The notes below the pieces were generated by a model. The model was not told where the DNA came from. It saw nothing but the letters and a program-made list of their open reading frames with translations, and ran no database searches. Positions 1-64,000 of a DNA stretch of 64,000 bases are shown one piece after another. The DNA lies in NCBI GenBank assembly GCA_019751915.1, contig JAIEMS010000018.1, positions 1 through 64,000 on the forward strand. The letters are read 5' to 3'. Position 1 is the first letter of the stretch. The number at the start of each line of letters is the position of its first letter. The position numbers and the translations under genes were made by a program. Origin of the DNA: Burkholderiaceae bacterium. Lineage in GTDB: Bacteria; Pseudomonadota; Gammaproteobacteria; Burkholderiales; Burkholderiaceae_C.

Positions 1-71
1 TCGGCCAGCGGTTGGCGCTCAACACTGACCAAACCGGACAAGGGGGTCTGTTTAATGGCAAAACGGCTCAT
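1..71 (-). CDS. RfbC-like dTDP-sugar 3,5-epimerase, N-terminal fragment
   Basis: Only the first 23 codons are in the window; the gene runs off the left edge. The visible start, [14 protein letters not shown] followed by VSVERQPLA, resembles the N-terminus of the dTDP-4-dehydrorhamnose 3,5-epimerase (RfbC) cupin family. Its ATG (71-69) overlaps the TGA of rfbG in an ATGA arrangement, so the two are probably translationally coupled. Placed after rfbF and rfbG, it would act on a CDP-4-keto-6-deoxyhexose rather than a dTDP sugar. That substrate is an inference from context, because the catalytic part is outside the window. Confidence 0.6.
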   Translation of the reverse strand, partial: MSRFAIKQTPLSGLVSVERQPLA

Positions 72-1135
72 GGGTTGGGTGTCAAATAGCTATCGATCTC
101 CGCTTCACACAGCTGCCGTGCGTCTGCACCCTGTTGTTGGGCACGGTACCAAGCCATGGTGCGAGCCACCGCCGTCACCAGCGGCCAACGCGGTTGCACA
201 CCCAGCAGGCTGCGCGCTTGGGCGGTTTCGAGCGCTAACCAGCGCGCCTCATGTGGGCCTTCACTATTATTATGATAGCTAGTAATGCTTGATGGATAAG
301 CGCTGGATGCTAATTCGATGACATTTTTGACCGTAGCCGCCTCGTGTGACCAAGGACCAAAATTGTAAGCACCTGCCCGTTGCGGCTGTTGCCACAGCAC
401 TTGGGCCAATTGCAGATAAGCGGCCAGAGGTTCAAGCACATGCTGCCAAGGACGCGTCGCTTGGGGTTGACGGATATGCAGTGTGGCACCCTGCTCCCAA
501 GCGCGCACAGCGTCGGGCAGCAGGCGGTCTTGCGACCAATCGCCGCCGCCAATGACATTTCCCGCCCGTGCCGTTGCTACGGCCACGCCTTGCGCTGCCA
601 AAAAAGCATCGCGGTAGCTGGCTGTGACCAACTCGGCAGCCGCTTTGCTGGCACTGTAAGGGTCGTGTCCGCCCAAAGGATCGTCTTCGCGGTACGGGTA
701 GGCCCATTCGCGATTGCGGTACACCTTGTCGGTTGTCACTACCACCGCAGCCCGCACACTAGGCAGGTCACGCAGCGCATCCAGCACATGGGCTGTGCCC
801 ATCACGTTGGTGGCAAAGGTCGCAACAGGGGCATCGTACCCAGGGCGCACCAGTGCCTGTGCTGCCAAATGCAGAACGATCTCTGGTTGGGCCGCGCGGA
901 CAATGGTTGCCACTGCCGCAGCGTCGCGCACATCAGACAAATGGCTTTCCATGCCCTGCTCTACCCGGGCCAGAGTAAACAATGCAGGCGTGGTGGCCGG
1001 GGCGAGCGCTATTCCCGTGACTTGGGCACCCAATCGTTGCAACCACAGGGCCAGCCAAGCGCCCTTGAAGCCCGTGTGCCCGGTCAGCAGTACCCGCTTG
1101 CCGTGCCAAAAATGGGGGTCGGGGTACATCACCAT
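68..1135 (-). CDS. rfbG: CDP-glucose 4,6-dehydratase
   Basis: This short-chain dehydrogenase/reductase family enzyme converts CDP-glucose to CDP-4-keto-6-deoxyglucose. The Rossmann motif [10 protein letters not shown] lies near residue 18, and the catalytic YSASK lies in [11 protein letters not shown] near residue 160. The 355-residue length matches the family. I chose the ATG at 1135 because a GGA lies about 5 nt upstream; a second ATG at 1129 (MYPD) is also possible. The open frame extends further upstream, but that part only shadows rfbF. The start overlaps the rfbF stop and the end overlaps the epimerase start, indicating one operon. A 47-nt dispersed repeat lies antisense across residues of about 276-291. 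Confidence 0.93.
263..309 (+). repeat. 47-nt dispersed element, copy 1 (inside rfbG, antisense)
   Basis: The copy follows the layout GCTA-N8-ATAGCT-N19-GCGCTAGAGG, here as ACTA, ATAGCT and GCGCTGGATG, matching 17 of the 20 fixed positions. It lies on the strand opposite rfbG and keeps the rfbG frame open, replacing about 16 codons near the C-terminus. The same element recurs at six other places in this window. Confidence 0.7.
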
Positions 1136-1899
1136 TGTTTCCACGGTGCTTGGCCCGATTGCCACAGCTCTTCGAGCATATTTTTCTCGCGCAGGGTGTC
1201 CATGGGTTGCCAGAATCCAGAGTGCTCGAAGGCCCGCAATTGGTCTTGTGCGGCCAGCGCTGCCATGGGTTCTTGCTCCCAACTGGTGGTGTCGTCTGCG
1301 ATGGTGTCGATTACTTTGGGCGACAGTACAAAGAAACCACCATTGATCCAATGGCCGTCACCCCGAGGCTTCTCAATAAAGCCGCGCACTGCATTACCAT
1401 CGCGCTCCAATGATCCAAAACGGCCCGGTGGCAGTACGGCTGTTACGGTAGCTAATTTTCCGTGGGCGCGGTGAAAGGCAATCGATGCTGCAATATCTAC
1501 ATCTGCAACGCCATCCCCATAGGTGAAGCAAAAAGATTCTTCATTTTGAAGGTATTTTGCCGCCCGTTTTAACCGACCGCCGGTCATAGTGTCTTCACCG
1601 GTATCGACCAAAGTCACGCGCCAAGGTTCTACCTTTTTTTCATGGACTTCCATTCGGTTATTGACCATATCAAAAGTAACATCTGACATGTGTAAGAAGT
1701 AATTGGCAAAATACTCCTTAATAAGATAGCCCTTGTAACCGCAGCAAATGATAAAATCATTAACTCCGTGGGCCGAATACATCTTCAAAATATGCCAAAG
1801 TATTGGTTTTCCACCAATATCAATCATTGGCTTTGGTTTGAGGTGGGTTTCCTCTGAAATTCTGGTTCCAAGACCACCAGCAAGAATGACAGCTTTCAT
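1129..1899 (-). CDS. rfbF: Glucose-1-phosphate cytidylyltransferase
   Basis: This enzyme makes CDP-glucose from CTP and glucose-1-phosphate, the first step toward CDP-6-deoxy or 3,6-dideoxyhexoses. The nucleotidyltransferase signature GGLGTRI lies at residues 8-14, followed by [11 protein letters not shown], the acidic metal site YGDGVADVD and the sugar-site motif [16 protein letters not shown]. The 256-residue length is standard. Its start overlaps the end of the upstream glycosyltransferase fusion by 4 nt (ATGA), and its stop overlaps the rfbG start, so the cluster is tightly coupled. Together with rfbG it indicates a CDP-deoxysugar for a surface polysaccharide. Confidence 0.95.
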
Positions 1900-3254
1900 G
1901 ATTTCTCGGCTGGAGCAGCTTTAATAATGTATTGAATGGGCAGAGAGTCTTCGACTGCCACATCAGGGTTTGCACCCACACTTTCGGCCATGAGGCGAAT
2001 AGCAGGAATGACTTTATCGCGGAAAGGTTCATCCAAGATGATGGGGTGCCCTTCGACAATTCTAAATCCATTCTGCATGAACAATTCAAACAGGGTGGCG
2101 CGTGTAAACCAGCGCAGGTGGGCGCGGTTCATAGAGCCTGTCTCTTGGTACCTAAAATCACCAATGCCCAATTTTGCCTGAACGCTCCAGTGTTGTGCAT
2201 TGGCAATGGATGCGACAATGACACCATCTTTGGGCATGGTGTGGAAGATTCTTGCCAAGAAAGTCCAAGGGTCTTTCAGTTTCTCAAGGACATTTCCTAA
2301 AATCCAGCAATCTGCGGTGGAGAGTTTAGTAAAAAACTCGATGCCTACCGATTCAATTTCTACCTGCAAGACCGTATCGCAGTATTTTCTAGCAGCCTGT
2401 GCTGCCATAGCCGAAGGCTCAATCCCTTGGTATTTGCAATTAGGATTTATCTTTTTGTAGGCCGCTGCCATTGCCCCCGATTTGCAGCCAATCTCTACCA
2501 GATTTTTACACTGCGTTGGGATATAAGCCAGAAGATTTTTATCGTAATCTTCTAAATCGACCAAAGCCTCTTGTTGGTTTGCTTCTTCTTGCGCCTTTTG
2601 CATCCATTCTTCTAAATGGTAGCCGCCAGTTTTGAAAACTGTTCCTTGGCCTTTATGGTCAATGAATATTTTTTGGGTTCCTGAGGCTGCATCGTTCATC
2701 ACCCATTCGATATTTTCGATCAGGCCAAAGTTTTGACTGTCATGCAATGCCAGCATAGCTTCGGTCATGGGCGCGCCGTGCTTGGTCGGCAAAGGCCACT
2801 GGCGCATCACTTCAATATTGCAAAGCATGCAAATGGGGTGAAGATAACGAATTGCATCTTTGGCGTAGTCTATATTGAACCCGCCCCGGTTGACATAGCC
2901 TACTGCACCGACCCCATACATGTTTGGCTTGAGTGACTTGAATAGTTCTTCGATAAATCCAGAGCGAACAATTTCAATATCAGAATCAAGAAAAAGAACG
3001 GGGCCAGAGAGAGAGAGATTCTCAATCGCCCAAGCCATCCCCGGCCCGTGGTGAATGTTATAGCCAAAGTCAATTAAATGAACATTATTGAATTTGGAAA
3101 CAATATTCTTTATTTCAGCCAAATGCTCTGGGTCAGAGCCGTCAATGATGTAATACGGATTTGAATATTTTTCCCGGAAGGTGGTCAATAAATTTTTCAC
3201 CAGTTCCGGGGTGTTGTAAGAAACGGTGATGACCGGAATTTTTTCGATATTCAT
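1896..3254 (-). CDS. Glycosyltransferase family 2-like / SAM methyltransferase fusion
   Basis: The protein has 452 residues in two parts. Residues of about 1-215 resemble a GT-A glycosyltransferase: an N-terminal [12 protein letters not shown], then [11 protein letters not shown] as the DxD-type metal site. Residues of about 240-450 form a class I methyltransferase with the SAM-binding loop [10 protein letters not shown], the acidic IEPS turn and a downstream [14 protein letters not shown] segment common in glycan-modifying methyltransferases. It probably transfers and methylates a sugar of the surface glycan; the acceptor is unknown. The base composition is visibly more AT-rich than in the neighbouring secretion genes, which suggests transfer of this glycan module. 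It is the first gene of the minus-strand run ending in rfbF and rfbG. Confidence 0.75.
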
Positions 3255-3278
3255 ATGAATTGATCGGTATTTAAAATA

Positions 3279-4649
3279 TCACGGCTCCCTGGCCGCTTCA
3301 CTCAAGCCCCGGATCACCGGGTACATCACATAGGACATCACGGTACGCTTGCCGACGACGATTTCGGCACTCAGCGTCATGCCGGGAATCATGGGAGCAT
3401 TGCGCGGTAGGTTGCGCAGTTCGTTGTGGGTCAGTGCTGCCCGACCCAAATAATAGGGTGCGCTGGTTTGGCTGGTCTTGGCATCTTTGGTGAATGCATC
3501 TTGCCCCAGCGTTTCCAGTGTGCCCTTGATGAGGCCATGTTTCTGGAATGGGAAAGCATCGATCTTCAGGCGTATGGGGTCGTGCAACTTGACGTAGCCC
3601 ACGTCTTGCGAGGTGATTTGCACCTCGGCTTCCAAGTCGTCACCCAGTGGTACCAGCGTAATGAGCGGTTCAGCCGCTTGGATGACCGAACCTGTTGAGC
3701 GGGCTGCCACTTCGAGCACCACCGCATCGGTCGGGGCCGTCAGTTCAATCAAGCGGCTGCGGCGTTCGGCTTTTTTCACCTGCTCGGCAATTGAGTCGCG
3801 TTCGCGGCGTACTGTGACCAAGTCTTCCGTCGATTTTTGCCGTGATTCGCGGACAAAAGCATCCCGTTCGGCTTCGGCTTCGGCCAGTTGCTTCTTCATC
3901 TCAACGCTGCGGTTGCGTGTGCTGATGAGTTCGCGCTCGACTTCTTGGCGGCGCTCACGGCTTTCAAGCAGCTTCATGTTCGATTGGAACTGCTGGCGCG
4001 TCAGTTGTTCGTTCATGCTCTCGATGTCGCGCAAGGATTTGACACGCGCTTCCAGACTCTGCGCGTCTTGTGTGTTGGTCACCATGGTGGCCCTCAAGCG
4101 GGCAATGCTTTCATCGAGTCGCAGCAGCCGTGCTTGGTAACTCGCCAAACGTTCGCGTTGCAGGCGCGATTGCAGCAGTTCGTCGGGATTTTGATTTTGT
4201 GGTGTGAGCGTTTTGCCTGCATGCTCACGTTCCAAACGCTGGACTTCGGCATTGAGGCTTTTGAGGCGGTCTTGCGCTTGGGCTAAATCCGACTGGATAA
4301 AAGTGGGGTCAAGCACCGCCAGCACTTGGCCTTTTTTTACGATCTGGCCGGCTTTGACGTTCAAGGCCGAAATATGCGCCGTTTCCAGCGGTTGCAGCAC
4401 GACGTTGGGTTGGGAGGTGACGAGCCGCCCGCGTGCAGTGACCACCTGATCGACCTCAAAAATGCTGGCCCACAACACCACTGCGGCGGCCAAAGCCACA
4501 AGGATGTAGATCGTCGCTGACATGCCACTGGGCAAAGGCGTTTTTTCGAGCGCATCCGCATCGGGCAAAAAATCTACGGCTTGGGCATGTCCTTTGCCGG
4601 TCGAGGTTTTGGCAGTGGCGGTCAAAGGAAGCTGGTTTGTTGGTTCCAT
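3279..4649 (-). CDS. HlyD-family type I secretion periplasmic adaptor
   Basis: This 456-residue membrane fusion protein would link an inner-membrane ABC exporter to a TolC-like outer membrane channel. A single transmembrane segment lies at about residues 46-65 (IYILVALAAAVVLW). Biotinyl-lipoyl-like half motifs flank a long Glu/Arg-rich coiled coil at about residues 120-300 (IARLRATMV to VTVRRERDSIAEQV). The C-terminus ends in the beta-barrel domain with the family motif PGMTLSAEIVVGKRTV. Its start lies 28 nt inside the end of the ABC exporter gene, so the two are co-translated. No TolC gene or RTX substrate is in the window. Confidence 0.9.
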   Translation of the reverse strand: MEPTNQLPLTATAKTSTGKGHAQAVDFLPDADALEKTPLPSGMSATIYILVALAAAVVLWASIFEVDQVVTARGRLVTSQPNVVLQPLETAHISALNVKAGQIVKKGQVLAVLDPTFIQSDLAQAQDRLKSLNAEVQRLEREHAGKTLTPQNQNPDELLQSRLQRERLASYQARLLRLDESIARLRATMVTNTQDAQSLEARVKSLRDIESMNEQLTRQQFQSNMKLLESRERRQEVERELISTRNRSVEMKKQLAEAEAERDAFVRESRQKSTEDLVTVRRERDSIAEQVKKAERRSRLIELTAPTDAVVLEVAARSTGSVIQAAEPLITLVPLGDDLEAEVQITSQDVGYVKLHDPIRLKIDAFPFQKHGLIKGTLETLGQDAFTKDAKTSQTSAPYYLGRAALTHNELRNLPRNAPMIPGMTLSAEIVVGKRTVMSYVMYPVIRGLSEAAREP

Positions 4650-6787
4650 AAATGCGTATAGGGTTCGCAGCGGCCCAGCAGTTCGTTGTGGCGGCCTGCA
4701 TCGGACAGGCGACCGCGATCAAAGACAAAAATCTGGTTCGCATTGACCAGCGTGGACAGTCGGTGGCTCACAATAATGACGGTGCGCCCAGCGGCAATAC
4801 GGCCCAGGTTGCGGATAAAAATTGCCTCGCTTTCGGGGTCAAGGGCGCTGGCGGCTTCGTCCAAAATCAAAATGCGCGGCGATGGCAGCAGGGCACGGGC
4901 AATGGCCAAGCGCTGGCGTTGGCCCCCCGAAAGGTTGGCCGCATTTTCTTCGAGGATCGTGTCGTAGCCTTGGGGCAGGCGCTCAATGAATTCGTCGGCA
5001 CCAGCGGCCTGCGCTGCGGCGACAACCAACTCAAAGCTGGCATCGGGGCGGGCCATGGCAATGTTTTCGCGCACACTGCCGCGAAACATGAAGTTGTCCT
5101 GTAGCACCACACCAATGCTGCGGCGCAGGTGGGCCAAATCAATTTCGCGGATATCGACACCATCAAAGCGAATGACACCCTCTTGCACTGGGTAAAGGCC
5201 TTGAATCAACCGGGTAAAGGTGGTTTTGCCCGAGCCGCTGCGTCCGACCACCCCGACCACCGTGCCCGCTTCGATGTTCATGCTGACCCGGTCTAGCGCG
5301 GTTGCGGCGGTACTGGGGTAGCGAAAGGTGACACCATCCAGCCCAATTTGGCCTTTGAACACGGGGCGCAGGCCTCCGGACGATTTGCGCTCGGGCGGCA
5401 GGTTCATGACCTCGCCCAGCATCTTGACCGACAGCGCTGTTTCTTGGTACTCATGTACCAAACCAACAATTTGAACCAGCGGGCCAACGACCCGGTTGGA
5501 CATCATTTGAAACGCAATCAGCGCGCCCACCGTCAGTTCGAGGCTGAAGACATCCATAGCGCCGACGGCAATCACCGTGACCATCATCAGCTTTTCGAGG
5601 ATTTGGGTCACACTGGCCGCTGCAATCGACATCTTGCCAACACCAAAGTGCATTTGGATGGTGGTGGCCGTGCGTTGATCCCAAACCTTGCGTTGTTTGG
5701 GTTCAATCGCCAACGATTTGACGGTTCGCATACCGTGGATGGTTTCCACCAACATCGATTGGCGAATACCCTCGGCGTTGTAGAGCGCTTGCAGGCGGGT
5801 GTTAAACGGCTTAATCAACAACAGCACCACCATCGCCATCAGTGCCGAAAAGCCCAGCACAATCAACGCCAGTTTGGTGCTGTACGAGGCCAGCAGGGGG
5901 ATAAATAAAATCAGCCCCAAGGCATCCAGGGCCGTGAAAAACAGCCGCCCGGTCAAGAAGTTGCGAATCGACTGCACCTGCTGCATATGCCGTGCAATCA
6001 CGCCTGCGGTGTGGGTCTCGAAATAATCAATGGGCAGCGACAGCAAATGGCTGAAGGTGCGCCGCGACAGCCGGATATCGATCACATTGGAGGCGTGCAG
6101 CAGCAAATACTGGCGCATGAAGCTAAAGGCGGCCTCAAATAGCACCACGCCGACGATGGCGACCGTCAATACGATGAGCGTGGAATAGCTCTCGTGGACC
6201 AGCACTTTGTCGATGATGATCTGCGAAAAGATGGGCATCCCTAACCCCAGCAATTGCAGCATGATGGCGGTGATGGCAATGTCGCGGAAGGCTTTGCGTT
6301 GGCGAAAAATCTCTGGGATAAACCAGCGCAAGCCAAACGGTTGGTCGATGTCGAGCAGTTTGTATTCACGCTTGAGCAACACCAGCGTGCCTGACCACTG
6401 CGCGGTGAACTCGGCCTCGGTCATCGGGCGCACTTTGCCCGATTTGTCTTGTGGGTCGAGCACCGCAACGCGCACACTGGCGCTGGCGGGGTCTTTTTCG
6501 ACCCCGGCCACAATCATCGAGTGGCCGTCGGTGCGGCGTACCAGCACCGGAAAAACCCCCTGAAGTTGGGTCAATCTAGCCCAGTCGCTGCGGATCGCTT
6601 TGGCTTTGAGTCCGATGTCGCCCGCAATGCGCTGCACCAGCCGGTTGTCCGGCTCAGAGGCGGGCAGGGCGTATTCGTGGATCAGTCGCTCGGGCAGTGC
6701 CTGAATTCCGTGGTGCTGTGCAATGACAGTCAAGCATTGGATGGTGGAGTGGCTGTAGGCAACGCTCATCGGGTAAATGTAGCTCAA
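4622..6787 (-). CDS. Type I secretion ABC exporter with C39-like domain
   Basis: The protein is 721 residues long. Residues of about 10-135 are a peptidase-C39-like domain in which the position of the catalytic Cys reads Ser14 (HST before IQCLTVIAQHHG), so it should bind rather than cleave substrate, as in HlyB. Residues of about 165-440 hold six membrane segments. The C-terminal ATPase carries Walker A GRSGSGKTT, signature LSGGQRQRLAIA, Walker B ILILDEAASALD and the switch His in VSHRLSTL. It would power export with the adjacent HlyD-type adaptor. The start could be M1 or the ATG six codons later (MSVAYS). The substrate is not identifiable here. Confidence 0.9.
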   Translation of the reverse strand: MSYIYPMSVAYSHSTIQCLTVIAQHHGIQALPERLIHEYALPASEPDNRLVQRIAGDIGLKAKAIRSDWARLTQLQGVFPVLVRRTDGHSMIVAGVEKDPASASVRVAVLDPQDKSGKVRPMTEAEFTAQWSGTLVLLKREYKLLDIDQPFGLRWFIPEIFRQRKAFRDIAITAIMLQLLGLGMPIFSQIIIDKVLVHESYSTLIVLTVAIVGVVLFEAAFSFMRQYLLLHASNVIDIRLSRRTFSHLLSLPIDYFETHTAGVIARHMQQVQSIRNFLTGRLFFTALDALGLILFIPLLASYSTKLALIVLGFSALMAMVVLLLIKPFNTRLQALYNAEGIRQSMLVETIHGMRTVKSLAIEPKQRKVWDQRTATTIQMHFGVGKMSIAAASVTQILEKLMMVTVIAVGAMDVFSLELTVGALIAFQMMSNRVVGPLVQIVGLVHEYQETALSVKMLGEVMNLPPERKSSGGLRPVFKGQIGLDGVTFRYPSTAATALDRVSMNIEAGTVVGVVGRSGSGKTTFTRLIQGLYPVQEGVIRFDGVDIREIDLAHLRRSIGVVLQDNFMFRGSVRENIAMARPDASFELVVAAAQAAGADEFIERLPQGYDTILEENAANLSGGQRQRLAIARALLPSPRILILDEAASALDPESEAIFIRNLGRIAAGRTVIIVSHRLSTLVNANQIFVFDRGRLSDAGRHNELLGRCEPYTHLWNQQTSFL

Positions 6788-6815
6788 AATCCAAAGCAGG
6801 CTGGGGCAGGTTTTT

Positions 6816-6862
6816 GCTATTAAAAAAATAGCTTCTGCGGTAGATGGGAAAAGCGCTAGAGG
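6816..6862 (+). repeat. 47-nt dispersed element, copy 2 (intergenic)
   Basis: This copy matches all 20 fixed positions: GCTA, 8 nt, ATAGCT, 19 nt, GCGCTAGAGG. It sits between the ABC exporter and the exported glycosidase-like gene. It is the best copy in the window and serves as the reference for the family. Confidence 0.8.
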
Positions 6863-6902
6863 TTATTTTCGTCCAAAAAAATCAGGCTCAAGGTCGGTGG
6901 CC

Positions 6903-8747
6903 TCATCGGGCTGCGAGGGTGCGAATGGCTTCATAGAGTTGGTTCGAGCCATCTTTGGTGTTATCGGGTGCAATCTCCATCCGATTGATGCTGTGTTCTG
7001 CACTCATCTTAAAGCGCTGCGGCACGATAGAGAAGTAATATGGGCTGACAAAACGCGCTCCGCCATCGTAGTGCGATTGCAGTGCGGCCAAATGCACACC
7101 AGCGGTTTTCCACTGTTGCGGGTGAAATTCGGGCACACCGTAGTCGCTGATTTTGCGCTGTGCCAAATAGCCGCGCATCCAATCGCTGTGGGTGCTGCCG
7201 CCGTACATGTTCAGCCCTTGCTTCCAAGGCGTATCCGAGGCGATGGTGGTTTCTATAGCAAACAGCGTGTGGTTCCAGCTTGAATTAGCTTTTGGAACAA
7301 TTTGGTGCGAATAGAGTTTGGCCCTAGGCAAACCCGCCTCGGTGGCTGTACGGTGAAAGGCGGTCAAGAACTCCAATACTTGGTGACTGCGGTAAGCATT
7401 CCATTCGCGCGCCAAGGGGTTAAAAGAAACCTCTTGTTGTGAGCGCGGCATGTCGAGCCATGAGCGCACACCGGCCAGCGCCTTGGCCTCTTTGAGCGCA
7501 GGCACCGAGGCCGGATTTTTACCCGTTACCGGACGTTGCCCCTGTGCCTGCACGACGAACTCGACATCCGCGAAAGCGTAACGTTGGCCCTCGGCTTGGG
7601 CGACGATTTGTGCTCGGTGCTTGCCTGCAGGCAATGCGCTGTAATCAAAGTCGTAGCGGTAGCCCACATTGGGGCTGCGAATGGATTCCTCGGCACGGTA
7701 CACGTCGAGCCGGTTCAGTCCGCGCGGTACGGAGCCAATGTGTTGCCCATCGACATACAAATCGAAGCGGCCAATCTTTCCCTGTGGATCCCACAACCAA
7801 CCCGCGATCGGCAAAGTGCCATCGGCAAAGGCTCCATAGTGTTCGCCAAAGTCGGTCAGTTTTTCTTTACCAGCCTCGCGCGCGGGCGCAGGCACTGCCG
7901 CAAATGTTGGGTATGAAGTGCCCATGCGGGTGTTGAATGCTCCAATGCTGCCATGCTTGCGCTCTAGCCATTGGCGAAATCCAGCCACCGAAGCGCTGCT
8001 GTAGTCCGTCACCTGCACATTTTGAAAAGCGCCCATGCCATTTTCAAAATCAGGGAACATTTGGTGCAGTTCCCCTGCCAAAGTGATGGCGGCAATGCGC
8101 CCCTGTATGGGTTTTGGCAGGGCCATGAGCCGTTTGGCGACGTATTCCAGCGCCGCAAAACGGTAGCCATTGACCGGGATTGTGCGGTCGGTCAAGAGCG
8201 TGTAGGGGGCCACACGGTAGCCAAAATAGCCCAGCTCTAGCGGTTTGCCGTCACGCAACTGCATCAGGTTGCGTGGGTCTTTGAGCAGCTCTTGTGTCAG
8301 CGGCCCCTGCGAGTCGAAATGATCGGCGGCCAAATACACCACCACTGGCCTGCGTACCTGCGCAATGATCCGCAGATAGGCATCGACCAAATCGGTATCG
8401 ATGCGCCAGCCTTCGGCGGTGTGCTGGTACAAGCCCAGCAACTGCAAAGTCAGGGTGTAGCCCACTTGCACTTGGCCCTTGGCACCGCCCGGCTCCAAGG
8501 TATCGAGCAGCCGTGTCAGGGCAGGACCAGCATCGAGTTGGCGCTGGCGGCAATAGACAGTCGCTTGCTCTCGCGATTGCACCTCGGGAGCCTTGACTGC
8601 TGCATCGCAGACCAATAAGCCTTCAACGGTGGGGGCAATCAACAAAGGGGCACGGGCTGCTAAGGGTGCGGGTTCTGCGCCCAAAACCGTCGTTAGCAGC
8701 ACACAGGCCAAACCGAGGGTGGTTTTTGCGTTCAAAGAGAGGGTCAT
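6903..8747 (-). CDS. Exported protein with glycoside-hydrolase-like (GH42-type) features
   Basis: This 614-residue protein starts with a probable signal peptide (MTLSLNAKTTLGLACVLL, cleavage near AEP-APLA). The middle resembles beta-galactosidase TIM barrels: ITLAGELHQMFPDF contains a plausible acid/base Glu, and FRQWLERKHGSIGAFN plus GTSYPTF match the helix-and-loop spacing of GH42-like enzymes. An inserted beta-rich segment (GWLWDPQGKIGRFDLYVDG to FADVEFVV) looks like an Ig/carbohydrate-binding module. The ATG at 8747 was chosen because the frame upstream of it only overlaps the end of prfC and because it begins the signal peptide. Context suggests processing or modification of the glycan made by the downstream cluster. 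The exact family and substrate are unproven. Confidence 0.6.
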   Translation of the reverse strand: MTLSLNAKTTLGLACVLLTTVLGAEPAPLAARAPLLIAPTVEGLLVCDAAVKAPEVQSREQATVYCRQRQLDAGPALTRLLDTLEPGGAKGQVQVGYTLTLQLLGLYQHTAEGWRIDTDLVDAYLRIIAQVRRPVVVYLAADHFDSQGPLTQELLKDPRNLMQLRDGKPLELGYFGYRVAPYTLLTDRTIPVNGYRFAALEYVAKRLMALPKPIQGRIAAITLAGELHQMFPDFENGMGAFQNVQVTDYSSASVAGFRQWLERKHGSIGAFNTRMGTSYPTFAAVPAPAREAGKEKLTDFGEHYGAFADGTLPIAGWLWDPQGKIGRFDLYVDGQHIGSVPRGLNRLDVYRAEESIRSPNVGYRYDFDYSALPAGKHRAQIVAQAEGQRYAFADVEFVVQAQGQRPVTGKNPASVPALKEAKALAGVRSWLDMPRSQQEVSFNPLAREWNAYRSHQVLEFLTAFHRTATEAGLPRAKLYSHQIVPKANSSWNHTLFAIETTIASDTPWKQGLNMYGGSTHSDWMRGYLAQRKISDYGVPEFHPQQWKTAGVHLAALQSHYDGGARFVSPYYFSIVPQRFKMSAEHSINRMEIAPDNTKDGSNQLYEAIRTLAAR

Positions 8748-8784
8748 CGGTGGAAGGTGCCCAAGGTGTGTAGCGCCGTGTGAC

Positions 8785-10413
8785 TTACCCGGCAGTCTGC
8801 AATGCCAACCCGGCATGCTCACGCAAGGGGTGAAAGTGGATTTTGGGAAAACGCTCTTGCGCCAGCCGCACATCGTACGGGCTGGTGCAAAGGTAAGCCA
8901 GCGTATCGGCTGCATCATGCGCCAGACGCAGTGGGTAGGCATCGGTGAATGCACGCAAATCGGCAGGGCTGTCGGCAGTAATCCAGCGTGCGCCGGTGTA
9001 CTGGCAGCCGTCCAGACGCACATCGGCATCGTATTCGTTCTTCAAACGGTGCTGCACCACTTCAAACTGCAATTGGCCGACAGCGCCCAGCAGCATGGCA
9101 CCGCCCGCGTCGGGTTTAAAGACTTGGATGGCCCCTTCTTCGCCCAGTTGTGCCAGACCTTGCTGGAGCTGTTTGGTGCGCAGCGGATTTTTCAAAATCA
9201 CCGTCATGAACAGTTCGGGGGCAAAGAACGGCAGGCCGGTAAATTGCAGATTGGCCCCATCGGTGATGGTGTCGCCCAGTTGCACCCCGCCGTGGGTGGT
9301 AAAGCCGATGATGTCGCCCGCATAGGCTTCTTCGACCGCTTCGCGGCGCTGGCTCATAAAGGTGACGACGCTGGTGGGGCGCAGCTCTTTGGCGGTGCGC
9401 TGCACTTTGAGCTTCATGCCGGGTGTGTATTTGCCCGATGCCACGCGGACAAAGGCGATACGGTCGCGGTGGTTGGCATCCATGTTGGCTTGCACCTTGA
9501 ACACCACACCCGAGAAGCCCTCATCTTCGGGTTGAATGGTTTTCTCGACCGGCTGCTTGTTCACCACCAGCGTGCTCAGGCGTGGGCCAGGAGGCGGGGC
9601 CATATCGACCAGCGCATCGAGCACCTCCATCACCCCAAAGTTGTTCACGCCCGAGCCAAAAAACACCGGGGTGAGTTTGCCCGCTAAGAAGTCTGCGTGG
9701 TTCCAAGTGGGCGAGGCTCCCACGGCCAGCTCCATGCTTTCGAGGGCGGTATCGAACTCGCTGCCAAAGCGGGCGCGCAGCGTGGCCTCATCGCTCAAGG
9801 GAATGGTTTCAAACTCTTGTGGTCGCCGCTCTTTGCCCGCGTCAAACACCGTCATGGTCTGGGTGCGCAGGTTGATGATGCCGCCAAAGTGCTTGCCTTG
9901 GCCTACCGGCCACGTCATAGGGCAGCAGGGCATACCGAGTTCGCGCTCGACCTCGTCCATGATGTCCAGCGGATCGCGCACTTCGCGGTCCATTTTGTTG
10001 ACGAAGGTGATGATGGGCGTGTCGCGCTGGCGGCAAACTTCAATCAAGCGGCGCGTTTGTGCTTCAACACCGTTGGCCGCATCAATCACCATCAGCGCCG
10101 AATCGACCGCCGTGAGCACGCGGTAGGTGTCTTCCGAGAAGTCCTTATGGCCGGGGGTGTCGAGCAGGTTGATGACGTGCTCGCGGTAGAGCATCTGCAT
10201 CACGCTGGAGGCGACCGAGATGCCGCGCTGCTTTTCGATTTCCATCCAATCGCTGGTGGCGTGGCGGCTGGCCTTGCGGCCCTTGACGGCCCCAGCGATT
10301 TGGATGGCACCCGAGAACAACAGCAGTTTTTCGGTCAGCGTGGTTTTACCCGCGTCGGGGTGAGAAATGATGGCAAAAGTGCGGCGGCGCCGGGTTTCGG
10401 GTGCGTAGGACAC
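8785..10413 (-). CDS. prfC: Peptide chain release factor 3
   Basis: RF3 is a translational GTPase that recycles RF1 and RF2 from the ribosome. The G1 motif SHPDAGKTTLTEKLLLF, the switch region GISVASSVMQ, the G3 motif DTPGHKDFSEDTYR and the G4 motif NKMDRE are all present, followed by domain II and a C-terminal domain typical of RF3. I placed the start at the GTG at 10413 (VSYAPETRRRRTFAIISHP) because RF3 proteins usually begin at this point. The open frame extends 20 codons further upstream to 10473 without family similarity. The resulting 542 residues fit the family. It is divergent from ahcY. Confidence 0.95.
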   Translation of the reverse strand: MSYAPETRRRRTFAIISHPDAGKTTLTEKLLLFSGAIQIAGAVKGRKASRHATSDWMEIEKQRGISVASSVMQMLYREHVINLLDTPGHKDFSEDTYRVLTAVDSALMVIDAANGVEAQTRRLIEVCRQRDTPIITFVNKMDREVRDPLDIMDEVERELGMPCCPMTWPVGQGKHFGGIINLRTQTMTVFDAGKERRPQEFETIPLSDEATLRARFGSEFDTALESMELAVGASPTWNHADFLAGKLTPVFFGSGVNNFGVMEVLDALVDMAPPPGPRLSTLVVNKQPVEKTIQPEDEGFSGVVFKVQANMDANHRDRIAFVRVASGKYTPGMKLKVQRTAKELRPTSVVTFMSQRREAVEEAYAGDIIGFTTHGGVQLGDTITDGANLQFTGLPFFAPELFMTVILKNPLRTKQLQQGLAQLGEEGAIQVFKPDAGGAMLLGAVGQLQFEVVQHRLKNEYDADVRLDGCQYTGARWITADSPADLRAFTDAYPLRLAHDAADTLAYLCTSPYDVRLAQERFPKIHFHPLREHAGLALQTAG

Positions 10414-10570
10414 AGGGGGAGTTTCCAGAAGATTGGCCGGCGCGCAACCGGCAGCGGAGCAAAAAGAGGGCATTGCGAGCCTGCGCTAGGCGCAGCTGGC
10501 AAACAGCACGAAGCGTTGATTTTACCGGCGAGGGCGTTCGCACCCGCCAGCAAGCTCCAGCCCGGTTTCG

Positions 10571-10576
10571 TATAAT
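10571..10576 (+). promoter_or_regulatory. -10 box of the ahcY riboswitch transcript
   Basis: A perfect TATAAT lies 8 nt before the first paired base of the SAH aptamer, so transcription would start at about 10583, just at the aptamer's 5' edge. No convincing -35 box lies 16-18 nt upstream. Confidence 0.65.
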
Positions 10577-10584
10577 CAGAAATT

Positions 10585-10657
10585 CCGAGGAGCGTTGCAG
10601 CGCCCCCAACACAGCGGGGCGTGAGGCTCGGAACCGTACACCGCAACGACGCTCATC
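10585..10657 (+). promoter_or_regulatory. SAH riboswitch upstream of ahcY
   Basis: The sequence matches the S-adenosylhomocysteine riboswitch architecture. CCGAG (10585-10589) pairs with CTCGG (10627-10631) as the pseudoknot. GAGCG and TTGC on the 5' side pair with GCAA and CGCTC on the 3' side to form the split P1. CGCCCC and GGGGCG form P2. SAH riboswitches are known ON switches of ahcY in proteobacteria: high SAH, a toxic product inhibitor of methyltransferases, raises expression of the hydrolase. The 3' strand of P1 is shared with the terminator that follows. Confidence 0.9.
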
Positions 10658-10682
10658 CACTTCCCGTGTGGTGAGCTTTTTT
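10651..10682 (+). terminator. Conditional intrinsic terminator of the SAH riboswitch
   Basis: GCTCA plus CCAC (10651-10660, one bulged T) pair with GTGG plus TGAGC (10668-10676) around a 7-nt loop. Six T follow (10677-10682). The 5' arm reuses GCTC of aptamer helix P1, so SAH-bound aptamer and terminator are mutually exclusive. This explains how SAH would switch ahcY on by antitermination. Confidence 0.75.
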
Positions 10683-10732
10683 ACGCCTCCCCCGGTCAGT
10701 GGTTTGTTCAAACATGTTTTGGAGCCGAACCC

Positions 10733-12166
10733 ATGAACGCACCATCCGCCACTTTCAACCCTGCCGATTGCGCCATCGCTGATATTGCCTTGGCCGACTG
10801 GGGCCGCAAAGAAATCCGCATCGCCGAAACTGAAATGCCCGGCCTGATGGCAATTCGGGAAGAATTCGCTGCCAGCCAAGCCCTCAAGGGTGCGCGCATT
10901 ACTGGCTCGCTGCACATGACCATTCAAACGGCAGTGCTGATCCAAACCCTCGAGGCTTTGGGCGCTACCGTACGCTGGGCTTCGTGCAACATCTTCTCGA
11001 CGCAAGACCACGCCGCTGCCGCCATTGCCGCTGGTGGCACACCGGTGTTTGCCGTCAAGGGCGAGTCGCTGGCCGATTACTGGGATTACACCCACCGCAT
11101 TTTTGAGTTTGGCGCTGCCGGTACCCCCGGCGAAGGCCCGAACATGATTTTGGACGATGGTGGCGATGCCACCATGCTGATGCACTTGGGCCAACGGGCG
11201 GAAAAAGACCTGTCGGTGTTGGACAACCCCATCAGCGAAGAAGAAACCATTTTGTTCGCTGCCATCCGCGCCAAATTGGCGGTCGATGGCACTTGGTACA
11301 CACGCAAGTCGGCAGAAATCATCGGCGTGACCGAAGAAACCACCACCGGCGTGCACCGCTTGAACGAAATGTCGGCCAAGGGCACCTTGTTGTTCCGCGC
11401 CATCAACGTCAATGACTCGGTCACGAAGTCCAAGTTTGACAACCTGTACGGTTGCCGCGAGTCGCTGGTCGATGGCATCAAGCGCGCCACCGACGTGATG
11501 ATTGCTGGCAAAGTGGCTTGCGTGGCCGGTTATGGCGACGTGGGCAAGGGTTCTGCCCAAGCCTTGCGCGCGCTGTCGGCACAAGTGTGGGTGACAGAAA
11601 TCGACCCCATCAACGCTCTGCAAGCTGCCATGGAAGGCTACAAAGTCGTGACGATGGAATATGCCGCCGACAAGGCCGACATCTTCGTTACCACCACCGG
11701 CAACCGCGACGTGATTCGCCACGAGCACATGCTGGCGATGAAAGACCAAGCCATTGTTTGCAACATCGGTCACTTTGACAACGAAATCGATGTCGCTTCG
11801 ATTGAGAAATACCAGTGGGAAGAGATCAAGCCCCAAGTCGATCACATCCAATTCCCTGACGGCAAAAAAATCATCTTGCTGGCCAAGGGCCGTTTGGTCA
11901 ATTTGGGCTGCGCCACCGGCCACCCCAGCTTTGTCATGAGCGCCTCGTTTGCCAACCAAACCATTGCCCAGATCGAGCTGTTCACCAAGCCCGACCAGTA
12001 CCAAAACGGCAAGGTCTATGTGCTGCCCAAGCATCTGGATGAAAAAGTGGCCCGCCTGCACCTGAAGAAGGTCGGTGCCATGCTCACCGAGCTGACCGAT
12101 GCCCAAGCCGCCTACATTGGTGTTCCTAAAACCGGCCCTTACAAAGCCGACACCTACCGCTATTGA
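10733..12166 (+). CDS. ahcY: Adenosylhomocysteinase
   Basis: This NAD-dependent enzyme hydrolyses S-adenosylhomocysteine to adenosine and homocysteine, closing the activated methyl cycle. The 477-residue length includes the roughly 40-residue insertion found in proteobacterial forms. The NAD-binding motif [13 protein letters not shown] lies near residue 265, the substrate region has [16 protein letters not shown]-like sequence, and the C-terminal dimer tail ends [12 protein letters not shown]. It sits behind a SAH riboswitch. Its TGA overlaps the tlyA start as TGATG and tlyA overlaps metF, so all three probably form one transcript. Confidence 0.98.
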
Positions 12167-12951
12167 TGCGCATTGATCAACTGATTGTCGAGCGCGGCCT
12201 TGCCGCCTCGCGCGCGCAGGCCCAGCGTCTGATTGCTGGCGGTGCGCGTTGGCGCGTTGGTTTGGGCGACTGGAAGGCCATTGCCAAAAATGGCGATGAA
12301 GTCCCCGGTGATGCCGAATTGGAGCTGCTCGATGCCTCCGAGGCCCGCTACGTTTCGCGCGGCGGACTCAAGCTCGAAGGTGCATTGCTTGCCACTGGCT
12401 TGAGCGTGGTCGGGGCACAGTGTTTGGACATCGGCCAATCGACCGGCGGCTTTACCGATTGCCTGTTGCAACACGGCGCAGCCCGGGTGGTGGGTGTGGA
12501 TGTCGGCCAAGGCCAGCTCCATGCCCGCATGCGGGACGACGAGCGCGTGGTGTGCGTCGAGCAGGTCAATGCTCGGCATTTAGATGCTACTGATTTGATA
12601 GCTGCTAGTGTCGATGAGACAACGGCTACAGGCACATTGGATCTGAAATTTGATGTGATTGTGGGCGATTTGTCGTTCATCTCGATGACGCTGGTGTTGC
12701 CTGCACTGGTGCCGTTTTTGACCGACGATGGCGCAGTGCTGATGCTGGTCAAGCCGCAGTTTGAGTTGCAACCGGGCCAAGTCGGCAAGGGCGGCATCGT
12801 GCGCGACGCGGCGCTGTACGGCGTGGTCGAGCAGCGGGTGCGCGACTGCTGCACAGCGCAGGGCTTGCAGGTACAAGCGTGGCTCGATAGCCCCATCAGC
12901 GGTGGCGATGGAAACCGCGAATTCTTTGTTTTTGCCAAGAGGATGCCGTAA
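12166..12951 (+). CDS. tlyA: TlyA-family rRNA 2'-O-methyltransferase
   Basis: The protein has 261 residues. Residues 2-60 form an S4 RNA-binding domain ([20 protein letters not shown]). Residues of about 62-260 form an FtsJ/RrmJ-like methyltransferase with the SAM loop CLDIGQSTGGFTDCLLQ, followed by VIVGDLSFISM and LVKPQFEL. The family 2'-O-methylates rRNA and some members act as hemolysins. The ATG at 12166 overlaps the ahcY stop; an upstream TTG is less likely. Residues of about 141-160 (ATDLIAASVDETTATGTLDL) have no counterpart in typical TlyA proteins that I know and coincide with a 47-nt dispersed repeat read in frame. Confidence 0.88.
   Translation: MRIDQLIVERGLAASRAQAQRLIAGGARWRVGLGDWKAIAKNGDEVPGDAELELLDASEARYVSRGGLKLEGALLATGLSVVGAQCLDIGQSTGGFTDCLLQHGAARVVGVDVGQGQLHARMRDDERVVCVEQVNARHLDATDLIAASVDETTATGTLDLKFDVIVGDLSFISMTLVLPALVPFLTDDGAVLMLVKPQFELQPGQVGKGGIVRDAALYGVVEQRVRDCCTAQGLQVQAWLDSPISGGDGNREFFVFAKRMP
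12586..12632 (+). repeat. 47-nt dispersed element, copy 3 (inside tlyA, sense)
   Basis: GCTA, 8 nt, ATAGCT, 19 nt, CGGCTACAGG matches 17 of 20 fixed positions. The first base is the first base of a codon, giving ATDLIAASVDETTATG. Local base composition and the protein insertion both set it apart from the surrounding gene. Confidence 0.75.
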
Positions 12952-13796
12952 TGGGCACAACAACTGCATTGCCGGTCAGTTTTGAGTTCTTTCCGCCCAA
13001 AACCCCCGAGGGTGCTGACAAGCTGCGCGCTGTGCGCCAGCAGCTTTATGCGTTGCAACCGGAGTTTTGTTCGGTCACGTACGGCGCTGGCGGCTCCACC
13101 CACGAGGGCACCTTTGCCACGGTGCGCGATATTTTGGCCGAGGGCGTGAGCGCTGCATCGCACTTTTCGTGCATTGGTGCTACCCGCCAGACGGTGCGCA
13201 ACCAGCTTGCAACGCTCAAGGAAATGGGCGTGAAACGCTTGGTGGCTTTGCGTGGGGATTTGCCCAGTGGTTACGGTGCCGGTGGCGAGTTTCAGTATGC
13301 CAGCGACTTGGTGGCCTTCATCCGTGCCGAGACCGGCCACGACTTTTGTATTGAAGTCGCTGCCTACCCTGAAGTGCATCCGCAGGCCAAATCGCCCGAA
13401 TCGGATTTGCAAGCCTTCGCTGCCAAAGTTCGTGCTGGGGCAGACTCGGCCATTACGCAGTATTTCTTCAACGCTGACGCGTACTTTCGTTTTGTCGACG
13501 ACGCGCGTCGCTTGGGGTTGGATGTGCCAGTAGTGCCGGGCATCATGCCCATTTCAGGCTCAACGCAATTGCTGCGCTTCTCGGATGCTTGCGGTGCCGA
13601 AGTGCCGCGCTGGATTCGTCTGCGCTTGCAAGCGCTGGGCGACGATACGGCCAGCATCAAGGCCTTTGGCTTGGATGTGGTGACCCAGTTGTGCGAACAA
13701 CTGCGCCAAGGCGGTGCTCCTGCGCTGCATTTTTACACCATGAACCAAAGCGCCGCTACGCTAGAGATTTGCCGTCGCCTTGGGTTGGCCGGCTAA
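12951..13796 (+). CDS. metF: 5,10-methylenetetrahydrofolate reductase
   Basis: This FAD enzyme reduces 5,10-methylene-THF to 5-methyl-THF, which supplies the methyl group for remethylating homocysteine. The protein opens with the family motif SFEFFPPKTPEGADKL, and the barrel motifs YGAGGST and ALRGDLP follow. The 281 residues match bacterial MetF. The ATG overlaps the tlyA TAA (TAATG). Its place in the ahcY operon is logical: AhcY releases homocysteine and MetF provides its methyl donor, so SAH could induce both through the riboswitch. Confidence 0.97.
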   Translation: MGTTTALPVSFEFFPPKTPEGADKLRAVRQQLYALQPEFCSVTYGAGGSTHEGTFATVRDILAEGVSAASHFSCIGATRQTVRNQLATLKEMGVKRLVALRGDLPSGYGAGGEFQYASDLVAFIRAETGHDFCIEVAAYPEVHPQAKSPESDLQAFAAKVRAGADSAITQYFFNADAYFRFVDDARRLGLDVPVVPGIMPISGSTQLLRFSDACGAEVPRWIRLRLQALGDDTASIKAFGLDVVTQLCEQLRQGGAPALHFYTMNQSAATLEICRRLGLAG

Positions 13797-13827
13797 ATGA
13801 TGTTTTTGCACCACGTCCTCAGGTGAA

Positions 13828-13870
13828 TTGACGCATATCAATACTGCTTTTAAGGTCTTAACCGTTTAAT
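13828..13870 (+). promoter_or_regulatory. Putative FNR/Anr-dependent class II promoter of ompW
   Basis: TTGAC-N4-ATCAA (13828-13841) differs at one base from the FNR consensus TTGAT-N4-ATCAA. A -10 box TTTAAT lies at 13865-13870, predicting a start at about 13876. The centre of the box is then at -41.5, the class II activation position. OmpW is FNR-controlled in enteric bacteria, which agrees with this reading. Confidence 0.6.
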
Positions 13871-13910
13871 ATTCGCTGGGACTTTCCCCGGGTTTCTTTG
13901 AAATAATTCC

Positions 13911-14507
13911 ATGAAAAAATACGCTATTGCCGCCGCTTTGCTCGGTTCCGTTGTTTGCTCGTCCGCTTTTGCCCAGCAAGCCACCGAAGGTTCCTTCATG
14001 GTGCGCGCCCGCGCTGTTCATTTGGACAGCACCAACGGTGACTCCACCGGCCTGGGCCTGTCGATCAACGACAAGTGGTTGCCTGAAGTCGACTTCACCT
14101 ACTTCTTCGACAAGAATCTGGCTGCCGAGCTGATCCTGACCGTGCCACAAAAGCAAACCCTGTCCTCTAAGGGCAAGGCTATCGGTTCGTTCAAGCACCT
14201 GCCACCTACATTGACCGTGCAATACCACTTCACAGACATGGGCGCGTTCAAGCCTTACGTCGGTGCTGGTATCAACTACACCCACCTGAGCTCGGTGAAC
14301 CTGCCTGCAGGCGTGACCGTTGACCGCAACAGCTTCGGCCCTGCACTGCAAGTCGGTGTGGACATTCCCGTCGCTAAGGGCGTGTACTTGAACTTTGATG
14401 TCAAGAAGGTTTACATCCGTACCGATGTGTCCGCTGGTGGCGTGAAGGCTGGCACCTTCAAGGTCGATCCATTGTTGGTCGGTGTTGGCTTGGGCTGGCG
14501 CTTCTAA
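13911..14507 (+). CDS. ompW: OmpW-family outer membrane protein
   Basis: This 198-residue protein has a signal peptide (MKKYAIAAALLGSVVCSSAFA, cleavage before QQAT). It is followed by an eight-stranded beta-barrel pattern: MVRARAVHL at the start, LPPTLTVQYHF and FKPYVGAGINYTH in the middle, and LVGVGLGWRF at the end with the terminal aromatic residue. OmpW porins are small hydrophobic-channel barrels. Upstream lies an FNR-like promoter and downstream a strong terminator, so it is probably a single-gene transcript induced under low oxygen. Confidence 0.93.
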   Translation: MKKYAIAAALLGSVVCSSAFAQQATEGSFMVRARAVHLDSTNGDSTGLGLSINDKWLPEVDFTYFFDKNLAAELILTVPQKQTLSSKGKAIGSFKHLPPTLTVQYHFTDMGAFKPYVGAGINYTHLSSVNLPAGVTVDRNSFGPALQVGVDIPVAKGVYLNFDVKKVYIRTDVSAGGVKAGTFKVDPLLVGVGLGWRF

Positions 14508-14561
14508 GACCATGCATGGCAGAGGCTCTTCGCTGAGGAGTCTGGCCCTGTTGGTAAAGAG

Positions 14562-14585
14562 TCCCGCTAGAGGCGGGATTTTTTT
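14562..14585 (+). terminator. Intrinsic terminator after ompW
   Basis: TCCCGC (14562-14567) pairs with GCGGGA (14573-14578) around a 5-nt loop, followed by seven T. Confidence 0.9.
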
Positions 14586-14634
14586 CGTCTGCGCTACCAT
14601 CTGAGACTCTCATTTCTCAAAGGCGTCTCAGAAT

Positions 14635-15282
14635 ATGCCTGTGTTTTTCCCTTTTGTTCTAGGTCGATTGCAGGCTGCGCTGCGGGGTAGCGTCACCGCT
14701 TGTGGGCTGGTGCTCGTAATGGGCACTGCTGCGTTGGCCGATGCCCTACCAGCCAATCCTGACATCATCCACAGCGCTACCCCACCCAAGGTGGCCGAAG
14801 ATGCCAGCGCCGCCCCCAGTGCTGAAGTGATTGCGCCCCAGCTTGGGTTGCGGCCACCCTTGCTGGCCGAGCCTGTGGTCGAGGAGCAAGCGCACTTTGA
14901 TGAAGACGAAGATGCATTGCCCGTGGTCAAGCAGCAAAAACCCCAAGAATACGGTTTGGCCTCATGGTACGGAGTACAGCTGCACCGGCGGCGCACAGCC
15001 AGCGGCGAGCGCTTTGATATGCACGCCCTGACCGCAGCACACCGCACACTGCCTTTTGGATCGTTGGTTTGTGTGCGCAGTTTGGTCACAGGGCGCGAAG
15101 TGGTGGTGCGCATCAACGACCGTGGCCCGCATGCGGCCAACCGGGTGATTGATTTGAGCCGGGCCGCTGCCGATGCTTTGGGTGTCCTTGGACTGGGCAC
15201 CAAGCCGGTCACGGTTTCGTCGTTCGACAGCGCCGATGGCAGCTGCCCTGAGTCTGCACAGCCTCTTGACTCACAATCTTGA
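14635..15282 (+). CDS. rlpA: RlpA-like septal ring lytic transglycosylase family protein
   Basis: This 215-residue exported protein has a signal peptide at about residues 1-36 (ending GTAALADA). An acidic, Pro/Ala-rich linker follows. A double-psi beta-barrel domain lies at about residues 100-190: [22 protein letters not shown] and the catalytic-Asp motif RINDRGP. RlpA proteins cleave naked glycan strands at the septum. No C-terminal SPOR domain is visible, so it is a short form, and the lack of a lipobox Cys suggests a soluble periplasmic protein. It converges on rlmJ with a 12-nt gap. Confidence 0.85.
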
Positions 15283-15294
15283 GCATTGCCTCCG

Positions 15295-16188
15295 TTAGTT
15301 ACCCGATTCGAGGGTGTGGGCTGCGTGCTTGTCTTGACCGAGCAGCTCCACCATTTGCACCAACGCATCTTTTAGCGATGCTTTGAGGGTGTGGGGCGGG
15401 TTAATCAGAAACATGCCACTGGCGGGCAGGCCGGGGCGTTTGGTTTGGCCTTCGGCATTTTCGGTCATCTTGCTCGATTTCACGGTCAGCGTGGCGTGCA
15501 GCCAGCTTTTGCCCGCTTTTTGGGCCATCGTTTTGAGTCGTCGGGGCAGATCGTGCGCTTCAGGGCGCGGGATGATCGGGTACCAAACAGCATAAGTGCC
15601 GGTGGCAAAGCGTTTGAGCGAATCGGCCACCATGTCGAGTACCTTGCCATAGTCGCTCTTCATTTCATAGCTAGGATCGCACAGCACTAGCGCGCGGCGG
15701 GCCGGTGGAGGCAAGAATTTCTTGATGCCTTCAAAACCATCTTCGTGCAGCACTGCCACTTGGCGGTTGGCGTTGAGCTGGGCCACATTGCCGGTCAGCG
15801 AGCGTGAGTCTGAGGGGTGTAGTTCAAACAATTTCAGCTTGTCGTGGGCGCGCAATAGGTGCTGGATGATGAACGGCGAGCCGGGGTAAATTTTGGTATG
15901 GGGGCCACCGTTGAAGGTGCCAATCAGGTCCACATAGGCTTGCAGTGCCGGGGCAAAGGTGACGGCGTTGGCCGCTGGTGATTCGAGGCGGAAGATGCCA
16001 TCACCGGCTTCGGCACTGGTGCGGGCGTAGTCTCCATCGAGTCGGTACAGGCCCGCACCGGCATGGGTGTCTAGCACGGTCAGTGCTGCCTCCTTCTCGG
16101 TCAGGTATTGAAGGGCGGCAATCAACACCGTGTGCTTGAGCACGTCGGCATGGTTGCCCGCATGGAAGGCGTGGCGGTAACTGAACAT
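15295..16188 (-). CDS. rlmJ: 23S rRNA (adenine2030-N6)-methyltransferase
   Basis: The 297-residue protein begins MFSYRHAFHAGNHADVLKH, the hallmark N-terminus of RlmJ (YhiR). The N6-adenine methyltransferase motif IV appears as DPSYE, where DPPYE is usual. RlmJ methylates A2030 of 23S rRNA. The ATG at 16188 was chosen on this conserved N-terminus, although the frame remains open upstream to 16404. The C-terminus (LLGQDKHAAHTLESGN) runs slightly past the family's usual end of about 280 residues. Confidence 0.93.
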   Translation of the reverse strand: MFSYRHAFHAGNHADVLKHTVLIAALQYLTEKEAALTVLDTHAGAGLYRLDGDYARTSAEAGDGIFRLESPAANAVTFAPALQAYVDLIGTFNGGPHTKIYPGSPFIIQHLLRAHDKLKLFELHPSDSRSLTGNVAQLNANRQVAVLHEDGFEGIKKFLPPPARRALVLCDPSYEMKSDYGKVLDMVADSLKRFATGTYAVWYPIIPRPEAHDLPRRLKTMAQKAGKSWLHATLTVKSSKMTENAEGQTKRPGLPASGMFLINPPHTLKASLKDALVQMVELLGQDKHAAHTLESGN

Positions 16189-16407
16189 GGCGCTATGGTA
16201 ACTATCTTCTGCGCCATTGATGCGGTGCAGGGGGCGTTGGCGGGTCGGTACATGCTGGGTCGCTGCGGTGTTTTGGGTGCCACCGGTGCGGCGACGGTTG
16301 TTTTTGAGAGCGGCTATGGTGAATGATGGCGATTGCCGTATCCAAAAATATGCTGGGGGTGGCCCGTGCCATGTGCCACTCTTCTTGCCTGCCACGTTCT
16401 TCACTGG

Positions 16408-16557
16408 CTATGTAGCTGCCACCATGACCCACCCCTCCACGCTTTCCGCAGCACGTGCTTGTACCGCGAGTGCGCCAAACCAGTCCACGCGGCCTTGCCA
16501 GTGTGCGTAGAGCACCACCAGCGACTCCAACAAGAAGCGGAAAGAAAAATCAGCCAT
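16408..16557 (-). CDS. Possible 49-residue hypothetical protein
   Basis: The open frame from the ATG at 16557 encodes MADFSFRFLLESLVVLYAHW and a tail with WFGALAVQARAAE. Its codon use, GC-rich at third positions, resembles real genes in this window, and it lies in a 573-nt stretch otherwise empty up to rplM. There is no Shine-Dalgarno match. I do not recognise the family. Support is limited to codon composition and position. Confidence 0.3.
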   Translation of the reverse strand: MADFSFRFLLESLVVLYAHWQGRVDWFGALAVQARAAESVEGWVMVAAT

Positions 16558-16593
16558 TAAAAATAGTGCAGACACAAACAAGGGCTTGTTTGT

Positions 16594-16599
16594 ATAATC
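16594..16599 (+). promoter_or_regulatory. -10 box of the rplM-rpsI operon
   Basis: A perfect TATAAT sits about 160 nt upstream of rplM, predicting a leader RNA of about 155 nt. No clear -35 hexamer is present at the expected distance. Confidence 0.6.
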
Positions 16600-16718
16600 G
16601 CAGGCTTCGCAGCGCTCGCGCGGCTCCGCGGCGAAGGCTGGCAGCAATGCTGGCAATTACCACCTAAGAGGTTTCCGTCAAAGAGAAACACCGACCGTGG
16701 AAAAGAGTCCCAAGGATG

Positions 16719-16737
16719 CCAGCCCCTTTCAGGCTGG
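16719..16737 (+). other. Hairpin in the rplM leader
   Basis: CCAGCC (16719-16724) pairs with GGCTGG (16732-16737) around a 7-nt loop, 25 nt before the rplM start. Ribosomal operons are often controlled by repressor binding to leader hairpins. No known L13 leader consensus could be matched here, so a regulatory role is only a possibility. Confidence 0.35.
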
Positions 16738-16761
16738 TCAAACCCTCGAAAGAGCAATCTC

Positions 16762-17190
16762 ATGAAAACCTTCAGCGCAAAACCCGCTGATGTGACGCAC
16801 GAGTGGTTTGTGATTGACGCCACCGATAAGGTGCTCGGCCGGGTAGCCAGCGAAGTTGCCCTCCGTCTGCGCGGCAAACACAAAGCCATTTATACGCCCC
16901 ACATCGATACTGGTGACTTCATCGTCATCATCAACGCATCGAAAATCAAGGTCACTGGTACCAAGTCCATCGACAAGGTGTACTACCGCCACTCGGGTTA
17001 TCCCGGCGGTATCACGGCCACCAACTTCCGCGACATGCAATCCAAGCACCCCGGCCGCGCGCTGGAAAAGGCTGTCAAGGGCATGCTGCCCAAGGGCCCG
17101 CTTGGCTACGCCATGATCAAGAAACTCAAGGTGTACGGTGGTGCAGAGCATCCCCACACCGCCCAACAGCCCAAAGTGCTGGAACTGTAA
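16762..17190 (+). CDS. rplM: 50S ribosomal protein L13
   Basis: The 142-residue protein starts [20 protein letters not shown] and carries the L13 signature region ([20 protein letters not shown], then [13 protein letters not shown]). L13 is an early assembly protein of the large subunit. It is followed after 11 nt by rpsI, the usual pairing in bacteria, and the two end in a shared strong terminator. Confidence 0.99.
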
Positions 17191-17201
17191 GGAGCCTTGA
17201 G

Positions 17202-17594
17202 ATGATTGGTGAATGGAACAATGGCACCGGCCGTCGCAAATCCAGCGTCGCCCGCGTGTTTCTGAAAAAAGGCAGCGGCAAGATCACGATCAACGGCAAG
17301 GACATCCAGTCCTACTTTGGCCGCGAAACGTCGATCATGATCGCCAAGCAACCCCTGGCATTGACCAGCAACCTCGAAACTTTCGACGTGCAAATCAATG
17401 TCCACGGCGGCGGTGAATCCGGCCAAGCCGGTGCAGCCCGTCACGGCATCACCCGCGCTTTGATCGACTACGACGCAACCCTCAAGCCCGTCTTGAGCCA
17501 AGCCGGCTTCGTGACGCGCGATGCGCGTGAAGTCGAACGTAAGAAGGTCGGTCTGCACTCTGCACGCCGCGCCAAGCAGTTCTCCAAGCGTTAA
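17202..17594 (+). CDS. rpsI: 30S ribosomal protein S9
   Basis: The 130-residue protein has the S9 pattern: [15 protein letters not shown] near the N-terminus, [19 protein letters not shown] in the middle, and the basic C-terminal tail [10 protein letters not shown] whose last Arg contacts P-site tRNA. It is preceded by a GGAG ribosome binding site in the 11-nt gap after rplM and followed by an intrinsic terminator. Confidence 0.99.
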
Positions 17595-17614
17595 TTCGCC
17601 CGGTTTGTCTGCAC

Positions 17615-17648
17615 AGCCGCACAGGTTCGCCTGTTGCGGCTTTTTTTT
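17615..17648 (+). terminator. Intrinsic terminator after rpsI
   Basis: An 11-bp stem (AGCCGC-ACAGG with CCTGT-GCGGCT, one bulged T) is capped by a TTCG tetraloop and followed by eight T. Confidence 0.95.
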
Positions 17649-17710
17649 ATCCCTACCCGCGCTAGCGTCAATCGGCGCGGGCGCTGATTTTCGAGTGGAT
17701 TTGAGTAGTA

Positions 17711-17728
17711 TTCAGGGCAAACCCTGAA
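17711..17728 (+). other. Perfect inverted repeat upstream of erpA
   Basis: TTCAGGG and CCCTGAA form perfect 7-bp arms around CAAA. The end lies 13 nt before the erpA ATG, next to the ribosome binding site. It could be an operator or an RNA hairpin that masks initiation. It does not resemble a type 1 IscR site. Confidence 0.4.
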
Positions 17729-17741
17729 ACGGAGTACCCCC

Positions 17742-18104
17742 ATGAGCGCTGTTGCCGAAAATACCCCAACCGAAATGCCTGCCCCCATCTTGTTTACCGA
17801 CAGTGCGGCGGCCAAAGTGGCCGACCTGATTGCCGAAGAAGGCAATCCCGACCTCAAGCTGCGTGTGTTTGTGCAGGGCGGTGGCTGTTCCGGCTTTCAG
17901 TATGGTTTTACTTTTGATGAAATCACCAACGACGATGACACCACCATGACCAAAAATGGCGTGTCGCTGCTGATTGATGCGATGAGCTACCAGTACTTGG
18001 TCGGCGCTGAGATCGACTACAAAGAAGACCTGCAAGGCGCACAGTTTGTCATCAAGAACCCCAACGCCACCACCACCTGTGGTTGCGGTTCGAGCTTTTC
18101 CTGA
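17742..18104 (+). CDS. erpA: Iron-sulfur cluster insertion protein ErpA
   Basis: This 120-residue A-type carrier delivers Fe-S clusters to apoproteins such as IspG. The three conserved cysteines are present: Cys49 in [11 protein letters not shown], and Cys113 and Cys115 in [10 protein letters not shown]. The N-terminal extension before FTDSAA is typical of betaproteobacterial ErpA. It converges with anmK with no intervening base: the erpA stop ends at 18104 and the anmK stop begins at 18105. Confidence 0.97.
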
Positions 18105-19220
18105 TTAAGCCGGGTAGATCGCCCCGAGGATGCGGGCACCGCTGGCACCGGTAACGCTGGGCAGGCTGGCCGTGGCCCCGTGCAGGGCTTGGTATGCCAA
18201 CCATGCAAAGGCGGCGGCCTCGACCTGTTGGGCTGGCAGGCCGTGGGCATCGGTGGCGGTGACGGCCACGCCCGGCAGCAAGGCCTGTAGGCGTGCCATC
18301 AAGTACCGATTGAAAGCACCACCACCACAAACGGCCAGTGTTTTGCTCTCTTTTGCATAGCAGTTTATGCTTGCAGCACAAGCGCTAGCGGTCAATTCGG
18401 TCAGTGTGGCTTGAATATCTTGCGGTGTGGCATTGGCAAAATCGGCCAAGTGCCCGGTCAACCAACCGGGGTTGAAAAGGTCGCGCCCGGTACTCTTGGG
18501 TGCTGGCTGGTGCAAAAATGGCTCCGACAGCAAGCGGGCCAGCAGTGTCGGCACAACCCGGCCTGTAGCCGCCCATGCGCCATCGCGGTCAAACGGCTGG
18601 CCGGTGTGCTGTTGGCACCAAAAATCCATCAAAGCATTGCCGGGGCCACAATCAAAGCCCAGCACACTGCCATCGGCAGCCAAAATGCTCAGATTAGAGA
18701 TGCCGCCCACGTTCAGTACCAGCACGGTGCGACCCGGTTGGGCAAAAACGTGTTGGTGAAAGGCCGGAACCAGCGGCGCACCTTGCCCGCCTGCGGCCAC
18801 GTCACGGCTGCGAAAGTCGGCCACCACGGTGATGCCGGTCAGTTCGGCCAGCAGCGCCGGGTTGTTCAGTTGCAAGGTGTAGCCGATTCCATCAAAAGCC
18901 TGTGGCCGGTGGCGCACCGTTTGGCCGTGGGCACCCAGTGCCGCAATGGCGCTGGCGGGGATGCCACTTTGGGCCAGCAATGCTTGAACCACTTGGGCGT
19001 AGGTGCGGGCCAGTGCGTTAGCGGCCAGCGCAGCGCGGTGCAGTTCGTTGTCGCCCGGGGTGTTGAGGGCGAACAGTTCTGCTCTTAATTCAGGAGCAAA
19101 CGGTGCAGACAGGTGTTGGGCTACGGCCCATTTTGACCCTGAAAAGTCCGCCAGCACGGCATCCACGCCATCGAGCGAAGTGCCCGACATCAAACCGATA
19201 TACAGTGCAGCAGTTTGCAT
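18105..19220 (-). CDS. anmK: Anhydro-N-acetylmuramic acid kinase
   Basis: This enzyme phosphorylates and opens 1,6-anhydro-MurNAc during peptidoglycan recycling. The 371-residue protein begins MQTAALYIGLMSGTSLDGVD, the family signature, with GAHGQTVRHRP and the C-terminal CGGGAFNRYLM following. The ATG at 19220 was chosen over an upstream TTG. It follows the M23 peptidase gene by 28 nt, and both act on cell-wall material. Residues of about 277-292 (around ACAASINCYAKESK) coincide with a 47-nt dispersed repeat lying antisense to the gene. Confidence 0.95.
   Translation of the reverse strand: MQTAALYIGLMSGTSLDGVDAVLADFSGSKWAVAQHLSAPFAPELRAELFALNTPGDNELHRAALAANALARTYAQVVQALLAQSGIPASAIAALGAHGQTVRHRPQAFDGIGYTLQLNNPALLAELTGITVVADFRSRDVAAGGQGAPLVPAFHQHVFAQPGRTVLVLNVGGISNLSILAADGSVLGFDCGPGNALMDFWCQQHTGQPFDRDGAWAATGRVVPTLLARLLSEPFLHQPAPKSTGRDLFNPGWLTGHLADFANATPQDIQATLTELTASACAASINCYAKESKTLAVCGGGAFNRYLMARLQALLPGVAVTATDAHGLPAQQVEAAAFAWLAYQALHGATASLPSVTGASGARILGAIYPA
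18345..18391 (+). repeat. 47-nt dispersed element, copy 4 (inside anmK, antisense)
   Basis: GCTC, 8 nt, ATAGCA, 19 nt, GCGCTAGCGG matches 17 of 20 fixed positions. The N19 segment contains GCTTG and CAAGC, which can pair as a hairpin. The anmK frame stays open through it. Confidence 0.72.
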
Positions 19221-19248
19221 GCGTCGGGCCAGTGCCAAGCCAGAGTTT

Positions 19249-20616
19249 TTACTGTGCGCTGGCTTGTTCGATCAACTGTGCCGAATCAAGCTGGGTACGC
19301 ATCAGGCCTGCCAAACGGTTAAACGCCGGGCGTGCTGCGGTGGGCACTGGGGCGGCGGCCTCGCTTTGTTTAGCAATAATCATCGGGTCTTGGTGGACAC
19401 CATTGACGCGGAACTCAAAATGCAAGTGGGGGCCAGTGGCCCAGCCGGTGGCACCAACGGCCCCAATGGTTTGGCCTTGGGTGACGGCTTGATTGGGGCG
19501 CACATCAATGCGGCTCAAGTGGGCGTAAACGGTGACGTGCTGGTTGCGGTGCTTGACGAACACCACATTGCCAAAACCGTTTTGTGTACCGGCAAATTCG
19601 ACTACGCCGCTGCCCACAGTGCGCACGGCTGTGCCCTTGGGTGCGCCAAAGTCGGTGCCCAAATGGGCGCGCCATGTTTGCAAAATGGGGTGAAAGCGCA
19701 TGGCAAAGCCGCTGGTGACCCGTGAAAACTCCAGCGGTGATGTCAGGTAAGCGCGGCGCAAACTCTCGCCGTTGAGCGCGTAGTAAGAGCCATTTTCTGC
19801 GCCCGGTGCTTGGAACCAAATGGCCTGATGGGCTTTGCCATTGTTGTGGAATTCGGCGCTCAAGACGCGGCCACTGCGCAGTGGCTCTCCATCGGCTTCA
19901 AGGGCTTCATAGACGACCGAAAAGCGGTCCCCCTTGCGCAGTGAGCGGCGAAAATCAATGTCGCCCGAGAACATTTCGGCCATCTGCACGGCAATGCTGT
20001 CGGGAATATTGGCGGCATCGGTAGCGGCAAACAGCGAGCTTTGAATGACACCCCCTGCCAAGCGGTTGGTGGCAACCAAGGGTGCGGTTTCTAGACGCGA
20101 GACAAACCGGCCTTTGTCGACTTTTTCGATCACCAAACGGCGAAAATTACCAGTGCCATCGTCGTAGGCCCAGCGCGCCGTCAGGCGCAGCAGGCGGTGG
20201 TCGTTGGTGGTCTCGGCCTTGACAAAGCGGCCTGCGCGCCCGAGCAAGTTTTGCTGCGTCAAGCTATCGCCACGGAAAAAAGCCGAAGCCGCCGGATCGG
20301 CAATACCCATGCGCCGTAGCAGGGTTTCGGCAGTGTCGGTGACACGCACAATGTCCGAGCGATAGAGTGAAAAACCTGATCCATCGGTCAGTTCGGCCAA
20401 CGTGGAGCCGCTGGCCAGCGACTGCACAGGTTGCTCAATCAGTTGCACCGGCAAGTCCGCCGGGTCTGGGCCTAAAGAGGCCACGGCAAAAGCTCCTCCG
20501 CCGCCAGTCAGCAGCACCACAGCCAGTGCGGTGGTGATGCGTTTGGGGTTTTTTTGGATGCTTTGGGAAATTTGCGATAGCAAAGCCGCGCTGGTGGTGG
20601 TGAGGCCGTTTTTCAA
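19249..20616 (-). CDS. M23-family metallopeptidase (murein hydrolase type)
   Basis: This 455-residue protein has an N-terminal membrane anchor at about residues 27-49 (ITTALAVVLLTGGGGAFAVA). A long middle region contains FSGDIDFRRSLRKGDRFSVVYE, an OapA/LysM-like N-terminal segment of this family. The C-terminal LytM domain has the zinc motif HLGTDFGAP (HxxxD) near residue 335 and HLHFEFRVNG (HxH) near residue 420, so it should be catalytically active. It would cleave peptidoglycan cross-bridges in the periplasm. It is followed closely by anmK. Confidence 0.92.
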   Translation of the reverse strand: MKNGLTTTSAALLSQISQSIQKNPKRITTALAVVLLTGGGGAFAVASLGPDPADLPVQLIEQPVQSLASGSTLAELTDGSGFSLYRSDIVRVTDTAETLLRRMGIADPAASAFFRGDSLTQQNLLGRAGRFVKAETTNDHRLLRLTARWAYDDGTGNFRRLVIEKVDKGRFVSRLETAPLVATNRLAGGVIQSSLFAATDAANIPDSIAVQMAEMFSGDIDFRRSLRKGDRFSVVYEALEADGEPLRSGRVLSAEFHNNGKAHQAIWFQAPGAENGSYYALNGESLRRAYLTSPLEFSRVTSGFAMRFHPILQTWRAHLGTDFGAPKGTAVRTVGSGVVEFAGTQNGFGNVVFVKHRNQHVTVYAHLSRIDVRPNQAVTQGQTIGAVGATGWATGPHLHFEFRVNGVHQDPMIIAKQSEAAAPVPTAARPAFNRLAGLMRTQLDSAQLIEQASAQ

Positions 20617-20952
20617 AATTTCTTCCCAGGGTTAGCGTGTGTCCGGGGCAAACTCCCAGCGTTGGGGCTGGGTACGACCGAGCGCACAGACTGTCGGGTG
20701 CAGTGTTTCAAAAGTATTCAATCCACGCCTGTCCAAAGGCGGCTTTGGAGAGGCTTGCGCCCCTCACAAAATGATTTTATTCCCTTGAAAGGGCGGGTTC
20801 TAAACCGGAGTTAGTTTCAAAAGAATGAAAAAACAACCTATGAGAGCCTGCGCCTGCAAATTGGGGCAAAGTATAGCCAAGACCCCCACCAGTTTCAATC
20901 CGCATTCCCGAGCGGGGTTGTCGTGGACTTGGTGACGGCTGTTACGCGGTGG
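20617..20952. other. 336-nt intergenic region without a recognisable gene
   Basis: The stretch separates the starts of M23 and the end of prfA, both minus-strand genes. It contains a near-perfect hairpin: TCCAAAG (20732-20738) and CTTTGGA (20743-20749) around GCGG, extended outward by GCCT and AGGC across a mismatch. I see no ORF with coding character, no clear -10/-35 pair and no match to a known RNA gene. Confidence 0.6.
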
Positions 20953-22041
20953 TTACGCAGCACCGGCTTGCTCTAGTTCGGCGAGCTGTTCGGCTTCGCG
21001 GGCATGGGCCATGGCTTGGAGCACTTCGTCCAAATCGCCTTCCATGATGGCGAGCAATTTGTACAGCGTCAGGTTGATGCGGTGGTCGGTCAGGCGACCC
21101 TGCGGAAAGTTGTAGGTGCGAATGCGGTCAGAGCGGTCGCCGCTGCCAATCAGCCCCTTGCGCTCGGCGGCTTCTTTGGCGGCACGTTCGCTGCGCTCTT
21201 TTTCCTGTATCCGCGCTTGCAGCACTTGCAGGGCTTTGGCTTTGTTGCTGTGCTGGCTGCGACCGTCTTGGCACTCAGCGACAATGCCGGTGGGCAAATG
21301 CACCACCCGCACGGCTGAATCGGTTTTGTTGATGTGTTGGCCGCCCGCGCCGCTGGCGCGAAAGGTGTCAATGCGCAAATCGGCCGGATTGAGCTTGATG
21401 GCTTCGGTTTCGTCTGGTTCGGGCATCACCGCGACGGTACACGCGCTGGTGTGAATGCGCCCTTGGGTTTCGGTGGCGGGAACGCGCTGCACGCGGTGGC
21501 CGCCAGACTCAAAGCGCAGCCTGCCGTAGGCGTTGTCGCCCGCTACGCGCAGCACGATTTCTTTGTAGCCGCCCAGTTCAGATGCGCTTTCGCTGACGAC
21601 TTCGATTTGCCAGCCAATGTTGGCGGCATAGCGCATGTACATCCGAGCCAAGTCGCCAGCAAACAGCGCTGATTCATCACCACCCGTACCGGCGCGGATT
21701 TCTAAAAAGGCATTGCGGGCATCGTCAGGGTCTTTGGGCAGCAGCAGGCGCTGTAATTCGGCTTCTAGTTGCAGCAATTCAGCTTGGCTGCTGTCGATTT
21801 CTTCGGCGGCCATCTCGGCCATTTCGGGGTCGGCCAGCATCTCTTGGGCTGCGGTCAAATCGGCTTGGCGCTGGCACCAGCGGGCGTAACGTCCGGCAAT
21901 TTGCGTCACTTCAGCGTGCTCACGCGACAGTACCCGGTACTGCGCCATATCGCCCATGATGTCTTCGCGCGAGAGCAAGAAGTCAAGTTCGGCCAAGCGC
22001 CGTGCGTAGCGCTCCAACTGGTTCAGGAGAAAGGGTTGCAT
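20953..22041 (-). CDS. prfA: Peptide chain release factor 1
   Basis: RF1 terminates translation at UAA and UAG. The 362-residue protein carries the GGQ peptidyl-hydrolysis motif in [15 protein letters not shown] near residue 233. The tripeptide anticodon PAT is at [15 protein letters not shown], which identifies RF1 rather than RF2. It lies 90 nt downstream of hemA on the same strand, the common hemA-prfA pairing. A PrmC methyltransferase gene would be expected next but is not present downstream here. Confidence 0.98.
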
Positions 22042-22131
22042 GCGAGTGGCGAGGGTGGTTATGGGCCAAAAAGCGGCCCGCTCGGTGGGCCAAGGGTGCG
22101 CGCGGGCGCGTTCGGTGGTGTGCTGCGGCGG

Positions 22132-23433
22132 CTACAAGCGGCTTTTGCCTTGCGAGCGCAAGAACAAGCGCGAGGCCATGCGCGCGGTTTTTTCGCGGGC
22201 GCTGGCATCGCTGTTGCGCAATTCGGCCAAAGTGCCGTGGAGCATTTTTTGGGCTACACCGCGCGACAGTGCTTCTAGTACGGCATCCATGTCTTCGCCG
22301 CGCGCCAAGCGTTTGCGGGCACGGGCCAGCTCGGTGGCACGCCAAGCGTCGGCTTGGCTGTGGAGTTGGCGAATCAAGGGCACCACGCCGTGGTGGGGGT
22401 CGCGCTGGTCCATCCAGTGCATAAAACTTTGCACCCCGGCATCAATGATGGCTTCGGCCTGCGCTACGGCTGCTTGGCGGTTGGCCTGTGCGGTTTGCAC
22501 CACATGGGCCAAATCATCGACGGTGTAGAGGTACACGTCTTCCAGCGCCTTGACCTCGGGTTCGATGTCGCGCGGCACTGCCAAATCGACCATGAACATG
22601 GGGCGGTGGCGGCGCTTCTTCAACGCCCGCTCGACCGCGCCCAGCCCGACAAGGGGCAAGCTGCTGGCGGTGCAACTGATGATGATGTCAAATTCGTGCA
22701 GGCGTTCGGGCAGGTCGGCCAAGCGCATGGCCTCGCCGCCAAAGCGGGTGGCGAGTTTTTCGCCGCGCTCCAAGGTGCGGTTGGCAATGGCGATGGCTTT
22801 GGGGTTGCGGGCGGCAAAATGGGTTGCCGTCAGCTCAATCATTTCGCCAGCGCCGACAAACAACACCCGAGTTTGGGCCAAATCTTCAAACAATTGCCCT
22901 GCCAAGCGCACCGCTGCTGCGGCCATGCTGATGCTGTGAGCGCCGATTTCGGTCGAGGTACGCACCTCTTTGGCGACCGCAAAGCTGCGCTGGAACAACT
23001 GGTTGAGTGTGCTGCCCAGCGCGCCAGCACTTTCGGCAGCGCGCACTGCATCTTTCATTTGGCCGAGAATTTGCGGCTCGCCCAGCACCATGGAATCGAG
23101 GCCGCTGGCAACGCGAAAAGCGTGCCGGGCCACCGGGCCGTTTTCAAGCACATAAGAGTGTGAGCGCAGCACATCGGTGCTGACACCGCCGCTGTGGGCC
23201 AGCCAACCCAGCGTGTGCTCTAGCGCGGCGTGGTCGCCAGCGCAGTAAATTTCGGTGCGGTTGCAGGTGGACAAAATGGCCGACTCAATGCCCGCTCCGA
23301 CACCGGGCTGTGGCCCTAGCGCTTGGCGCAAGCCGTGCAGCGTCGGGCCGATTTGGTCGAGCGCGAACGCAAAGCGGCCACGCAGATCGAGCGGCGCGGT
23401 GGTGTGGTTGATGCCGAGGGCCCAGACTGCCAT
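22132..23433 (-). CDS. hemA: Glutamyl-tRNA reductase
   Basis: This enzyme reduces Glu-tRNA(Glu) to glutamate-1-semialdehyde, the first step of C5 tetrapyrrole synthesis. The N-terminus [18 protein letters not shown] is the family start. The catalytic Cys is in [11 protein letters not shown] near residue 55, and NADPH binding is at [17 protein letters not shown]. The 433-residue length is normal. A -10-like TATAAT ends only 8 nt before the start codon and no Shine-Dalgarno sequence precedes it. This suggests either a leaderless transcript or a different promoter. Confidence 0.97.
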
Positions 23434-23441
23434 AAGTGCCG

Positions 23442-23447
23442 ATTATA
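23442..23447 (-). promoter_or_regulatory. -10-like box immediately before hemA
   Basis: TATAAT on the minus strand ends 8 nt before the hemA ATG, which would place the transcription start within about 3 nt of the start codon. No -35 match is seen at 16-18 nt. Confidence 0.4.
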
Positions 23448-23506
23448 AAATTGTTGGCCGTGCTGACCGCTGGTGTCAGTGCAAACCTTCTCTGCGCGCA
23501 CTGTTC

Positions 23507-23800
23507 ATGGGCTTTTTGGCCGCCTTTTTTCACCTTGTTAATTTCATTGCACCGGCGGCTGTGTTGGCACCGTTGCTGTGGCTTGGGGGGCGGTTTTTGA
23601 TGCAAAAACAAGCTCTAGCCCTTGTCTGGTGGAAGCAAGTAGCTATTAATTTTATAGCTGGGTGTCTGGTGTTGTTGGCCGGTTTGGTGTTGCTCGGGCG
23701 CGACGGCAAAATGCTCACCTACGCTGCGCTGGTGCTGGTCTGTGCCACCAGCCAGTGGGCTTGTACGGTGGATTGGCAGCGTTCCAAAAGCGCTACATAG
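23507..23800 (+). CDS. Small three-helix membrane protein of unknown function
   Basis: The open frame encodes 97 residues with three hydrophobic segments: [40 protein letters not shown] and [17 protein letters not shown]. It is divergent from hemA and has no good ribosome binding site. The ATG at 23507 was chosen because upstream codons only mirror hemA. Residues of about 36-51 coincide with an antisense copy of the 47-nt repeat, so part of the protein derives from it. I do not recognise a named family. Confidence 0.6.
23612..23658 (-). repeat. 47-nt dispersed element, copy 5 (inside small membrane protein gene, antisense)
   Basis: Read on the minus strand it is GCTA, 8 nt, ATAGCT, 19 nt, GGGCTAGAGC, matching 18 of 20 fixed positions. 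It has CTTG and CAAG arms inside the N19 segment. Confidence 0.78.
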
Positions 23801-23895
23801 CCACGTTCGTGCAGGCGTCATGCCAATTTCCTAAAATCATCTTTTGCGAGTTCCCAGACGGCTGGGCACGCAGCCCACACTTCAGGTTCCACTCC

Positions 23896-26800
23896 ATGAA
23901 TGCTCCCACCGCGTTGGCCGCCCTGATGGCGCAAACCCCCGAGCCCGTGCGATTGCGCGAAATTCCTTACAACTACACCAGTTTTTCCGACCGCGAAATC
24001 GTTATTCGCTTGCTCGGTGCCCGCGCTTGGGAGTTGCTCGGGCAGTTGCGCCAAGAGCGCCACACCGGGCGCTCGGCGCGCATGCTCTACGAGGTGCTCG
24101 GCGATATTTGGGTGGTGCAGCGCAACCCGTATTTGCAAGACGATTTGCTCGATAACCCCGGTCGGCGCAAGCTGTTGGTGCAAGCCTTGGAGCACCGCCT
24201 GAGCGATGTGCAAAAGCGCCGCAAACCCCAAGACGACCCGGCCCGCGATGCGCTGGTGGGCGAGTTGATGCAATCGGCCATCCAAGCCGTGCAGCGTTTT
24301 GATGCCACCTTTGAAGACATCGCCCAACTGCGCCGCCAAGTGCGCCGCACGCTGGGGCGGCTGACGGCCAAAGACAACATCAAGTTTGATGGGCTGTCGC
24401 GCGTCAGCCACGTCACCGACGCGACCGACTGGCGCGTCGAATACCCCTTCGTCGTGTTGACCCCCGATTCCGAAATCGAAATGGCCGCGCTGGTCAAGGG
24501 TTGCATTGAGTTGGGGCTGACCATCATTCCACGCGGGGGCGGCACTGGCTACACCGGCGGGGCCATTCCGCTGACCGACAAGAGCGCCGTCATCAACACC
24601 GAAAAGCTCGAAGCCATGACCGAGGTCGAGATGCGCGCTCTGCCCGGTTTAGAGGGAGAATTCGCCACGGTGTGGACGGAGGCGGGCGTGGTCACGCAGC
24701 GCGTTGCCGATGCCGCCGAGCGTGCGGGCTATGTCTTTGCCGTCGATCCGACCAGCGCCGAGGCCTCGTGCATTGGCGGCAACATCGCCATGAACGCGGG
24801 CGGCAAAAAAGCCGTGCTCTGGGGCACGGCGCTGGACAACTTGGCAAGCTGGCGCATGGTCACGCCCAATGCAGAGTGGCTGGAGGTGACGCGCATCGGC
24901 CACAACTTGGGCAAAATTCACGATGCCGACGTTGCCAGCTTTGAGTTGAACTACTACCAAGCCGACGGCAAAACCTTCATCCGCACCGAACGACTGGACA
25001 TTCCCGGCCCATCGTTTCGCAAAGAAGGCTTGGGCAAGGACGTGACCGACAAGTTCTTGAGCGGCTTGCCGGGCATCCAAAAAGAGGGCTGCGATGGCTT
25101 GATTACCAGCGCCCGCTGGGTGGTGCACCGCATGCCCGGGCACACCCGCACCGTCTGCCTTGAATTTTTTGGCAATGCCAAAGACGCTGTGCCCAGCATT
25201 GTCGAAATCAAAGACTTTATGTTCGCCGAGCAAAAACGCTCGGGCGTGCTGCTGGCCGGGCTGGAGCACTTGGACGACCGCTACCTGAAGGCGGTGGGCT
25301 ACACCACCAAGAGCAAAAAGCACGGTGGCTTGCCCAAAATGGTGCTGTTTGGCGATATTGCCGGTGACAACGCCGACGATGTGGCCCGTGTCACCAGCGA
25401 AGTGGTGCGCATTGCCAACTCGCGCAGCGGCGAGGGTTTTATTGCCATCAGCCCCGATGCGCGCAAAAAATTCTGGGCCGACCGCAAGCGCACCGCCGCC
25501 ATCAGCCGCCATACCAACGCCTTCAAAATCAACGAAGACGTGGTCATTCCACTGCCGCGCATGGCCGAGTACACCGACGGCATTGAGCGCATCAACATCG
25601 AACTGAGTTTGCGCAACAAGCTCAAGCTGTGCGATGAGATGGAGGTGTTTTTCAGCCGAGGCAACCTGCCACTGGGCAAGCACGACGAAACCAGCGAAAT
25701 CCCCGCCGCAGAAATGCTCGAAGACCGGGTGGCGCAGGCGCTGGCGGTGTTGACCGAGGTGCGCGCGCTCTGGCAAGGTTGGCTGCTGGACGTGGCAACG
25801 CTGTTTCCGCAGTTGCAAGACCACCGCTTGCGCGCCAGTTGGAAAACGCAAATTCGGGCGCGGTTGCAAGATATTTTTACCGGCGCGGCCTTTCAGCCCA
25901 TTTTGGCCGAGTGCAATGCCATCCACCAGCGCGTGCTCAAGGGGCGGGTGTGGGTGGCGCTGCACATGCACGCGGGCGATGGCAACGTCCATACCAACAT
26001 CCCCGTCAACAGCGACGATTACGAGATGCTACAAGCGGCCCACGGCGCGGTCGAGCGCATCATGGTGCTGGCGCGCAGCTTGGATGGGGTGATTTCGGGC
26101 GAGCATGGCATTGGCATCACCAAACTCGAATTTTTGACCGACGAAGAGCTGCGTCCGTTTACCGAATACAAGCGCAAGGTAGACCCCGAAGGGCGTTTCA
26201 ACAAAGGAAAGTTGCTCCGAAAATCAGAGCAGACAAATCCATCAGGGCAAGGGCTGGATGCCAATGCGAGCCAAAAATTGGCCGCCAATGCCATGCCGCA
26301 TGCCGATTTGACCAACGCCTACACCCCCAGTTTTGGGCTGATGGGGCATGAGTCGCTCATCATGCAGCAAAGCGACATCGGCGCGATTGCCGATTCGGTC
26401 AAAGACTGCCTGCGCTGCGGCAAGTGCAAGCCGGTGTGCTCGACCCATGTGCCGCGCGCCAATTTGCTCTACAGCCCGCGCAACAAAATTTTGGCGACCT
26501 CGTTGCTGGTCGAAGCCTTTTTGTACGAAGAGCAAACGCGCCGGGGCGTGTCGATCAAGCATTGGCAAGAGTTTGAAGATGTGGCCGACCACTGCACGGT
26601 GTGCCACCGCTGCGAAAGCCCTTGCCCAGTCAAAATCGACTTTGGCGATGTCACCATGAACATGCGCAACCTGCTGCGCAAGATGGGCAAAAAGACCTTC
26701 CGTCCGGGCAACGCGCTGGCCATGACGATGCTCAACGCCACCAGCCCCGACACCATCAAGCTGCTGCGCTCGGCCATGGTGGGGGTGGGCTTTAAGGCCC

Positions 26801-27819
26801 AGCGCTTGGCCGTCGATGTGCTGCGCAAAATGGGCCGCAAGCAAACCGCCAAACCACCGGCCACGGTGGGCGCAGCCCCGATCAAAGAGCAGGTGATTCA
26901 CTTCATCAACAAAAAGCTCCCCGGTGGCCTGCCCAAGCAAACCGCCCGCGCCTTGCTGGACATTGAAGACAAAGACTACGTTCCGATCATCCGTGACCCC
27001 AAAGCCACCACAGCCGAAACTGAGGCGGTGTTTTACTTTCCGGGTTGTGGCTCGGAGCGGCTGTTCAGCCAAGTCGGGCTGGCAACGCAGGCCATGCTCT
27101 GGCACGCCGGAGTGCAAACGGTGCTGCCGCCGGGCTACCTGTGCTGCGGCTACCCCCAGCGCGGCTCGGGCCAGTTCGATAAGGCCGAGAAAATGATTAC
27201 CGACAACCGGGTGTTGTTTCACCGCGTTGCCAACACGCTCAATTATTTGGACATCAAAACCGTGGTGGTTTCGTGCGGAACCTGCTACGACCAATTGCAA
27301 AAATACGAGTTTGAGCAGATATTTCCGGGTTGCCGCATCATCGACATTCACGAGTATTTGCTCGAAAAAGGCATCACGCTGCAAGGCAAGGGTGCATACC
27401 TGTACCACGAGCCTTGCCATAATCCGATGAAGTTGCAAGACTCCATGAAAACCGTCAAGGCGCTGGTCGGGAACAATGTTCTCAAAAGCGAGCGCTGCTG
27501 TGGTGAGTCGGGCACACTGGGAGTCACGCGGCCCGACATTTCGACGCAAGTGCGCTTTCGTAAGGAAGAAGAAATTCGCAAGGGCGAAACTGCACTGCGC
27601 GCCTCGGGTCAAGTCGGGGCCAAAGAGAATGTGAAAATTCTGACGAGTTGCCCTAGCTGCTTGCAAGGACTGACGCGCTATGGCGATGATTTGCAAAACG
27701 GCTTGCTTGAAGCCGATTACATCGTGATTGAAATGGCCAAAGAAATTCTGGGTGAAAACTGGTTACCCGAGTATGTGCAGCGCGCCAACCAAGGCGGCAT
27801 CGAACGGGTGCTGGTTTGA
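23896..27819 (+). CDS. Giant FAD-linked oxidase / Fe-S oxidoreductase (DUF3683, GlcD-GlcF-like)
   Basis: This 1307-residue protein fuses several modules. Residues of about 10-150 match the DUF3683-type N-terminus ([19 protein letters not shown]). An FAD-binding PCMH domain contains [16 protein letters not shown], and an FAD-oxidase C-terminal domain ([16 protein letters not shown]) ends near residue 780. Two 4Fe-4S motifs follow, [11 protein letters not shown] near residue 838 and [12 protein letters not shown] near residue 900. Two CCG domains complete it ([36 protein letters not shown]). The layout resembles a fused 2-hydroxyacid dehydrogenase delivering electrons to the quinone pool. The true substrate is unknown; D-lactate or glycolate are analogies only. 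The ATG at 23896 begins the conserved region. Confidence 0.85.
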
Positions 27820-28292
27820 CTACCGCGTTCACTCTGCCCGTCGAGCCGGTCAAAGCGCCGGTGTTGTTGCCCGACTGCCCGCTGTGCACTGCCGATGGCG
27901 GCACCGTCATCTGGCGCGATGAGCGCTTGCGCGTCGTCCGCGCCGATGAGCCAGGGTTTGCCGCGTTTTACCGCGTCATCTGGAACTCCCACATAGCGGA
28001 GTTTTCTGAGCTGTCGGGGTTCGAGCGCATGCACTGCATGGAGGTGGTGACGGTGCTAGAGCGCACGCTGATTCAGCATCTGGCCCCGACCAAAATCAAC
28101 CTCGCAGCGCTGGGCAACCAAGTGCCCCACCTGCACTGGCACGTGGTGGCGCGCTTTGATTGGGACAGCCACTTTCCGGCCCCGGTATGGGCCGCCGCCC
28201 AGCGCGAACGCAATCTGGCCCAAGAAGCCGCCGTGCGTGAACGCCTGCCCGCCCTCGAAGCGGTGCTGCGCCTGCAATTGCCCCGTTGCTGA
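27816..28292 (+). CDS. HIT-family nucleotide-binding protein
   Basis: This 158-residue protein carries the histidine triad HLHWHVV near residue 110 and a C-x2-C pair near the N-terminus ([10 protein letters not shown]). HIT proteins hydrolyse or transfer nucleotidyl groups on phosphoramidates and diadenosine polyphosphates. The start appears to be a TTG at 27816 that overlaps the stop of the preceding oxidoreductase (TTGA); no ATG or GTG lies before the conserved N-terminus. Translation is therefore probably coupled to the large upstream gene. Confidence 0.88.
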
Positions 28293-28364
28293 CCGCTGCG
28301 CCGCAAGCCAGCGCGGGATGGGACAATCGGGGGCAGTTTTTGCAGTTTCCCCGAGGTAATCTTC

Positions 28365-28787
28365 ATGGCAGGCTTGAAACCGGGCGCGCCCACGCCCCAG
28401 TCTCTGACGGTACACGAGGCATCGCGTGTGCTGGAGGTCGTCTTTTCTGATGGTGCGGCGTTTCGTATTGCGTTCGAGCTGATGCGCGTGTGTTCGCCAT
28501 CGGCGCAGGTGCAAGGCCACGGCCCTGGCCAAGAAGTGCTGCAAACGGGCAAACGCAACGTCACGCTGACCGCGCTGGAGCCGGTGGGCAACTACGCGGT
28601 GCAACCGACGTTTTCTGACGGCCACAGTACCGGCATTTTTACCTGGGACTACCTGTACGAGCTGGGCCAACACCAAGATGCGCTGTGGCAAGACTACACC
28701 GCGCGCTTGGCCGCTGCCGGGGCTGACCGCGATACGCCCATGCCCAGCAAGGACGCGGGCCACAGCGGACACGGCTGCGGAAACTAA
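28365..28787 (+). CDS. DUF971 (gamma-butyrobetaine hydroxylase-like N-terminal) protein
   Basis: The 140-residue protein has the DUF971 layout: an N-terminal LTVHEASRVLEVVFSDGAAF, then VGNYAVQPTFSDGHSTGIF and TWDYLYELG. The domain is a small Zn-binding fold seen alone in bacteria and fused to gamma-butyrobetaine hydroxylase in eukaryotes. The C-terminal tail ends SGHGCGN, rich in Gly, His and Cys. It lies just upstream of ubiE, an order found in related Burkholderiales. Its function is unknown. Confidence 0.88.
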   Translation: MAGLKPGAPTPQSLTVHEASRVLEVVFSDGAAFRIAFELMRVCSPSAQVQGHGPGQEVLQTGKRNVTLTALEPVGNYAVQPTFSDGHSTGIFTWDYLYELGQHQDALWQDYTARLAAAGADRDTPMPSKDAGHSGHGCGN

Positions 28788-28794
28788 CAAATTA

Positions 28795-28841
28795 GCTACC
28801 AAAAATATAGCATCAAACACTGCATAGCTGTGCGCTAGAGC
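28795..28841 (+). repeat. 47-nt dispersed element, copy 6 (intergenic before ubiE)
   Basis: GCTA, 8 nt, ATAGCA, 19 nt, GCGCTAGAGC matches 18 of 20 fixed positions. It starts 8 nt after the stop of the DUF971 gene and ends 74 nt before ubiE, so it lies in the probable operon leader or spacer. Confidence 0.75.
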
Positions 28842-28914
28842 CAAGTTTGACTTCAAAAACGGTGGATAACCCCACAAAACAGGGGTTGTCGCCACACCAG
28901 ATAGCATCTACACC

Positions 28915-29646
28915 ATGAGCAGCACCCATTTTGGATTTCAGTCGGTCGATGAGCAAGACAAAGCGCGCCGCGTGCGCAGCGTTTTTGATTCTGTTGCACC
29001 CAAATACGACCTGATGAACGACCTCATGTCCGCAGGCCTGCACCGCCTCTGGAAGGCCTACACCGTGATGGTGGCCAACCTGCGCGAGGGCAGCCAAGTG
29101 CTCGACATTGCCGGGGGGACGGGCGACTTGGCGCTGGCGTTCTCGAAGAAAGTCGGGCGCACTGGCCGCGTGGTACACACCGACATCAACGAGTCCATGC
29201 TGCGCGTGGGCCGCGACCGCCTGCTCGATGCGGGGGTGGCTTTGCCGACGCTGGTGTGCGATGCCGAGCAACTGCCCTTTCCTGACAACCATTTTGATGT
29301 GGTCAGCGTGGCCTTTGGCCTGCGCAACATGACGCACAAAGACGATGCGCTGGCCGAAATGTGCCGCGTTCTCAAGCCCGGCGGCAAACTGCTGGTGCTT
29401 GAATTTTCCAAAGTCGCCAAGCCGTTGGAAAAGGCCTACGACTGGTACTCGTTCAAAGTGCTGCCCCAACTGGGCCAGATGATTGCTGGCGATGCCGAAA
29501 GCTACCGCTATTTGGCCGAATCCATCCGCATGCATCCGGGGCAAAAAGAACTCAAGGCCATGATGCACGAGGCCGGTTTTGGTCATGTCGACTACCACAA
29601 CATGACCGGCGGTGTGGTTGCGCTGCACGTGGGTATCAAGTGCTGA
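28915..29646 (+). CDS. ubiE: Demethylmenaquinone / 2-polyprenyl-6-methoxy-1,4-benzoquinol methylase
   Basis: This SAM-dependent C-methyltransferase of ubiquinone (and menaquinone) synthesis has 243 residues. The family signature [17 protein letters not shown] lies near residue 35, the SAM-binding loop [15 protein letters not shown] near residue 62, and [18 protein letters not shown] near residue 120. It heads a ubiE, Tim44-like, ubiJ, ubiB series on the same strand, with spacings of 25, 49 and -4 nt. Confidence 0.98.
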
Positions 29647-29671
29647 TTTTTGATTTCAAGGAGACAAAAGA

Positions 29672-30685
29672 ATGAAAAACCTTTGGCCCGCTCTGATGCT
29701 GGCGATTTTGATGGTGGTACACCCACAGGCCGATGCCAAGCGCATGGGCAGTGGCAAGTCGGTGGGGCAACAATCGAGCAACGTCACCCAACGCGAAGCC
29801 AGCCACGCTCCCAGCACACCCGGCGCACCCGCGCAAAACATCAACAACGCTGCGGCCAAGCCCGCTGCAGCGCCTGCTCCGGCAGCGCCTGCCCCGGCCC
29901 CCAAGAAGCCTTGGGGTGCCATGCTGGGTGGTTTGGCCGCAGGTTTGGGGCTGGCATGGCTGGCCCACTCGCTGGGCATGGGCCAAGGCTTTGGTCAAAT
30001 TTTGATGTTCTTGCTCTTGGGCGTAGCTGCCTTTGTCGTCTTCAAAATGGTCATGCGTTCGCGCCAAAGTGCCAGCACCGCGCAGAGCAATGCTTCGCCA
30101 TTTGCCTTTCAAGGTGCAGGCTCGGCAACGCCGGCTACGGCACCCGTATCGCAGGGCTACAGCCTTGATAAGGTCGGCAACGACGCATCGGCTCGCCCGT
30201 GGGAGCGCGGCAACAGCATCTCTTTTGATGCACTCAACTCCGCACCCAGTGGCGGTTCGATGATTGGCTCGGCGCTGGCAGGTTCGCAAAACTGGGGCAT
30301 CCCCGACGGTTTTGATACCGCAGGCTTTATTGAAGCGGCCAAGCGCAACTTCACCACCCTGCAAGCGGCTTGGGATCGCTCGGATGTCAACACCCTGCGC
30401 TCGATGATGACCGACAGCATGTTGGGCGAAATCCGCACCCAACTGGCCGAGCGCGAAACCCACCGGGGTACACAACCCAACCAAACCGATGTCGTCATGC
30501 TCGAAGCCCAATTGCTGGGCATTGAAGACTTGGGCGAGGCCTACATGGCCAGCGTTGAGTTCTCGGGCATGATCCGCGAAGAAGCCTCGGCTGGCCCTAG
30601 CCCCTTCCGCGAGGTCTGGAACATGACCAAACCCAAAAGCGGCAACAGTGGTTGGCTGGTGGCAGGGGTGCAAGCCTTGCAGTAA
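29672..30685 (+). CDS. Tim44-like domain membrane protein
   Basis: This 337-residue protein has a signal or anchor segment (LWPALMLAILMVVHPQADA) and a Pro/Ala-rich stretch. Two hydrophobic helices follow (MLGGLAAGLGLAWLAHSLGMG and ILMFLLLGVAAFVVFKMVM). The Tim44 domain at about residues 205-337 has FDTAGFIEAAKRNFTTLQAAWD, DVNTLRSMMTDSMLGEIR and VRASVEFSGMIRE-like segments. Bacterial Tim44-like proteins are membrane-anchored and of uncertain role. Its position between ubiE and ubiJ suggests a link to membrane or quinone enzyme assembly, which is an inference. Confidence 0.85.
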   Translation: MKNLWPALMLAILMVVHPQADAKRMGSGKSVGQQSSNVTQREASHAPSTPGAPAQNINNAAAKPAAAPAPAAPAPAPKKPWGAMLGGLAAGLGLAWLAHSLGMGQGFGQILMFLLLGVAAFVVFKMVMRSRQSASTAQSNASPFAFQGAGSATPATAPVSQGYSLDKVGNDASARPWERGNSISFDALNSAPSGGSMIGSALAGSQNWGIPDGFDTAGFIEAAKRNFTTLQAAWDRSDVNTLRSMMTDSMLGEIRTQLAERETHRGTQPNQTDVVMLEAQLLGIEDLGEAYMASVEFSGMIREEASAGPSPFREVWNMTKPKSGNSGWLVAGVQALQ

Positions 30686-30734
30686 TTGAGCTTCGCGCGG
30701 ACTGCACGCGCGGTTCAGGGAATAATCGGGGACT

Positions 30735-31319
30735 ATGGCAACACAGTTCCCTTTTTCTTTTCTGAGCGATGTACTTGCGCGCATGGCTCCCGTACCCCAA
30801 CCACCACAGTGGCTGGTCGATGAGGTGCAGCACCGCACCGTACTGCTGCTCAACCACGTGCTTGGGCAAGAGCCAGCGGCCACCGAACGCCTGCTGCGCC
30901 AGCGCGGGCGGGTGGTGCGCGTGCAGTGGCGGCACTTTTTTATGGCGTTGCAGGTCACTCCTGCGGGCTTGTTTGATTTGGCCTGCGAATCGATCACGCC
31001 CGACTTGCGCTTAGAAGTGACGCAAGACTCGCCGCTGGACTTGGCCCAGATGGTGCTGCGCGGCGAGCGTCCAGCCGTGCGCATTGATGGCGATGTGCAG
31101 TTTGCGGGCGACATCCAATGGTTGGCCGACAACCTGCGCTGGGACATTGAAGAAGACCTTGCCCGGCTCATGGGCGACGTGCCTGCCCACGCGCTGACCC
31201 AAGCGGCACAGCGCGCCGCGCAAGCGCTGCGGCAGTTTGTCGGTAGCCGTGTCAATCCTACCGACAGCCCAGCCCCCAGCGCCGCGCCGGTGTGGTCGGA
31301 CGAGCGCACGATTCCATGA
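30735..31319 (+). CDS. ubiJ: Ubiquinone biosynthesis accessory factor UbiJ
   Basis: This 194-residue protein has an SCP2-type lipid-binding N-terminal domain ([20 protein letters not shown]) and the segment [22 protein letters not shown] that is characteristic of UbiJ. UbiJ with UbiK organises the soluble lipid-binding Ubi metabolon. Its TGA overlaps the ubiB start in ATGA, so UbiJ and UbiB are translationally coupled, consistent with a shared pathway. Confidence 0.9.
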
Positions 31320-32884
31320 GGCGATTTTTTCGGGGCGCGACCATCGTCTGGGTAGCCCTGCGCTACGGTCTGGACGATCTGGTACTCAGGAGCTTTGAAA
31401 AGCCTTGGATTCACCTGCTGGCGCGGGTGGTATCGGTGGGGCGCAATCTAGATGCACCGCGCGGTCAGCGCCTGCGCGAGGCCTTAGAGCGGCTGGGGCC
31501 GGTGTTCGTCAAACTCGGGCAGGTACTCTCGACCCGGCGCGACCTGATGCCCCCCGACATTGCCGACGAGCTGGCGCTGCTGCAAGACCGGGTGCCACCG
31601 TTTAGCTCCGATGTGGCCGTTGCCACCATCGAGCGCGCCTTTCGCCGACCTGTGGACGAAGTGTTTGTCGCCTTCGAGCGCACCCCGGTAGCCAGTGCCT
31701 CGATTGCCCAAGTGCATTTTGCAACCCTGCGTGATGCCAAGGGTGTGCTGCATGAAGTGGCCGTCAAAGTACTGCGCCCAGGCATGCTGCCGGTGATCGA
31801 AAAAGACATCAGCCTGATGCGGATGATGGCCGGTTGGATCGAAGGCCTCTCGGCAGACGGCAAACGCCTCAAACCGCGCCAAGTGGTGGCTGAGTTTGAT
31901 ACTTACCTGCACGACGAATTGGACTTGGTGCGTGAAGCCTCGAATGCAGCGCAACTGCGGCGCAACATGGAGGGGTTGGATTTGGTCGAAATACCGGCCA
32001 TTTTCTGGGACTTTTGCCACCCCGAAGTGATGGTGATGCAGCGCATGAAGGGCGTACCGATGAGCCAAGTCGAGCGCCTGCGCGAGGCCGGGGTCGATAT
32101 TCCCAAACTGGCGCGCGATGGCGTAACGATTTTTTTCACGCAAGTATTTCGGGATGGATTTTTTCATGCCGATATGCACCCCGGCAACATCCAAGTCAGT
32201 TTGGAGCCAGACGCTTTGGGGCGCTACATCTTGCTGGACTTTGGCATTGTTGGCACCCTGACCGAATACGACAAAGAGTATTTGGCGCAAAACTTCACGG
32301 CGTTTTTTCGGCGCGACTACAAGCGTGTGGCCGAGTTGCACATCGAAAGCGGCTGGGTGCCACCCCAAACGCGGGTCAATGACTTGGAGTCGGCGATTCG
32401 CACCGTTTGCGAACCGTACTTTGACCGCCCCTTGAAAGAAATCTCGCTCGGTATGGTGCTGCTGCGCTTGTTTCAGACCTCGCGGCGCTTTCAGGTCGAA
32501 ATCCAGCCGCAGTTGGTTTTGTTGCAAAAAACCCTGCTCAACATCGAAGGTTTGGGCCGCCAACTCGACCCCGAGCTGGATTTGTGGAGCACCGCCAAGC
32601 CGTTTTTAGAAAAATGGATGCTCGACCAAATGGGCCCGCAGCGTCTGTGGCAAGAGCTGCGCGACCAAGCACCGCACTACGCCAAGCTGCTGCCAGCCCT
32701 GCCACGCTTGTTGCACGACCATTTACAGCGCCAGCCTGCACAGCAACAACAGCGCGAAATTTTCGAATTGCTCAAAGAACAGCGTCGCACCAACAAGTTG
32801 TTGCAAGCACTGCTGTACGGCGGTGGCGGTTTTGTTTTGGGCTTGTTAGCGATGCAGTTGGTACTGCGGGTGCGGATTTTTTAA
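31316..32884 (+). CDS. ubiB: Ubiquinone biosynthesis regulatory kinase-like UbiB
   Basis: The 522-residue ABC1/ADCK family protein has the diagnostic KxGQ motif in [15 protein letters not shown], the ATPase segment [11 protein letters not shown], the catalytic-loop variant HADMHPGNI, and [16 protein letters not shown]. Two C-terminal membrane helices are present ([19 protein letters not shown]). UbiB is an atypical kinase/ATPase needed for coenzyme Q synthesis. The ATG at 31316 was chosen because it overlaps the ubiJ stop; the open frame extends 8 codons further upstream without similarity. Confidence 0.97.
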
Positions 32885-32899
32885 ATTACGGAGCAGCAC

Positions 32900-34345
32900 A
32901 TGCTAGTGATTTTTATTGTTTTGTATCTTTTGGTCTCGATTGCCATCGGTCTGTTTGCCGCCACCCGTGTGCACAACACAGCGGATTACGCCGTGGCTGG
33001 GCGCAGCTTGCCTTTGGCGGTGGTCATTGCCACGACTTTTGCCACATGGTTTGGCTCCGAGACCGTGCTGGGGGTTTCGGCGCGGTTTGTCGATGGCGGT
33101 CTGGGTGCGGTGGTCGAAGACCCCTTTGGCGCTTCGATGTGCTTGGTGCTGGTGGGGATGTTCTTTGCCTACAAGCTCTACCCGAAAAACCTCATCACGC
33201 TGGGCGACTACTACCGCCTGCGCTATGGCCGCGCGGTCGAGGTGCTGTGCTCGATCATGATTATTTTCAGTTACTTGGGCTGGGTCGGGGCGCAAATCAC
33301 GGCGCTGGGGCTGGTGTTCAATCTGCTGACGCAAGGCGCACTGTCGATCACGGCGGGTATGGTCATTGGCACCTTGGTGGTGCTGATCTACACCCTCTAC
33401 GGCGGGATGTGGTCGGTGGCACTGACCGACTTTGTGCAAATGATTGTGATTGCGCTGGGTTTGATAGCTATTGCTTGGTATGCCGCAGACTTGGCCGGTG
33501 GTGCAGGCAAAGTGATTGACTTTGCCGCCCGCGAAGGCAAGTTTCGCTTTTTTCCAGAAAACGGCGGCTTTAAAGAGTGGACGTTCTTTATTGCCGCAGC
33601 CATCACCATGATGCTGGGGTCGATTCCGCAGCAAGACGTATTTCAGCGCGTCATGTCGGCCAACAGCGCCGAGACAGCGCGCACCGGCCCCATCATTGGC
33701 GGCATTTTGTACCTGCTGTTTGCCTTTATCCCAATGTTTGTCGTGGTCGCTGCGGTGCTCATCATGCCCGAGGCCGCCCAAGCGCTGCTCAAAGACGACC
33801 CGCAAAAAGTCCTGCCCACCTTGGTGATGGAGCATATGCCGCTGGCGCTGCAAATTGCCTTTTTTGGCGCTCTGTTGTCGGCCATCATGTCCACAGCTTC
33901 GGCCACATTGTTGGCCCCTTCGACGGCCTTTGTGGAAAACATTGTCCGCAACCTGCGCCCCGGCATGAGCGATGCCCTGACGCTCAAAACCATGCGGGTC
34001 TCGGTGCTGGTGTTCACGGCCTGTGTGCTGACCTATGCGATCACGATGCAGGGTACTTCGATCTACGAAATGGTCTCGAGTGCCTACCAAGTGCCACTGG
34101 TCGGGGCTTTTGTGCCTCTGGTTTTTGGCCTGTATTGGCACCGCGCCAGCACCCAAGGCGCACTGCTGGCGGTGGGGTTGGGGTTGGGGGTGTGGTTGCT
34201 GTTTATCGCCAGCCCTGTGCTGTCGGCAGCCTTTCCGCAGCAACTGGCCGGGCTTTTGGCGGCACTCGTGGGGATGGTCGCTGGTTCGCTAGCGCCCCAA
34301 TTTATCCCAGACCATAAGGGCCATCCACCCCACTACGTTTCGTAA
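32900..34345 (+). CDS. Sodium:solute symporter family protein
   Basis: This 481-residue integral membrane protein has about 13 hydrophobic segments and SSS-family motifs: YAVAGRSLPLAVVIATTFATWFG-like N-terminal sequence and a middle SIPQQDVFQRVMSANSAETAR. It would couple Na+ entry to solute uptake; the solute cannot be read from the sequence. It lies 15 nt after ubiB. The segment at about residue 190 (LGLIAIAWYAADLAGG) resembles one end of the 47-nt repeat but fits normal membrane sequence. Confidence 0.9.
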   Translation: MLVIFIVLYLLVSIAIGLFAATRVHNTADYAVAGRSLPLAVVIATTFATWFGSETVLGVSARFVDGGLGAVVEDPFGASMCLVLVGMFFAYKLYPKNLITLGDYYRLRYGRAVEVLCSIMIIFSYLGWVGAQITALGLVFNLLTQGALSITAGMVIGTLVVLIYTLYGGMWSVALTDFVQMIVIALGLIAIAWYAADLAGGAGKVIDFAAREGKFRFFPENGGFKEWTFFIAAAITMMLGSIPQQDVFQRVMSANSAETARTGPIIGGILYLLFAFIPMFVVVAAVLIMPEAAQALLKDDPQKVLPTLVMEHMPLALQIAFFGALLSAIMSTASATLLAPSTAFVENIVRNLRPGMSDALTLKTMRVSVLVFTACVLTYAITMQGTSIYEMVSSAYQVPLVGAFVPLVFGLYWHRASTQGALLAVGLGLGVWLLFIASPVLSAAFPQQLAGLLAALVGMVAGSLAPQFIPDHKGHPPHYVS

Positions 34346-34382
34346 GCTGGGCAGGTGCAGCAGGCTTGTAGGGGTAGCCACC

Positions 34383-34388
34383 TATAAT
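34383..34388 (+). promoter_or_regulatory. -10 box before the FmdB gene
   Basis: A perfect TATAAT lies 34 nt upstream of the FmdB start, after the symporter stop, suggesting a new transcript for FmdB, DUF502 and aspS. No -35 hexamer was found at 16-18 nt. Confidence 0.5.
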
Positions 34389-34422
34389 TGAAGGCTTTGC
34401 ACTTTCAATCCAGGCTCCCAAT

Positions 34423-34767
34423 ATGCCTATTTATGCCTACAAATGCGGCTCCTGCGGCCATGCCAAGGATGTGCTGCAAAAGATGTCGGACTCCCCCTTG
34501 AGCGTTTGCCCCGCTTGCGGCGCTGAGAGCTTTACCAAGCAACTCACTGCCGCTGGTTTTCAGCTCAAGGGTTCGGGTTGGTACGTTACCGACTTTCGCG
34601 GTGGCAGCGGCGGCACTGCCGCGCCAGCAACCGCTGATAAAAACAGCACTCCAGCAGCAGCTACCGATACACCGACCTCCAGCACGACCACCGCAGATGC
34701 TCCTAAAACAGTAGCTGCTAGTGCAACCCCCGCGCCGGCCAGCACTGGTTCTGCTGATAAAACCTGA
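34423..34767 (+). CDS. FmdB-family zinc ribbon protein
   Basis: The 114-residue protein begins MPIYAYKCGSCGHAKDVLQK and continues with CPACGAESFTKQLTAAGF, giving two Cys-x2-Cys knuckles typical of FmdB-type putative regulatory zinc ribbons. The C-terminal 45 residues are a Thr/Ala/Ser/Pro-rich low-complexity tail. Part of that tail (APKTVAASATPAPAS) coincides with a degenerate sense copy of the 47-nt repeat. Its function is unknown. It precedes DUF502 and aspS, a common order in Burkholderiales. Confidence 0.88.
   Translation: MPIYAYKCGSCGHAKDVLQKMSDSPLSVCPACGAESFTKQLTAAGFQLKGSGWYVTDFRGGSGGTAAPATADKNSTPAAATDTPTSSTTTADAPKTVAASATPAPASTGSADKT
34699..34745 (+). repeat. 47-nt dispersed element, degenerate copy 8 (inside FmdB gene, sense)
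   Basis: GCTC, 8 nt, GTAGCT is conserved and the following GCTAGTGCA resembles copy 3, but the 3' box reads CGGCCAGCAC. In total 12 of 20 fixed positions match. It is read in the same frame as copies 3 and 7. Confidence 0.4.
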
Positions 34768-34775
34768 GTTTTTTG

Positions 34776-35405
34776 ATGTCTGCCTTGCGTAAATGGCTGT
34801 TCACCGGGTTGCTGGTGATCGTTCCCGGAGCCATCACCATCTCGGTACTCAATTGGATTGTGGGTTTGCTCGACCAAACTCTGCTGATCCTGCCGCAGGC
34901 ATGGCATCCGGACAAACTGCTGGGTTTTCACATTCCCGGTTTTGGCGTGCTGCTGACCCTGCTGATTTTGCTCGTGGCCGGTGCTACCGCCAGCAATTTT
35001 GCTGGGCGCAAGCTGGTGCAGTGGGGCGATGCGGTGGTGCATCGCATTCCGGTGGTACGCTCAATTTACTCCAGCGTCAAGCAGGTCTCGGACACCCTGT
35101 TCTCTGAAAGCGGCAACGCCTTTCGCAAGGCGGTGCTGGTGCAGTGGCCGCGCGAAGGCGTTTGGACGGTGGCATTTATCACCGGCGCGCCCAGCGGCGA
35201 AGTGGCTGCCTACTTGCGTGACGAGTTTGTCAGCGTGTACGTACCGACCACACCCAACCCCACGGGCGGGTATTTTGTGATGGTGCGTAAAAGCGATTGC
35301 ATCGAACTCGAAATGAGTGTCGATGCAGCCCTGCGCTACATCGTATCTATGGGCGTGGTAGCGCCTGCGGATCCCCTTGTTTCGGCCTCCAAGCCAACCC
35401 CTTAA
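34776..35405 (+). CDS. DUF502 family membrane protein
   Basis: The 209-residue protein has two N-terminal transmembrane helices (WLFTGLLVIVPGAITISVL and FGVLLTLLILLVAGATASNF). A conserved soluble part follows: VPVVRSIYSSVKQVSDTLF-like sequence and FVSVYVPTTPNPTGGYFVMV. The ATG at 34776 was chosen over a TTG one codon earlier. DUF502 proteins are conserved in proteobacteria and plants, with unclear function in membranes. It sits between FmdB and aspS. Confidence 0.9.
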   Translation: MSALRKWLFTGLLVIVPGAITISVLNWIVGLLDQTLLILPQAWHPDKLLGFHIPGFGVLLTLLILLVAGATASNFAGRKLVQWGDAVVHRIPVVRSIYSSVKQVSDTLFSESGNAFRKAVLVQWPREGVWTVAFITGAPSGEVAAYLRDEFVSVYVPTTPNPTGGYFVMVRKSDCIELEMSVDAALRYIVSMGVVAPADPLVSASKPTP

Positions 35406-35443
35406 CCCTTTAACGCGCCCGCGACGGCGCTGGAAATTTTGTT

Positions 35444-37258
35444 ATGGCCATGCGCTCTCACTATTGCGGTCTTGTGACCGAAGCCCTGTTGGGCCAAACC
35501 GTTACTTTGGCCGGTTGGGTCAACCGCCGCCGCGACCACGGTGGTGTGATTTTTATCGACCTGCGCGACCGCGAAGGCTACGTGCAAGTGGTCTGCGACC
35601 CAGACCGCGCTGAAATGTTCCACACGGCGGAAGATGTGCGCAACGAGTTCTGCGTGCAGGTCAAGGGCATCGTGCGGGCACGTCCTGACGGCACTGTCAA
35701 CGACACCCTCAAGAGCGGCAAAATTGAAGTGCTGTGCCACGAGTTGAATGTGCTCAACCCCTCGGTCACGCCTCCGTTCCAGCTGGACGAAGAAAACCTG
35801 TCAGAAACCACCCGCCTGACGCACCGGGTGCTGGACTTGCGCCGCCCGTACATGCAAAACAACCTGATGCTGCGTTACCGCGTATCGATGGAAGTGCGCA
35901 AATTCCTCGATGCCAATGGCTTCATTGACATCGAAACCCCGATGCTGACCAAGAGCACCCCCGAAGGTGCGCGCGATTATTTGGTTCCCAGCCGCGTCCA
36001 CGACGGTCACTTTTTTGCCCTGCCCCAATCGCCCCAGTTGTTCAAGCAACTGTTGATGGTGGCCGGTTTTGACCGCTACTACCAAATCACCAAATGCTTC
36101 CGCGACGAAGACTTGCGCGCGGATCGCCAGCCTGAGTTCACCCAGATCGATATTGAAACCTCGTTCATGGAGGAGCAGGACATCCGCGACATGTTCCAAG
36201 GCATGATCAAGACGGTGTTCCAAAACACCTTGAACATCGACTTGGGCGAGTTCCCGGTCATGACCTACCAAGACGCAGCGCACCGTTTTGGCTCCGACAA
36301 ACCCGATCTGCGCGTCAAGCTCGAATTTACCGAGCTGACCGATGTCATGAAGGATGTGGATTTCAAGGTGTTCTCAGGCGCGGCCAACATGAAAAAGGGC
36401 CGTGTGGTGGCACTGCGCGTACCCGGCGGTGCGCGCGAAGCCGGTGGCCTGTCGCGTGGCGAGATTGATGGCTACACCGAGTTCGTCAAGATTTACGGCG
36501 CTAAGGGCTTGGCTTACATCAAGGTCAATGATTTGGCCAAGGGCCGCGATGGTTTGCAATCGCCCATTGTCAAAAACATCCACGACGCTGCCATTGCCGA
36601 AATCTTGCAGCGCACTGGCGCACAAGATGGCGATTTGCTGTTCTTTGGTGCCGACAAAGAAAAGGTCGTCAACGATGCCATCGGCGCATTGCGCATCAAA
36701 ATCGGCCATAGTGAGTTTGGCAAAAAGAACGGCCTGTTTGAAGACCGCTGGGCACCGCTGTGGGTGGTGGACTTCCCGATGTTTGAGCACGACGAAGAAA
36801 ACGACCGTTGGGTGGCTGTGCACCACCCCTTCACAGCCCCCAAAGATGGTCACGAAGACTACATGGTCACGGCCCCAGAGAAATGCATCTCCAAGGGCTA
36901 CGACATGGTGCTCAACGGTTGGGAAATGGGCGGCGGTTCGGTGCGTATCCACCGCGCTGACGTGCAGCAAAAAGTGTTCGATGCATTGAAAATCACACCC
37001 GAAGAAGCGCAGCAAAAATTTGGTTTCTTGCTCGATGCCTTGCAATACGGTGCGCCACCCCACGGCGGCTTGGCCTTTGGTTTGGACCGCATCGTCACCA
37101 TGATGACGGGTGCCGAATCGATTCGCGACGTGATCGCTTTCCCCAAAACCCAGCGCGCCCAGTGTTTGTTGACCCAAGCGCCTTCGGTGGTCGATGAAAA
37201 GCAACTGCGTGAGTTGCACATCCGTTTGCGCAATCTGGATGCGGTGAAGGCGGGCTAA
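35444..37258 (+). CDS. aspS: Aspartyl-tRNA synthetase
   Basis: This class IIb synthetase has 604 residues. An N-terminal OB anticodon-binding domain contains [19 protein letters not shown]. Class II motif 2 is [20 protein letters not shown] near residue 215, and a bacterial-type GAD insertion lies at about residues 310-410. Motif 3 is [14 protein letters not shown] near the C-terminus. It is followed by an intrinsic terminator, so it ends the FmdB-DUF502-aspS transcript. Confidence 0.99.
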
Positions 37259-37292
37259 ACGGCCTGCGGTAGGCCTTCGGGCAGAATGAAAA

Positions 37293-37318
37293 GGGTGCTG
37301 TGGTAGCGCCCTTTTTTT
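37293..37318 (+). terminator. Intrinsic terminator after aspS
   Basis: GGGTGCT pairs with AGCGCCC (one G-T pair) around a 5-nt loop, followed by seven T. Confidence 0.9.
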
Positions 37319-37340
37319 ATACAAAATAATATATTATTTT

Positions 37341-38264
37341 ATGGCTATACCTGATTATGAATCGCTGATGCTTCCGCTGCTATCGAGGATCTCTGACGGG
37401 AAAATTTATTTATTAAAAGAGATAGTGGCTGAATTCGCAGAGATTTTTGAATTAACTCCCGAAGAAAAGTTGCAGTTACTTCCTAGTGGGGAGTCCCTGA
37501 CGTTCGCTTCAAGGGTTGGATGGGCTAAAACTTACTTGAAGAAGGCAGGTTTGGTGCAGCAGCCAAAACGTGGATTTGTTCAAATTACAGAGCTAGGACA
37601 AGAGACGTTGCTACAAAAACCTAACCAAATTAACAAGAAATTCCTCGAAAAATTTCCTACATTTCTCGCATTTATAAATACATCAAAAGAACGTTCCATC
37701 GCAAGTGCTCCAAACACTTCCACCGTGCCTTCTTTGGCGGTTGATTTGACACCTGATGAGGTGATGGATGCAGCGTATCAAAAATCGGTATTGGCTTTAG
37801 CAGATGAAGTTTTGGATCGGATCAAAGCCTGTTCACCTGTTTATTTTGAACGTCTTGTCGTGCAATTACTGATCAAAATGGGCTATGGCGGTAGCCGCGA
37901 GGAAGCCGGAAGAACAGTAGGCCGCAGCGGTGATGGTGGCATCGACGGCATCATCAACGAAGACCGTCTGGGCTTGGATTCGATTTACTTGCAAGCCAAG
38001 CGCTGGGAAGGCGTTGTCGGACGACCCGAAATCATGAAGTTTGTTGGCGCGCTGGCCGGACAGCGGGCTACCAAGGGTGTTTTTATTACCACGTCATGGT
38101 TTACCCAAGAGGCCAAAGACTATGCAGCCAGCAGCCAATACAAAGTGGTACTGATAGATGGCGAACGGTTGGCTTACTTGATGATTGAGCACGATTTGGG
38201 CGTTTCGGTGGCTGCAACCTACCACCTCAAGCGCATCGACTCGGACTTTTTCAGCGAGGAATAG
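37341..38264 (+). CDS. mrr: Mrr-type type IV restriction endonuclease
   Basis: This 307-residue protein has an Mrr N-terminal winged helix (residues of about 5-95) and a C-terminal Mrr-cat PD-(D/E)xK nuclease. Candidate active residues are Glu170, Asp202 in GGIDGII, and Gln218/Lys220 in YLQAK. Mrr enzymes cut DNA methylated at certain adenines or cytosines. It stands alone, with no partner methylase, between aspS and ychF. The first 400 nt are AT-rich compared with all neighbours, while the nuclease half has host-like GC, giving a mosaic look consistent with transfer or recombination. A very AT-rich segment just before the ATG probably holds the promoter. Confidence 0.9.
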   Translation: MAIPDYESLMLPLLSRISDGKIYLLKEIVAEFAEIFELTPEEKLQLLPSGESLTFASRVGWAKTYLKKAGLVQQPKRGFVQITELGQETLLQKPNQINKKFLEKFPTFLAFINTSKERSIASAPNTSTVPSLAVDLTPDEVMDAAYQKSVLALADEVLDRIKACSPVYFERLVVQLLIKMGYGGSREEAGRTVGRSGDGGIDGIINEDRLGLDSIYLQAKRWEGVVGRPEIMKFVGALAGQRATKGVFITTSWFTQEAKDYAASSQYKVVLIDGERLAYLMIEHDLGVSVAATYHLKRIDSDFFSEE

Positions 38265-38354
38265 GGCGCAAGAACGCCACAACAATACCCATCTCAAGGC
38301 AAGCCAGCAGTTCTCAAGCTTGGTATCGCACCAAACTGCTGGCAGAGCCAGACG

Positions 38355-39449
38355 TTAGACGTTGAACAAGAAGTTCAAAACATCACCGTCTTTCACCACA
38401 TATTCCTTGCCTTCGGCGCGCATCTTGCCGGCATCTTTAGCGCCTTGCTCGCCTTTGTATTGAATAAAGTCGTCAAAGGCAATGGTTTGCGCCCGGATAA
38501 AGCCGCGCTCAAAATCGCCGTGGATCACGCCAGCGGCTTGCGGGGCCGTGTCGCCGATATGGATCGTCCAAGCGCGCACTTCTTTCACACCGGCGGTAAA
38601 GTACGTTTGCAGGCCCAGCAGCTTAAAACCGGCACGAATCAAGCGGTTCAGGCCCGGTTCGGTTTGGCCCATTTCGGCCAAGAACATATCGCGGTCTTCG
38701 TCTTCCATTTCGGCCATTTCGGCTTCCATCTTGGCGCAAATAGCCACTACTGGAGCGTTTTGGCTGGCTGCGTACTCTTTCAGGCGCTCCAGATAGGGGT
38801 TGTTCTCAAAGCCGTCTTCGCTGACGTTGCCGACAAACATGGCAGGCTTGGCCGTAATCAGGCAAAAAGTCTTCAGCAGGGGCTGCTCTTCTTTGCTGAT
38901 TTCAACACCGCGCGCGGGCTTGCCCTCGTTGAGCGCGGCTTGAATGCGCGTCAGCAGCGCCACCAGTTTGGCAGCATCTTTGTCGTTGCCCGATTTGGCC
39001 GCTTTGCTGTAGCGGTTAATGGCTTTATCGACGGTACTTAAATCGGCCAAGCACAGCTCGGTCTGGATGACCTCGATGTCGGCAATCGGATCGACCCGGT
39101 TGGCAACGTGAATCACGTTATCGTCGTCAAAGCAGCGCACCACATTGACGATGGCATCGGTCTCGCGGATGTGGGCCAAAAATTGGTTGCCCAAGCCTTC
39201 GCCTTGGCTGGCACCGGCGACCAAACCAGCAATATCGACAAACTCGACAATGGCCGGGACGATACGCTCAGGGTCAATGATTTGGGCCAGCTTTTGCAGG
39301 CGCGGATCGGGCACTTCGACCACGCCGGTATTCGGCTCAATGGTGCAAAAGGGGTAGTTTTCGGCGGCGATGCCGGCCTTGGTCAGGGCGTTAAAGAGAG
39401 TGGACTTGCCCACATTGGGCAAGCCCACGATGCCGCATTGGAGGCTCAT
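38355..39449 (-). CDS. ychF: Ribosome-associated ATPase YchF (OLA1 family)
   Basis: This 364-residue Obg-family protein prefers ATP over GTP. The G1 motif is [12 protein letters not shown]3 is [17 protein letters not shown], and the changed G4 region (VCAKME in place of NKxD) is as expected. The C-terminal TGS domain ends [19 protein letters not shown]. YchF is a stress-linked, redox-regulated translation factor. It is divergent from the UbiH-like gene with an 85-nt spacer. Confidence 0.98.
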
Positions 39450-39534
39450 GGCAGGGCTTTCTGGTAATCAGGGGAGATAAGCTGGGCATTTTAGGGGTGT
39501 GGCGACACCCAAGGCCGCCTCCTACAATCGCCCT

Positions 39535-40662
39535 ATGCCGCAAACCTTTGATGTCTGTATTCGCGGGGCCGGCGTTGTCGGCCACACTTTGGCGCTTTTG
39601 CTGGCGCGTGAACGACTGCGCGTAGCGCTGGTGGAAGGCCCACCGGCGCAGACGGTGGATGTCCGCGCCTATGCCCTGAACGCCGCTTCGCGCCAGTTGC
39701 TCCAATTGCTGCGCAGTTGGCCCGACCCTGTCCACGCCACCGCCGTCACCCGTATGCAGGTGCGCGGCGACCAAGATGGCGAAGTGCTGTTCGATGCCGC
39801 CGACCAAGGTGTCGATGCACTGGCTTGGATTGTCGATGTCCCCGCCCTTGAAACCCGCTTGGCCGAGGCCGTGCGTTACCAACCCCAAGTCGAGCGGGTC
39901 AGCGCCCCAGTGCCTGCTGCCCTGACCGCCATTTGCGAAGGCCGTGCCAGCCGCACGCGCACCGAATGGGGGGTCGAATTTGATGTCCAACCTTACCCGC
40001 AGCACGCCATTGCCACCCGGCTGACCTGCGAATTTCCCCACGGTCAGGTGGCGCGCCAGTGGTTCTCACAAGGCAGCATCTTGGCTTTTTTGCCGCTCGA
40101 TGGTGCTGAAGGGAACTCTGTCGCAGTAGTGTGGTCTGTCCCTGCACAGCAAGTGCCCGACTTGCTGGCACTGGACGAAGACAGCTTTGCCCAGCACCTG
40201 CAAGCGGCCAGCGGCGGTGTCTTGGGCGAGCTGCGTTTGAGCAGTGCGCGCGCGGCTTGGCCGCTGCAACTGGCACAAGCGCGGCATTGGTGTGGCCCCG
40301 TGGGTCACGGCGCACCGGCAGGTGCCCACAGTTGGGTGCTGGCCGGTGATGCTGCGCACAACGTCCATCCCTTGGCGGGCCAAGGCCTGAACTTGGGTCT
40401 GGGCGATGTGCAAGGGTTGGCCCGCGTGCTCAGTGCGCGGGAGGATTGGCGCAGCTTGGCCGATGTGCGGCTGCTGCGCCGCTACGAACGCCAGCGCAAG
40501 GCCGAGATTTTTCCGCTCGGTTTGGCGATGGATGGATTGCAGCAGTTGTTTTCGCGCACCGAAGCGCCATTGCAATTGCTGCGCAACTGGGGGATGAACA
40601 ATTTTGAACGCAGCGGTTTACTCAAAAATTGGATGACCCAGCGCGCGATGGACTCCCACTGA
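39535..40662 (+). CDS. UbiH/Coq6-family FAD-dependent monooxygenase
   Basis: The 375-residue flavoprotein hydroxylase has the FAD dinucleotide motif GAGVVGHTLALLLARE near residue 11, the DVRAYALNAAS stretch of the UbiH family, and the second FAD motif LAGDAAHNVHPLAGQGLNLGL near residue 285. It probably hydroxylates a ring position in ubiquinone synthesis. Which position cannot be told from sequence alone, because betaproteobacteria use several UbiH/UbiI/UbiM/UbiL-type enzymes. The ATG at 39535 begins the FAD motif region. Confidence 0.88.
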   Translation: MPQTFDVCIRGAGVVGHTLALLLARERLRVALVEGPPAQTVDVRAYALNAASRQLLQLLRSWPDPVHATAVTRMQVRGDQDGEVLFDAADQGVDALAWIVDVPALETRLAEAVRYQPQVERVSAPVPAALTAICEGRASRTRTEWGVEFDVQPYPQHAIATRLTCEFPHGQVARQWFSQGSILAFLPLDGAEGNSVAVVWSVPAQQVPDLLALDEDSFAQHLQAASGGVLGELRLSSARAAWPLQLAQARHWCGPVGHGAPAGAHSWVLAGDAAHNVHPLAGQGLNLGLGDVQGLARVLSAREDWRSLADVRLLRRYERQRKAEIFPLGLAMDGLQQLFSRTEAPLQLLRNWGMNNFERSGLLKNWMTQRAMDSH

Positions 40663-40690
40663 CCACCCGGCAACGGTATTGAAACTACGA

Positions 40691-41431
40691 ATGCAACCCC
40701 TGATGAAACTGATCCCTACTTTGCTGGCTGCGGCCACCTTGGGCTTGGCGCTGACCGCCACAGCGCAAGAAGCGACCATCCGCAAAACCCTCGGCGAGCG
40801 CATTCCGCAGCTCGAAAAAATCGACGAAGTACGCACCACCCCCATGGCTGGGCTGTACGAGGTGCGCGTAGGCACCGATGTGTTCTACACCGATGCCAAG
40901 GGCCAGTTTCTGATTCAGGGCGAGCTGATCGACACCAAAGCCCGGCGCAATCTGACCGAAGACCGCATCAACAAACTGACGGCAGTGGACTTCAACGCAT
41001 TGCCACTGCAAGACGCTTTCACCACGGTACGTGGCACCGGCAAGCGCAAGCTGGTGGTATTTGCCGATCCCAACTGCGGCTATTGCAAGCGTTTTGAGCG
41101 CGATTTGCAAAACGTGGACAACATCACCATCTACACCTTCCTGTACCCGATTCTCAGCCCCGATTCGGCAGAAAAATCACGCAACATCTGGTGCGCCAAA
41201 GACCGTGTCAATGCGTGGAACGATTGGATGCTGCGCGATAAAACCCCTGCCGCTGCCAGTTGCGATACAGCGGCATTGCAGCGTAATTTGGCATTTGGCA
41301 AAAAATACAAAATCACCGGCACCCCAACGCTGGTCTTTGCCAACGGCGTGCGCGTGGCCGGTGCCGCCAGCGCACAAGACATCGAAAAACGCCTGACCGA
41401 AATCGCCGATAGCCCGGCCAGCACCCACTGA
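40691..41431 (+). CDS. dsbC: Thiol:disulfide interchange protein DsbC
   Basis: This 246-residue periplasmic disulfide isomerase has a signal peptide ending near TATAQEA. An N-terminal dimerisation domain (residues of about 30-95) is followed by a thioredoxin-like domain with active site CGYC at Cys129 and Cys132 (ADPNCGYCKRFERDL) and the cis-Pro motif GTPTLVFANG. The start is uncertain between the ATG at 40691 and the ATG at 40703, both giving a workable signal peptide. It lies between the UbiH-like gene and the M61 peptidase. Confidence 0.93.
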   Translation: MQPLMKLIPTLLAAATLGLALTATAQEATIRKTLGERIPQLEKIDEVRTTPMAGLYEVRVGTDVFYTDAKGQFLIQGELIDTKARRNLTEDRINKLTAVDFNALPLQDAFTTVRGTGKRKLVVFADPNCGYCKRFERDLQNVDNITIYTFLYPILSPDSAEKSRNIWCAKDRVNAWNDWMLRDKTPAAASCDTAALQRNLAFGKKYKITGTPTLVFANGVRVAGAASAQDIEKRLTEIADSPASTH

Positions 41432-41451
41432 TCGCACCAGCGCTGCCCTTG

Positions 41452-43260
41452 ATGCCCATCCACACCCCGACCCTGCCCGCAGCGGCCATTCATTACCGCA
41501 TCGAGGCCGCAGACCTGCACGCGCACCTGTTTCGCGTGACGCTGACCATCGACCAACCCGCTGTGGTGCAGGAGCTGTCGTTGCCAGTGTGGATTGCTGG
41601 CAGCTACTTGGTGCGCGAATTCTCCAAAAACCTGCAACACCTGCGTGCGCGCCAAGGCCGGCGCAAGGTGGCGCTGGTGCAGCTCGATAAGCACCGCTGG
41701 CGCGCTTCGTGCCGTGCGGGTGCGGCGCTGGTACTCGATTACGAGGTGTATGCCAACGACCCCTCGGTGCGAACGGCCTGCCTGAATGCGACGCGGGGAT
41801 TTTTCAACGGCGCCAGCCTGTGCTTGCAGGTACACGGGCAGGCCGAACAGCCGTGTTCCCTTGAAATAGTTGCTCCTAAAATAATAGCTAACAATACCCG
41901 CTGGACGTGCGCTACTGGGCTATTTCCTTTCCAAATTGACGAAAACGGCTTCGGCAGCTACCTTGCAGCCAACTACGACGAACTGGTCGATTGCCCGGTA
42001 GAGATGGGCACATTCTGGAGCGCCCGCTTCACCGCTGCGGGAGTGGCACACCGGCTGGTCGTGACCGGTGCCGCACCCTCGTTTGACGGCCAACGCCTGC
42101 TGACCGACACCCGCACCATCTGCGAGACCGCCATCGCCTTTTGGCACGGCAAGGGCAAGCCGCCCTTTCAAAATTACCTGTTTTTGCTGCACGCCAGCGA
42201 AGACGGCTACGGCGGACTAGAGCACCGCAATTCCACCGCGCTGATCTGCGCCCGTGCCGACCTACCCCGCACCGGCACCACGCCCACCAGCGAGGGCTAC
42301 ACCACCTTGCTGGGGCTCATCAGCCACGAGTACTTTCACACCTGGAACGTCAAACGCCTGCGCCCAGCAGAATTCACCCGCTACGACTACGCGCGTGAAA
42401 ACTACACCGAACTGCTGTGGTTTTTTGAGGGCTTTACCAGCTACTACGACGACCTGCTGCTGCGCCGCGCCGGTTTAATCGACGATGCGGCCTACCTCAA
42501 GCTGATCGGCAAAACCATCCAGCAAGTCGAACAAACGCCGGGCCGCGCAGTGCAAACCGTGGCACAGGCCAGCTTTGATGCGTGGGTCAAGTACTACCGC
42601 GTGGACGAAAACACCCCCAACGCCACCGTCAGCTACTACACCAAAGGGGCACTGGTGGCACTGTGCCTTGATTTGACGCTGCGCCGCCAAGGGCGCGCCA
42701 GCCTAGACGACGTGATGCGCGCGCTGTGGCAGCGCTGCGCCGGTGGCCCGATGGCCGAAAGCGACTTGCGCGCCGTGCTGCAAACCTTGGCAGGCCGCTC
42801 TTTGGATACCGAACTGGACGCTTGGGTACACGGCACCACCGAACTGCCTGTAGCCGACCTGCTAGCAGCCCACGGCATCGCCTTGGAGCGCGAGGCCGCA
42901 CCGCTGGCCCAGCGCTTGGGTGTGCGCGTGACCGAACGCACTGCCGTGCACATCACCGGGGTGCTGCGCGGTGGCTTGGCAGAACGCGCAGGCATGGCCG
43001 CAGACGACGAATGGCTGGGCATCGAAGTGCAAGGCCAAGGCTGGCGCATCCGCAAGCTGGCCGACATCGCTCTGTATGCCGGCAACGCAAAGCAGGTGAC
43101 GGCCTTGGTAGGCCGGGGCGACCAACTGCTGCGCCTGCCTCTGGAGCTGGCTTTGCCCACAGCCAAGCCCGGCAAGAATACCCCCCCCGCACCGGGGTGT
43201 GGTGTGGTCTGCTTGCGCATCACCGACGCGGCACCGGCCACGCGCTGGTTGGCAGGTTAA
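41452..43260 (+). CDS. M61-family aminopeptidase with PDZ domain
   Basis: This 602-residue glycyl aminopeptidase-type protein carries the zinc motif HEYFH (residues 292-296) in SHEYFHTWNVKRLRP, and the third ligand Glu follows in LLWFFEGFTSYYDDL. A PDZ-like domain occupies the last 120 residues (GVLRGGLAERAGMAADDEWLG). No signal peptide is evident, so it is probably cytoplasmic. The ATG at 41452 follows dsbC by 20 nt. Residues of about 141-156 (APKIIANNTRWTCATG) coincide with a sense copy of the 47-nt repeat, read in frame. Confidence 0.92.
   Translation: MPIHTPTLPAAAIHYRIEAADLHAHLFRVTLTIDQPAVVQELSLPVWIAGSYLVREFSKNLQHLRARQGRRKVALVQLDKHRWRASCRAGAALVLDYEVYANDPSVRTACLNATRGFFNGASLCLQVHGQAEQPCSLEIVAPKIIANNTRWTCATGLFPFQIDENGFGSYLAANYDELVDCPVEMGTFWSARFTAAGVAHRLVVTGAAPSFDGQRLLTDTRTICETAIAFWHGKGKPPFQNYLFLLHASEDGYGGLEHRNSTALICARADLPRTGTTPTSEGYTTLLGLISHEYFHTWNVKRLRPAEFTRYDYARENYTELLWFFEGFTSYYDDLLLRRAGLIDDAAYLKLIGKTIQQVEQTPGRAVQTVAQASFDAWVKYYRVDENTPNATVSYYTKGALVALCLDLTLRRQGRASLDDVMRALWQRCAGGPMAESDLRAVLQTLAGRSLDTELDAWVHGTTELPVADLLAAHGIALEREAAPLAQRLGVRVTERTAVHITGVLRGGLAERAGMAADDEWLGIEVQGQGWRIRKLADIALYAGNAKQVTALVGRGDQLLRLPLELALPTAKPGKNTPPAPGCGVVCLRITDAAPATRWLAG
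41872..41918 (+). repeat. 47-nt dispersed element, copy 7 (inside M61 gene, sense)
   Basis: GCTC, 8 nt, ATAGCT, 19 nt, GCGCTACTGG matches 17 of 20 fixed positions. The first base is the first base of a codon, as in copy 3, and both copies end in the residues ATG. Confidence 0.75.
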
Positions 43261-43326
43261 ACACTAACGTCTTTTTGCTTGGTTATAGTGATCGCTTGAA
43301 TTTGATAACCCTAGGAGACTCTCTCT

Positions 43327-44106
43327 GTGACCTACGAAAACATTGCTGTTCGCACCGAAGCTGAAAAAGTCGGCATCATCACCCTCAATCGTCCCAAGCA
43401 GCTCAATGCCCTGAACGACCAACTCATGAACGAGCTGGGCCAAGCGCTCAAAGAGTTTGATGCGGACGAAAAGATCGGCTGCATCATCATCACCGGCAGC
43501 GAAAAAGCCTTCGCCGCAGGCGCAGACATTGGTGCCATGGCAAAGTTCACTTTTGCCGATGCTTACAAGGGCGACTACATCACCCGCAACTGGGAAGCGA
43601 TCCGCACCATCCGCAAGCCCGTCATTGCTGCCGTGAGCGGCTTCGCACTGGGCGGTGGTTGCGAGCTGGCGATGATGTGCGACTTCATCATTGCCGCCGA
43701 CAACGCCAAGTTCGGCCAACCTGAAATCAAGCTGGGCGTCATTCCGGGTGCCGGTGGTACGCAGCGCCTGCCGCGCGCCGTGGGCAAAGCCAAGGCTATG
43801 GACATGGCTTTGACAGGCCGCATGATGGATGCCACCGAAGCCGAGCGCTCTGGCTTGGTCAGCCGCGTGGTGCCACTCGATAAGCTCCAAGAAGAAGCTC
43901 TGGGCGCGGCCCTCATCATCAGCGACTTCTCGCAAATCGCCGTGATGGCCGCTAAAGAATCGGTCAACCGCGCCTTTGAAGGCACTTTGGCCGATGGCGT
44001 GATGTTCGAGCGCCGCTTGTTCCATTCGCTGTTTGCCACCAGCGATCAAAAAGAAGGCATGGACGCTTTCGTGAACAAACGCAAAGCAGTGTTCACACAC
44101 CTCTAA
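43327..44106 (+). CDS. Short-chain enoyl-CoA hydratase (crotonase type)
   Basis: This 259-residue crotonase-fold enzyme hydrates trans-2-enoyl-CoA in beta-oxidation. Both catalytic glutamates are present, in [11 protein letters not shown] and in [18 protein letters not shown], and the oxyanion-hole motif AFAAGADI is intact. The start is a GTG at 43327 with AGGAG upstream. It lies outside the paa cluster and is probably a general fatty-acid hydratase. It could supply PaaF activity, since the cluster's own hydratase lacks one of these glutamates. The -35 box of the downstream tRNA promoter lies within its last codons. Confidence 0.93.
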
Positions 44107-44120
44107 ATTTGTTCTATAAT
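44092..44120 (+). promoter_or_regulatory. Promoter of tRNA-Met
   Basis: TTCACA (44092-44097, 5 of 6 to consensus) and TATAAT (44115-44120) are separated by 17 nt, predicting a start near 44127, just before the tRNA. The -35 lies inside the end of the preceding gene. Confidence 0.85.
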
Positions 44121-44130
44121 TTCGTTATTG

Positions 44131-44207
44131 GGTGATATAGCTCAGTTGGTTAGAGCGCAGCATTCATAATGCTGATGTCGGTGGTTCAAATCCACCTATC
44201 ACCACCA
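44131..44207 (+). tRNA. tRNA-Met (anticodon CAT), CCA encoded
   Basis: A complete cloverleaf is visible: acceptor GGTGATA with TATCACC, D-stem GCTC, anticodon stem CAGCA with TGCTG around TTCATAA, and T-arm GGTGG with CCACC around TTCAAAT. The discriminator A and an encoded CCA follow. The CAT anticodon, with an elongator-like D arm, suggests elongator Met; tRNA-Ile with a modified C34 cannot be fully excluded. Confidence 0.95.
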
Positions 44208-44213
44208 AATCAG

Positions 44214-44247
44214 AAAATCCGCAGTCGGTCACGGCTGCGGATTTTTT
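44214..44247 (+). terminator. Intrinsic terminator after tRNA-Met
   Basis: An 11-bp stem (AAAATCCGCAG with CTGCGGATTTT) around a 10-nt loop runs into six T. Confidence 0.9.
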
Positions 44248-44310
44248 CGTTCTGGCAGTCTGCGTGGGGCTAGGTCGTAAAATGGCCCGTTCAGCCACTG
44301 GATACACACC

Positions 44311-44697
44311 ATGCACTGCTGTTTTTCTTTTCGTTCCCCCTCTCTTGGGCGCTGGATACCCGTGTTGTGCTTGGCCTTGGGTGGGCTGGCTGGAACACCT
44401 GCTGGGGCACAAACCACTGCGGTGCCGCTCTCACTGGGGGCAGAACGCAATTTTCCCGATGCGGCCCTGCGGGGCAAACTGGTCGTGACATCCTCCGGCC
44501 AGGCCGAAATCAATGGCACAGCCATCCGCATGGCACCGGGCATGCGGCTGTTTAGCCCACAGAACACGCTGGTCATGCTGCACACCGTGCTGGGCCAATC
44601 GTTCACGGTTAATTACCTGATTGAGCACAGCACTGGCATGCTCATCACCGCTTGGATTCTCAGCAGCAGCGAAGCAGCGCAGCCGCGCAAGCGCTAA
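44311..44697 (+). CDS. Exported hypothetical protein
   Basis: This 128-residue protein has a signal peptide (RWIPVLCLALGGLAGTPAGA, cleavage before QTTA). The conserved-looking core is FPDAALRGKLVVTSSGQAE, then GTAIRMAPGMRLFSPQN and QSFTVNYLIEHSTGMLITAW. No cysteine pair or transmembrane anchor is visible in the mature part, suggesting a soluble periplasmic beta-rich protein. I do not recognise a family. It lies between tRNA-Met and miaB. Confidence 0.7.
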   Translation: MHCCFSFRSPSLGRWIPVLCLALGGLAGTPAGAQTTAVPLSLGAERNFPDAALRGKLVVTSSGQAEINGTAIRMAPGMRLFSPQNTLVMLHTVLGQSFTVNYLIEHSTGMLITAWILSSSEAAQPRKR

Positions 44698-44808
44698 CCC
44701 GGCACCCTTTTTGAAGCAATGCCGCCTTGGTTGCGGGTCATGGCATCTGTATGCCCAGCGCCATGCTGCGTTGTGAGCGCTATTTCTTTCTTTTCTGTCC
44801 CATAAACC

Positions 44809-46134
44809 ATGTCTAAAAAAGTCTTTATCAAAACCTTCGGCTGCCAGATGAACGAGTACGACTCGGACAAAATGGCCGATGTTCTCGGCGCTGCCAACGG
44901 CTACGAACCAACGCAAAATGTCGAAGAAGCCGACCTGATTTTGTTCAATACCTGCTCAGTACGCGAGAAGGCCCAAGAAAAAGTTTTTAGCGATCTGGGG
45001 CGCATCAAGCACCTCAAGGCCAAGGGCGTAAAAATCGGTGTTGGCGGCTGCGTTGCCAGCCAAGAGGGAGCCGAAATTATCCGACGTGCACCCTATGTTG
45101 ACATCGTTTTTGGCCCGCAGACGTTGCACCGCCTGCCTCAATTGCTATCACAACAGGAGCAGCAAGGGCGCTCGCAAGTGGACATCAGCTTTCCCGAGAT
45201 CGAAAAATTCGACCACTTGCCACCCGCGCGCGTTGACGGAGCGAGCGCTTTTGTTTCGATCATGGAGGGCTGCTCCAAATACTGTAGCTACTGCGTCGTG
45301 CCCTACACACGCGGCGAAGAAGTCAGCCGCCCCTTTGACGACGTACTGGTCGAAGTGGCAGGCTTGGCCGATCAAGGTGTCAAAGAAGTCACATTGCTAG
45401 GCCAAAACGTCAACGCCTACCGTGGCCCTATGGGGGACACCACAGAAATCGCCGACTTTGCCTTGCTGCTGGAGTATGTGGCCGACATTCCTGGCATCGA
45501 GCGCATTCGCTACACCACCAGCCACCCCAACGAGTTCACGCCCCGCTTGATTGAGGCCTACGCCAAAATACCCAAGCTCGTCAGCCACTTACACCTGCCA
45601 GTGCAGCACGGCTCTGACCGAATTTTGATGGCCATGAAGCGCGGCTACACGGCGATGGAATACAAAAGCACGGTACGCAAATTGCGGGCCATCCGACCCG
45701 ATTTAGCGATGAGCAGCGACTTCATTGTGGGATTTCCGGGCGAAACCGAAGAAGACTTTGCCAAGATGATGAAGCTCATCGACGACCTTCACTTTGACAA
45801 CAGCTTTAGTTTTATCTTCAGCCCACGCCCCGGCACCCCGGCAGCCAATTTGCACGACGACACGCCCCACGATGTCAAACTGCGCCGCCTGCAAGCCTTG
45901 CAAGCGCTCATCAACGGCAACATCAAATCCATCAGCGAAAGCCGGGTCGGTACGGTGCAGCGCCTGCTGGTCGAAGGTGCCTCCAAGCGCGACACCTCGG
46001 AGCTGATGGGGCGCACCGAATGCAACCGGGTGGTCAATTTTGTCGGCCAACCACGGTTGATCGGCCAGATGGTCGATGTCACCATCACCGAAGCCAAAGC
46101 CTACACACTGCGCGGTGAAGTCCTGACGCGCTGA
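44809..46134 (+). CDS. miaB: tRNA-2-methylthio-N6-dimethylallyladenosine synthase
   Basis: This radical-SAM methylthiotransferase modifies A37 of tRNAs. The 441-residue protein has the UPF0004 domain with three cysteines ([30 protein letters not shown]). The radical-SAM motif CxxxCxxC lies in [18 protein letters not shown] near residue 155. A C-terminal TRAM domain ends the protein. It converges on paaX with a 24-nt gap. Confidence 0.98.
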
Positions 46135-46158
46135 TCGGGGCGGTGCGGGCAGCAACGC

Positions 46159-47127
46159 TCAGTCTGGCATCGCAAACGAATGGTCAATTTGAAAGCGGTT
46201 TGCCAACAGGTTCGATGGCCGCAACATATCGCCATTGGCCAATTGCAAGCATTGGTCGAGGTGGCGCTCCGAGGGAGTCAGCAAGCGACGGTAAATCTCT
46301 TTGCACAACAGGCGCGCGTGGTTGCCGGGCCAGCCTCTGGGCAGCAGCACCTCCGGCAGGCCCGGATCGGGAAGCAAAAGGCGACGAAAATCGTGAATTA
46401 ACAAGATACGTGCCAAAAATGCACCTTCTTCGTCAATATTGCAACTTTTGTCGTGCCGCAAAGCATCCAAAATGGGCTGGTACCGAACCACAAAAGTGCT
46501 GTAAGCGTCCGCCAGCGCCTCAAGGTTCCACGCACGCTGAACCATGTGAGGATCGTTGGCTGTTTGATTGAGTTTAGGGTTGATAGCAACCAATGGCATC
46601 AGATAGGGCACAAGGTCTGCCATACCATCGGTAATCAACGAATCAAACGCCACATCCAAATCGGCGCTGGGGTGGATAAAACAGCCCGTTCCAGTATCGC
46701 CAAAACCCTGCCAATAAAGCGCCCGGCGCAAGCGCTCACGCTGGCGCACATCCAGGTCGCCCACCACCATGATGAGCCGCCACCGCCGATCCCACAGCGG
46801 CGCTTCTGCGGCGTAAATTTGGCGCGAGGCATCCTCAAAGCGGCGGCGACCCGAAGGGGTGAGCATGTAATCGGTGCGCCGACCAGCGGCCTCGGTTTCA
46901 AGCCATTCATCTTTGACGAGGCGAAACACCGTCGTTCGAATCAAGCGCTCATTGATTTCCAGCGGCTGCAGCAGCTTGATCAAGCTGCCAAGCCACACCC
47001 TGCCCCCACGGGGCAAGATGGCATCGCCAAAGACGGAAGTAATCAAAGAGCTGGCTTGGACCCGGCTTTTTTGGCGGAAATTACCCAAGAGAGCCTCAAT
47101 GGCTTGTGACACGATAGGTTCGTTCAT
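46159..47127 (-). CDS. paaX: Phenylacetate catabolon repressor PaaX
   Basis: PaaX represses paa genes and is released by phenylacetyl-CoA. The 322-residue protein has a winged-helix N-terminus (ERLIRTTVFRLVKDEWLE, then GRRTDYMLTPSGRRRFEDA) and the central and C-terminal PaaX domains (RWRLIMVVGDLD, and FLARILLIHDFRRLLLPDPGLP). The ATG at 47127 (MNEPIVSQAIEALL) was chosen; the upstream frame lacks similarity. It is transcribed away from the liv-paa cluster and shares with it a long upstream region containing a candidate operator. Confidence 0.96.
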   Translation of the reverse strand: MNEPIVSQAIEALLGNFRQKSRVQASSLITSVFGDAILPRGGRVWLGSLIKLLQPLEINERLIRTTVFRLVKDEWLETEAAGRRTDYMLTPSGRRRFEDASRQIYAAEAPLWDRRWRLIMVVGDLDVRQRERLRRALYWQGFGDTGTGCFIHPSADLDVAFDSLITDGMADLVPYLMPLVAINPKLNQTANDPHMVQRAWNLEALADAYSTFVVRYQPILDALRHDKSCNIDEEGAFLARILLIHDFRRLLLPDPGLPEVLLPRGWPGNHARLLCKEIYRRLLTPSERHLDQCLQLANGDMLRPSNLLANRFQIDHSFAMPD

Positions 47128-47230
47128 ATGCCGCGTATGGTAAGCGCTGGGGCCACTGGTTTGGCTGCAACAACAAGGTCTCCTCAAAGGAAGGCGACAA
47201 AAAAGCGACGTTACCAGCCCTGAAAAACGA

Positions 47231-47263
47231 TACACATTTGACCAAAATATGAAAAAATGTGTA
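47231..47263. promoter_or_regulatory. Candidate PaaX operator: 9-bp inverted repeat
   Basis: TACACATTT and AAATGTGTA are perfect 9-bp arms with a 15-nt spacer. They overlap a plus-strand promoter-like pair (TTGACC at 47238, TAGTAT at 47262, spacing 18). The site is 104 nt from the paaX start. It fits a dimeric repressor operator by placement; it does not match a PaaX consensus that I can quote with certainty. Confidence 0.45.
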
Positions 47264-47293
47264 GTATGTCGATGGGCTGACTCAGCATGGGCA

Positions 47294-47307
47294 CCCCAAA
47301 TTTGGGG
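47294..47307. repeat. Perfect 14-bp palindrome CCCCAAATTTGGGG
   Basis: This uninterrupted palindrome lies in the paaX-liv control region, 31 nt beyond the 9-bp inverted repeat. It could be a second regulator site. No factor is identified. Confidence 0.5.
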
Positions 47308-47753
47308 GCTTGGCTAAGTTCTGTGGTGGCACTGCTGTAGCGTGTTGCCATGCCCCCATAGTTTCTGCGCAGGTGCTCTGCAATCCCGATCAGGGTTTTC
47401 ACCTAACAGAATTTATTTTACTAAACCAAATTTAATGGCTACTATGAATTCAATTTAGACGAATTTTCTTGTCATTGTTGAATTTATTCGAGGCAAAAAA
47501 TCTCCCATGAGAAGCAAAGCTTTTGCCCCGGTAGCCGACCCTCAAAGCAAGGCCACTGACCCTGACAAGTCTTGCACACACACCTGTATCGCTTCAAAGG
47601 CTTCCAGCCTCAGCGGCACTGTCGTCGGCCAAGGCATTTTGCTCAGGCCGTGTTGAAGGGGCATCCAAGCCCTCTTGGCATGGGATTTACCTCCCAACCG
47701 ATTCAAGTGTGTGATCCCTCTTGCCTTTTATAAAACTATTACGGAGAAGCCCT

Positions 47754-47804
47754 ATGCAGCCACATGAGCACTACGCATGCACGACATCTGGGAGAACACA
47801 CTGA
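47754..47804 (+). CDS. Possible 16-codon upstream ORF coupled to livH
   Basis: ATG at 47754, with ACGGAGAA 8 nt upstream, opens a short frame MQPHEHYACTTSGRTH that stops at TGA 47802-47804. That stop overlaps the livH ATG (TGATG), so ribosomes leaving the leader would be placed at livH. It contains three His codons but no run of Leu, Ile or Val, so it is not a classical branched-chain attenuator. Confidence 0.35.
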   Translation: MQPHEHYACTTSGRTH

Positions 47805-48679
47805 TGCTGGCCCAGTTTCTGCAATTCCTATTTTCAGGAATCACTGTGGGCGCGACCTATGCGCTCGCTGCCTTGGGCTTTACGTTGATTTACAACGCGA
47901 GCAATGTCATCAACTTTGCCCAAGGCGAATTCATCATGCTCGGTGGCATGTTGGCTGTCTTGTTTGCTCAGATGGGGTTGCCATTGCCTGTGGCCTTGCT
48001 GCTGGCCATTGCCATTCCTGCGGTGGTGGGCATCGTGCTAGAGAAAGTCGCTATCGAGCCGGTCAAAGGTGCCGAGCCTGTGACGTTGATCATCATCACC
48101 ATTGGCGCTTCGTTGGTGATTCGTGGTCTGGTGCAAGTTTGGCTGGGCAAGGGTACGCACGGTATGCCTGCCTTCTCGGGCGATGCGCCAATTCAAATTT
48201 TGGGCGCTACGCTGCTGCCCCAAAGCTTGTGGGTGCTGGGCGTGACTGCTGTGGTAGTGACTGGGCTGTGGTATTTCTTCAGCCGCACATTGACGGGCAA
48301 GGCCATGTTGGCAACGTCTTTTAACCGGGTCGCTGCTGAGTTGGTGGGCATCAACACCAGCTGGGTGCTGTTTATGAGCTTTGCCATGTCAGCGGCGCTG
48401 GGTGCGCTGGGCGGCATTTTGGTAACCCCCATCACCATGACCTCTTACGACGTGGGCATCATGCTGGGTCTGAAGGGCTTCGTCGCTGCCGTCGTGGGTG
48501 GTCTGGGCAACGGCTTAGGTGCTGTTCTAGGCGGTTTGCTGGTGGGTGTGCTCGAAGCCATGGGCGCTGGCTACATTTCATCGGCGTACAAAGATGCCAT
48601 TCCTTTCGTACTGATTTTGTTCATTCTCTTTTTTATGCCGCGTGGTTTGTTCGGCGGTAAATCGACCGACCGGGTGTAA
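47804..48679 (+). CDS. livH: Liv-type ABC transporter permease
   Basis: This 291-residue inner-membrane permease of the HAAT (branched-chain amino acid type) family opens MLAQFLQFLFSGITVGATYA and contains NASNVINFAQGEFIMLGGM and GILVTPITMTSYDVGIMLGL, family hallmarks. The ATG at 47804 has GGGAG 9 nt upstream and is preferred to an ATG at 47777. Within a phenylacetate cluster it probably helps import phenylacetate or a related aromatic acid; that substrate is inferred from context only. Confidence 0.92.
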   Translation: MLAQFLQFLFSGITVGATYALAALGFTLIYNASNVINFAQGEFIMLGGMLAVLFAQMGLPLPVALLLAIAIPAVVGIVLEKVAIEPVKGAEPVTLIIITIGASLVIRGLVQVWLGKGTHGMPAFSGDAPIQILGATLLPQSLWVLGVTAVVVTGLWYFFSRTLTGKAMLATSFNRVAAELVGINTSWVLFMSFAMSAALGALGGILVTPITMTSYDVGIMLGLKGFVAAVVGGLGNGLGAVLGGLLVGVLEAMGAGYISSAYKDAIPFVLILFILFFMPRGLFGGKSTDRV

Positions 48680-48681
48680 CC

Positions 48682-49614
48682 ATGCAAAAGAACGCTTATA
48701 TCGGCCTGGGAATTTTGGTCGCCATCTTGTTGGTGCTGCCTTTCGTCTTGCCCAACAGCTACTACATGGATTTAGCGATCCGCATGGCTATCAACGCCAT
48801 CATCGTCATTGGCTTGAATCTGCTGATCGGTTTTGCTGGACAAATCAGCTTGGGCCATGCCGGCTTTCTGGGCATTGGTGCTTATTCGTCAGCGGTGCTG
48901 CCAACACACTTTGGTTGGCATCCTTTGTTGGCCATGGGGGCTGGCGTACTCATCACCGCAGCCATTGCTGGTTTGGTAGCCCGGCCTATCTTTAAGCTCA
49001 AGGGCAACTATTTGGCAATGGCCACTTTGGGTCTGGGCATCATTATCAATATTGCCCTGCGCAACGAAGCCCAATGGACGGGCGGGCCTGACGGGATGCC
49101 CGTGCCTGCGATGGGTTTGTTTGGCTTTGAATTGACCAGCGATAAGCAATGGTATTGGGTCGTGGCCCTGTTGCTATCGGTCAGTGTTTGGGCATCGCTC
49201 AATTTGATTGATTCACCCTTTGGCCGCGCTCTGCGTGCCTTGCATGGCTCCGAAGTAGCTTCGCAGGTGGTGGGCGTGAATGTGGTGCGCTACAAAGTGG
49301 CTATTTTTGTGATGTCGGCAGTCTTTGCCAGCCTGATGGGCAGCATTACGGCCCACTACATGGGATTTGTGACCCCCACTTTTGCCGACTTCTTCCATTC
49401 GATTGAACTCGTGACGATGGTCGTGGTGGGTGGCATGGCCTCCGTGTTTGGCTCGATTGTGGGTGCGGTGCTCTTGACAGCCCTGCCACAAGCGCTCGCG
49501 ACGTTCGAGGGCTGGGAGACTGTGGTGTTTGGTGCCGTGTTGATGCTGTGCATGATTTTCTTGCCTAAGGGCTTGGTGCCCACGCTGGCAGCGAAATTTG
49601 GCAAAGGAGAATAA
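48682..49614 (+). CDS. livM: Liv-type ABC transporter permease
   Basis: This 310-residue second permease of the HAAT family has NAIIVIGLNLLIGFAGQISLGHAGF and the cytoplasmic-loop segment SPFGRALRALHGSEVASQVVGV that contacts the ATPase. It follows livH by 2 nt and precedes livG by 2 nt. With LivH it forms the transmembrane channel of the aromatic-acid importer proposed for this cluster. Confidence 0.93.
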   Translation: MQKNAYIGLGILVAILLVLPFVLPNSYYMDLAIRMAINAIIVIGLNLLIGFAGQISLGHAGFLGIGAYSSAVLPTHFGWHPLLAMGAGVLITAAIAGLVARPIFKLKGNYLAMATLGLGIIINIALRNEAQWTGGPDGMPVPAMGLFGFELTSDKQWYWVVALLLSVSVWASLNLIDSPFGRALRALHGSEVASQVVGVNVVRYKVAIFVMSAVFASLMGSITAHYMGFVTPTFADFFHSIELVTMVVVGGMASVFGSIVGAVLLTALPQALATFEGWETVVFGAVLMLCMIFLPKGLVPTLAAKFGKGE

Positions 49615-49616
49615 GC

Positions 49617-50378
49617 ATGGCATTGCTGGAAGTCAAAGACTTGTCGATCCACTTCGGTGGTGTCAAGGCCGTTCAGAACGTGTCGTTCAACATCGATGCG
49701 GGCATTGTTTATGCCGTCATTGGGCCTAACGGCGCAGGCAAAACCACCCTGTTTAATCTGATTACCGGGGTTTACAAACCTACCACTGGCGAAATCCGGT
49801 TTGATGGCGAGCCTATTCAAGGCAAGTCGCCCAACCAATTGGCCGAACGGGGCGTAGCGCGGACGTTTCAGAATCTGCAAATTTGCATGAACATGAGCGC
49901 CATCGAAAACGTCATGGTCGGCGCGCACCTGCGGCTTGACCGCAACTTGCTCAAAGCGGCCCTGCGCTGGCCCAGCCTGCGCAGCCGTGATCGTGAATTG
50001 CGCGCTGAGGCCGCCGAGTTAATGCGCTTTGTGGGTCTTGAAAGTTATACCAACGCACGTGCCGAAAGCCTGTCTTACGGCGTACTCAAACGGCTAGAAA
50101 TTGCCCGTGCCTTGGCAATGAAGCCGCGCATTATTTTTCTAGACGAACCGGCTGCCGGTTTGAACCCGAAAGAAACCATTGAGGTAGATCACTTGGTACG
50201 CAAGGTGGCCGACTCTGGCATTACCGTCGTACTGGTGGAGCACGACATGAAGATGGTGATGAACCTGTCTGACCGTATTTTGGTGCTCGATTACGGCAAA
50301 AAACTGGCCGAAGGCACGGGCGAAGAGGTTCGTAAGAATCCGGACGTGATTGCAGCATATTTGGGCGCTCACGCCTGA
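49617..50378 (+). CDS. livG: Liv-type ABC transporter ATPase
   Basis: This 253-residue ATPase has Walker A GPNGAGKTTLFNLITG near residue 40, an atypical signature ESLSYGVLKRLEIARAL (LSYG in place of LSGG, as often in LivG), Walker B PRIIFLDEPAAGLNP, and the switch His in VLVEHDMKMV. It lies 2 nt after livM and 13 nt before the hemerythrin-LivF fusion. The pair of ATPases would be LivG and the fused LivF. Confidence 0.93.
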   Translation: MALLEVKDLSIHFGGVKAVQNVSFNIDAGIVYAVIGPNGAGKTTLFNLITGVYKPTTGEIRFDGEPIQGKSPNQLAERGVARTFQNLQICMNMSAIENVMVGAHLRLDRNLLKAALRWPSLRSRDRELRAEAAELMRFVGLESYTNARAESLSYGVLKRLEIARALAMKPRIIFLDEPAAGLNPKETIEVDHLVRKVADSGITVVLVEHDMKMVMNLSDRILVLDYGKKLAEGTGEEVRKNPDVIAAYLGAHA

Positions 50379-50391
50379 GGGAGCGAGAAAC

Positions 50392-51702
50392 ATGGAAGCA
50401 TTGCGTATCATTTCTGAAGAGCACCAGAACTTCTGGCGCATCGCCATTACGCTGGAGCAAGTGGCCGATGAAATTGACGCTGGAGCACCGGTAGACCCGG
50501 TGTTTTTTCAGTCAGTATTTGAATACATCGAACAATTTGCCGACTACGCGCACCACCTGAAAGAAGATGATTATCTGTTTCGATTGATGCGCTTGCGCTC
50601 AGCCGAATCAGCATCTTTGATTGATGCGCTGCAAGAAGACCACCGCCAAGCCAGCCTCCATTTGGAAGCCATGAAAGCCGAGTTTGCCAACGCTTCTGCT
50701 GGCAACCAGAGTGCCTTGACGGAGTCCTTGCGCGACTATTGCCGCCGCCTGAAAACGCACATTCAAACCGAAGAAACCAAGGCAATGCCGCTGGCACGTC
50801 AGGTTTTGCTTGAGCAAGACTGGGCTGAAATTGACAGCAAATTTCTGGATAACCGCGACCCCGTTTTTGGCGATCAGGCACAAATCAGATTCCGCCAGCT
50901 CTACCACCGTGTGGTCAGTTTTGCCCCGGAATCGGTCGGTCTTGGTGCCCACAGCAGTGGTGTTTTGCAGGCCAATACGGCACCCGGCATGGGTGATGTG
51001 TTGCTCAAAGTCACTGGACTGGAAAGCAGCTATGGCCGCATCAAAGCACTCAAAGGTTTGAATTTAGAAGTGCGCCGTGGTGAAACCGTAGCGCTGGTGG
51101 GTGCCAATGGTGCCGGCAAAACTACCCTGCTGCGCACCCTGTCAGGGGTGCAGCCGATGGGGGCAGGGCAAATTGTCTTCGATGGCGCAGACATCTCACG
51201 GGTACGTTCTGACCAACGGATGCGCCGGGGCATTTGCCAAAGCCCTGAAGGTCGCCAGGTCTTTGGCCCGCTGTCGATTGAAGACAACTTGTACCTTGGT
51301 GCCTACACACAGCCCAAACACCAAGTCCCAGAAGACCTTGAAAAGGTCTATGCCATGTTTCCAATTCTCAAGGAAAAGCGCAAGCTTCCCGCTGGAACCT
51401 TGTCGGGTGGGCAACAACAGATGCTCGCCATCGGTCGTGCTTTGATGGGGCGACCCAAGCTGCTTTTGCTCGATGAGCCATCGATGGGTTTGGCCCCACT
51501 GCTGGTACAAGAAGTGTTCAACGTCGTCAAAGCCCTCAAGGCGCAGGGCATGACCATCATCTTGGCTGAACAAAATGCCTTCGCTGCCTTGGCTTTGGCC
51601 GATCGTGGCTACGTACTGGAAACTGGCGACATCATCCTAACGGGCAGTGGAAAAGATCTGATTCACAACGAGCAGGTGCGCGCAGCATATCTGGGAATGT
51701 GA
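50392..51702 (+). CDS. livF: Hemerythrin domain fused to Liv-type ABC ATPase (LivF)
   Basis: One uninterrupted 436-residue frame has two parts. Residues of about 1-145 are a hemerythrin/HHE four-helix bundle with candidate diiron ligands His11, His54 or His55, Glu58, His84, His123 and Glu127 or Glu128 (EEHQNFW, HHLKEDDYLF, EDHRQ, HIQTEE). Residues of about 203-436 are LivF: Walker A GANGAGKTT at 237-245, signature LSGGQQQML, Walker B LLLLDEPSMGL and the switch region EQNAFAAL, where LivF normally lacks a classical His. A GGGAG site lies 9 nt before the ATG at 50392. An internal ATG at residue 200 has no ribosome binding site, so a separate LivF is not indicated. Hemerythrins bind O2 or act as redox or iron sensors, and the cluster's epoxidase needs O2. 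Oxygen control of uptake is therefore a plausible inference. Confidence 0.85.
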   Translation: MEALRIISEEHQNFWRIAITLEQVADEIDAGAPVDPVFFQSVFEYIEQFADYAHHLKEDDYLFRLMRLRSAESASLIDALQEDHRQASLHLEAMKAEFANASAGNQSALTESLRDYCRRLKTHIQTEETKAMPLARQVLLEQDWAEIDSKFLDNRDPVFGDQAQIRFRQLYHRVVSFAPESVGLGAHSSGVLQANTAPGMGDVLLKVTGLESSYGRIKALKGLNLEVRRGETVALVGANGAGKTTLLRTLSGVQPMGAGQIVFDGADISRVRSDQRMRRGICQSPEGRQVFGPLSIEDNLYLGAYTQPKHQVPEDLEKVYAMFPILKEKRKLPAGTLSGGQQQMLAIGRALMGRPKLLLLDEPSMGLAPLLVQEVFNVVKALKAQGMTIILAEQNAFAALALADRGYVLETGDIILTGSGKDLIHNEQVRAAYLGM

Positions 51703-51709
51703 TTGCCCC

Positions 51710-51739
51710 TCAGAGAGGGCAGACAAAGCACCTCTCTGA
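51710..51739 (+). other. Hairpin after the hemerythrin-LivF gene
   Basis: TCAGAGAGG and CCTCTCTGA are perfect 9-bp arms around a 12-nt loop, starting 8 nt after the stop codon. No T-run follows, so it may protect the 3' end rather than terminate. Confidence 0.5.
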
Positions 51740-51774
51740 CCGATAAAAATTTCGGGCTACTCAAAGTTGCCACT

Positions 51775-51822
51775 CAACAGCCCCCAGTCTCCGACTTGAT
51801 CGAGATGGGGGCTGTTGGTTTT
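51775..51822 (+). terminator. Strong hairpin terminator between liv and paaN segments
   Basis: CAACAGCCCCCA (51775-51786) pairs perfectly with TGGGGGCTGTTG (51806-51817), and the loop can form a further TCTC/GAGA helix. The sequence GTTTTC follows. The T-run is short, so termination may be partial. Confidence 0.7.
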
Positions 51823-52007
51823 CTGCGCCTTGGTTTTGTATTTTTTGTTTCCCTAGATTCTGTGGTTTAAGGGTTTTCACCCATAAAAAACCGCCCATAA
51901 GTGATACACTTTTTCGAATCTATGTGATTTTTATGTGTTGTTTGCTGTGTCTGACAACACCCAACCCAGTGTCTTTATTTCAGGCTCAAGCCGTATTTGG
52001 AAAAAGC

Positions 52008-53675
52008 ATGTCTCATCCTTTGTTTGAAAAACACCACGCCACGCTGAACGGTGCCTTGCAAGCCATTGCCACCCGTGGTTATTGGGCAGCCTACACGGAA
52101 ATGCCCAGCCCCAAGGCTTACGGAGAGACCGCTGCTGAAGATGGCAAACGCGCCTATGAAGCACATCTGGGCCAAAATTTTGAACTCAACCAACCCGGTC
52201 AAACTGGTTGGACTGGCAACGAAGTCTCGCCTTACGGTGCCGCACTGAACGTGCGCTACCCACTGTGCGACCACGAAGTGCTGGTCGCTGCTGGTGTGGC
52301 TGCCATGAATGGCTGGCAGGCCATTGGCGCACAAGGTCGCACAGGTATTTGCCTGGAAATTTTGGATCGGCTCAACAAGCAAAGTTTTGAAATCGGCCAT
52401 GCCGTGATGATGACCACAGGCCAAGGCTGGATGATGGCCTTCCAAGCCGGTTCACCCCACGCACAAGACCGAGGCCTAGAGGCTGTGGCCTACGCTTGGC
52501 GCGAACAAAGTTTTGTTCCTACCGAATCGGTCTGGGAAAAACCCCAAGGCAAGAATCCAGCACTGGTGATGAAAAAGCATTTCGAGCTGGTGGGACGCGG
52601 TGTCGGGCTGGTGGTCGGCTGTGGCACCTTCCCCACTTGGAATACTTACCCCGGGGTGTTTGCTGCACTGTCAACCGGCAATGCCGTCATCATCAAGCCG
52701 CACAGCAATGCCATCTTGCCTGCGGCCATCACGGTACGCACCATCCGCGCTGTGCTGGCAGAAAACGGTATCGACCCTAACCTCGTCACGCTGTGCACCA
52801 CCGACAACCGCCAAACTACCCAAGCATTGGCGACCCATCCTGATGTCAAGTCAGTTGATTTCACAGGCAGCAATGTGTTTGGGCAGTGGCTGATTGACCA
52901 CTGCAAACAGGCACAGGTGTATGCTGAGTTGGCTGGTGTCAACAACATCGTCATTGACTCCACCAACGCTTACAAAGCCATGCTGGGCAATTTGGCGTTC
53001 ACGCTGTCGCTTTACTCGGGCCAGATGTGTACTACATCCCAAGCGATCATCGTGCCCGCTGACGGCATCGAAACCGATGAAGGCCACAAGAGCTACGAAG
53101 ATGTTTGCGCCGATCTGGCCAAAGCCGTATCACGCTTCTTGTCTAAACCCGAAGTCGCCTTTGCTGTGCTGGGTGCCATGCAGTCCCAAGCCACCACGGA
53201 TCGCGTTGACCATGCCAACAGTGGTCAATTAGGCCGTGTGGTGTTGGCCTCTCAAGCCTTGACCAACCCAGATTTTCCGGATGCACAAGTTCGCACTCCG
53301 GTGCTGCTGGCATGCGATGCTGCCGACGAAGCCGCCTACATGGAAGAGCGCTTTGGCCCGATTAGCTTGGTGGTCAAGGCCGCCGATACCGCAGCGGCCA
53401 TTGCCCTGTCCGAGCGTATTGTCAGTACCCACGGTGCCCTGACAGTCGGCTTGTATTCCACCCGCCAAGAAGTGATTGACGCTATGACCCAAGCGACTTG
53501 GCGCGGCAAGGTAGCGCTGTCTATCAACTTGACCAGCGGTGTGTTTGTCAATCAGTCGAGCGCTTTCTCTGACTACCACGGCACAGGTGGTAATCCAGCT
53601 GCTAACGCTTCTTACGCCGATTCGGCCTTTGTTGCCAATCGCTTTCGCGTGGTGCAACGTCGTTACCACGTCTAA
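52008..53675 (+). CDS. paaN: Phenylacetate degradation aldehyde dehydrogenase PaaN
   Basis: This 555-residue aldehyde dehydrogenase-superfamily protein is of the PaaN type: MSHPLFEKHHATLNGAL at the N-terminus, VGCGTFPTWNTYPG, VDFTGSNVFGQWL and the nucleophile Cys in LYSGQMCTTSQA, with the general-base Glu in VYAELAGVNN. It would oxidise the semialdehyde after ring cleavage of oxepin-CoA. Unlike E. coli PaaZ it has no MaoC-type hydratase domain, so ring hydrolysis needs a separate enzyme. The ATG at 52008 begins the family N-terminus; the frame before it is AT-rich leader. Confidence 0.92.
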   Translation: MSHPLFEKHHATLNGALQAIATRGYWAAYTEMPSPKAYGETAAEDGKRAYEAHLGQNFELNQPGQTGWTGNEVSPYGAALNVRYPLCDHEVLVAAGVAAMNGWQAIGAQGRTGICLEILDRLNKQSFEIGHAVMMTTGQGWMMAFQAGSPHAQDRGLEAVAYAWREQSFVPTESVWEKPQGKNPALVMKKHFELVGRGVGLVVGCGTFPTWNTYPGVFAALSTGNAVIIKPHSNAILPAAITVRTIRAVLAENGIDPNLVTLCTTDNRQTTQALATHPDVKSVDFTGSNVFGQWLIDHCKQAQVYAELAGVNNIVIDSTNAYKAMLGNLAFTLSLYSGQMCTTSQAIIVPADGIETDEGHKSYEDVCADLAKAVSRFLSKPEVAFAVLGAMQSQATTDRVDHANSGQLGRVVLASQALTNPDFPDAQVRTPVLLACDAADEAAYMEERFGPISLVVKAADTAAAIALSERIVSTHGALTVGLYSTRQEVIDAMTQATWRGKVALSINLTSGVFVNQSSAFSDYHGTGGNPAANASYADSAFVANRFRVVQRRYHV

Positions 53676-53688
53676 AAAGAGGCCACAG

Positions 53689-54486
53689 ATGGTTTACCAG
53701 CACATTCTGTTTGATGTTGCCGATGGCGTAGCCCGCCTCACGCTCAATCGGCCTGACAAAATGAACAGCTTCAACGCTGCGATGCACGCCGAGCTGCGCC
53801 ATGCGTTGGACAGCATCCAGACCCAGCCCGCTGTGCGGGTGCTGGTCTTGACGGGTGCTGGACGTGGCTTTTGTGCCGGGCAGGATTTGGCCGATACAGA
53901 AGTACGTTTTGTTCCCGGTGAAACTCCTCCCGATTTGGGTGATGTGGTCGAGCGCCACTACAAACCACTGGTGCTGCGACTGGCAAATTTACGTGTGCCA
54001 ACGATTGCCGCAGTCAATGGCATTGCTGCGGGAGCCGGTGCCAGTTTGGCTTTGGCCTGCGACATGGTGGTGGCAACGCAATCTGCAGCCTTTTTGCTGC
54101 CGTTTGCCAAGATTGGTCTGATTCCCGACACCGCTTGTTCTTGGTTGGTACCGCAGCGTTTAGGCCAAGCACGTGCATTGGGTTTGGCCATGACAGGCCA
54201 AAAACTTCCAGCGACCAAAGCGGCTGAATGGGGCTTGATTTGGGAGGCAGTGGCCGACGATGCCTTTGCCAACAGCGTTACCGCGTTGGCACAACAACTC
54301 GCCACCATGCCCACCAAAGCCTTGGTACGCACCCGCCAAGCAATGCAAGCGGGCCGCACCCATACGCTGGAGCAGCAATTGACCCTTGAAGGCCTGTACA
54401 TGCGTGAACTCGGTCGCAGCAGTGACTATGTGGAAGGCGTAGCAGCTTTTCTAGAAAAGCGCTCCCCCCGCTTTACAGGAGCATGA
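53689..54486 (+). CDS. paaG: 1,2-epoxyphenylacetyl-CoA isomerase PaaG
   Basis: This 265-residue crotonase-fold enzyme lacks both hydratase glutamates: AAGAGASLALACD replaces GGGCELAM, and KIGLIPDTACSW carries the Asp used by PaaG. It converts ring-1,2-epoxyphenylacetyl-CoA to oxepin-CoA and can also shift double bonds. The N-terminus MVYQHILFDVADGVARLTLN starts at 53689; the frame upstream shadows paaN. Its stop overlaps the paaH start (ATGA). Confidence 0.92.
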   Translation: MVYQHILFDVADGVARLTLNRPDKMNSFNAAMHAELRHALDSIQTQPAVRVLVLTGAGRGFCAGQDLADTEVRFVPGETPPDLGDVVERHYKPLVLRLANLRVPTIAAVNGIAAGAGASLALACDMVVATQSAAFLLPFAKIGLIPDTACSWLVPQRLGQARALGLAMTGQKLPATKAAEWGLIWEAVADDAFANSVTALAQQLATMPTKALVRTRQAMQAGRTHTLEQQLTLEGLYMRELGRSSDYVEGVAAFLEKRSPRFTGA

Positions 54487-56018
54487 GCATGGGCGGTAAT
54501 GCACTCCCTATTTCGAGCACAGTGGCAGTGATTGGTGCCGGCGCTATGGGCGCTGGTATTGCTCAGGTAGCCGCTGTGGCGGGCCACTCCGTACTTTTGC
54601 TAGACAACCGTCCGGGGGCGGCCCAACAAGCCATTGACGGTATTCGGGCACAACTGGGCAAATTGGCCGATAAAGGCAAGCTCACTGCCGAATCTGCCCG
54701 CGCTGCAGGCGAGCGCCTGTTGGCTGCGAGCACGACCCAAGAACTGGCGGGTGCCAGCTTGGTGGTCGAAGCCATCGTTGAGAATCTTGACATCAAACGT
54801 GCGCTGTTTCGTGAGCTAGAAGCCATCGTCGGGCCTGACTGCATCTTTGGCACCAACACATCCTCCATTTCTGTCACTGCCATTGGTGCCGGTTTGCAAC
54901 AGCCAAGCCGTTTGGCTGGTTTGCACTTCTTTAATCCAGCACCACTGATGGCGCTGGTCGAAGTGGTTTCGGGTTTAGCTACCGATGCGGCTGTAGCCAA
55001 CACTCTGTTTGCCACAGCCCTTGCTTGGGGCAAAACACCAGTACACGCCAAATCGACACCCGGTTTTATTGTCAACCGTGTGGCCCGGCCTTTTTACGCG
55101 GAAGGCCTGCGCTTATTGAACGAAGGTGCCGCCGATTGTTCGACCATTGATGCTGTCATGCGTGAGGCTGGCGGTTTTCGCATGGGGCCGTTTGAGCTGA
55201 TGGACATGATTGGGCATGACGTTAATTTTGCCGTCACGCGCTCGGTCTGGAATGCCTTCTACAACGATCAGCGTTTTCTGCCGTCGTTGATTCAGCAAGA
55301 GTTGGTCGATGCGGGTTTTCTGGGTCGAAAAACAGGTCGTGGTTTTTACAACTACCAAGACGGTGCCCAACGTCCTTTGCCCAGCACCGCAGCAGCCTGT
55401 GCCGTGCCCGACCAAATCGTGGTGTGTGGCAACGCACCGGCAGCAAAAGCACTGGCCGACCGACTCCAGCAGGCCCAAATTGCTTTTGAGCAAACCGAAT
55501 CTATCGACGGGCGCATTGCCCAAGCGGGTACGGCAGTGTTGTACGTGACCGATGGCCGCACCGCAACCAAACGGGCCTTGGACAGCGGCATCGCCCATAC
55601 TGTGCTGATTGATTTGGCACTTGACTATGGCCGGACTCCCCGTCTGGCAGCGAGCACAGCCTTGCAAGCCAGCACCGATGCACGCGACGCAGCCCTTGGC
55701 TTATTACAGGCAGCAGGCTGGTCAGTGTCCTTGCTCAAAGACACGCCCGGACTGGCCGTGATGCGCACCGTCGCCATGTTAGCCAACGAGGCCGCTGATG
55801 CTGTTCACCAAAGCGTTTGTGATGCGCCCGGCGCGGATGCCGCGATGCGCTTAGGTGTCAATTACCCCTGTGGGCCATTGGCGTGGGCCGACGCTGTAGG
55901 TGCCGCGCAAATTCACGCTGTGTTGGGCCACCTCGGACAGTTTTACGGTGAAGACCGTTACCGCATCTCACCCCTGATCCAGCAAGCCGTTTACGCCGGA
56001 AGAACCATTCATGCTTGA
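54483..56018 (+). CDS. paaH: 3-hydroxyadipyl-CoA dehydrogenase PaaH
   Basis: This 511-residue NAD-dependent dehydrogenase oxidises 3-hydroxyadipyl-CoA in the beta-oxidation-like half of the pathway. The Rossmann motif VIGAGAMGAGIAQVAAVAGH lies near residue 15, the catalytic HFFNPAPLMALVEVV near residue 155, and a 3HCDH C-terminal domain is followed by a second one (GAYGLNYPCGPLAWAD-like). The double 3HCDH domain is normal for PaaH. It overlaps paaG upstream and paaI downstream by a few bases. Confidence 0.94.
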   Translation: MSMGGNALPISSTVAVIGAGAMGAGIAQVAAVAGHSVLLLDNRPGAAQQAIDGIRAQLGKLADKGKLTAESARAAGERLLAASTTQELAGASLVVEAIVENLDIKRALFRELEAIVGPDCIFGTNTSSISVTAIGAGLQQPSRLAGLHFFNPAPLMALVEVVSGLATDAAVANTLFATALAWGKTPVHAKSTPGFIVNRVARPFYAEGLRLLNEGAADCSTIDAVMREAGGFRMGPFELMDMIGHDVNFAVTRSVWNAFYNDQRFLPSLIQQELVDAGFLGRKTGRGFYNYQDGAQRPLPSTAAACAVPDQIVVCGNAPAAKALADRLQQAQIAFEQTESIDGRIAQAGTAVLYVTDGRTATKRALDSGIAHTVLIDLALDYGRTPRLAASTALQASTDARDAALGLLQAAGWSVSLLKDTPGLAVMRTVAMLANEAADAVHQSVCDAPGADAAMRLGVNYPCGPLAWADAVGAAQIHAVLGHLGQFYGEDRYRISPLIQQAVYAGRTIHA

Positions 56019-56475
56019 GTCACAACAACATCTGCCCACCGATGCCCATGCACTGGCCCAAGCCGTCGGGCAAGCCATGTGGTCGCGTGACCAAGCCACC
56101 AATGCCCTTGGCATGGCATTGCTGGAAATGGCCCCCGGCAGCGCCACGGTGCAAATGACCGTGCGCGCCGACATGCTCAACGGACACCGTACCTGCCATG
56201 GTGGTTTGATTTTTGCGCTGGCGGACAGCGCTTTTGCCTACGCTTGCAATAGCCGCAATCAAAACACGGTGGCTTCAGCCTGCCACATTGACTTCTTGGC
56301 CCCTGCACGCGAAGGAGATGTACTGGAAGCGCAAGCGGTAGAGCGATCAGCCACAGGCCGCACGGGTGTGTACGACGTGACCGTGCGCGTTGCTGGTGGC
56401 CCGACGGTGGCATTGTTTCGTGGCAAGAGCTACCGCGTCAGCGGTGAGGTCATTGCCCAAGCTCCTGCTGCCTAA
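56011..56475 (+). CDS. paaI: Hydroxyphenylacetyl-CoA thioesterase PaaI
   Basis: This 154-residue hot-dog-fold thioesterase has the family motif NGHRTCHGGLIFALADSAFA, including the catalytic Asp, and CHIDFLAPAREGD. PaaI releases CoA from dead-end or toxic CoA intermediates of phenylacetate breakdown. Its ATG at 56011 overlaps the end of paaH by 8 nt, and paaK follows after 54 nt. Confidence 0.94.
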   Translation: MLESQQHLPTDAHALAQAVGQAMWSRDQATNALGMALLEMAPGSATVQMTVRADMLNGHRTCHGGLIFALADSAFAYACNSRNQNTVASACHIDFLAPAREGDVLEAQAVERSATGRTGVYDVTVRVAGGPTVALFRGKSYRVSGEVIAQAPAA

Positions 56476-56529
56476 ACCGCCCATCCACCCTGCTGGCACT
56501 TATTAGATACCTGACAGAAGAGAACTTTC

Positions 56530-57855
56530 ATGACAGTCAAGACTCCCTCCCCCGGTGATTTGGATCCTATCGAAACCGCTAGCCGGGACGAAATTGCTGC
56601 ATTGCAACTTCAACGCTTGAAGTGGACACTCCAGCACGCTTATGACAACGTGCCCCACTACAAGAAAAAGTTTGACGATAAAGGCGTTCACCCTGACGAC
56701 CTGAAGACGCTGGCCGATATTGCCAAATTCCCCTTCACTACCAAGTCTGATCTGCGCGACAACTACCCCTTTGGTTTGTTTGCAGTGCCACGCACCCAAG
56801 TAGCGCGTGTGCATGCTTCCTCGGGTACTACGGGCAAGCCTACCGTGGTGGGCTACACAGCTAAAGACATCGACACTTGGGCCAACTTGGTGGCGCGCTC
56901 GATTCGCGCAGCCGGTGGTCGCCCCGGCGATATGTGCCACATTGCCTACGGTTACGGTTTGTTCACCGGGGGCATGGGTGCCCACTACGGTGCTGAACGT
57001 GCTGGTTGCACCGTCATTCCGATGTCTGGCGGTCAAACGGAGCGGCAAGTGCAATTGATTCAGGACTTCCGTCCCGACATCATCATGGTCACGCCTTCGT
57101 ACTCGCTGGTGATTGCCGAAGAGTTCGAACGCCAAGGCATCGCCCCCGAAGACATCTCTCTCAAAATTGGTATTTTTGGTGCCGAGCCTTGGGGCGAAGG
57201 CTTGCGGACAGAAATTGAGAAAAAACTCGGCATTGATGCCCTCGATATTTACGGCCTGTCCGAAGTGATGGGGCCAGGTGTGGCCAGCGAGTGCATTGAG
57301 TCCAAAGATGGCCCAGTGGTTTGGGAAGACCATTTTTACCCCGAAATTATCAACACCGAAACCGGCGAACCAGTGGCCGATGGCGAAGAGGGTGAGTTGG
57401 TTTTCACCTCCCTGAGCAAAGAGGCGATGCCTGTTATTCGCTACCGCACCCGCGATTTGACACGTCTTTTGCCTCCAACTTCGCGCAGCTTCCGCCGTAT
57501 GGGGCGCATTACCGGGCGCTCGGACGACATGCTCATCATTCGGGGTGTCAATGTGTTCCCGACGCAAGTTGAAGAACAAATCTTGCGCGACAAGCGCTTG
57601 GCAGGCGTTTACCAAATTCAACTGACCCGCGAAGGGCACATGGACAACGTCGAAATTCGCTGCGAATTGCAACGCGAGTTCTCTGGCAAATTGACCCCTG
57701 CCGAAGTGCAGCAAGTCGCCAAAGAGTTGCAACAGCGCATTAAGACCATCATCGGAATTTCTACCCGCGTCGCTGTGCTCGACGCTGATGCCGTACCACG
57801 CACCCAAACCGGCAAGGCCCGCCGGGTGGTCGATGAACGTCCGAAACAAGTCTAA
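56530..57855 (+). CDS. paaK: Phenylacetate-CoA ligase PaaK
   Basis: This 441-residue AMP-forming ligase activates phenylacetate with ATP and CoA. It has the P-loop HASSGTTGKPTVVGYT near residue 95, the YGYGLFTGGMGAHYG substrate region, DIYGLSEVMGPGV and the hinge GRSDDMLIIRGVNVFPTQVE. PaaK-type ligases are soluble and specific for arylacetates, supporting phenylacetate as the cluster's substrate. Confidence 0.97.
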   Translation: MTVKTPSPGDLDPIETASRDEIAALQLQRLKWTLQHAYDNVPHYKKKFDDKGVHPDDLKTLADIAKFPFTTKSDLRDNYPFGLFAVPRTQVARVHASSGTTGKPTVVGYTAKDIDTWANLVARSIRAAGGRPGDMCHIAYGYGLFTGGMGAHYGAERAGCTVIPMSGGQTERQVQLIQDFRPDIIMVTPSYSLVIAEEFERQGIAPEDISLKIGIFGAEPWGEGLRTEIEKKLGIDALDIYGLSEVMGPGVASECIESKDGPVVWEDHFYPEIINTETGEPVADGEEGELVFTSLSKEAMPVIRYRTRDLTRLLPPTSRSFRRMGRITGRSDDMLIIRGVNVFPTQVEEQILRDKRLAGVYQIQLTREGHMDNVEIRCELQREFSGKLTPAEVQQVAKELQQRIKTIIGISTRVAVLDADAVPRTQTGKARRVVDERPKQV

Positions 57856-57866
57856 GGAACTAGGAC

Positions 57867-59072
57867 ATGACACAAGCCTATATCTGTGACGCAATTCGCA
57901 CACCCATTGGTCGCTACGGTGGTGCGCTGTCGTCGGTGCGTGCCGATGACCTCGGTGCCATTCCACTCAAGGCGCTGATGGAGCGCAACCCGCAAGTCGA
58001 TTGGACTTGCGTCGAAGACATCATTTATGGCTGCGCCAACCAAGCGGGCGAAGACAACCGCAACGTTGCTCGCATGTCAGGTTTGCTGGCAGGTTTGCCG
58101 GTCGAAGTACCCGGCACCACCGTGAACCGGCTGTGTGGCTCGGGGATGGATGCCGTGGGCTTGGCAGCACGCTCCATCAAGGCAGGCGAGACCGAGTTGA
58201 TGATTGCAGGTGGTGTCGAAAGCATGAGCCGGGCACCGTTTGTGATGCCCAAGGCCGAAAGCGCCTTCAGCCGCAGCAGTGGAGTCTATGACACCACCAT
58301 CGGCTGGCGCTTTGTCAACCCGCTGATGAAGAAACTGTACGAGACACATTCGATGCCGCAAACGGCAGACAACGTCGCAGCAGATTTCAACATTGGCCGC
58401 GCTGACCAAGACGCTTTCGCCATGCGCTCACAACAGCGCTGGGCTGCGGCGCAAGCAGCAGGCCGTTTTGCCGACGAGTTGATTCCGGTGTCGATTGCCC
58501 GCAAAAAAGGCGACCCTACGGTGGTTACCACCGACGAACACCCTCGCCCAGAAACCACGCTGGAGATGCTGGCCAAGCTCAAGGGCGTGAACGGCCCCGA
58601 ATTGAGCGTCACCGCCGGCAACGCCTCGGGTGTGAACGATGGCGCTTGCGCGCTGCTGTTGGCATCTGAAGGTGCTGCCAAGCGCTATGGACTCACACCG
58701 CGTGCCCGTGTCGTGGGCATGGCTACCGCCGGTTTGTCGCCACGCATCATGGGGTTTGGCCCCGCCCCAGCGGTGCGCAAGGTGCTGGAAAAAACCGGTC
58801 TGACGCTGGCACAGATGGATGTGATTGAACTCAATGAAGCCTTTGCAGCGCAAGCCTTGGCCGTATTGCGCGATTTGGGCTTGCCTGACGATACAGCGCA
58901 CGTCAACCCTAACGGTGGTGCCATCGCAATGGGCCACCCACTGGGCATGAGTGGTGCTCGTTTGGTCACCACTGCCAGCTACGAGCTGGCCCGCCGTGGC
59001 GGGCGCTATGCGCTTTGCACCATGTGCATTGGTGTCGGACAAGGCATCGCGATGGTGATTGAGCGTGTCTGA
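57867..59072 (+). CDS. paaJ: 3-oxoadipyl-CoA / 3-oxo-5,6-dehydrosuberyl-CoA thiolase
   Basis: This 401-residue thiolase has the nucleophile Cys in [12 protein letters not shown] near residue 90, His in [17 protein letters not shown] near residue 355 and the proton-transfer Cys in [10 protein letters not shown] near residue 386. The start [22 protein letters not shown] is the PaaJ/PcaF form. It performs the two thiolytic steps of the phenylacetate pathway to acetyl-CoA and succinyl-CoA. PcaF activity in the beta-ketoadipate pathway is an alternative, but context favours PaaJ. Confidence 0.94.
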
Positions 59073-59111
59073 GCTTTCGTAGCCTAACCATTTTCAAACC
59101 GGAGACAAACC

Positions 59112-60257
59112 ATGAAATTCAAAATAAAGCAGATCGCTATTGGTGCAGTATTGGCCTTGGGTACCCTGACCGCTATGGCGGCAGACGCCATCAAAATTGG
59201 CACCGTGTTGTCGGTGACGGGGCCGGCTGCATTTTTGGGCGACCCTGAGCTTAAAACACTGCAAATGTATGTGGAAGAGCTCAACGCTAAGGGCGGTGTC
59301 TTGGGGCGCAAGCTTGAATTGGTGCACTACGACGATGGCAGCGACGCTAACAAAGCCAACGGCTTTGCCAAGCGCTTGATCGAGAACGACAACGTCGATG
59401 TCATCATTGGTGGCACAACCACCGGGGCCACGATGTCGATGGTGCCTTTGGTGACAAAGGCCGAAGTTCCGTTTGTCTCGCTGGCGGGTGCTGTAGTGGT
59501 GGTCGAACCGGTGAAAAAGTGGGTTTTCAAAACCCCCCATACTGACCGCATGGCCGCTGAAAAAGTTTTCGACGACATGAAAAAGCGCGGCATCAGCAAG
59601 GTAGCGCTGCTGTCGGAAACCAGCGGTTTTGGTCAATCGGGCAAAAAAGAAACTGAGGCGGTGGCTGCCAAGTACGGCATCACCTTGGTGGCAAACGAAA
59701 CCTACGGCCCCAAAGACACCGACATGAGCCCGCAGATCACCAAGATCAAGGGCACGGCGGGGGTGCAAGCGGTGTTTGTCTTTGGTCTGGGCCAAGGCCC
59801 GGCTATCGTTACGAAGAACTACAAACAATTGGGCGTGACCCTGCCGCTGTACCACGCCCACGGCATTGCCTCGGAAGAGTTCATCAAACTGGCAGGGCCA
59901 GCAGCCGAGGGTGTGCGTCTGCCCGCATCGGCCTTGTTGGTCGCTGACAAGCTGCCCGCTAACGACCCACAAAAACCAGTGGTTGTGGCTTACGCCAAAG
60001 CATTCCAAGAGCGTTGGAAAACCGATCCTTCCTCGTTTGGCGGTCATGCCTACGACGGCTTGATGATGACTGTGGATGCCATCAAGCGTGCCAACAGCAC
60101 CGACAAGACCAAAGTGCGTGATGCACTGGAAAGCACCAAGGGCTATATCGGCACCGGTGGCACGGTCAACATGTCGGCCACTGACCACATGGGCTTGAAT
60201 CTCTCTGCCTTTCGCATGCTCGAAATCAAGGGCAGCCAGTGGCAACTGCAACCGTAA
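59112..60257 (+). CDS. Periplasmic substrate-binding protein of the Liv-type transporter
   Basis: This 381-residue receptor has a signal peptide (MKFKIKQIAIGAVLALGT, cleavage after AMA). The LivK-like type I periplasmic fold contains IKIGTVLSVTGPAAFLGDPE, LVHYDDGSDANKA and VFVFGLGQGPAIVTKN. It is most likely the receptor for LivHMGF, although six catabolic genes separate it from the permeases. By context it binds phenylacetate or a similar aromatic acid; this is not shown by sequence. Confidence 0.88.
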   Translation: MKFKIKQIAIGAVLALGTLTAMAADAIKIGTVLSVTGPAAFLGDPELKTLQMYVEELNAKGGVLGRKLELVHYDDGSDANKANGFAKRLIENDNVDVIIGGTTTGATMSMVPLVTKAEVPFVSLAGAVVVVEPVKKWVFKTPHTDRMAAEKVFDDMKKRGISKVALLSETSGFGQSGKKETEAVAAKYGITLVANETYGPKDTDMSPQITKIKGTAGVQAVFVFGLGQGPAIVTKNYKQLGVTLPLYHAHGIASEEFIKLAGPAAEGVRLPASALLVADKLPANDPQKPVVVAYAKAFQERWKTDPSSFGGHAYDGLMMTVDAIKRANSTDKTKVRDALESTKGYIGTGGTVNMSATDHMGLNLSAFRMLEIKGSQWQLQP

Positions 60258-60288
60258 TTTCTCCTGATTGACCGCAAAGCCTTACACC

Positions 60289-61071
60289 ATGTACCAAACC
60301 CTGAGTATTGAGCGCCAAGACCGTGTCGCCACGGTCTGGATGAACCGTCCGGATGTTTTTAACGCCTTCGATGAGCAGTTGATTGCCGATTTGAGCGCAG
60401 CCTGTGCGGAGCTGGATGCCGATGCATCGGTGCGGGTGGTGGTGTTGGGTGGTCGCGGCAAGCATTTTTCTGCCGGGGCCGATCTCAATTGGATGAAACG
60501 CGCCTCGGCTTTCAGTGAAGAAGAAAACCGGGCCGATGCCCGCCGCTTTGCCCGTATGTTGCGCGCTTTGTCCGGGCTGTCTAAACCGACCATTGCCCGT
60601 GTGCAAGGGGCTGCATTGGGCGGAGGCACCGGCTTGGCTGCCGCTTGCGATATGGCCGTGGCCAGCAGCGATGCTGTTTTTGCCACCTCTGAAGTCAAGT
60701 TCGGCATTATTCCCGCCGTGATTAGTCCCTACGTTCTGCGGGCCATCGGGCCACGCCATGCACTGCGTTACTTTCAAAGTGCGGAGCGGTTTTCGGCCCA
60801 ACGCGCGATGGACATCGGTTTGGTCAATGAGGTGTGCGAACGCGAGAACCTCGATGCCACCATTGCCCAGATCGTTGAGCCGTTGATTGCCGGAGCACCG
60901 TTGGCACAAAAGGCTGCCAAAGATTTGATCGAAGCGATCGCTGGACGCTCGATTGATGACGAGGTGAGCGAAGAGACCGCCCAGCGCATTTCGCGCCAGC
61001 GGGCCACCAACGAAGCCAAAGACGGCATCGCTGCTTTTCTCGATAAGCGCACGCCAGCTTGGCTGCTCTGA
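60289..61071 (+). CDS. PaaF-like enoyl-CoA hydratase (AUH/LiuC-type)
   Basis: This 260-residue crotonase has FSAGADLNWMKR, GGGTGLAAACDMAVA and ATSEVKFGIIPAVISPYV. The first catalytic Glu of crotonase is replaced (GTGL), while the second (SEVKFG) is kept, as in methylglutaconyl-CoA hydratases of the AUH/LiuC group. In this cluster it occupies the place expected of PaaF, the 2,3-dehydroadipyl-CoA hydratase. The ATG at 60289 is preferred over an upstream TTG. Confidence 0.8.
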   Translation: MYQTLSIERQDRVATVWMNRPDVFNAFDEQLIADLSAACAELDADASVRVVVLGGRGKHFSAGADLNWMKRASAFSEEENRADARRFARMLRALSGLSKPTIARVQGAALGGGTGLAAACDMAVASSDAVFATSEVKFGIIPAVISPYVLRAIGPRHALRYFQSAERFSAQRAMDIGLVNEVCERENLDATIAQIVEPLIAGAPLAQKAAKDLIEAIAGRSIDDEVSEETAQRISRQRATNEAKDGIAAFLDKRTPAWLL

Positions 61072-61115
61072 TATTCCCCAAACCGTATTGGCTTCAACCC
61101 TAAGGAGTAATTGCC

Positions 61116-62129
61116 ATGTACACGCAATCTTTCAGTGTGCCGGATGAATCCGGACAAACGCATGTCAAAGTAGTGGCATCCGCCGAGTCTGCTGAGTTGA
61201 TGGCACGTTTTGATGCCTGCATTGATGCAGATGGCCGTATTGAGCCACAAGACTGGATGCCAGAGGCCTACCGCAAAACCTTGGTGCGCCAAATCAGCCA
61301 GCATGCACACAGCGAAATCGTCGGTATGTTGCCCGAAGGCAACTGGATCAGCCGTGCGCCCAGCTTAAAGCGCAAGGCGATTTTGATTGCCAAAGTGCAA
61401 GACGAAGGTGGTCACGGTCTGTATCTGTACAGCGCTGCTGAAACTCTGGGCACCAGCCGCGACCAGTTGCTGGAAAACCTGCACAGTGGCAAGGCCAAAT
61501 ACAGCTCGATTTTCAATTACCCAACACTGAACTGGGCCGATGTCGGCGTGATTGGTTGGTTGGTCGATGGCGCAGCCATCATGAACCAAATCCCACTGTG
61601 CCGTTGCAGCTACGGCCCTTACGCCCGTGCGATGGTGCGCGTGTGCAAGGAAGAATCTTTCCACCAACGCCAAGGCTACGAAGCCCTGCTGGTGATGATG
61701 CGCGGCACCGATGAGCAAAAAGCCATGGTGCAAGACGCAGTGAACCGCTGGTGGTGGAAGTGCTTGGCCATGTTTGGCCCCACCGATGCCGATAGCCCCC
61801 ACAGCGCCCAAGGTATGCGCTGGGGTATCAAGCGCATTAGCAACGATGACCTGCGCCAAAAATTCATTGATGCCACCGTGCCCCAAGCCAAGGTGTTGGG
61901 CGTGACGTTGCCCGATCCAGATTTGAAGTGGAACGAAGAGCGCGGTCACTACGACCACGGTCAAATCGACTGGGATGAATTCTGGAGCACCGTCAACGGC
62001 AACGGCCCTTGCAACAAAGAACGCCTTTCCACCCGTGTCAAGGCACACAACGATGGGCAGTGGGTGCGTGATGCAGCCATGGCATATGCCCGCAAACAGC
62101 AACAACGTACATTGAAGGAGGCAGCATGA
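61116..62129 (+). CDS. paaA: Phenylacetyl-CoA epoxidase catalytic subunit PaaA
   Basis: This 337-residue diiron monooxygenase subunit epoxidises the aromatic ring of phenylacetyl-CoA using O2. Candidate iron ligands lie in two ExxH motifs: Glu97/His100 ([10 protein letters not shown]) and Glu180/His183 ([12 protein letters not shown]), with Glu67 in HSEIVGM. AAGGAG precedes the ATG. Its end overlaps the paaB start in ATGA. It begins the paaABCDE block. Confidence 0.98.
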
Positions 62130-62419
62130 ACGCAGCATTGAAAGAATGGCCCCTGTGGGAAGTTTTCATCCGCAGTAAACAGGGTTTAGACCACAAACAT
62201 TGTGGCAGCCTGCACGCATCCGACGCAGGGCACGCGCTGGAGATGGCCCGTGATGTCTATACCCGTCGCCAAGAAGGCATCAGCATCTGGGTGGTGCCAT
62301 CGGTCGCTATTACTGCGAGCAATCCCGATGACAAAGGGGAGTTCTTTGACCCCGCAGCCGACAAAATTTACCGCCACCCCACTTTCTATGAAATTCCAGA
62401 AGAAGTGGGGCACATGTAA
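62126..62419 (+). CDS. paaB: Phenylacetyl-CoA epoxidase subunit PaaB
   Basis: The 97-residue protein has the PaaB pattern: [20 protein letters not shown] at the N-terminus and [20 protein letters not shown] later. PaaB is thought to bridge PaaAC dimers to form the larger complex and perhaps to assist electron transfer. It overlaps paaA by 4 nt and is followed directly by paaC. Confidence 0.97.
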
Positions 62420-63202
62420 ATGAGCGCAACCGCCAATTACCTTTTGCACTTGGCCGACAACGCCGTGGTGCTGGGCCAGCGCAATGCTGAATGGTGTGGT
62501 CATGGCCCCATCATCGAAGAAGACATTGCTTTGGCCAACGTCAGCTTGGACTTGATCGGTCAGGCGCGTTTGCTGTACCAGCAAGCTGCCATCGAACTCG
62601 GTGGCGGTGCTACCGAAGACAAGTTGGCTTACTTTCGCGATGTGCCAGACTTTCGCAACTACACCTTGCTGGAGTTGCCACACCACAGCGCCTTGGTGGG
62701 TTACGCCAAGACCGACCTCGATTACGGCACGACCATTGTGCGCAACTTCCTCTACAGCGCCTTGATGGTGCTGGTGTGGGACGCACTGCAACAATCGAAA
62801 GACGCGCAATTGGCCGCTATCGCTGCCAAATCGCTGAAAGAAGTGCGTTACCACCTGCGCTACTCGCGCGACTGGTTGGTTCGCTTGGGCGACGGCACCG
62901 AAGAGTCGCACGCCCGCGTACAAGCGGCGCTCGACCACCTGATGCCCTACACACAGGAGTTCTGGACGGTCAATGCGATGGAAGCGGCTGCGGCAGCTTC
63001 TGGCGTGGGCGTGGATGTGTCCACACTGCGCGCTTCGTGGGACACGCTGGTCAACGATACCTTGGCCCAAGCCACTTTGGTGCGCTCCTCGGAGGATGGT
63101 TACATCACCCGTGGCAAAGATGGCTTGCATTCTGAACACTTGGGCTTTTTGCTCGGTGAAATGCAAAGCCTGGCCCGCGCCCATCCCAACGCTACTTGGT
63201 AA
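62420..63202 (+). CDS. paaC: Phenylacetyl-CoA epoxidase structural subunit PaaC
   Basis: This 260-residue ferritin-like subunit pairs with PaaA. It contains GQRNAEWCGHGPIIEEDIALAN-like helix sequence, RDVPDFRNYTLLELPH and EVRYHLRYSRDWLVRLGDG, which mark the family. PaaC lacks a productive diiron centre and serves as the structural partner. The ATG at 62420 follows the paaB stop with no gap. Confidence 0.97.
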   Translation: MSATANYLLHLADNAVVLGQRNAEWCGHGPIIEEDIALANVSLDLIGQARLLYQQAAIELGGGATEDKLAYFRDVPDFRNYTLLELPHHSALVGYAKTDLDYGTTIVRNFLYSALMVLVWDALQQSKDAQLAAIAAKSLKEVRYHLRYSRDWLVRLGDGTEESHARVQAALDHLMPYTQEFWTVNAMEAAAAASGVGVDVSTLRASWDTLVNDTLAQATLVRSSEDGYITRGKDGLHSEHLGFLLGEMQSLARAHPNATW

Positions 63203-63207
63203 GCACG

Positions 63208-63726
63208 ATGACCACCTCCGTCGAAGCCGCTTGGGCTGCACTTGAAACACTGGCCGATCCGGAAATTCCAGTGGTTTCCTTGCGCGAATTGGGTATCTTG
63301 CGCGATGTGCGCCAAGGTGCTGACGGGCTGGAGGTGGTCATAACCCCCACCTACAGCGGTTGCCCAGCGATGGGCCAGATCGAAGACGATGTCCGCGCCA
63401 CGCTAGAGGCTCAAGGCTTACAAGCTACCGTCGTGACACAACTGGCCCCCGCTTGGACGACCGACTGGATGACCGACATTGCCAAAGAAAAGCTCCGTGC
63501 CTACGGTATTGCACCGCCGGGTCACGCCTGCGCCAACGCGCGCGGTTCAGAGGAGAGCGTATTGCGTTTTGTACGCGGTGCGGCTCAGCCCGAGCCTGCA
63601 GTAGCCTGTCCGCGTTGCGGCTCCAGCCATACCGTCGAGTCCTCGCACTTTGGTTCCACCGCGTGCAAGGCGCTCTACAAATGCTTGGATTGTCAGGAAC
63701 CCTTCGATTATTTCAAGCCGTATTAA
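63208..63726 (+). CDS. paaD: Phenylacetyl-CoA epoxidase accessory protein PaaD
   Basis: This 172-residue protein has a MIP18/DUF59 domain at about residues 8-100 (LADPEIPVVSLRELGI, then TPTYSGCPAMGQIEDDV) and a C-terminal zinc-ribbon-like part with four cysteines (CPRCGSSH, ACKALYKCLDCQE). PaaD helps mature or repair the Fe-S or diiron centres of the epoxidase system. The ATG at 63208 lies 5 nt after paaC; an upstream TTG is less likely. Confidence 0.96.
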   Translation: MTTSVEAAWAALETLADPEIPVVSLRELGILRDVRQGADGLEVVITPTYSGCPAMGQIEDDVRATLEAQGLQATVVTQLAPAWTTDWMTDIAKEKLRAYGIAPPGHACANARGSEESVLRFVRGAAQPEPAVACPRCGSSHTVESSHFGSTACKALYKCLDCQEPFDYFKPY

Positions 63727-63747
63727 GTCATTACCGGAGATGCCAGC

Positions 63748-64000
63748 ATGGCTAGCCCACATTTTCATGAACTCAAGGTCAAGCGCGTCAGCCCCGAAGC
63801 GGCTGGCTCGGTCGTCATCACTTTCGATGTTCCTGCCGCCACGCGCGCTGCTTTTCACTTTGAGCCAGGCCAATTTTTGACCCTGCGCGCCCAAGTCAAC
63901 GGCCAAGACCTGCGCCGCAGCTACTCCATCAGCAGCGCGCGCAGCCGTTTGCTCCAAGATGGTGAGCTGGAAGTCGGCATCCGCCCGGTCGAGGACGGCT
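63748..64000 (+). CDS. paaE: Phenylacetyl-CoA epoxidase reductase PaaE, N-terminal fragment
   Basis: Only the first 84 codons are in the window; the gene continues past the right edge. MASPHFHELKVKRVSPEAAG begins a ferredoxin-NADP reductase-type domain, and the FAD-binding motif RRSYSIS is visible near residue 57. PaaE passes electrons from NADPH through FAD and a [2Fe-2S] centre to PaaAC. It follows paaD by 21 nt with a CCGGAG site upstream. Confidence 0.93.
   Translation, partial: MASPHFHELKVKRVSPEAAGSVVITFDVPAATRAAFHFEPGQFLTLRAQVNGQDLRRSYSISSARSRLLQDGELEVGIRPVEDG

Follow-up and report, generated by a model that had tools for sequence, protein, structure and literature searches.

The HHE-livF gene and its operon

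In the window (the whole stretch of 64,000 nucleotides that was analysed), a single uninterrupted frame was found to encode a 436-residue protein composed, in order, of a hemerythrin-type HHE bundle, a C-terminal extension, a linker and a complete LivF-type ABC ATPase (Table 1). The gene starts with ATG 13 bases past the livG stop codon and has GGGAG just upstream. NCBIfam models named PaaG, PaaH, PaaI, PaaD and a 3-oxoadipyl-CoA thiolase (paaJ here) in the window in addition to the paa genes of Table 1. The original prediction had placed the gene in the transport part of a phenylacetate cluster, and the map agrees with this: the fusion follows livH, livM and livG, directly precedes paaN, and has paaX, G, H, I, K, A and D near it. 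Judging from this operon context, the substrate of the importer is very probably phenylacetate or a related aromatic acid, and the periplasmic binding protein likely belongs to the same importer.

Table 1. Positions of the HHE-livF gene, its protein parts and neighbouring genes in the window
Feature	Positions	Strand	Basis or remark
HHE-livF fusion ORF	50392-51702	+	one uninterrupted frame, 436 codons and stop
HHE hemerythrin-type four-helix bundle, residues 1-135	50392-50796	+	Pfam PF01814
C-terminal extension, residues 136-176	50797-50919	+	two helices; also in stand-alone relatives
Flexible linker, residues 177-202	50920-50997	+	pLDDT <50 at 176-199
LivF-type ABC ATPase, residues 203-436, and stop codon	50998-51702	+	
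livG, partner ATPase	49617-50378	+	Pfam ABC_tran and BCA_ABC_TP_C
livM permease	48682-49614	+	Pfam BPD_transp_2
livH permease	47777-48679	+	ORF from first start codon; Pfam BPD_transp_2
Periplasmic binding protein	59112-60257	+	clusters with L122:17155-18303, itself Pfam Peripla_BP_6
paaX, divergent regulator	46159-47235	-	TIGR02277 above cut-off
paaN, directly downstream of fusion	51924-53675	+	TIGR02288 above cut-off
paaK, phenylacetate-CoA ligase	56530-57855	+	TIGR02155 above cut-off
paaA, phenylacetyl-CoA epoxidase subunit	61116-62129	+	TIGR02156 above cut-off

Pfam analysis placed the Hemerythrin domain (PF01814) at residues 4-135 (E 1.8e-16; 61.2 bits against a cut-off of 25.3), where it covered profile positions 3-127 of 127 and hence the whole domain, and ABC_tran at residues 220-364 (E 6.6e-31). 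The Walker A (GANGAGKTT, 237-245), signature (LSGGQ, 337-341) and Walker B (LLLLDEP) motifs are intact and, together with the livHMG partners, mark the protein as an ATPase of the LivF/HAAT kind. The best NCBIfam model was LivF (NF008626; residues 201-435), which scored 270.8 bits where the cut-off is 441, so that the ATPase is LivF-like, lies outside that equivalog and bears the name LivF by similarity. Its best Foldseek match was 1ji0, with 52% identity.

A separate structure model of the HHE part (pLDDT 92.3) showed four long helices (2-29, 36-69, 71-101 and 107-138) and two short ones, the predicted four-helix bundle of the HHE superfamily, and its closest solved folds were 2p0n (TM 0.64/0.76, E 0.048) and 3cax (E 0.078), both weak by Foldseek E-value. 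The extension has modelled helices at 141-152 and 165-177, and its D143 and W144 were invariant across 41 aligned HHE proteins, fused and stand-alone together. Among the aligned fusions, residues 136-190 were better conserved than the bundle (0.794 vs 0.716) and the lowest conservation fell at residues 191-203 (0.536). In the whole-protein model (pTM 0.53) the linker was disordered at 176-199 and the placement of the domains relative to each other was of low confidence.

Recurrence of the fusion in other genomes

A scan of named genome contigs with nine rows of the HHE part gave 403 pattern matches, of which 100 loci were confirmed and 80 were kept. The frame ran from HHE into the ABC ATPase in all 80, with Walker A in every one and LSGG in 79; 74 of them stopped at 434-446 residues, L092 stopped at 393 and five left the locus end. 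The genera included Malikia, Giesbergeria, Simplicispira, Rhodoferax, Polaromonas, Dechloromonas, Azonexus, Zoogloea, Glaciimonas and Brachymonas. Alignment set A3 held 53 of 54 sequences (L096 was left out), rows more than 93% identical and lengths outside 430-442 having already been removed.

With the window's own genome counted throughout, a joint query of residues 1-222 matched in 9 of 100 related genomes, strong matches with frames of 439-546 residues occurred in at least 12 of 399 genomes of the family sample, and HHE and ATPase shared one frame in at least 7 of 250 genomes of the order sample and at least 4 of 398 of the phylum sample. These prevalence counts are lower bounds, since just 8-13 first-look candidates per genome were scored in the family, order, phylum and 300-genome samples. 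A thirteenth family-sample fusion, that of G384, translated without a stop. Besides the window's genome, the phylum sample yielded G743, G808 and G842, which belong to one genus of the window's class in a different order (we infer Gammaproteobacteria in the NCBI sense); in all three the fusion sits after a binding protein gene and livHMG and a paaX-like gene is present. At L267, paaA-, paaK- and paaJ-like genes were in view beside the fusion.

The fusion is genuine and has been conserved for a long time. The original prediction of one frame joining an HHE bundle to a full LivF-type ATPase was thus confirmed by the 436-residue frame, the Pfam matches, the intact motifs and the 80 of 80 loci, and the frameshift or assembly artefact that it had named as a possible refutation is excluded by those in-frame loci together with genomes of more than one order. 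The codon of residue 203 is a possible start in most of the 81 aligned rows (GTG in 54, TTG in one), as is that of residue 210 (ATG in 52, GTG and TTG in one each), and the GTG and ATG could act as internal starts; no internal ATPase start near the junction was found to be common to all 81 rows, and a joining of two genes by error, or two proteins made separately, is extremely improbable. Among the matches listed in the literature searched, by titles and abstract beginnings, no hemerythrin-ABC ATPase fusion appeared, in line with the original prediction, which knew of no such described system.

Gene neighbourhood of the fusions

By bit cut-offs that the analyst set, one or more of paaN, H, I, K, X and A could be called in 59 of the 80 scan loci; for the 40 loci with at least 20 kb of sequence the figure was 34. 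Across 86 loci (the 80 and six others), a ferritin-like protein of about 342 residues occurred in 28, a BenC/PaaE-like reductase in 27, an FAD monooxygenase in 20 and paaA in 4; whole-genome searches of 12 fusion genomes located paaA in seven. The reading that the architecture recurs only beside paaABCDE was therefore rejected, given the loci with an FAD monooxygenase or the ferritin-like protein and the presence of paaA in just those seven genomes. A link to denitrification likewise found no support, because NosZ, a rough proxy for life at low O2, was over its cut-off in 3 of 9 fusion genomes vs 26 of 91 others and was absent from the window's genome.

The ferritin-like motifs of the 342-residue protein are the analyst's reading. 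Its gene and that of the reductase lie upstream of livH, often between paaN and the liv genes (for example at L063:4969-5997 and L060:6233-7324). Cluster member L083:5044-6180 had no Pfam match at E<=1e-5 and no NCBIfam match at E<=1e-15, and the L063 protein had no PDB sequence match at E<=1. Three of the five fusion genomes without a paaA match carry it (L083, L086, L068), and the protein is a candidate for an undescribed diiron oxygenase. At L071, L076, L080, L088 and other loci a different cassette lies downstream of HHE-livF. Three of its genes encode proteins with a metallo-beta-lactamase fold, an FAD monooxygenase and a glyoxalase-like character, respectively, and a fourth conserved gene, presumptively labelled FAAH, had no NCBIfam match at E<=1e-15; at the four named loci this cassette leads on to paaN, G, H and I.

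Candidate iron site and class of the HHE domain

All residues listed as candidate diiron ligands in the original prediction are present in the window fusion. Six of them (His11, His54, Glu58, His84, His123 and Glu127) occur together in 80 of the 81 aligned fusions, and every one of 47 stand-alone HHE relatives has them as well. His55, which had also been named, is probably a non-ligand, since it pairs with Met in YtfE and is Arg in fusion L245. The one exception among the aligned fusions is L125 (H11R, E58K, E127D), and fusions L256-L258 carry E58T, H84Y and H55S plus a His at 88, which might replace the lost ligand; the candidate site is thus altered in four fusions altogether, and in each of them the fusion is retained.

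Five of the six positions (H54, E58, H84, H123, E127) aligned with H128, E132, H159, H203 and E207 of YtfE chain 7bhc, which we take to be the iron ligands of YtfE, and H11 fell outside the aligned stretch; with that proviso, the sequence has the four His and two Glu of a YtfE/FBXL5-type diiron HHE protein. A profile search with the HHE part returned YtfE, under the name 'iron-sulfur cluster repair protein', and FBXL5 among 14 matches at E<=10. Their E-values of 0.0004-0.005 indicate weak sequence similarity, even though both share the PF01814 bundle with the fusion. To our knowledge, none of the known HHE proteins of this type is fused to an ABC ATPase.

O2-binding hemerythrins have an HxxxH motif in the third helix. 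In 80 of the 81 fusions there is no His at 87-89, and Pro occupies position 88 in 68 of the 81, so the missing fifth His lowers the O2-carrier reading; no O2-carrier hemerythrin chain occurred among the 14 profile matches, and on the two results together an O2-carrier identity was rejected. As far as sequence can tell, the ligand set is of the four-His YtfE type, not the five-His O2-carrier type. The hemerythrin set is given as five His, one Glu and one Asp in PMC9388753, and PMC4919030 describes the O2-binding type as a monophyletic subgroup and the FBXL5 site as one that does not bind oxygen.

Asp59 was found in 81 of 81 aligned fusions, in 13 of 13 livF-adjacent stand-alone HHE proteins and in 6 of 34 other stand-alone ones, and the equivalent residue is Glu in fusion L245. 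Asp59 is possibly a mark of a transporter-linked HHE type.

Stand-alone HHE genes and their pairing with livF

Nine of the 12 fusion genomes also contained stand-alone HHE matches, 16 in all, that have this extension, and stand-alone proteins share the full-length fold and extension at 24-37% identity to the fused HHE. Within short flanks, livF adjoins nine of these 16 (L194-L209), three of nine in the family sample (L142-L150) and none of 21 in the relatives sample (L018-L038), which with L222 gives 13 of 47 stand-alone genes beside livF and 34 of 47 away from it. Larger regions covered 12 of the 16 plus L222 (G001) and left out L197, L200, L201 and L206, none of them beside livF; in 10 of these 13 regions HHE immediately follows livF in the same orientation. 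In a second sample livF lay beside none of 33 stand-alone loci, some of which are the same places as before. There were also 11 order-sample matches without a locus, one of them having the contig number and coordinates of L204, which is beside livF.

The 13 livF-adjacent HHE proteins required four label changes on either HHE tree, which indicates that the pairing is clustered and does not form one clade. The LivF proteins of adjacent-HHE loci fell outside the fused group in the first LivF tree, in which long branches were flagged. Ten proteins from six of these loci were scanned, and those that could be named, from five loci, included a BphD-like hydrolase, 4-hydroxy-2-oxovalerate aldolase and 2-keto-4-pentenoate hydratase of meta-cleavage, AndAc/AndAd-like (anthranilate) dioxygenase subunits below cut-offs, and an MhpA-like FAD hydroxylase. 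Judged by these matches, the identified neighbours serve O2-using aromatic pathways.

In benzoate clusters with BenR/BoxR, COG3945 HHE genes have been described close to an ABC transporter for benzoate, with a role called unclear, and the available text of that report ties them to such clusters and not to the ATPase of the transporter (PMC6449761). We infer that the stand-alone relatives found here are COG3945 proteins. Those of betaproteobacterial aromatic clusters are separate genes, unlike the fusion, and several of the relatives found here lie directly after livF.

Further joined or neighbouring transporter genes were noted. ORFs of about 950 residues (L210:7722-10580, L211:8126-10987, L212:7987-10848) with a LivG-matching ATPase part and a permease-like start share operons with a stand-alone HHE gene, and the annotation of Azospirillum B510 includes a protein that joins ATP-binding and permease parts. 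At L019 (G069) a stand-alone HHE gene at 2070-1507 has a LivM-like stretch directly upstream and no LivF-like match within the 3.6 kb examined.

Phylogeny, loss and selection

The first HHE tree used 16 of the 81 aligned fusions and L141, and the second used 11 of the 81 with seven others and 15 of the 33 second-sample stand-alone proteins, L206 being omitted as a long branch. The fused HHE domains, including those of G743, G808 and G842, grouped together (18 rows; 98/86, the branch being present in 98% of bootstrap trees). A second LivF tree, with 17 of the 81 aligned fusions, ten others and close unfused relatives, needed five changes between fused and unfused states, at least four of them forced by starred branches, which can be interpreted as one fusion followed by losses or by LivF replacement. 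Such a history is likely from the trees, and several independent fusions are possible. Sixty genomes and the first tree had suggested that all close LivF proteins are fused, a view that 300 genomes and the second tree overturned.

The clearest loss is at L277 (G537), where a LivF 80% identical to that of the window begins right after livG and the locus contains no HHE. This LivF is sister (98/85, second LivF tree) to the fused L276 of G611 in the same genus; the two genes next downstream begin alike in both genomes, and the upstream part of G611 lies beyond the contig end. G537 has retained livHMGF together with paaN, G, H, I, K and X, so that the operon stands without HHE and the HHE part is dispensable for it. 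In 12 pairs chosen by the analyst, dN/dS was 0.03-0.34 for HHE vs 0.02-0.17 for the ABC part, and HHE evolved faster in all 12; the ratios indicate that HHE is under purifying selection.

Comparison with known systems

HAAT-type importers (LivHMGF) have the same gene order and ATPase motifs, and the N-terminal HHE domain is what the fusion has in addition. MalK, MetN and OpuA also carry an extra, possibly sensory domain on the ATPase, although the domain types and signals differ from HHE. DcrH, Bhr-DGC and Bhr-HD-GYP resemble the fusion in joining a hemerythrin-type domain to an output domain, but, as described in PMC9388753, they are of the five-His O2-binding type and have chemotaxis and c-di-GMP as outputs. 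Neither 'transporter' nor 'ABC' appears in the main text of that paper, and 'ABC', 'transporter' and 'ATPase' are absent from the main text of PMC4919030.

Possible roles of the fused domain

We give an even chance to the reading that HHE-LivF is a LivF ATPase with a tethered accessory diiron module, by which import is tuned according to iron, redox or O2 state. The flexible linker would hold a YtfE-like module on the LivF ATPase of the importer, the bundle would bind two irons, and their occupancy or oxidation state would track cellular iron, O2 or reactive species. The state of the domain would in turn alter ATPase activity or complex assembly, and uptake would be matched to the capacity of the O2-using ring-attack enzymes; HHE would be a tuning part that transport itself does not need. 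This reading is suggested by the retention of the ligands in nearly all fusions and in the stand-alone proteins, the repeated pairing of HHE with livF at several places of the HHE tree, the five positions shared with YtfE, purifying selection, the single group of fused domains and the HHE-less operon of G537. The altered sites of L125 and L256-L258, the lack of NosZ enrichment, the low-confidence domain placement, the faster evolution of HHE than of the ABC part and the many stand-alone HHE genes away from livF (34 of 47 and 33 of 33) count against it. More broadly, and at something short of an even chance, a class of ABC importers for aromatic acids may have HHE proteins as subunits that sense redox state or iron. 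These would be encoded separately next to several LivF lineages and fused in one ancient lineage, and would slow uptake when iron or O2 for ring attack is short.

Alternatively, HHE may not regulate transport and may act at the membrane as a local handler of iron or oxidants (an iron store, or a scavenger of peroxide or NO) that protects or feeds the iron enzymes of the pathway. The YtfE profile match, with its repair-protein name, and the flexible tether of the model are consistent with this, and protection or an oxygen store or scavenger was suggested for COG3945 HHE in benzoate clusters in the available text of PMC6449761. A local handler leaves unexplained why the partner is LivF and not an oxygenase, and the four fusions with an altered site speak against it; we consider it unlikely. 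The bundle could also be a structural or assembly part that makes the pairing of LivG with LivF more stable or provides a docking site for a partner such as PaaK, any metal being secondary or only stabilising the fold. Such a part would account for the persistence of the fusion in L125 and L256-L258 and for the better conservation of residues 136-190 than of the bundle, but the near-universal six ligands and the standing of the G537 operon without HHE argue against it, and we regard it as improbable.

O2 gating by a hemerythrin, as first proposed, was not upheld: the fifth His is absent, no O2-carrier chain was among the 14 profile matches, the fusion also occurs away from paaABCDE, four sites are altered, one species lacks the domain and NosZ is not enriched. 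A redox-, iron- or O2-dependent regulatory role is possible on the sequence features described.

If true, iron or redox state would act directly on uptake through a diiron module that the ATPase of an aromatic-acid importer carries, and the aromatic-cluster HHE genes whose part is called unclear in the available text of PMC6449761 would gain a role. The fusion, the separate operon pair and the natural HHE-less orthologue within one genus form a ready-made comparison set. Through HHE-LivF a cell may be able to adapt how much aromatic food it takes up to its iron or oxygen status.
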